This document shows positions 1-23,950 of a DNA stretch of 23,950 nucleotides, in pieces (within the stretch, counting starts at the first letter, position 1; every line of letters begins with the position of its first letter). The translations under genes and the position numbers were made by a program. The stretch covers positions 1-23,950 of IMG/VR virus record IMGVR_UViG_3300042691_000556. One strand, given 5' to 3'. The notes beneath the pieces were generated by a model, which did no database searches, was not told the origin of the DNA, and saw only the letters and a list, made by a program, of their open reading frames with translations. This stretch comes from a virus.

Positions 1-18
1 CAGACCCGGAGGGCAAGA

Positions 19-234
19 ATGTCAAAACTGGCTATTAGCACTCCGAACATACAGGAAGCTTTCTACGACAATCTCGTGAAGGCTTTCAAACCAATCGAAA
101 TTACTCCCGAGACGCCTATCAATGACATCATGTTTTCTGCTGGTCAGAAGTCAGTTGTCGACTGGATTACGGCGCATCGGACCCGCTCCATCATCACAGG
201 TACACTCGATGATCCGCAGAATGCAAGAACGTGA
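19..234 (+). CDS. Small hypothetical phage protein (71 aa)
   Basis: This is a 71-residue soluble protein that I do not recognise. The ATG follows a good ribosome site, GGAGGG at 8-13, five bases upstream. The sequence has no signal peptide or membrane segment. The middle (around residues 33-52) has the pattern D-I-M-F-S-A-G-Q-K-S-V-V-D-W-I. A pattern of this general kind (a hydrophobic residue, then GQ, then VV and an aromatic) is familiar from small proteins of many podoviruses, but I cannot attach a function to it. The 3' end overlaps the next gene by 26 bases, so the two are probably translationally coupled. The position, at the head of the structural block, suggests a late gene. The coding call rests on the ribosome site, the phage-like sequence and the tight packing. 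Confidence 0.75.
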   Translation: MSKLAISTPNIQEAFYDNLVKAFKPIEITPETPINDIMFSAGQKSVVDWITAHRTRSIITGTLDDPQNART

Positions 235-655
235 TCTTGATTTTGTGTGCGATATTCTCCGTTGGCTAGAACACGAGAGTCCGTACATGAAAGATCACCC
301 GCATGACGAAGAGTACGTAAAGCGGAATCTCCGCGCGTTCATCGACACTAGTACGATCATTCCTCTTGTCTACGAAGGCAAGGGCCTCATGCTTGGGCAT
401 GTCACGGCACAGTGGTATTCCCCTAGAGTTGATGCTCACGAAAGTCTGCTCTTTGTCTATCCAGAACACCGGAATGGGTTTACTGCTGTTCGCCTTATCA
501 AGGCGTTCGAGCAGGTTGCTCGCGAGCACAACGCCTTTTCGGTAAACGTTGGCGCCAGCCTTGGCATCACTGATAAGATGCTAGAGGCGCTGTACGAGAA
601 ACTTGGCTACGTCCGTCGTGGACACGGCCTGACAAAGAGGTTAGACTATGTGTGA
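209..655 (+). CDS. GNAT-family N-acetyltransferase (148 aa)
   Basis: This is a probable GNAT acetyltransferase, which would move an acetyl group from acetyl-CoA to an unknown amine. The visible GNAT features are a beta-strand with LLFVYPEHRNG, matching the acetyl-CoA binding segment (strand 4, then a basic-rich turn into helix 3, about residues 80-105), and a C-terminal A-L-Y-E-K-L-G-Y-V motif typical of the last helix and strand. The open frame runs back to 122, but I chose ATG 209 because the resulting start, MIRRMQERDLDFV, looks like a normal GNAT first strand. ATG 221 is the alternative; neither has a strong ribosome site. The gene overlaps the gene before it by 26 bases and the gene after it by 8. 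GNAT genes beside the structural cluster occur in several T7-like phages. The substrate is unknown. Confidence 0.82.
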   Translation: MIRRMQERDLDFVCDILRWLEHESPYMKDHPHDEEYVKRNLRAFIDTSTIIPLVYEGKGLMLGHVTAQWYSPRVDAHESLLFVYPEHRNGFTAVRLIKAFEQVAREHNAFSVNVGASLGITDKMLEALYEKLGYVRRGHGLTKRLDYV

Positions 656-926
656 TCCTCTTACGCTACTGCTGGGCCTTGGCTCGGTCATGGGTGGAGC
701 AATGAGCCTTATGGCACCTGATCCGCCTATGCCACCGGAAGCACAAATCCCGGCTGCACCGGAACCTACTGCTAGGAACCCCGGAGCGATCGTGCGTCTT
801 GGTAACAACTCAGACGACATCACGAACACTGTCGATCCTGCTGAACGACAAAAGCCTGTATTCAAAGAAGAGCGATCTTCTGGTTTCTCGCTTGGGTCAC
901 TAGGTAAGAGCGGCTTAGCTATCTAG
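648..926 (+). CDS. Small virion-associated candidate, Met-Cys start (92 aa)
   Basis: The protein has 92 residues with a hydrophobic N-terminus (MCDPLTLLLGLGSVMGGAMS), then a Pro/Ala-rich stretch (about 24-42) and a polar C-terminal half ending in a Gly/Ser/Leu-rich tail. The ATG overlaps the acetyltransferase stop by 8 bases; AAGAGG at 635-640 can serve as ribosome site. The position just before the portal gene, and the short Gly/Ser-rich C-terminal end, recall T7 gp6.7 and gp7.3, small proteins ejected from the virion or needed for tail assembly; that is inference from position and composition. The MCxP-type start with a short hydrophobic run also resembles the start of some internal virion proteins. 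There is no lipobox preceded by a proper signal peptide, so I do not call it a lipoprotein. Confidence 0.75.
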   Translation: MCDPLTLLLGLGSVMGGAMSLMAPDPPMPPEAQIPAAPEPTARNPGAIVRLGNNSDDITNTVDPAERQKPVFKEERSSGFSLGSLGKSGLAI

Positions 927-934
927 GAGAAACT

Positions 935-1153
935 ATGTGCTTTTCACAGCCTAAGTCGAATGCGGCTAAGGATACTACCCCGGACTATGTTGCTCCGCCT
1001 GACAGCGAAGAGTTCACTGACGGGGTTCGTACTAAGAAGGGCGGAGGTACTGGCACAGGAACGACTGTGCGGTCAGGTGCCCCTCCGTTTGGAATTACCG
1101 GAAACCCGCTTCCGAATACTCAGCGGCGTACTAGCGCAGCACTGGGGCTCTAA
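935..1153 (+). CDS. Small hypothetical protein before portal, Met-Cys start (72 aa)
   Basis: This 72-residue protein is low in complexity: the first 35 residues are polar and acidic, then a Gly/Thr-rich section (around 36-50), then a Pro/Asn-rich end finishing in SAALGL. The ribosome site AGGAGA (926-931) overlaps the stop of the previous gene. The stop shares a TAATG with the portal start, so it is probably coupled to portal translation. Its predicted disorder and place next to the portal fit a gp7.3-like assembly or ejected protein, by analogy only. It starts Met-Cys like its upstream neighbour. A competing frame at 960-1214 is a shadow with no ribosome site. Confidence 0.72.
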   Translation: MCFSQPKSNAAKDTTPDYVAPPDSEEFTDGVRTKKGGGTGTGTTVRSGAPPFGITGNPLPNTQRRTSAALGL

Positions 1154-2784
1154 TGGCAATCAGCGTCGAGACTTCCAAGATGTTGAGCAACCGATGGGAC
1201 CAGCTTACTACTAAGGTCAGTTCCGTCATTAACAAGTGCGAAGAATACGCACGATGGACGCTACCGGGTGTGTTCCCTCCGTCGAGCACTGAGAACGTTG
1301 AGTTGCAGCTTCACAAGGACAGTCTCGGCGCACAGTGCGTGAACCATCTTTCTAACAAGGTGATTTCAACACTGTTCCCTGCGCAGCGGCTGTTCTTCCG
1401 TTTGTATATCAGCGAGCAGATGCGAGAGCAGGCCAAGGCAGCAATGCAGGCCGCACAGGCACAGGCTGCTACTGATCCGCAGATGGCAGATGCAGAGGCG
1501 CAGCTTAACGGCGCGATGATGTTGGCCGAGAAGGAACTTGCTGCTGTAGAGCGCAAGGCTGCCGACTACATGGACATGGTTGCGTACAGGCCACAGGCGA
1601 TCACTGCTGCTAAGCTGTTGATCATCACAGGCAACGCACTTCTGTTCAACCCTCGTGGGAAACCTGTGCAGGTGTACAACCTGCGGAACTATCGCGTACT
1701 CAGAGACTTGTCCGGCGGCGTGATCGAGATCATGACCAAGGAGAACAAGGCGTTTGAAACGTTTGCTCCTGAGGTGCAGGTACAGATTCAGACACTTAAC
1801 AAGCTTAAGCCTAAGCACAAGCAGAAGTCTGGACAGTACGAGAACACAACCGACGTCACAATCTATACACGTATTGTGCTAGAGGATGACGGTAAGTTCC
1901 ACGTGTACCAGTCTGCCGACGACATCGAGTTGGACACAGACGGTGCAGTGTTTACTGCAGACAAGCTTCCGTGGATACCGCTTACTTGGAACCTTATCCA
2001 AGGCGAGGATTACGGGCGCGGACTTGTGGAAGAGTACTCTGGTGCGTTCCATGCAGTTAACACTCTCAACGGATCGCTACTGAACATTGCTGCTATCATG
2101 GGAGACATCAAGTTTCTTGTGAGCCCGCAGTCTCTGATTGACATCGTACAGTTGAACAACTCACCACCCGGCTCGTATCATCCGGGCAAAGAGGGTGACG
2201 TTAGTACGATCCAAGTAGACAAGCTGCAGGATGCTCGGTTCATTGCTGAAATGATCGAGCGACATGAGCGGCGAGTTGCGCAGGCGTTCCTGCTTAACTC
2301 AGCTATCCGCCGAGACGCAGAGCGTGTCACTGCTGAGGAAATCAGACAGGACGCGCAGGAACTTGAGACGTCCAATGGTGGCGTCTACTCTCGATTGGCT
2401 GCTACATGGCAGCAACAGCAGGCAACTGTTCTTCTTGACCAGATCGGCTTCGACGGCAAGGTACTCGGTATTACACCGAAGATCATTACGGGTATGGACA
2501 GTCTGTCTCGCATTGGCGAGTTGGACAATATCCGAATGATGATCTCTGATCTTGCTATGCTCAATGCTGTTCCAGAGGATATTCGTAGGGCTATTAAGCC
2601 TGCAGAGTTCCTCGCCGTCGTTGGTACTAATCGCCAAGTCGACTTCGGCAAGTTTACCAAGACTACTGGTGAGCTTACGGCAGAGATTGAAGCTGAGCAG
2701 CAGAAGATGATGGAACTGCAACAGAACCAAGCGCAGGGGCAGGCACAGGTTGCCGCTACTCGCGAATTTGCTAAAGGAGCATAA
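1153..2784 (+). CDS. Portal protein (head-tail connector, T7 gp8 family)
   Basis: This is the T7-type portal (connector), the dodecameric ring at one head vertex through which DNA is packaged and ejected and to which the tail attaches. At 543 aa it is very close to T7 gp8 (536 aa), and it sits immediately before scaffold and capsid as in T7. Family features include the start with a long helix (residues 1-40) leading into a W-T-L-P-G-V-F-P-P segment, and N-H-L-S-N-K-V-I-S-T-L-F-P just downstream, typical of these collar proteins. Residues about 90-140 form an Ala/Gln/Glu-rich helix, likely a coiled coil. The C-terminal 35 residues are a Gln/Glu-rich helix, probably part of the inner barrel. 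The start overlaps the previous stop (TAATG) and has only a weak ribosome site, consistent with coupling. Confidence 0.95.
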   Translation: MAISVETSKMLSNRWDQLTTKVSSVINKCEEYARWTLPGVFPPSSTENVELQLHKDSLGAQCVNHLSNKVISTLFPAQRLFFRLYISEQMREQAKAAMQAAQAQAATDPQMADAEAQLNGAMMLAEKELAAVERKAADYMDMVAYRPQAITAAKLLIITGNALLFNPRGKPVQVYNLRNYRVLRDLSGGVIEIMTKENKAFETFAPEVQVQIQTLNKLKPKHKQKSGQYENTTDVTIYTRIVLEDDGKFHVYQSADDIELDTDGAVFTADKLPWIPLTWNLIQGEDYGRGLVEEYSGAFHAVNTLNGSLLNIAAIMGDIKFLVSPQSLIDIVQLNNSPPGSYHPGKEGDVSTIQVDKLQDARFIAEMIERHERRVAQAFLLNSAIRRDAERVTAEEIRQDAQELETSNGGVYSRLAATWQQQQATVLLDQIGFDGKVLGITPKIITGMDSLSRIGELDNIRMMISDLAMLNAVPEDIRRAIKPAEFLAVVGTNRQVDFGKFTKTTGELTAEIEAEQQKMMELQQNQAQGQAQVAATREFAKGA

Positions 2785-2787
2785 AGC

Positions 2788-3651
2788 ATGACGACCGCTA
2801 ATGAAGATGGTACGCCGAAGCCTCTTGAGGCACAGGGTGTTACTCCCAAGGACCTGAATGACGGACAGGGCACTAACGGTGCGCCTAAGCCGCCTCCGGC
2901 TCCGTCTAATGCCCCGCCTCCGAAGAAGGAGGACGACGGCAAAGACGAGGTTCACGGTGAAGGCGTAAAGCCTGATACCAAGAAGGAACAAGAGAAGCCC
3001 AAGGATACTCCTACTGAGTCCGACGACAAGTGGAAGCAGGAGTATATCAAGATGGACGATCCGGTCGCCAACTCGGTGATCGATCTCTTGAAGGAGTCTC
3101 AGGTCTCTGTCGTGGAGGCTAACGCCATCTTCGAGAAGGCACTTGCGTCTGGCGATATCAAGGACATCAATTGGGACGTGCTACGAGCCCGTCTCGGTGA
3201 TGCCAAGTTCACGCTGGCTAAGGCTGGTATCGAGACCTACTACAACGGCAAGCACAAGGCCAACATGGAGTCCGTTGCTGCGGCTCATGAGGTCATGGGT
3301 GGTCCTGAGAACTGGCAGACTGTTGCCGCTTGGGTCCGTGCACAGGAGAAGTCTAACCCTGCCCGCAAGGCGGAGTTCGATGAAATCCGCAAGGGTCTCG
3401 ATGCAGGTGGTCGCCTTGCTAAGTACGCTGCGCAGGACTTGCGCAAGCTGTACGAGAGCGACAAGAACAACAACGGCCTTGGCGTATCGAAGATCGTACA
3501 GGGAACGTCGTCTGCTCCTACGGGGTTGGCTCCGCTCAATCGTGCAGAGTACCTCAAGGAAATGAAGGCTGCGAATGATCGCAATGCAAAGCCTGCAGAA
3601 ATCGCCGCCCTTCGGGCTCGGCGGCAGGCCGGAATGCAGGCGGGCCTCTAA
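2788..3651 (+). CDS. Capsid scaffolding protein (T7 gp9-like)
   Basis: This is a probable internal scaffold that directs assembly of the procapsid and leaves before maturation. It has 287 aa against about 307 for T7 gp9. Residues 1-75 are highly charged and Pro-rich (runs of Pro, Lys, Asp and Glu), clearly disordered, as is usual for podovirus scaffolds. Residues 80-230 are mixed helical, and the C-terminus (about 250-287) is a basic helix with R-A-R-R, fitting the helix that docks onto the coat protein. AAGGAG at 2774-2779 gives the start. The gene lies between portal and capsid, the invariant T7 order. Near its 3' end the coding DNA has an inverted repeat, GCCGCC at 3604-3609 and GGCGGC at 3620-3625, which may be chance. 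Sequence divergence is large, so the call relies on position plus composition. Confidence 0.88.
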   Translation: MTTANEDGTPKPLEAQGVTPKDLNDGQGTNGAPKPPPAPSNAPPPKKEDDGKDEVHGEGVKPDTKKEQEKPKDTPTESDDKWKQEYIKMDDPVANSVIDLLKESQVSVVEANAIFEKALASGDIKDINWDVLRARLGDAKFTLAKAGIETYYNGKHKANMESVAAAHEVMGGPENWQTVAAWVRAQEKSNPARKAEFDEIRKGLDAGGRLAKYAAQDLRKLYESDKNNNGLGVSKIVQGTSSAPTGLAPLNRAEYLKEMKAANDRNAKPAEIAALRARRQAGMQAGL

Positions 3652-3652
3652 G

Positions 3653-3671
3653 CCTTCGTATGTGGAATAAC
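3653..3671 (+). promoter_or_regulatory. Candidate phage RNA polymerase promoter, copy 1 (capsid)
   Basis: CCTTCGTATGTGGAATAAC lies between the scaffold stop and the capsid ATG. A near-identical motif precedes the tail fibre gene (16186-16204) and a third is in the gene-free right end (23012-23030). T7 has its strongest late promoter, phi10, at this place. The core TATgTGGA resembles the TATAGGGA initiation part of T7-class promoters, but that parallel is inference. A 10-base palindrome GTTGCGCAAC follows at 3673-3682, and AATAACCTATAGGAG (with the capsid ribosome site) after it. Confidence 0.6.
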
Positions 3672-3710
3672 GGTTGCGCAACGCAATAACCTATAGGAGA
3701 TAATACAGAC

Positions 3711-4685
3711 ATGAGTTACGGCATTCCCGGTCCGGAACTGTCTGATCTTTCTACGGACCTGATGCTTGAGGAGTACGGCGGCGAGGTTGAAAACCAGTTC
3801 GCTAAGTCCTCGATCATGCGGCAGTTCGTTAAGATCAGGCCGGTTCGCGGCACTGATACTATCGTGAACAACCGCGTGGGTCGTACCACGCTTAAGAAGC
3901 TTGCACCCGGTGTGCGTCCGCCTGCTGACAATACGCCGTTCGGTCGTGTTGCTCTGACGGTCGATACTGTTGTGCTTGCTCGTGACAACCGCTCGATGCT
4001 CAACGAGTTCCAGACGCACTTCGATGCGCGCATGGAGCTTGCACAGGATCACGGTAAGGAGATCGGCAAGTTCTTCGATCAGGCGTTCATCATCATGGCC
4101 ATCAAGGGTGCTCTCGCATCCGCCCCGGTCATTGGCGATGGTACGGCCTCGAAGCAGTCGATCGGTGCAGGTAAGAACAAGACCCTTTCTGCGTCGGGTG
4201 ACGACCTCGATCCGGATAAGCTGGCTGCGGCGATTGTCGAGCTGCTTGTGCGGATGGAAGAGGAAGAGATTCCGACTGAAGAGTGTGTGGTCATGGTTCG
4301 TCCGACGCACTTCCAGGTTCTGTACGAGAACGACAAGCTGATGTCTCGCGACTTCGCTGCGGGTAACGGTGACTATGCCAAGGGCATTATCAACGAAATC
4401 CACGGTGCACCGATCGTGAAGACTGCTCGTATTCCGAATGCTGCCATCGCGGATCACTTCCTGTCGAATGCGCAGAACTCGAATGCGTACGACGTGTCGG
4501 CTACCGAGGCCAAGGCGGTTGCAGTGATCCTGCATCCGAAGTCCCTGCTCGCCGGTGAGACGATCCCGCTGACTTCTGACATCTGGTTCAACCGGGAAGA
4601 GAAGCAGTGGTTCATCGACAGCTTCCTGTCGTTCGGTGTTACGGTCAACCGTCCCGACGTCTGCGGCGCGGTCTTCAAGGCGTAA
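3711..4685 (+). CDS. Major capsid protein (T7 gp10-like)
   Basis: This is the major coat protein forming the icosahedral head. It has 324 aa against 345 for T7 gp10A, and is expected to have the HK97 fold. The N-terminal arm (SYGIPGPELSDL, residues 2-13) leads into helices and the V-G-R-T-T segment; residues 85-130 carry a long helix-rich part with F-Q-T-H-F-D-A-R-M-E-L-A; the segment E-E-I-P-T-E-E-C-V-V-M-V-R-P (about 180-200) is typical of podovirus capsids of this type. The start is fixed by AGGAGA at 3695-3700. It has its own candidate phage promoter upstream and an intrinsic terminator directly downstream, the arrangement T7 uses for very high expression of gene 10. I see no obvious slippery site for a 10B-like frameshift product. 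Confidence 0.95.
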   Translation: MSYGIPGPELSDLSTDLMLEEYGGEVENQFAKSSIMRQFVKIRPVRGTDTIVNNRVGRTTLKKLAPGVRPPADNTPFGRVALTVDTVVLARDNRSMLNEFQTHFDARMELAQDHGKEIGKFFDQAFIIMAIKGALASAPVIGDGTASKQSIGAGKNKTLSASGDDLDPDKLAAAIVELLVRMEEEEIPTEECVVMVRPTHFQVLYENDKLMSRDFAAGNGDYAKGIINEIHGAPIVKTARIPNAAIADHFLSNAQNSNAYDVSATEAKAVAVILHPKSLLAGETIPLTSDIWFNREEKQWFIDSFLSFGVTVNRPDVCGAVFKA

Positions 4686-4692
4686 GCCAATC

Positions 4693-4735
4693 ATAGGGGC
4701 ACTTTCCAGTAATATGGGAGGTGTCCCTATTTTTT
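4693..4735 (+). terminator. Intrinsic terminator after the capsid gene
   Basis: Arms ATAGGGGCAC (4693-4702) and GTGTCCCTAT (4721-4730) form a 10-bp stem with one G:T pair, an 18-base loop, and a run of six T (4730-4735). This is a classical intrinsic terminator 8 bases after the capsid stop, at the place of the T7 late terminator Tphi. The next gene starts only 15 bases past the T run. Confidence 0.88.
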
Positions 4736-4750
4736 GCACGGAGAGTACAG

Positions 4751-5386
4751 TTGGAAACTAAGTTGAGCCTTGTTAATCATCTACTGGGCACTGTAGGCGA
4801 ACGTAGCGTAAGCACGTTGAATACAGGGCATCCGTCGGTGGTGCAGGCAATCAATGCCCTAGAGTCTCACGACAGGGACTTCCAAGCGCGCGGGTGGTGG
4901 TTCAATACTAACCGCAATGTTACGCTAGTGCAGAATAACCGTGGTGAGGTACTGATCCCGCCTGAGACGTTGGAGTTCTCTATTACGTCAGACAGGCTGG
5001 CCGGGTCTACACCGGAGGATAAGCAGAGGTATGTGAAGCGCGGAAGCCGTATCTACGACTCCGTTCTTAACACGTACGAGATTGGCTTTCCTCTGTACGC
5101 AGACATGGTAATTCAGTTGCCCATTGATGACCTGCCGCACGTTGCTGCTGCTTATCTAAAGCACATGGCAGCGGAGGCATTCTACGTCGATGACGACGGC
5201 GACATGACGAAAGCTAACAAGCTGAATGAGCGGAAGACGCTCGCTTGGCACGCGCTTAAAGCTGCAGAGATGAAGGCTCTAGCAGTTAATGCACTGGACA
5301 GCCCCGCTGCTCGCGAACTTACGTATCGCATTCGCAGTGTGTCCAGCCCGACTAATCCAATGCTTCCCGGAGGAAGATTCAGATGA
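4751..5386 (+). CDS. Tail tubular protein A (gatekeeper, T7 gp11-like)
   Basis: This is the adaptor ring joining portal to tail nozzle. The product is 211 aa (T7 gp11 has 196). The N-terminal pattern, S-L-V-N-H-L-L-G-T-V-G-E then V-S-T-L, followed by a helix with Q-A-R-G-W-W-F-N, is the signature of this family. The open frame can be read from GTG 4721, but that codon lies in the 3' arm of the terminator, so I chose TTG 4751, which has GGAG at 4740-4743 seven bases upstream and gives a family-like start (METKLSLVNH). A TTG start just beyond a terminator suggests deliberately modest expression relative to capsid. The gene overlaps the next (ATGA at 5383). Confidence 0.92.
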   Translation: METKLSLVNHLLGTVGERSVSTLNTGHPSVVQAINALESHDRDFQARGWWFNTNRNVTLVQNNRGEVLIPPETLEFSITSDRLAGSTPEDKQRYVKRGSRIYDSVLNTYEIGFPLYADMVIQLPIDDLPHVAAAYLKHMAAEAFYVDDDGDMTKANKLNERKTLAWHALKAAEMKALAVNALDSPAARELTYRIRSVSSPTNPMLPGGRFR

Positions 5387-7833
5387 AAGTTGACGGTAGC
5401 CTAAAGTCGCTCCTACAGGGCGTGTCTCAGCAGCCGCCTCGCGATAGGCTGCCGGGGCAGTGCACGGAACAGGTCAATATGACGTCTGACCCTGTGCAGG
5501 GACTTGCGCGCCGGGCTCCTACCGATCTGGTGGGCGGGCTCGGCGCCTCGTCTAACGTGCGAGGATTTCACAACTTCGAGACTCGTAACGGGTCGAAGTT
5601 TATTGCTTACGTGCATGATGGCACGATCACCGTTACGGACTATAATGCGAACGTTATCCCGTGCGCAATTCAAGCAGGCGCAGAGGCGTACATCTCTGCG
5701 GCAGGACAGCTTGTGTTCGGTACGGTTGAGAACCAAGTCATTATCTCGAACAAGTCTATCATCCCGGCGATGAGTCCGTCTGTTAAGGCGTACGCTAACA
5801 AGGGCGCTAGCTCTAAGCACATGGGTATCGTGCAGGTACTTGGTGGCGCATACGGGCGCGAGTTCCGTATCAACGTTGACGGAGTTGTTGCTGCTATCTA
5901 CAAGCCGCCGAATGGCTCAGAAGCAGACATGATCGATTACGTTCGTTCTGCGTGGGTGGCAAGTCGCCTGTTCCAAGGACTTGTTGAACCTGCCGGAGAA
6001 TCTACTGATCTCGACGGTGCAGGATCGTATTTGAAGAAGACCGGGGTGTTCGCTACTGGCTACACTGTAAGCCGGTTCGAGGACATTATCCACATTCAGG
6101 CGAACAGCGGACAGACCTTTGAACTGTCGTGTTCTGACGATCAGGGCAACGTGAACATGAAGGTAATGACGGATCAGGTCGCAGATACTGCCGATCTACC
6201 GCGGATTGCCCCGCATGGGTACCTTGCCCGTATTGCTACGGAGACTGATCCAGAAGAGGACATGTTCCTCCAGTTCAAACTCAATACAGACGACGGCACT
6301 ACCCCAATCGGTACTGGCTTCGGCCAACCTGGGTACTGGCAAGAGTGCGTCGGCGACGGCGTTGAGTACAGGATCGATCAAGACACCATGCCGCATGTGC
6401 TTGAGTACAATCCAACCGCAAATGCCTTCGTATATCGAAAGGGCGAGTGGCAGGATCGTGAAGCAGGCACCGACATTTCAAACCCTAAGCCTAGCTTCAT
6501 AGGTAATGCGATCAACGACATTGCGACATTCCAGTCTCGTCTAGTGTTCCTTGCTGGCAGTTATGCCATCATGTCGAAGACTAATAAGTACGACGACTTC
6601 TGGATGGGCAGTGCTGCGCAGTTGATTGAGACTGATCCTATCGACATCAGTTCTACTGCAGTTGAGGCAAGCACTATGCTAGCCGTCGTTCCGCATAACC
6701 GAGACCTAGTTGTGTTCTCGCAGAAAGGACAGTTCATTGTTTACGGACGCTCTGCACTTACTCCTGCGAACGCCACTCTGGTTCTCACTACTGCTTTTGA
6801 AGCAGAGCTTAATGCTAAGCCTGTTCCTAGCGGACGCAACGTCTTCTTTGCGACGAACTACGGGCGCTACACTGGCCTCCGTGAGTTCTTCACTGAAGGC
6901 GGTACGGACATCAATGACACGCGGCCGATCACGCAGCAGATAACGAAGTACATCACTGGCAAGGTTACTAAGCTAGCAGCGTCGTCTAACTACGACACAC
7001 TGCTTGTACAGACCAACCAAGACAGGAATACTGTGTACGTGTACCAGTATATCTGGAATGACCAGAAGAAGGTGCAGGCTGCGTGGAGTAAGTGGGTTCT
7101 GCCGCACGAAGCAGTGTTCATGTTCTTCGACGAGGAAATCATCTACTTCATCTTGCGTGAGGGTACAGATCACTTTCTGTACCGCATGTCTCTGGATATT
7201 GTAGAGGACGGTGGCGTCGAGTACCCTGTGCATCTGGACTCTAGGTTCGACGTGTTCGACGTGTACACATCGTTCGTACTGCCGTACAACCGACTCGGTG
7301 CTAACGACCTTGTTGTAGTGCAGAGTACCAATTGTCCTAATCCTGGGATGACTGTACCGATCTTGTCCAAGGTCTATGACCCTGTTGAAGAATGGTGGAC
7401 AGTCACTCTGAAGTATGACATGAACGGCGGAGACGTTATTTGCGGTATCCCGTATCGCAGTAGCTACTGGCCCACTATGCCGCTTGTTAAGGATCAAGAC
7501 GGCGTTGTCATGGGTACTGGTAAACTGCGCGTCAAGAACTTCCTTGTGGCTATTGACGAGACCGGAGACATTAACGCTACTGTCATGGCTCCGGGGCAAG
7601 ACCCTGTTACTGTGTCGTTTGAAGGCAGGATTGTCGGCAACGCGCAGAACCAAGTTGGACGCCCGGTGCTTAGCTCAGAGCAGTTCGTAGTTCCGTTCCG
7701 TGAAGACACGTCCAGAGCAGAGGTGGAAATCTTTACTGCCTCGCATCTACCGATGACCTTGCTGGACATCGAATGGGTTGGGCAATACAACAAACGAGGC
7801 CGTCGTATGCAAGGCGGTGGAGGTCAGCAATGA
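5383..7833 (+). CDS. Tail tubular protein B (nozzle, T7 gp12-like)
   Basis: This is the hexameric nozzle at the tail tip that binds the fibres and gates DNA exit. The product has 816 aa; T7 gp12 has 794. The N-terminus S-L-L-Q-G-V-S-Q-Q-P-P-R-D-R-L-P-G-Q followed by N-M-T-S-D-P-V-Q-G-L-A-R-R is the family hallmark (the GVSQQ motif and the R-R-P-like turn). Further on, F-Q-S-R-L-V-F-L-A-G (about 384-393) and the long beta-rich propeller-like body with many aromatic residues fit the family; the last 15 residues are basic and Gly-rich. GGAGG at 5369-5373 is the ribosome site. The start and stop both overlap neighbours by four bases, so gp11-, gp12- and gp14-like proteins are likely made as a coupled set. 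Confidence 0.96.
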   Translation: MKVDGSLKSLLQGVSQQPPRDRLPGQCTEQVNMTSDPVQGLARRAPTDLVGGLGASSNVRGFHNFETRNGSKFIAYVHDGTITVTDYNANVIPCAIQAGAEAYISAAGQLVFGTVENQVIISNKSIIPAMSPSVKAYANKGASSKHMGIVQVLGGAYGREFRINVDGVVAAIYKPPNGSEADMIDYVRSAWVASRLFQGLVEPAGESTDLDGAGSYLKKTGVFATGYTVSRFEDIIHIQANSGQTFELSCSDDQGNVNMKVMTDQVADTADLPRIAPHGYLARIATETDPEEDMFLQFKLNTDDGTTPIGTGFGQPGYWQECVGDGVEYRIDQDTMPHVLEYNPTANAFVYRKGEWQDREAGTDISNPKPSFIGNAINDIATFQSRLVFLAGSYAIMSKTNKYDDFWMGSAAQLIETDPIDISSTAVEASTMLAVVPHNRDLVVFSQKGQFIVYGRSALTPANATLVLTTAFEAELNAKPVPSGRNVFFATNYGRYTGLREFFTEGGTDINDTRPITQQITKYITGKVTKLAASSNYDTLLVQTNQDRNTVYVYQYIWNDQKKVQAAWSKWVLPHEAVFMFFDEEIIYFILREGTDHFLYRMSLDIVEDGGVEYPVHLDSRFDVFDVYTSFVLPYNRLGANDLVVVQSTNCPNPGMTVPILSKVYDPVEEWWTVTLKYDMNGGDVICGIPYRSSYWPTMPLVKDQDGVVMGTGKLRVKNFLVAIDETGDINATVMAPGQDPVTVSFEGRIVGNAQNQVGRPVLSSEQFVVPFREDTSRAEVEIFTASHLPMTLLDIEWVGQYNKRGRRMQGGGGQQ

Positions 7834-8339
7834 ACTATGGAATGTTCGGCCTCCAAGCGTTCGGTTCGATGCTTGGTCAGCTTGGTAGCTACATGGCTGC
7901 TCAGAAGAAGGCCGAGGCCGACCGCGCTTGGCAGGACTACAACAACCGCATGACGCGTATGGCTGATGCTCAAAATCAGAACGCGCTTACTGCGAATGAG
8001 AACATGCTTCGTGAGCGAGTGCACACGATGCGTAAACAGATCGGTATGGCGGAGGCGGCTACAACTGCCTCTGCCGAGGTCGCTGCTGCTGCAACGGGTA
8101 CAACCGGACGTAGCGTGAATATGGTACTGTTTGACATCGAGCGTAATGCTGCTGGCAAACGTGAAGACCTTGAGCGCGACGAGAAGATGCAGCTTATGCA
8201 GATTGATAACAAGCGACAGCAGTCTGCATTCAGTGCGCAGGCGCAGCTTGATCTGCGTACTATTCCAGACCCGAACCCCGCGTCCTATATTCTTGGACTG
8301 ACGAGCGACCTCGGGAAGCTCTGGAAGCAGAACCAATAA
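7830..8339 (+). CDS. Internal virion protein, T7 gp14-like (169 aa)
   Basis: This is the smallest of the three ejection proteins; in T7, gp14 forms a pore in the outer membrane as infection begins. ATG 7830 overlaps the gp12-like stop (ATGA) and has GGAGG at 7819-7823; upstream codons in frame lie inside gp12 and are rejected. The product has 169 aa (T7 gp14: 196). A short amphipathic, Gly-rich N-terminus (residues 1-22) is followed by a long helix with N-N-R-M-T-R-M-A-D-A-Q-N-Q-N-A-L. Then come an Ala/Thr-rich stretch (75-95), the conserved T-G-R-S-V-N-M-V-L-F-D-I-E-R-N-A-A (about 93-110), and a second helix. This TGRSVN segment is typical of gp14-type proteins. Confidence 0.9.
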   Translation: MNYGMFGLQAFGSMLGQLGSYMAAQKKAEADRAWQDYNNRMTRMADAQNQNALTANENMLRERVHTMRKQIGMAEAATTASAEVAAAATGTTGRSVNMVLFDIERNAAGKREDLERDEKMQLMQIDNKRQQSAFSAQAQLDLRTIPDPNPASYILGLTSDLGKLWKQNQ

Positions 8340-8348
8340 GGAGCAACA

Positions 8349-11300
8349 ATGGCTGAACCCGGCCGTAGAGACGTAGTGCGTGATCCCTTCGCTCAACAGG
8401 GAGTTCAACAGCTCCCCGAGCGGGACCTTACTACGATGCCTGTCAAGAACCCGATGCAGTCTGGTGGCAACGGTTGGCAGCAAGAACAGAATAAACTGGA
8501 GCAAGCAATCTCCGGCTTGAACGGGGCCATTGCAGGCGTCCTTGACGTGAAGAAGGAGCAGTGGCAGACCGAGGGCCGTATTGCGTTCATGCAGGGCCAG
8601 ACGGAGCAGCAGATCGCCTCTACAGGTAATCGCTACACCATGCAGGGATGGCAGGCGCTTAATGCGTCTACTACTGCTTCCCAGTTCTACCAGAACGAAC
8701 TGCAGCGTATCCAGAACGGCGCCAGTGAAATGACGCCGCAGCAGTACGCGACAGAACTTACGCAGCGTCGTGCAGAGGCTCTTAGGAACCTACCGTCTGA
8801 TCCTGCTATTCGTCGCGTGTGGGCTGCTGCGTTCGATGACGTTGGACCTCGACTTGCTGCACAGCATACGTCTGCGCACAATACGTTCAATCAGCAGAGA
8901 ACTCAGACTGGTCTGCGGGATAATCTCCTTAGTACCTCGCGGACTAACAGTGACGCTACCCGTGTCATGCCGGGTAACGTCCCGCTGGCGCTCTCCCCTA
9001 GTGTCGTACGGCGAACGGTACAGTTTGCTCCCGGCGACGTGGACGTGCTTACCAAGACGATCCTAGGGGAAGCTGCCGGTGAGGGACCGGAGGGTATGGC
9101 TGCAGTGGCGCACGTCATTGTCAACCGTACTATCGACGGGCGTTGGGGTAACAGCGTTGCAGCTACTGCACAGCAGCCTCAGCAGTTCTCTACGTGGAAC
9201 GCTCCGGGCATGGGCGGCAACAATCCTGAACAGTGGGCTGGTACAGAAGCGTACAGCCGTGCTAGGCAGGTTGCATTGTCTGTTCTGTCTGGACGCCATG
9301 TCGATCCTACTAACGGTGCAACGCACTTCTATGCTCCTGGACGTATGGCACAGGCCCCTGCTTGGGCTGCAAATACAGAGAGCGAGAGCGGTGGTCCTAT
9401 CCAGATCGGTGGACACAGGTTCTCTGGTCGTATGCGTAATACGCCCGGTCAGGGAGACGGTGCTACAGAGGGTCCTAACAGTCCCGGTGTATCGCAGCCG
9501 GTTCTGATCCCGTCGCAAGCACAGGCTGCACAAGCCGCTGGCGTGACCACGGACGGTAGCCCTGCTGCCGATGGCACTACTCCCGGCCCGACTGCTGAAC
9601 AGCGCGGGCTCGGCGCGTACACTGGCGCTAGGCCGGCTCCTGCCACTACTGGCGGGCGCATCACGTTCTCACGTCCAGAGGAAGCTACTATCAGCGACGA
9701 CCTTCGTGGTCGAGTTACTGGTGCAGCACAGGCGCTTGGTCGCGATCTAGAGATTATCTCTGGTAATCGCGGTGCAGGCGGGTCTGGACGTAACGCTGCA
9801 GTTGGTGGTGCTCGTGGTTCGCAGCATCTGCATGGCAACGCTGTAGACATCAATCTGCGCGGTATGAGTGACGAACAGAAGGCGGAACTTGTTCAAGAGC
9901 TTCGTCGACAGGGTGTTACTCGCTTCGGAATGTACAGCGGCGGCAATGGCCTGCACGTAGACATGTCTGATGCACAGGGCGGTGAATGGTTCATGTTCAA
10001 TCGCTCTAACGCGAACATGAAGGATGCTCCGCAGTGGTATCGTGACTTGGCTGCGCAGGCGCCTCCGCCTCGTGCACAAGGACCTAGCGGTACTGATCCT
10101 AACCAGACTGGTGCTAGCCCGATGGCTGCTCCGCAAGCCGGTCCTCAGACACAGGTGCAGCAGCTTATTCGTGGGTCTGGTGCACCGCGTGCTGTACGGG
10201 CACAGGCGCTCACTGATGCTATGCTCATCCAGTTCCAGTCTGGATCGGATCAGCTGTATCGTGACGCCGGTGGTATTGGTATGTTGTACGAGCTTGGTGC
10301 TACTACACAGCAAATCCAGACCGTCCAGCGCGCAGCAGAAGCACACCGTACTGGCAAGCTGAACGAGTTCAATGTGGAGTCAATCCGCTGGAACAATCAG
10401 CAGCTTGCAGACATCAGCGCAGGCCGTGCTAGCCTTGACGACGTACTGTCTAGGATCGAGCAGCGCAAGGCGTCTGCAGCTATGACTGACACGCAGGCAC
10501 AGGCGCTTGCTGCTCAGGTTGTGGCTGCTGACAAGGAACGTGGTAATCGTATGAACCTCTCTCCAGAGGTCCAGCGCGAGGCTACGAACATCTTTGCGCG
10601 ACACGCAGACAGGACGTATACTGCAGAGAAGGCAGACGAAGAACTCAGGGCACTTGCTTCGAGGGCTGGTCTTCCAGAAGCACAGCTTAACGGCTTCATC
10701 CAGTCTATGTGGAACACTGAGCGACAGCAGCAGGCACAGCTTGCATCGGAAGCGCGGAAGCGTGCTGATGAGAAGGCTAGGTCGGACGCAGTTGAGGCTC
10801 GGGCTATGGCTGCATTGTCACAGGGTACTGGACTGAGCGGCGTTACTGGGTCTGTTATCCGCTACGATGAGAACGGTAACAAGACGGAAGTCGACGCACG
10901 GCAGTTCGCGTCTAACCAGATGTACGATCGTCTGTCAGCTAGTATGGCGTCGATTGTGCAGGGCGAGCGTGATCCTGCTATGCGAGGCCAGCTTGAGTCG
11001 CAGGGTGCGAGTATGCGTGACCAGTCGTTCTACAGTGCCATGCGCAGGCAGGGTGTTGTGAACGAGCGTCTGCAGTCACAGCTTACTGCTGCTAGCTCTG
11101 GAAGTATCCTCGATGCTACTACTGGCAAGATCAGGCCGGATGCCATGCAGGCGTTCGACATCTGGATGCGCATGTCGCGTGATCCGGGCGTTGGCTCTGC
11201 GTACATGCAGCAGTACTTCAAGGATGCTGATGGTCTTGCTCTGTTCAGGACTGCAGAGGGACTTGTGTCTGGTGTTGACATCGAGACGGCTCTTCGTAAG

Positions 11301-12284
11301 GCCGCAGAGACTATGCAGGTCAACCGTACCGAGGAAGGTCGGGCAGCTATCCAGAATAGCTACCAGCCCGGTGTAATCGAGCAACAGCAGATTACTACTC
11401 GTGTAAAGGAAGCCATGTCTACTATGGCGAACGACGGGATCATCTTCAATGGTTCTGTGAGTGAGCGTGACCGTGCAGACGCTATTGCACGTGCAGGCGA
11501 TCTTACGCCTAGGATCATGGAAGAGGCTAGTCGACTTCGTGCACTGCACCCGCATCATACGCGGGAAGTGAACATGAAGATCGCCATGGACCGTGTGCTG
11601 TCTAATACCGTTGTTGTCGGTGGGAACCTTATCCCTGCCTCTCCAGAGGCAGTGGGCAATAAGACTAACCATGCTGCACCAATGAGTATTCAGAACCGGA
11701 TGGGCCTTGCGTCGTACGGCGCAGACGCAATCAACCGTGCCGTTACTGACACTGTTGTGCGCGACTTGAACGCTGCCGCTACAGAGTGGATGCGTACAGG
11801 TAAGGACCCGATGAACGGCGCTGGTCGGTGGTGGTTTAACAACGCACCGTCGCGGCCGTGGAGCATGAACCCAGTCGAGTTGGCCGCTAAGGCTGGCGAG
11901 GCGTTTGGTGCTCCTACTGGATACAGCGCTAGTCAGCAGTCGAGAGACAACGCTGCTCAAGCTGCTCCGCAGTTCAGACTTAACTACAATGAGCGTACCG
12001 GACAGATGTCCGTTGTGCTTAAGACTGGTCCGAACAACGAGTGGATGGATGGTCCCCCGATCGTGTACGATGCCCGCGCAGTTGGTGAGCGGTATCGTCG
12101 TGAGGTTCTGGACAAGCCGAGTACACTGTCGAATGTGTTCAGGTCGATCCGTGACAGCCTTACGCAGTCTCGCGTTATGCCGTATCTTGCTCCGACTACT
12201 TCTGGTGGTCCGCAGGATGCGCCTACTCCGCGTATGCCTAATGCACCAGCAACACCGCCGGCTAATCCTCTACAGCCGCGCTAA
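8349..12284 (+). CDS. Internal virion protein (gp15-like) with SleB and M15 hydrolase domains
   Basis: This is a 1311-aa ejection protein, about 560 residues longer than T7 gp15 (747). Residues 1-230 are helical. Residues about 232-341 match the SleB-type cell-wall hydrolase family: the signature I-L-G-E-A-A-G-E-G-P-E-G-M-A-A-V-A-H-V-I-V-N-R with probable catalytic Glu241, then the F-S-T-W and T-H-F-Y segments. After a Pro/Gly/Ala-rich linker, residues about 425-560 carry a zinc peptidase M15-like domain, with the perfect S-x-H-x-x-G-x-A-x-D motif (S491, H493, D500) and the second zinc site H536-V-D538. A second linker (about 566-605) leads to 700 residues of mostly helical gp15-like body. 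AAGGAG at 8338-8343 sets the start. It would degrade both glycan and peptide parts of peptidoglycan during DNA entry. The hydrolase assignments are strong; the gp15 relation rests on order and the C-terminal style. Confidence 0.88.
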   Translation: MAEPGRRDVVRDPFAQQGVQQLPERDLTTMPVKNPMQSGGNGWQQEQNKLEQAISGLNGAIAGVLDVKKEQWQTEGRIAFMQGQTEQQIASTGNRYTMQGWQALNASTTASQFYQNELQRIQNGASEMTPQQYATELTQRRAEALRNLPSDPAIRRVWAAAFDDVGPRLAAQHTSAHNTFNQQRTQTGLRDNLLSTSRTNSDATRVMPGNVPLALSPSVVRRTVQFAPGDVDVLTKTILGEAAGEGPEGMAAVAHVIVNRTIDGRWGNSVAATAQQPQQFSTWNAPGMGGNNPEQWAGTEAYSRARQVALSVLSGRHVDPTNGATHFYAPGRMAQAPAWAANTESESGGPIQIGGHRFSGRMRNTPGQGDGATEGPNSPGVSQPVLIPSQAQAAQAAGVTTDGSPAADGTTPGPTAEQRGLGAYTGARPAPATTGGRITFSRPEEATISDDLRGRVTGAAQALGRDLEIISGNRGAGGSGRNAAVGGARGSQHLHGNAVDINLRGMSDEQKAELVQELRRQGVTRFGMYSGGNGLHVDMSDAQGGEWFMFNRSNANMKDAPQWYRDLAAQAPPPRAQGPSGTDPNQTGASPMAAPQAGPQTQVQQLIRGSGAPRAVRAQALTDAMLIQFQSGSDQLYRDAGGIGMLYELGATTQQIQTVQRAAEAHRTGKLNEFNVESIRWNNQQLADISAGRASLDDVLSRIEQRKASAAMTDTQAQALAAQVVAADKERGNRMNLSPEVQREATNIFARHADRTYTAEKADEELRALASRAGLPEAQLNGFIQSMWNTERQQQAQLASEARKRADEKARSDAVEARAMAALSQGTGLSGVTGSVIRYDENGNKTEVDARQFASNQMYDRLSASMASIVQGERDPAMRGQLESQGASMRDQSFYSAMRRQGVVNERLQSQLTAASSGSILDATTGKIRPDAMQAFDIWMRMSRDPGVGSAYMQQYFKDADGLALFRTAEGLVSGVDIETALRKAAETMQVNRTEEGRAAIQNSYQPGVIEQQQITTRVKEAMSTMANDGIIFNGSVSERDRADAIARAGDLTPRIMEEASRLRALHPHHTREVNMKIAMDRVLSNTVVVGGNLIPASPEAVGNKTNHAAPMSIQNRMGLASYGADAINRAVTDTVVRDLNAAATEWMRTGKDPMNGAGRWWFNNAPSRPWSMNPVELAAKAGEAFGAPTGYSASQQSRDNAAQAAPQFRLNYNERTGQMSVVLKTGPNNEWMDGPPIVYDARAVGERYRREVLDKPSTLSNVFRSIRDSLTQSRVMPYLAPTTSGGPQDAPTPRMPNAPATPPANPLQPR

Positions 12285-12291
12285 CATAGAT

Positions 12292-12311
12292 GGAGGGCGC
12301 GAATGCCCTCC
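12292..12311 (+). other. Intergenic hairpin between gp15- and gp16-like genes
   Basis: Arms GGAGGGC (12292-12298) and GCCCTCC (12305-12311) make a perfect 7-bp GC-rich stem with the 6-base loop GCGAAT. No T run follows, so it is not a standard terminator. It could pause polymerase, be a processing site, or protect mRNA ends. It lies where an upstream ATG (12290) would open the next gene, which argues for the GTG start at 12332. Confidence 0.6.
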
Positions 12312-12331
12312 TACTATCTAAGGAGATTACA

Positions 12332-15300
12332 GTGGACAATACTGAAGCTGTTGACGCAGCTATCGCCCAAGGTCTTCAACGACAGGGCATTCTAATGCCG
12401 GGCCAGCAGCCACAGACCACTGCTGCACCTATTCAACGTGCGCCTAGGCTCCCTACAGATTACAGCCCTGATCCCAACAAGGGCCAAGAAGAAGAATGGA
12501 TCGCTAACGGTGGATCGTGGTCGAGCAACGGAATGCTCGCTGGTCCTGTCGCGTTTGGTGGTCTGGTTGGGCGCAGTTTCACAGACGGTGGTAACACTGC
12601 CGTCAGTATCTACAAAGACCTTGCTAGGCTTGTCCATGCAGGCGATGCAGACCCTGAGTGGAATGCAGAAGCCAAGATGCGGTGGCTTGAGCCGCGCAGG
12701 CAACAAATCCCAGGTCCGCAGATACACAGGTTCTTGCAGACCCGTAATGCTGCAGAAGCACAGATGATGTTCGATGACCAGCAAGCTATGCTGCGGTCGC
12801 ATCGTATTGCTGAACACTTCGGTGTAGGTAGTTCTCTTGTGGCAGGCTTCATTGCTGGTGGTATTGACATTGATACTCCTATTGCTCTTATGTCAGGCGG
12901 CGTGTCTGCTGGTGCTAAGGCAGGGATCATGTCTACTCGCGCAGGCCGTGTACTGTCTGGTGGACTTAGCGGTGCCGCTGCTGGTACTGCTCTCGGTGCT
13001 GTGGACTTCGCCGTTAACCCAACTGCTGACCTTGACGACATCATTACGTTCGGATTGTTCGGCGGTGGCTTCGGTGTAGTTGGCGGTGCACTGTCGCGCT
13101 CTAGCCGGCAAGCTGCTGATCTACACACTCGGCTTATCGAGGAACACGGAGAGAACATCACTAATGGAAGGCGGCCTAATCCTACCTACGGGGAGGTGAC
13201 TGGCAACCCTATTACGTGGCGGTCTGGAGCAGACGACATCGCTGTGCGTAATGCCAGCGAAGCAGACGTTGCTCCTAACAAACCCGTAGCCGCTGCTACT
13301 GGTGCTGTTGCAGAAGCTGCAGAACGTCCTGATGGTCCAATGGTGTTCCGCCTTGAAGACCTCGATGCAGCAGAGACTGGTACTATCTCGGACCTCGGTT
13401 CTACTGCCGGTGCCGTGCAGGTCAACGTCCGCAGTGCTACTGCTGGCGTGGACAACTCGCGGTACGTCGCCGTAATCAACGACACGAAGGAGTGGGCTCG
13501 GAAGAACAGTGGTGTTCTAGACGAGTTGTACGATTGGGGTATCAGCACTCGCAATGCTGTGTCTACTGTCGCTGGACGGAGTGCAGAGCTTCTTAGCAAG
13601 ACTGCATCAGCGATCGGCCTTGGTACTGACTGGCACAAGTTTGCTCGTGCAGAGGGCTCGTTGGTCGCTCGGAGGTTCATGTACGAAATCCTTGAGAGCC
13701 CGGCTGGTGTAGCACGTAATGCTACGTCTGCTGCTGCTTTGCGTGAAGGGTACCGTCGTGAGTTCGCTAGAGAAATGACGGGCTATATGGAGGCCATTAA
13801 AGAGTGGGCTCCGCTTAATCACGGTACTAGCTGGTCCAGTGAGTTCTTCGAGACGAACAAGTTCCGCAGGGCTACTGAGGACTTCAACGAGAACGTTATC
13901 GCTGAACTGATGGCTAGGCGCTTCGGCGGGAACCGTACACAGGACCCGCTCATTCGCAAGGCTGCAGACTCCGTGGACAGCATGTTCGCAAAGGAGATTG
14001 AGATTGCACAAGGACGCGCTGGCGCTATTGGCGTTGCCGCGTACAAGGACCTCAAGCCACAGAGCGGGTACATTCCGCAGTGGTGGTCTGGAAGTAAGTT
14101 CAATCGGATGATCAACGAAGCGTTTTCGCAGGGCGGTGATGCTGCTCGTACAGCCAAGCGTCAGGAGATTATCAACTTCATCGACGCACAGTACGCAAAG
14201 CTGCATCCGACTATGAACGCAGGTGATCGAAAGATCGTTGCTACTGCCGTGTTTGACCGTGCTATCAGCAAGGATCAGGGGCATTCTATGAACCTGCTCG
14301 GTTTGCTGTCTGGTGACGAAAGCACTGTGTTCCGTGCTACGCTTGCACGTAACGGACTTGATCCGCAAGCAATCGATAGGATCGAGCGTGTACTCAGACA
14401 GTCTCGTGAAGAGGCTATGCGACCCGGCTTTACTAAGAGCCGCATCGACATCGACTACCGTGCTACGTCTGGTAATCTTCGTATGATGGACTTGCTTGAG
14501 ACTGATCTGTTCAGTATCATGAACCAGCGTGCTAACAAGACGTCTGGATTGTCTGCACTCGCTCGCAAAGGCATTACATCGCTCGAAGACTTCGAGTTGA
14601 TCAAAGGTGCTGCGCTTGCCGAGGACAAGGCGTTCTGGCGTGACTACCAGCGTCCTGCTCCTAGGGCTGGTATGGACGGTATTGCAGATCGTGCACAGGA
14701 CTTTATCAACGAGCCACGTCCTCTTAAGGACACGGACTTTGATGACGTCTGGAAGTACTTCAATGGCGGCTACCTTGGTGACATGAGCGATGGTCAGGCT
14801 ATCCATCGTGTCATTAAGATGACGCGGTTGTCGTTGCTCAACCAGCTTGGTCTTACACAGGCCGCTGAGACTGGTACCATCGCAGGTGCAGTTGGGCTTA
14901 AGCACTTCTTCCGTCATGCTGGTGAAGAGATTGGTACGTACCTTGGTAAAGGCACTCCGCTCAGGAACGAGCTAGAGCACCTTGCGTTCTTCTTGCCGTC
15001 AGAGAACATGTTCAAGATGGACATGATCCAAGACTTTAGTAAGATGACGGCATCGAGCGAACTGTTCGCGAAACTTGACCGTGCGCTGGATACTGGTCTG
15101 CACATGCAGGGCAAGCTGAATGGCTTCTTTGCTGTGCGCGATATTCAGCAGAGGATTGCTGTTACGTCTGCTACGTCTCGTATCTTCGAGGCTATCCGTA
15201 ATAACAACGCTGGACAGTTTTCTGATTTGCGTCTCAAGGATATGGGCGTCGATCTGGACGTGCTTAAGAAGTACGTTGACGACGGCACAGTCAAGTTTGT

Positions 15301-16156
15301 TAACGGGCGCCTTGAGCGTCTCAATGCGGATATGTGGGATGCACAGGACTTGGAGAACTTCAGGACCTCTATGGTGCGAGTTACCAACCAGCTTGTGCAG
15401 GAAGCAATGATCGGAGAAAGCAACAGCCTGTTCCACAAGAACGGCGTCGCTCGATTGTTCTTCCAGTTCAAGAGCTTCCCGCTACTGGCGATTGACAAAC
15501 AGTTCGGTAGGAACATGCGTCTGGCTGATGAGCACACCGTCAACATGTTCTGGATGGGCATGATGACTGCAGGCATGGCCTACTACATTAGGCAGACCAT
15601 GAACAACAGGCCAGAGAAGCTTGAGTGGGACGAACTCGCTAAGGGTGCGCTTAACTACTCGAACATGGCTGGTTGGATACCTATGTGGTACGATCCTATT
15701 GCTACGATGCTTGGACAGGAAGAGTACAAGATCGAGCAGTTCGGTGGCCGTCAGGGTATCCTAAGTGTTCCTGCTGCGTACAGTGTAGTCAATCGACTTG
15801 CTATGCTGCCGCAAGCTGCATTCAAGATCGGTGCGTCTCCGACTGGGCTTACTGAGTTCACTACTCGCGATGTGTCTGCTCTGCAGGCCATCCCGTTGAT
15901 TGGTAACACCTACCTAATCAATGGAGGATTGAACGCACTTAAGTCCAACGGGAACCGTGACCTGAGCAAGCTACTTCCGATTAATCCTGCAGAGCGCAAC
16001 GAAGATGGCTCTGTTAAGACTATGGGAGATAGGTTGCTCGGTGGGCAACGTCCTATTGATACTGCACCGCGCACAATCGCTGATAGTGTTCCCGACGCAA
16101 GTCGTGATCCTGATGCACCGATCCGTGGGATCGCAGAAGCTATCTTTGGACAGTAA
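12332..16156 (+). CDS. Internal virion protein, T7 gp16-like, without N-terminal transglycosylase (1274 aa)
   Basis: This is the large ejection protein that in T7 spans the inner membrane and helps pull in DNA. The start is GTG 12332 with AGGAG at 12321-12325; ATG 12290 is in frame but lies in a hairpin and lacks a ribosome site. From GTG the product is 1274 aa; T7 gp16 has 1318. Residues about 155-255 are Gly/Ala-rich and hydrophobic (L-V-A-G-F-I-A-G-G-I-D-I-D-T-P, then repeated GG/GA turns), matching the membrane-active part of gp16. The C-terminal region has the conserved F-F-Q-F-K-S-F-P (about residue 1043) and a following hydrophobic segment. The first 150 residues lack the E-S-x-F and gly-rich pattern of a lytic transglycosylase, which T7 gp16 has there. 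The wall-degrading role appears to have moved to the previous gene. Confidence 0.9.
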   Translation: MDNTEAVDAAIAQGLQRQGILMPGQQPQTTAAPIQRAPRLPTDYSPDPNKGQEEEWIANGGSWSSNGMLAGPVAFGGLVGRSFTDGGNTAVSIYKDLARLVHAGDADPEWNAEAKMRWLEPRRQQIPGPQIHRFLQTRNAAEAQMMFDDQQAMLRSHRIAEHFGVGSSLVAGFIAGGIDIDTPIALMSGGVSAGAKAGIMSTRAGRVLSGGLSGAAAGTALGAVDFAVNPTADLDDIITFGLFGGGFGVVGGALSRSSRQAADLHTRLIEEHGENITNGRRPNPTYGEVTGNPITWRSGADDIAVRNASEADVAPNKPVAAATGAVAEAAERPDGPMVFRLEDLDAAETGTISDLGSTAGAVQVNVRSATAGVDNSRYVAVINDTKEWARKNSGVLDELYDWGISTRNAVSTVAGRSAELLSKTASAIGLGTDWHKFARAEGSLVARRFMYEILESPAGVARNATSAAALREGYRREFAREMTGYMEAIKEWAPLNHGTSWSSEFFETNKFRRATEDFNENVIAELMARRFGGNRTQDPLIRKAADSVDSMFAKEIEIAQGRAGAIGVAAYKDLKPQSGYIPQWWSGSKFNRMINEAFSQGGDAARTAKRQEIINFIDAQYAKLHPTMNAGDRKIVATAVFDRAISKDQGHSMNLLGLLSGDESTVFRATLARNGLDPQAIDRIERVLRQSREEAMRPGFTKSRIDIDYRATSGNLRMMDLLETDLFSIMNQRANKTSGLSALARKGITSLEDFELIKGAALAEDKAFWRDYQRPAPRAGMDGIADRAQDFINEPRPLKDTDFDDVWKYFNGGYLGDMSDGQAIHRVIKMTRLSLLNQLGLTQAAETGTIAGAVGLKHFFRHAGEEIGTYLGKGTPLRNELEHLAFFLPSENMFKMDMIQDFSKMTASSELFAKLDRALDTGLHMQGKLNGFFAVRDIQQRIAVTSATSRIFEAIRNNNAGQFSDLRLKDMGVDLDVLKKYVDDGTVKFVNGRLERLNADMWDAQDLENFRTSMVRVTNQLVQEAMIGESNSLFHKNGVARLFFQFKSFPLLAIDKQFGRNMRLADEHTVNMFWMGMMTAGMAYYIRQTMNNRPEKLEWDELAKGALNYSNMAGWIPMWYDPIATMLGQEEYKIEQFGGRQGILSVPAAYSVVNRLAMLPQAAFKIGASPTGLTEFTTRDVSALQAIPLIGNTYLINGGLNALKSNGNRDLSKLLPINPAERNEDGSVKTMGDRLLGGQRPIDTAPRTIADSVPDASRDPDAPIRGIAEAIFGQ

Positions 16157-16160
16157 TAGG

Positions 16161-16180
16161 AGGCCGGGTCCGCCCGGCTT
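16161..16180 (+). other. Intergenic hairpin with UCCG tetraloop
   Basis: Arms AGGCCGGG (16161-16168) and CCCGGCTT (16173-16180) form 8 bp with one G:T pair around a TCCG loop of the very stable UNCG class. It starts 4 bases after the gp16-like stop and ends 5 bases before the second promoter motif. With no T run it is at best a weak terminator; 3'-end protection of the upstream mRNA is an alternative. Confidence 0.6.
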
Positions 16181-16185
16181 CCGCA

Positions 16186-16204
16186 CCTTCGTATATGGAA
16201 TAAC
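16186..16204 (+). promoter_or_regulatory. Candidate phage RNA polymerase promoter, copy 2 (tail fibre)
   Basis: CCTTCGTATATGGAATAAC differs from the copy before the capsid gene at one base of 19. It lies 16 bases before the tail fibre ATG, where T7 has promoter phi17. Conservation in non-coding DNA at two such sites, plus a third copy at 23012-23030, is the main support. Confidence 0.6.
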
Positions 16205-16220
16205 CTAATAAGGAGCGATC

Positions 16221-18791
16221 ATGGCACTTTCTCGTATTGTGCTGAAAGGTACAGGCTCTACTAACACGTTTAACGTGGCCTTTACTCTCGGCTGGTTGAA
16301 CGAGTCTGATGTCACTTGCCAAGTTGCAGGTGAGGTTGATGGCTCCGGAAACCCGATCTACAGGACGATTACTTTCGTCACTCCTACTCAACTTGTTATC
16401 TCTGGCGCAGCGCCGGGTAACGACGTTGATGTAATCTTTACGCGTACTGTTCCGCGCGATGAACTTCTCGTTAACTTCAACGACGAAGACATCATGAACG
16501 AAGACAACCTGCAGCTTATGCAGACGCAGATGATCATGCTCGTCCACGAGGTGTTGGATGGTAGGTTTGAACGGTTCGATGCTGACGTTGACGTCGGCGG
16601 GTTCCAGTTCATTAACCTCCGTACTCCTGATGCAGATGAATTGGATCGAGCCGCTACTGTCGAGTACGTTAACGAGCGTATTGCGGACAATCAGGCTGTG
16701 GCTACTGCTGCTGCAGCTAGTGCTGCCGCTGCTGCGTCTAGTGCTAGTGCCGCTGGTACATCAGCTACAGCTGCTGCTACGTCAGCTACTGCGGCTGCTG
16801 GCTCTGCTACTACTGCGGCAGGGGCTGCTACCACTGCATTGAATGCAGCAAGCACTGCGGCGGACGCTGCTACTGATGCCGGTACGTCTGCAAGTCAGGC
16901 GTTCTCGTACAAGGGGTCTGCTGAGACTGCTGCTACTGCTTCCGCGGGTTCCGCGTCGGCTGCTGCCGGCTCTGCGAGCGCCGCTAGCGCCTCCCAAACT
17001 GCCGCCGCTGGTTCTGCCACGGCTGCTTCGGGATCGGCGTCTGCCGCCTCGACAAGCGCAGGAAACGCGGCTGCGTCTGCGACTGCTGCGGCGGGTTCCG
17101 CCACGGCGGCGAGCGGGTCAGCTACGGCTGCAAGTGGCTCTGCGAGCACTGCTACGACGCAAGCTACAAATGCTACGAACTCTGCTACGCTGGCTCAGAA
17201 GTGGGCTAACGAGGCAGAAGATGTAGTGGTTGCAAGTGGGCAGTACAGTGCGTACCATTGGGCTCAGAAGGCTGCGGACTTTGCTGCTGGCTCGGCGCTT
17301 ACTATCTCTTTCACGCCGTATGGAGGCATTGCTGCTACTAACGTACAGAACGCTATCCAGGAGCTTGAGGACGAGAAGGCGCCTAAGGCAAGTGCACAGG
17401 TCACTGGCAACTGGCGTTTCAACAAGACTGCTTCTGCAGAGGCTGTTGTAGACGTAAACAGTGACGCAGGTGGTCTTACGCCTGTGCAGGCTACTAGGTA
17501 CGCTGCTGGTGCAGGCTTTATCGGTCGACGTGCTAACGGCACGATCGCATCGCCTACTGCCGTTCTTAACGGCGAAGTTGTCGGTAACAACAACCTGCAG
17601 GGCTGGACTGGTTCTGCATGGAACGTTATGGGCGGTTTCCGTGTTGTAGCGAACATTGGTGCAGGCTTCGGCGGATACACGCAGATTACCGCGGCCGATC
17701 CTACGACGGGCGCTGCTGTACAGCAGATGTCTGTGTACCACAATCTTGTTACTACTGTCAGTGCGCTCACCGTTGGCGGTACACTTACTGCACCTGCGGG
17801 TACGTTCAATGGTCCTCTGCAGGTTGTAGGCGCTATTAATGGACGGCAGATTTACGTTTCGTACGGAGATATGTCGTCTGATCACGCTGTAGGCGCTGCC
17901 ATCTTTGGCGGTAACTTGCACGCTGCGTACAACGCTGGCAACGAGTACCGAACGTCCATCACGCACGGAAGCATAGGTTACGGTGCTATTCGTATTGGCG
18001 GCGGTGTGTTCCAGTACGCTGGTACATCCGGAGCTACGACTGCTAATGGCGTTGTTACTCCGACTTGGCACAATATCCTACACGCAGGCAACATCAGCAG
18101 CTATATCTCTGCTCCTGATTATCAGGCGTTCACTGCATCTGGTACGTGGACTAAGCCTGCAGGACTGACGGGTACCGAACTCGTAATGGTCGAGTTGTGG
18201 GGCGGCGGATCGGCCGGACGACAGAACGCTACTGATTGGCAGGCTACTGGTGGTCAGGGTGGTGAGTATCGTCAGATATTCATGCGTGCCGCTGAACTGT
18301 CAGCTACCGAGAGCGTTACTGTTGGTGCAGGTGGTACTGCTCCTACTGGCGTTGGCGGCAATTCTTCATTCAAGGGGATTGTAGCCGGCGGTGGTCAGGG
18401 TCCGCCTACTGCTGGTACTGCGGCTGCAGCAAACGGTGGTCGTACTGTCGGGGCGTTCTATTACGCACAGCCTCCACTGGCACTTGCATCGCAGGTGTTC
18501 TGCAGTCTTGCAGCAGGTGGCGAAGCCGGTGGACACGGTGCAATCGACGACGGAGCAGGTGCGCACGTTGTTGCAGGAAGCACTATCAACTCTGGTGCAG
18601 GCGGTGGATCGGCGAAGGCCGGTGGATCGTGGCGCACTGGTGGTACGTCTGTTCGAGGCGGTGCCGGTGGCACGTCGACGGGTACTACTGGTGGTGCAGG
18701 CTCTGCTCCCGGTGGTGGTGGTGCTGGTGGTACAACTACGGCTGGTGCCGGTGCGCGCGGTGAAGTGCGTATTACTGTGTTGAGGACGTAA
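16221..18791 (+). CDS. Tail fibre protein with T7 gp17 N-domain, Ala-rich shaft and Gly-rich tip
   Basis: This is the receptor-binding fibre, 856 aa (T7 gp17: 553). Residues 1-125 match the T7 fibre N-terminal domain that anchors to the tail nozzle, including V-P-R-D-E-L-L-V-N-F-N-D and L-Q-L-M-Q-T-Q-M. Residues about 158-325 are an almost uninterrupted Ala/Ser/Thr/Gly repeat region, likely a trimeric coiled or fibrous shaft. The segment I-A-A-T-N-V-Q-N-A-I-Q-E-L-E (about 370-383) is a common link motif of fibre proteins. Residues about 390-630 are beta-rich. From F-T-A-S-G-T-W-T-K-P-A-G (about 635) onward the chain is extremely Gly-rich with many GG and GGG turns, like Gly-rich receptor-binding tips of other phage fibres. 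AAGGAG at 16210-16215 gives the start. The next gene overlaps by one base. Confidence 0.93.
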   Translation: MALSRIVLKGTGSTNTFNVAFTLGWLNESDVTCQVAGEVDGSGNPIYRTITFVTPTQLVISGAAPGNDVDVIFTRTVPRDELLVNFNDEDIMNEDNLQLMQTQMIMLVHEVLDGRFERFDADVDVGGFQFINLRTPDADELDRAATVEYVNERIADNQAVATAAAASAAAAASSASAAGTSATAAATSATAAAGSATTAAGAATTALNAASTAADAATDAGTSASQAFSYKGSAETAATASAGSASAAAGSASAASASQTAAAGSATAASGSASAASTSAGNAAASATAAAGSATAASGSATAASGSASTATTQATNATNSATLAQKWANEAEDVVVASGQYSAYHWAQKAADFAAGSALTISFTPYGGIAATNVQNAIQELEDEKAPKASAQVTGNWRFNKTASAEAVVDVNSDAGGLTPVQATRYAAGAGFIGRRANGTIASPTAVLNGEVVGNNNLQGWTGSAWNVMGGFRVVANIGAGFGGYTQITAADPTTGAAVQQMSVYHNLVTTVSALTVGGTLTAPAGTFNGPLQVVGAINGRQIYVSYGDMSSDHAVGAAIFGGNLHAAYNAGNEYRTSITHGSIGYGAIRIGGGVFQYAGTSGATTANGVVTPTWHNILHAGNISSYISAPDYQAFTASGTWTKPAGLTGTELVMVELWGGGSAGRQNATDWQATGGQGGEYRQIFMRAAELSATESVTVGAGGTAPTGVGGNSSFKGIVAGGGQGPPTAGTAAAANGGRTVGAFYYAQPPLALASQVFCSLAAGGEAGGHGAIDDGAGAHVVAGSTINSGAGGGSAKAGGSWRTGGTSVRGGAGGTSTGTTGGAGSAPGGGGAGGTTTAGAGARGEVRITVLRT

Positions 18792-19201
18792 TGCGGTTTG
18801 CTATCGTTGACGAAGGCGTCGTTATTAATATCGTGCTTGTTGATCCGGAGAGTGGGTGGACCCCCGACTCCGGGTCGATGTACGAGCTAGACGACACCTC
18901 TCTAGTGTCTATCGGGTGGTCTCTTGCAGACGGTGTGTTTACTCCACCTGCTCCTGCTGTAGAACCTGTCCCGCAATCAATCACCCCGCTACAGGCCCGT
19001 AAGGGACTTCGAGCGTCGGGTCTTAAACCAATGGTGGATGCGTACATTTCTACACTGCCCGAAGAGGATCAGGAGGAATGGGAATACGCTCTTGAAATCA
19101 GGCGTGATAGCCCGATCATCGCTGCGTCTGCTGCGCTTCTACCGACGCCTCTAACGGAGGAAGAGGTCGATGAGTTGTTCAGGCAGTGGTCTAAGCTCTA
19201 A
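18791..19201 (+). CDS. Probable tail fibre assembly/chaperone-like protein (136 aa)
   Basis: The 136-aa product directly follows the fibre gene (TAATG overlap at 18791), the usual place for a fibre chaperone. Residues 1-50 are a small beta-rich unit (F-A-I-V-D-E-G-V-V-I-N-I-V) as seen at the start of several fibre assembly proteins, followed by a Pro-rich spacer (about 54-66). Residues 68-136 contain the widespread phage pattern I-T-P-L-Q-A-R-K-G-L-R-A-S-G-L, then W-E-Y-A and R-R-D-S-P-I-I-A-A, ending in a helix with E-E-E-V-D-E-L-F-R. I know this C-terminal unit from proteins next to phage tail genes, but its exact role is not settled. GAGGA at 18782-18786 (in the fibre coding end) may be the ribosome site. 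Confidence 0.72.
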   Translation: MRFAIVDEGVVINIVLVDPESGWTPDSGSMYELDDTSLVSIGWSLADGVFTPPAPAVEPVPQSITPLQARKGLRASGLKPMVDAYISTLPEEDQEEWEYALEIRRDSPIIAASAALLPTPLTEEEVDELFRQWSKL

Positions 19202-19211
19202 GGAGAATACC

Positions 19212-19388
19212 GTGCATGAAAACATCGAAAGCACTGTCTCGTATATTGTCGCTGTAATGAGTATTGCTTTCGGGTATCTGCTCACGGTGGCTCCGGCAGT
19301 TGCTTCTATTGGCGGTCTAGTCCTGCTTGCGCTTCGTCTGTACGTTGACGGCAAGCGGGCTGTAAGGACGTGGAAGGGCCATGAGTAA
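19212..19388 (+). CDS. Holin, class II type (58 aa)
   Basis: This small membrane protein probably forms the lysis pore. GTG 19212 is chosen because GGAG at 19202-19205 lies 6 bases upstream; the nearby ATG 19216 is out of frame. The 58-aa product has a short polar N-terminus, two hydrophobic stretches (about 11-27 and 30-45) separated by only A-P-A, and a basic C-terminus (K-R-A-V-R-T-W-K). That is the pattern of a small holin. T7 gp17.5 (67 aa) sits at the same place, after the fibre and before small terminase. The gene overlaps the next by 8 bases. Topology with two short helices or one long helix cannot be decided here. No endolysin or spanin lies beside it. Confidence 0.82.
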   Translation: MHENIESTVSYIVAVMSIAFGYLLTVAPAVASIGGLVLLALRLYVDGKRAVRTWKGHE

Positions 19389-19701
19389 AGGTGCAGCATC
19401 CGAAACGGAACTTGGTGCACTTCACAAGAAGGTTGCCACGGTTCTAGGCAAGGTCCTCGACAACGTGGACAAGGCCCAGGAGGCGTACAGCCATCTTGAC
19501 TTTGAAGTGGTGGACTACGTTCCGCCGCCGGAAGTACCGGCGTCGGTACTAACCGTAGCCACTAAGTTTCTGAACGACAACAAGATCACTTGCCAGCCAG
19601 AGGAGTCTGCTGAGTTGAGTGACCTTGAGCGCAAGCTGGCTAATAACCGGCAGAAGCGCAGACAGGTGGGCAACGTTGTCCACTTGACCGATGATGAGTG
19701 A
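19381..19701 (+). CDS. Small terminase subunit (T7 gp18-like)
   Basis: This is a 106-aa protein directly before the large terminase in the T7 order (T7 gp18: 89 aa). It recognises phage DNA or regulates the motor. The N-terminal half is an amphipathic helix (residues 10-40), then a linker with P-P-P-E-V-P (about 49-54), a second helical segment, and a charged C-terminal helix rich in Lys/Arg ending in acidic residues. The E-V-P-A-S-V-L-T-V-A-T-K-F-L segment (about 51-64) matches the general style of podovirus TerS, but sequence evidence alone is thin. The ATG lies inside the holin coding end, so its ribosome site may be the AAGG within that gene; translation is likely coupled. Confidence 0.8.
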   Translation: MSKGAASETELGALHKKVATVLGKVLDNVDKAQEAYSHLDFEVVDYVPPPEVPASVLTVATKFLNDNKITCQPEESAELSDLERKLANNRQKRRQVGNVVHLTDDE

Positions 19702-19708
19702 TCATCCA

Positions 19709-19728
19709 GGCCCCTCTCCGGAGGGGTC
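19709..19728 (+). other. Intergenic hairpin between terminase genes, UCCG loop
   Basis: Arms GGCCCCTC (19709-19716) and GAGGGGTC (19721-19728) make 8 bp with one G:T pair around TCCG, again a UNCG-class loop as at 16161-16180. No T run follows. The 3' arm contains the only ribosome-site-like sequence for the in-frame GTG 19732, so the hairpin would hide it and favours ATG 19756. Confidence 0.62.
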
Positions 19729-19755
19729 TCAGTGACTACTAATCTAGGAGGTTTC

Positions 19756-21621
19756 ATGGCAGTAGTTCGTGAGACCCATGAAGAGGCCATCAAACGGTGG
19801 CAAGACCTGGAACTTCTCCAGCAGGAGTACCGGGAGTTCTCGACGTTCCTAGTGGACGTTATCGAGGGCTTCATGGGGTTCAAATGCTCAGATATCCAGC
19901 TTGACATCGGAGACTATGTTTCCAACGGCCCGCAGTACCGAATGGTACAGGCGCAGCGTGGTCAGGCTAAGACTACAATTACAGCTGCGTACGCTGTGTG
20001 GAGGATCATTCACGATCCAACTACGCGTGTGCTGATTATCTCGGCCGGCTCCGATATGGCTACCGAGATTGCGAACTGGATCATTCAGATCATCAATGGT
20101 ATGGAAGTGCTAGAGTGTCTGCGTCCGGATAGGACTGCAGGCGACCGTTCATCGGTCACGGCCTTCGATATCCACTACAGTCTGAAAGGCCCTGAGAAGT
20201 CTGCTAGCGTCACCTGTCTTGGCATCACGTCGAACATGCAGGGTAAGCGCGCTGACCTTCTTATCGCAGACGACATCGAGTCCGCCAAGAACAGCCAGAC
20301 GGCTACTCAGCGGGCGCGACTGCATCACCTTACGCTGGACTTCTCATCGATCAACTCGACTGGTGATATTGTCTGGCTTGGTACTCCGCAGTCTATCGAC
20401 AGCGTGTACAACGGGCTTCCAAGCCGCGGTACGTCTATCCGTGTGTGGCCGGGCCGGTATCCTACTGAAAAGGAGATGCCGGACTACGAGGGCTTCCTTG
20501 CTCCGCTCATCCTAGAGCGCATCAAGAAGAACCCTACGCTACAGTCTGGTGGCGGCCCTACCGGCGAGCGTGGTAAGCCTGTCGACCCGATCCTTCTACC
20601 GGAAGCAGTGCTTACGAAGAAAGAGATTGACCAGGGTGCGTCGTACTTCCAGTTGCAGCATATGCTCAGCACGAAGTTGTCGGACCAAGACCGCTACCCG
20701 CTCAAGCTGATGAACGCACGGTTCCTCGGCTTTGATGTCGAGAGTAAGCGGGCTCCAATGGTGCTCAACTTTGTTCGTACAGACGCTAACCGGATCAAGT
20801 GGCCGGAGGGGCATGTGCTCAAGGATCAGATGTTCCGTGTACAGGACGTCTCCGAGCACGCCGACATGCAGGGTTGGCATATGTACGTTGACCCCTCCGG
20901 CGGTGGTAAGAACGGTGACGAAATCGCTTACGCTATCACAGGCTTCTTGGCTGGACGTGTGTTCCTTGCCGAGTGCGATGGTATGCCGGGTGGTTTCACT
21001 GAGACCCAGTACAGCTGGCTTACTACAGCCTGCATCAAGTGGCGCCCTAAGGTGATCCACATTGAAAAGAACTTCGGCAATGGTGCATTCGCTGCATCGT
21101 GGCTGCCGCATCTTCGTGCTGCTCAGGCGACCCTAGGTCTCCAGAACAATGACATCGAAGAAGTGTGGGAAAGCGGACAGAAAGAACTGAGAATTATCGA
21201 TGTTCTTGAGCCTATGATCGGATCGGGTAAGTTCGTCGTGTACGAAGACCTGTTGCGGCTCGATTGGCTCCGCTGTCAGAAGTACCCGAGTGATATACGG
21301 CAAACCTACAGCCTATTCTGGCAGATGGCCCGTATTACTCGTGATAAAGGTGCCCTTATTCATGACGATAGGCTTGATGCTGTCGCTGGATCAGCCCGAT
21401 ACTGGGCCGAGGCTCTTGCACAGGACTCCGAAAAGGTCGTTGCTGCGCAGAAGCGGGATGAATGGGCCAAAATGCAAGCAAATCCCCTTGGAAATGGACG
21501 CCCGCTGCCCACTGCAGGTCAGTACGCGTCGGTTCCGAACGCTTTGCACCGTCATAGCCTTGGTGATACCGGGCATTTGGCGCGTGTACGGGCGTCTGTT
21601 TCTAATTTACGGAGGTTCTAA
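19756..21621 (+). CDS. terL: Terminase large subunit (T7 gp19-like)
   Basis: This is the DNA packaging motor with ATPase and nuclease domains. From ATG 19756 (AGGAGG at 19746-19751) it has 621 aa; T7 gp19 has 586. Visible motifs, numbered from this ATG: Walker A-like A-Q-R-G-Q-A-K-T-T (about 66-74), corresponding to the R-G-I-G-K-S loop of T7; Walker B L-L-I-A-D-D-I-E (about 168-175); a coupling motif W-L-G-T-P-Q (about 207-212); and the RNase H-like nuclease acids in Y-V-D-P-S-G-G-G-K (Asp379), I-H-I-E-K-N-F-G (Glu437) and H-D-D-R-L-D-A-V (Asp537/538). The last 60 residues are basic and variable. GTG 19732, eight codons upstream, is a less likely start. The stop shares TAATG with the next gene. 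Confidence 0.97.
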   Translation: MAVVRETHEEAIKRWQDLELLQQEYREFSTFLVDVIEGFMGFKCSDIQLDIGDYVSNGPQYRMVQAQRGQAKTTITAAYAVWRIIHDPTTRVLIISAGSDMATEIANWIIQIINGMEVLECLRPDRTAGDRSSVTAFDIHYSLKGPEKSASVTCLGITSNMQGKRADLLIADDIESAKNSQTATQRARLHHLTLDFSSINSTGDIVWLGTPQSIDSVYNGLPSRGTSIRVWPGRYPTEKEMPDYEGFLAPLILERIKKNPTLQSGGGPTGERGKPVDPILLPEAVLTKKEIDQGASYFQLQHMLSTKLSDQDRYPLKLMNARFLGFDVESKRAPMVLNFVRTDANRIKWPEGHVLKDQMFRVQDVSEHADMQGWHMYVDPSGGGKNGDEIAYAITGFLAGRVFLAECDGMPGGFTETQYSWLTTACIKWRPKVIHIEKNFGNGAFAASWLPHLRAAQATLGLQNNDIEEVWESGQKELRIIDVLEPMIGSGKFVVYEDLLRLDWLRCQKYPSDIRQTYSLFWQMARITRDKGALIHDDRLDAVAGSARYWAEALAQDSEKVVAAQKRDEWAKMQANPLGNGRPLPTAGQYASVPNALHRHSLGDTGHLARVRASVSNLRRF

Positions 21622-21995
21622 TGGCCGATGCGGCTACGGACGACACTATTGCTCCCAAGACTGTCCATAATCCGGGCGTCGTGACGAATGATCAGCTTAA
21701 GGAACTGCTTGGCAAGGTTACTGACAACCCTGCTACGCTTGAGTTTCCGACCGATCGTTGGGGCTTTACGTCCGAAATCAAGAAAGTCGTACTGAAGCGA
21801 GCTGCTTCGGTCCGCGGGCAGGAAGACAAGCATAGTATGCTACTGGCTACTATGGCTATTCTGATGGCTCATATCAAGGCTCGATACCCGAAAGACAAAG
21901 AGCGGTTTGCTCAGATGCTTGCTGATGTCGAAGCTGCTGCACAGGAGCGTGCTCCTCGTGAACGTGTCTCCGCCCCGGCTATTGCCGAGGGTTAA
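21621..21995 (+). CDS. Hypothetical protein after terminase (124 aa)
   Basis: The 124-aa product is not recognised. ATG 21621 overlaps the terminase stop (TAATG), with GGAGG at 21611-21615. The N-terminal 30 residues are polar and likely disordered; residues 22-115 are mostly helical with conserved-looking W-G-F-T-S-E-I-K-K-V-V-L-K-R-A; the last 20 residues are Ala/Glu/Pro-rich. There is no membrane segment. Coupled translation with the large terminase suggests a late role, perhaps in packaging or the virion, but the position is the only hint. Confidence 0.82.
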   Translation: MADAATDDTIAPKTVHNPGVVTNDQLKELLGKVTDNPATLEFPTDRWGFTSEIKKVVLKRAASVRGQEDKHSMLLATMAILMAHIKARYPKDKERFAQMLADVEAAAQERAPRERVSAPAIAEG

Positions 21996-22020
21996 TTTAC
22001 AGACCAACAAGGAGGTCTAA

Positions 22021-22398
22021 ATGCCTGTTACTTCTCGTGTTGCCTATTGGCGTCGTGGCTCTGGTCCGGTCAAGCGCAAGATGACTCTTGGCCGCGTTAC
22101 TGCGAACAAGGAAGTCACTCTGCCCGGTAACTGCGTGCTGGAGCGTGCTGTTGTGTTTAACAACGGTGCTGTCAACCAGGCTGCTGTTACGATCGGTACT
22201 GCTGCCGCTGGTACTCAGTTCTCGGCTGGTGCCCAGGTGAATGCCGGTAATACCGGCGTGTTCAATGCTACGGCTGTTCAGCCGCTCCGTACTGATCGTA
22301 CGGTGTACGTCGAGTCGGCTGCTTGGCAGACCGGCGTGTTCGTTGTGCTTGAGTACACCGAGTACCCGCCTACTGACGATAACTCGGGCCTGCACTAA
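22021..22398 (+). CDS. Hypothetical beta-rich protein, possible virion decoration protein (125 aa)
   Basis: The start is very well supported by AAGGAGG at 22010-22016, the strongest ribosome site in the window, so it is probably made in quantity. The 125-aa product is rich in Val, Thr, Ala and Asn with little helix-forming character; alternating patterns such as V-T-L-P-G-N-C-V-L-E-R-A-V-V-F-N-N-G (about 32-49) suggest a beta sandwich. Residues 60-85 are Gly/Ala/Asn-rich, and the end (residues 95-115) again has beta strands. A small, abundant, beta-rich late protein without membrane segment or enzyme motif would fit a head decoration or minor tail protein, but this is inference and no family is recognised. 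Confidence 0.82.
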   Translation: MPVTSRVAYWRRGSGPVKRKMTLGRVTANKEVTLPGNCVLERAVVFNNGAVNQAAVTIGTAAAGTQFSAGAQVNAGNTGVFNATAVQPLRTDRTVYVESAAWQTGVFVVLEYTEYPPTDDNSGLH

Positions 22399-22413
22399 TG
22401 TCCGGATCGGGCA

Positions 22414-22524
22414 CCTAGCAACCCGCTAGGAGGCTCGCTGACGCCCGTTGTTCCTGCCGGGTGGGTCTATATGGCTCACCCGGTGAACAGCCGTGCTACC
22501 CTAGTTTCCGGCCCGGCGTGGGCC
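22414..22524 (+). other. Three successive hairpins in the 146-base gap before the last gene
   Basis: Hairpin 1: CCTAGC (22414-22419) and GCTAGG (22425-22430), loop AACCC. Hairpin 2: CCGGGTGGGTC (22457-22467) and GGCTCACCCGG (22473-22483), 11 bp with two wobble pairs and loop TATAT. Hairpin 3: GGCCC (22510-22514) and GGGCC (22520-22524), loop GGCGT, followed by TAATTTT, a weak terminator-like end. No open frame with a ribosome site lies here. This could be a structured leader for the 33-aa gene, a terminator array, or a small RNA. Confidence 0.55.
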
Positions 22525-22544
22525 TAATTTTCAGGAGGTCTTCC

Positions 22545-22646
22545 ATGGTGACGTGGGCTGCTCTCGGCGGGATTGCTCTGGCGCTCGCCTGTATGTATGT
22601 TCTGTTTAAGCTGCTGGAGACAGTGGCTAGTGCGTTTAAGCATTGA
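22545..22646 (+). CDS. Small single-pass membrane protein (33 aa)
   Basis: ATG 22545 has a near-ideal ribosome site (AGGAGG at 22533-22538, 6 bases upstream). The 33-aa product has one clear hydrophobic helix (W4 to about L22: A-A-L-G-G-I-A-L-A-L-A-C-M-Y-V-L-F-K-L-L) and a short C-terminus ending K-H. It is the last gene before the gene-free right end. A second small membrane protein in a phage that already encodes a 58-aa holin could be an auxiliary holin, antiholin or exclusion peptide; nothing in the sequence decides. It is too short for homology recognition by eye, and the call rests on the ribosome site and composition. Confidence 0.65.
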   Translation: MVTWAALGGIALALACMYVLFKLLETVASAFKH

Positions 22647-22663
22647 TAGGATCATTGATTAAC

Positions 22664-22793
22664 TCTCGTGTACAGGACTGGTTCAAAAAATTGGTGAAAT
22701 TTTGCGTAGGGGTATCCAACAGAAGCCAGCCGCGATTTCCCCCATGGCCCCTTTGCTTATTCCTGCATTTTAAGCCTGAGCCTGTACGCGAGA
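22664..22793. repeat. Long-range 13-bp inverted repeat after the last gene
   Basis: TCTCGTGTACAGG (22664-22676) and CCTGTACGCGAGA (22781-22793) are inverted copies with one mismatch, which in RNA would be a T:G pair. They enclose 104 bases. It could close a large stem loop in the late transcript or mark a site used in DNA processing. Confidence 0.5.
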
Positions 22794-22901
22794 CTATCAC
22801 TTGCTTCTAGGTTGTGTCAAGCCGGTCGCATCTATCTACGCTTGCAATCCTACTCTATTTCTCTGCATATCAGCCCTGCATCCAATACCTGTGAATAGCC
22901 T

Positions 22902-22913
22902 AGGGTATACCCT
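22902..22913. repeat. 12-bp perfect palindrome
   Basis: AGGGTATACCCT is a perfect palindrome in gene-free DNA, 100 bases before promoter motif copy 3. It may be a protein binding site. Chance cannot be excluded in 1.3 kb. Confidence 0.35.
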
Positions 22914-23011
22914 TTACAAATAGCATTGCTTGAATTAGTCGCGCGCGCCTGTTCTCTTTCCTAGACATAAAGCCTTCTTAACCGATTGGTTATGTAAAAG
23001 CCTTTCGCATC

Positions 23012-23030
23012 CCTTCATATGTGGACTAGA
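23012..23030 (+). promoter_or_regulatory. Candidate phage RNA polymerase promoter, copy 3 (right end)
   Basis: CCTTCATATGTGGACTAGA matches the capsid and tail fibre copies over CCTTC-TAT-TGGA and is oriented the same way, but has no gene close downstream. T7 carries promoter phiOR near its right end, used in replication and packaging rather than for a gene. This copy is the most diverged of the three. Confidence 0.5.
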
Positions 23031-23046
23031 TAAAGCCGGTATCGGT

Positions 23047-23081
23047 TTAACTGGTAGAGTTAAGACTAGCCTACTAGCTAG
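23047..23081 (+). other. Two adjacent hairpins just after promoter motif copy 3
   Basis: TTAAC (23047-23051) pairs with GTTAA (23059-23063) around TGGTAGA, and CTAGC (23066-23070) with GCTAG (23077-23081) around CTACTA. A transcript starting at the motif would fold here within its first 60 bases. The first hairpin looks like a tRNA D-arm, but no complete tRNA can be folded. Confidence 0.4.
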
Positions 23082-23145
23082 CTAAGACTACTGGATAGAA
23101 TAGATACACACTGTACTAAGCCCCTCTAGTAATCCGATCTTTGAT

Positions 23146-23162
23146 ACTAGGCCATGCTGATT
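23146..23162 (+). repeat. 17-base direct repeat, copy A
   Basis: ACTAGGCCATGCTGATT matches 23496-23512 at 16 of 17 bases. The copies lie exactly 350 bases apart. Copy B overlaps the -10 box end and start point of the sigma70-like promoter; copy A lacks a matching -35 box. Confidence 0.5.
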
Positions 23163-23365
23163 TAATACAGATAGCTAGTCTGATAGAATACTAGATGACT
23201 ACATGAAGCTATATGAAACTGGCTCTAGATACATAGATACAACCGATAGTTAGTATAGCTTACGGCTCTACAACCTAGCTGCTATCAATCTGGTCTAATC
23301 GACCTATAGCTAAGTGATTGATATAGCTAGAGAAACTAGTGACAAATCAGTCAATAAATAGGCTC

Positions 23366-23380
23366 TTGAACAGTGTTCAA
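23366..23380. promoter_or_regulatory. 15-base operator-like palindrome
   Basis: TTGAACAGTGTTCAA is a perfect inverted repeat with 7-base arms and one central base, about 90 bases upstream of the -35 box at 23469. Such sites commonly bind dimeric regulators. The GAAC/GTTC half sites recall LexA-type sites, but the spacing does not exactly match a class I can name with confidence. Confidence 0.4.
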
Positions 23381-23468
23381 ACTAGAGCTGAGCGACATAG
23401 GCTCAAACTTTGTTCTCCAATGAAATCAAGCACTTAGCAGAAAACCGGGTATCTATGCATTTTTTCGG

Positions 23469-23497
23469 TTTACAGGCTCAAATCCGGTTTCTATAAC
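23469..23497 (+). promoter_or_regulatory. Sigma70-like promoter, candidate early promoter
   Basis: TTTACA (23469-23474), a 17-base spacer and TATAAC (23492-23497) give 5 of 6 matches in each box with ideal spacing. The predicted start is near 23504 and points to the right, out of the window, as expected for host-polymerase early promoters at the left end of a T7-like genome joined in a circular assembly. Confidence 0.6.
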
Positions 23498-23512
23498 TAG
23501 GCCATGGTGATT
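23496..23512 (+). repeat. 17-base direct repeat, copy B
   Basis: ACTAGGCCATGGTGATT differs from 23146-23162 at one base. It is followed by GTGATTG repeats (23507-23513 and 23519-23525, also at 23314-23320), which may be binding sites. Confidence 0.5.
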
Positions 23513-23700
23513 GATTGAGTGATTGGTTAGTTACCTAGCCCTAGTGGTGGATGGCGGTGGCGCAAGCTACGTGAGCCCATCGGTTCAAAGACTGTGACGC
23601 ATGGCCTAACGGGCGACCGTGGTTTAACGCATGATTGCGTAAGACTGTGCTAATGTGCCTGTGCCTGTGCTGATACACAAGGCAAGCGATAGCAAGTAAT

Positions 23701-23922
23701 GTCCGGCGGTGAGCCGGGCTTAGACCAGACGTGTCTGTGAGGAACAGAGCGCGCGTCAGGATGTAGCGGCGGGAATGCGAGGGGATAAACCCTCTAGCCA
23801 AGCGCATAAAGGTCTATGATGGAACCACGCGACGGTAAAAATCCGTCATAAGTGTCTCGTAAGAGAGACCGCGGCAGGCCCTTTGCTAGCCACACGGCGA
23901 AAGCCGTCATGGGCCATGGCTA
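23701..23922 (+). ncRNA. Candidate structured RNA or early-transcript leader
   Basis: Six or more short hairpins follow in 222 bases: GTCCGGC/GCCGGGC (23701-23719, loop GGTGA), CAGAC/GTCTG (23726-23737), GAGGG/CCCTC (23779-23794), GACGG/CCGTC (23831-23847), GTCTC/GAGAC (23854-23869), and ACGGC/GCCGT (23894-23907) with a GAAA tetraloop, the last enclosed by TAGCCA (23887-23892) and TGGCTA (23917-23922). There is no credible coding frame. It lies about 200 bases downstream of the sigma70-like promoter. I do not recognise a known RNA family. Confidence 0.4.
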
Positions 23923-23950
23923 TCGTCTAGAGTTTGGTTGACGTTAGAGG

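Follow-up and report, generated by a model that had tools for sequence, protein, structure and literature searches.

We have found that a T7-type phage encodes a protein of 1311 aa in which two different kinds of peptidoglycan hydrolase domain, one SleB-type and one of the M15 zinc peptidase family, lie in tandem. We consider it likely that this protein is the ejection protein at the gp15 position and that the phage's murein hydrolase activity for entry resides in it, with SleB predicted to act on glycan and M15 on peptide. The sequence studied (the window) is a virus fragment of 23,950 nt, comprising positions 1 to 23,950 of record IMGVR_UViG_3300042691_000556. The genes around the one of interest run gp11-gp12-gp14-[1311-aa protein]-gp16-tail fibre, with a nozzle protein gene preceding the gp14 counterpart (Pfam); the gene sits in the slot of T7 gene 15, between the gp14 and gp16 counterparts. 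The closest relative of the fragment is Atuphduovirus NMeng1, whose own gp15 counterpart is 83% identical across the 1311-aa protein (tblastn). Judged by sequence, the phage appears to be an Atuphduovirus-like T7-type phage whose host would be that of its relatives.

Table. Features of the ejection-protein region of the window, with the evidence for each
Feature	Positions	Strand	Evidence and details
gp14 counterpart	7773..8339	+	Pfam T7_gp14 E=2.5e-16
gp15 counterpart, predicted internal virion/ejection protein with SleB and M15 domains	8349..12284	+	1311 aa; PHROG 15649 E=1.7e-172; gene order
N-terminal region related to phiKMV gp36 N-terminus	8430..8795	+	aa 28-149; hhalign
SleB-type lytic transglycosylase domain (predicted), predicted catalytic Glu241	9003..9434	+	aa 219-362; PF07486 E=2.1e-16; 4fet/4f55
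Disordered Ala/Gly/Thr/Pro-rich linker	9435..9650	+	aa 363-434; pLDDT <50; composition
Peptidase M15_3 zinc domain, predicted Zn ligands His493, Asp500, His536; Arg474; Asp538	9651..10079	+	aa 435-577; PF08291 E=3.8e-9; 1lbu fold
Mostly helical C-terminal body, presumed core/tunnel part	10080..12281	+	AF2 helix, low confidence; conserved in rhizobial autographiviruses
gp16 counterpart without SLT domain	12290..16156	+	1288 aa; PHROG 342 E=1.4e-128; no Pfam SLT

The preliminary description had called the protein a gp15 counterpart. Its gene slot agrees with this name, as does a link to phiKMV gp36, an internal virion lysozyme protein encoded in the same slot: a profile of those relatives of the 1311-aa protein that do not carry M15 scored 63 against phiKMV gp36 in hhalign, compared with no more than 26 in any of 30 shuffles (E=1e-6). 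At the sequence level, homology to gp15 of T7 is not borne out, profile comparison giving no direct similarity between the two proteins (hhalign P about 0.3), and a fold search with the gp15 body returned no match, the low-confidence model (pTM 0.32) being too poor to compare. For the homologue in Atuphduovirus P284, an HHpred match to gp15 with 99% probability has been reported (PMC12736776). The protein is probably located in the virion and ejected from it.

T7 was said to have its one transglycosylase in gp16, and Pfam does place an SLT domain at aa 15-127 of that protein (E=1.7e-31). With T7 gp16 as this positive control, neither the gp16 counterpart encoded here nor that of Atu_ph03 gave any Pfam match at all, SLT included, and the match of PHROG 342 to the gp16 counterpart starts only at profile position 225. 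The gp16 counterpart has thus lost the transglycosylase of T7. Given that the SLT domain of T7 resides in gp16 and that the gp16 counterpart here is without it, the predicted wall-cutting role has moved to the gp15 counterpart. Murein hydrolase domains in gp15 counterparts are already known from SP6 gp36 and K1E gp35 (PMC8954989).

Both domains are matched by Pfam profiles above the curated gathering cut-offs and both are seen in a structure model, as the preliminary description had anticipated. Hydrolase_2 (PF07486) matches aa 244-358 with 60.8 bits, the cut-off being 27, and Peptidase_M15_3 (PF08291) matches aa 457-538 with 37.1 bits against 23.2. An AlphaFold2 model of aa 203-577 contains two confident domains, at about aa 219-362 and 435-577, with a disordered linker between them. 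The interval first proposed, 9045-9965 (aa 233-539), does contain the motifs of both domains, but the complete domains are wider (see the table); the linker, first described as Pro/Gly, is Ala/Gly/Thr/Pro-rich, P, G, A, S and T together making up 68% of its residues. The model of the SleB domain resembles the solved SleB structure 4fet (Foldseek E=5e-5, TM 0.80 by target). The expected Glu241 signature is present as well: Glu241, in LGEAAGEG, aligns with the GES Glu of 4f55 and 4fet and is invariant among 22 aligned relatives. On the strength of profile and model, we regard the domain as a predicted lytic transglycosylase.

The M15 domain has its motifs at the places first noted, S491-Q-H493-L-H-G-N-A-V-D500 and H536-V-D538, and its model resembles the zinc DD-peptidase 1lbu, more weakly than the SleB domain resembles its own match (Foldseek E=0.02, prob 0.99). 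It could be argued that SleB alone is active and that M15 is a zinc domain, degenerate or without catalytic function, whose role is to bind peptidoglycan or to serve as a scaffold. Three residues before the third zinc ligand, where M15 enzymes usually have their acid/base residue, 1lbu has Asp and the protein studied here has Asn533; many relatives manage without an M15 domain; and the Foldseek neighbours include hedgehog proteins. Hedgehog proteins, which are M15-fold relatives, act mainly as ligands. Nevertheless, the HxxxxxxD...H zinc triad (H493, D500 and H536) and R474 are invariant among the 22 aligned relatives, and host M15_3 enzymes likewise have no acid at the -3 position while retaining the Asp of the HxD motif, which is kept here as Asp538. 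We therefore think it unlikely that the domain is non-catalytic. Among curated functional models, that of the L,D-endopeptidase MepK matches the domain best (E=4.7e-6). We do not adopt this identity, since the match scores 26.6 bits against an NCBIfam equivalog cut-off of 185 and is not specific, other, generic M15_3 domains matching MepK as well.

Two existing labels would assign the whole protein to some other role. PHROG 15649 and several GenBank records name it an endolysin, and this would make it the enzyme of host lysis, which we regard as very improbable. The gene is part of the core/ejection operon, and its product has 1311 aa; the close relatives NMeng1 and Atu_ph03 encode a separate muramidase of 330-335 aa (that of NMeng1 carries a peptidoglycan-binding domain), whose matching region the fragment itself does not cover. 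Because these relatives have a separate muramidase endolysin, the 1311-aa protein would not be needed as a lysis enzyme, and the label is misleading. The other label stems from the description of Atu_ph02 and Atu_ph03 as having a DarB-like protein (PMC6630229), and reading the 1311-aa protein accordingly as a DarB-like antirestriction protein seems to us scarcely credible. It is true that PHROG 10089, 'DarB-like', matches Atu_ph03 at E=5e-17 over aa 354-854, reaching past M15. However, the tblastn similarity between the 1311-aa protein and Atu_ph08 is limited to aa 230-567, that is, to SleB and M15, and the methylase, helicase, LPD and InPase domains that are present in the giant protein of Atu_ph08 are all absent from the 1311-aa protein (Pfam). 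Our analysis thus corrects both 'endolysin' and, for the T7-like homologues, 'DarB-like'.

If the 1311-aa protein is indeed an ejection protein with entry murein hydrolase activity, it would leave the virion with its SleB and M15 domains flexibly tethered, SleB would be expected to cut glycan strands and M15 to cut peptide stems or crosslinks, and the wall would most likely be opened in this way around the trans-periplasmic conduit. The wall of A. tumefaciens has about 30% L,D-crosslinks, compared with 1-5% in E. coli, and the peptidoglycan of Hyphomicrobiales is highly crosslinked (PMC11527210). The second enzyme may be present because the host peptidoglycan is of this kind; a two-step opening is plausibly useful against a highly L,D-crosslinked Hyphomicrobiales wall. 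A two-enzyme ejection protein would thus permit a direct test of whether the chemistry of the host wall selects phage entry enzymes.

Each part of this arrangement has precedents. The ejection apparatus of T7 has an entry transglycosylase, as SleB would be here, but it is a single enzyme of SLT fold, in gp16 instead of the gp15 slot. In SP6 gp36 and K1E gp35 the murein hydrolase has likewise shifted from gp16 to the gp15 counterpart, with no SLT detected in gp16, but there it is one phage-lysozyme domain near the C-terminus, whereas the SleB and M15 pair is internal. The tail-knob lysin gp13 of phi29, a virion lysin with dual glycan and peptide activity (PMC9863714), combines glycan- and peptide-cutting domains in a single entry protein, as predicted here; it differs in pairing a lysozyme-like domain with M23, in the Gram-positive host and in its location at the tail tip and not in the ejection core. 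For Gram-negative phages, one catalytic domain is the rule among entry lysins (PMC9863714), and according to a 2017 review endopeptidase activity had been demonstrated for just one such lysin, P5 of phi6 (PMC5380687). The suggestion that a dual enzyme is unusual therefore stands for Gram-negative phages (PMC9863714) but is tempered by phi29 gp13, by the gp15 slot of SP6 and K1E and by the SleB and M15 pair of Atu_ph08. What is new is that these parts come together in one probable ejection protein of T7 type, and in a phage of Gram-negative bacteria.

The gp15 counterparts of rhizobial Autographiviridae (Atu_ph02/03, Alfirin, NMeng1 and P284) share the slot and the SleB domain, and are annotated merely as endolysin or cell wall hydrolase; all except that of NMeng1 are less than 60% identical to the 1311-aa protein. 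SleB is present in every alphaproteobacterial gp15 counterpart examined. M15 is an insert directly after SleB that is found in the protein of the fragment, in NMeng1, Atu_ph03 and Alfirin and in a few metagenomic contigs, and is absent from the Rhizobium phages Palo, I38, TM34 and others. The M15 domain is not essential, as relatives without it infect Rhizobium too. On a tree of the gp15 C-terminal body the M15-bearing proteins form two groups. A single clade, and hence a single origin, of the M15-bearing proteins was rejected on this tree (AU p=0.0045). The presence of M15 has changed at least twice, by gain or loss, which suggests repeated use of this domain.

Two records among the relatives bear on hosts and lifestyle. 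NMeng1 (OQ540924.1) is recorded as a Nostoc phage, whereas its Atuphduovirus relatives infect Agrobacterium or Rhizobium, and what it really infects may be an alphaproteobacterium within the Nostoc culture. We also note a SleB-bearing gp15 counterpart inside a 1.5 Mb bacterial contig from Pannonibacter (L099, with L028 listed alongside), which suggests an integrated T7-type phage.

The SleB and M15 pair recurs outside T7-type phages. It forms the N-terminal head of giant polyvalent proteins of Agrobacterium phage Atu_ph08, Ochrobactrum phage POI1126 and many rhizobial prophages, with open frames of up to 5,145 aa in genomes; the paper on Atu_ph08 noted a 'cell wall hydrolase followed by a peptidase' and gave the homologues in Atu_ph02/03 the name DarB-like (PMC6630229). 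These DarB-like giants, which are presumed to be injected, have homologous SleB and M15 domains in the same order as the 1311-aa protein, but in them the pair is N-terminal and borne on an unrelated scaffold, with InPase, Eco57I methylase, SNF2 and LPD39 domains in Atu_ph08. Their SleB domains form a separate clade (99/89) apart from those of gp15 counterparts, and the M15 tree of giants and gp15 counterparts has long branches. M15 may have been added beside SleB in some lineages, the same pair heading the giant proteins that would be injected by rhizobial phages. Two giants (L150 and L153) carry a VanY-type M15 domain in place of M15_3 after SleB, as seen in an alignment in which L127 and L138 look similar, Pfam VanY having been tested for L150. 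As a VanY-type domain replaces M15_3 in some giants, it is the combination of SleB with an M15-type peptidase that recurs.

A search of phages with M15 alone returned atuphduoviruses and giants plus two weak matches elsewhere; plasmids gave no match to M15, and a single-protein scan of viral contigs found nothing. In the rhizobial family the full tandem is rare (2 of 200 genomes, the seed genome included), and among the best matches listed for 289 alphaproteobacterial genomes there were no other full tandems. The family of a Pseudomonas genome, in which no positive control existed, yielded none in 198. We do not claim specificity for Hyphomicrobiales: all the genomes in which the tandem turned up are of rhizobial type, but rhizobial phages were also the source of the query profile. 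It is possible, though we hold this only tentatively, that SleB and M15 constitute a mobile two-enzyme module for wall penetration, shared by injected proteins of Hyphomicrobiales phages that are otherwise unrelated, namely the T7-like gp15 counterparts and the polyvalent giants; M15 would then be an L,D- or D,D-endopeptidase well matched to a host wall with many L,D-crosslinks. One viral contig (L031:5983-8025) encodes a 681-aa protein that begins with SleB and M15, possibly a third scaffold.

Lastly, we note two repeated sequences elsewhere in the window. The 19-nt motif CCTTCGTATRTGGAATAAC occurs at 3653-3671 and 16186-16204, upstream of the genes for the major capsid protein and the tail fibre; 0 copies are expected by chance, near-copies lie at the corresponding places in NMeng1, and the motif is probably a promoter for the phage RNA polymerase. 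An imperfect 32-nt direct repeat (23131-23162 and 23481-23512) lies at the right end of the fragment, where genes are sparse.
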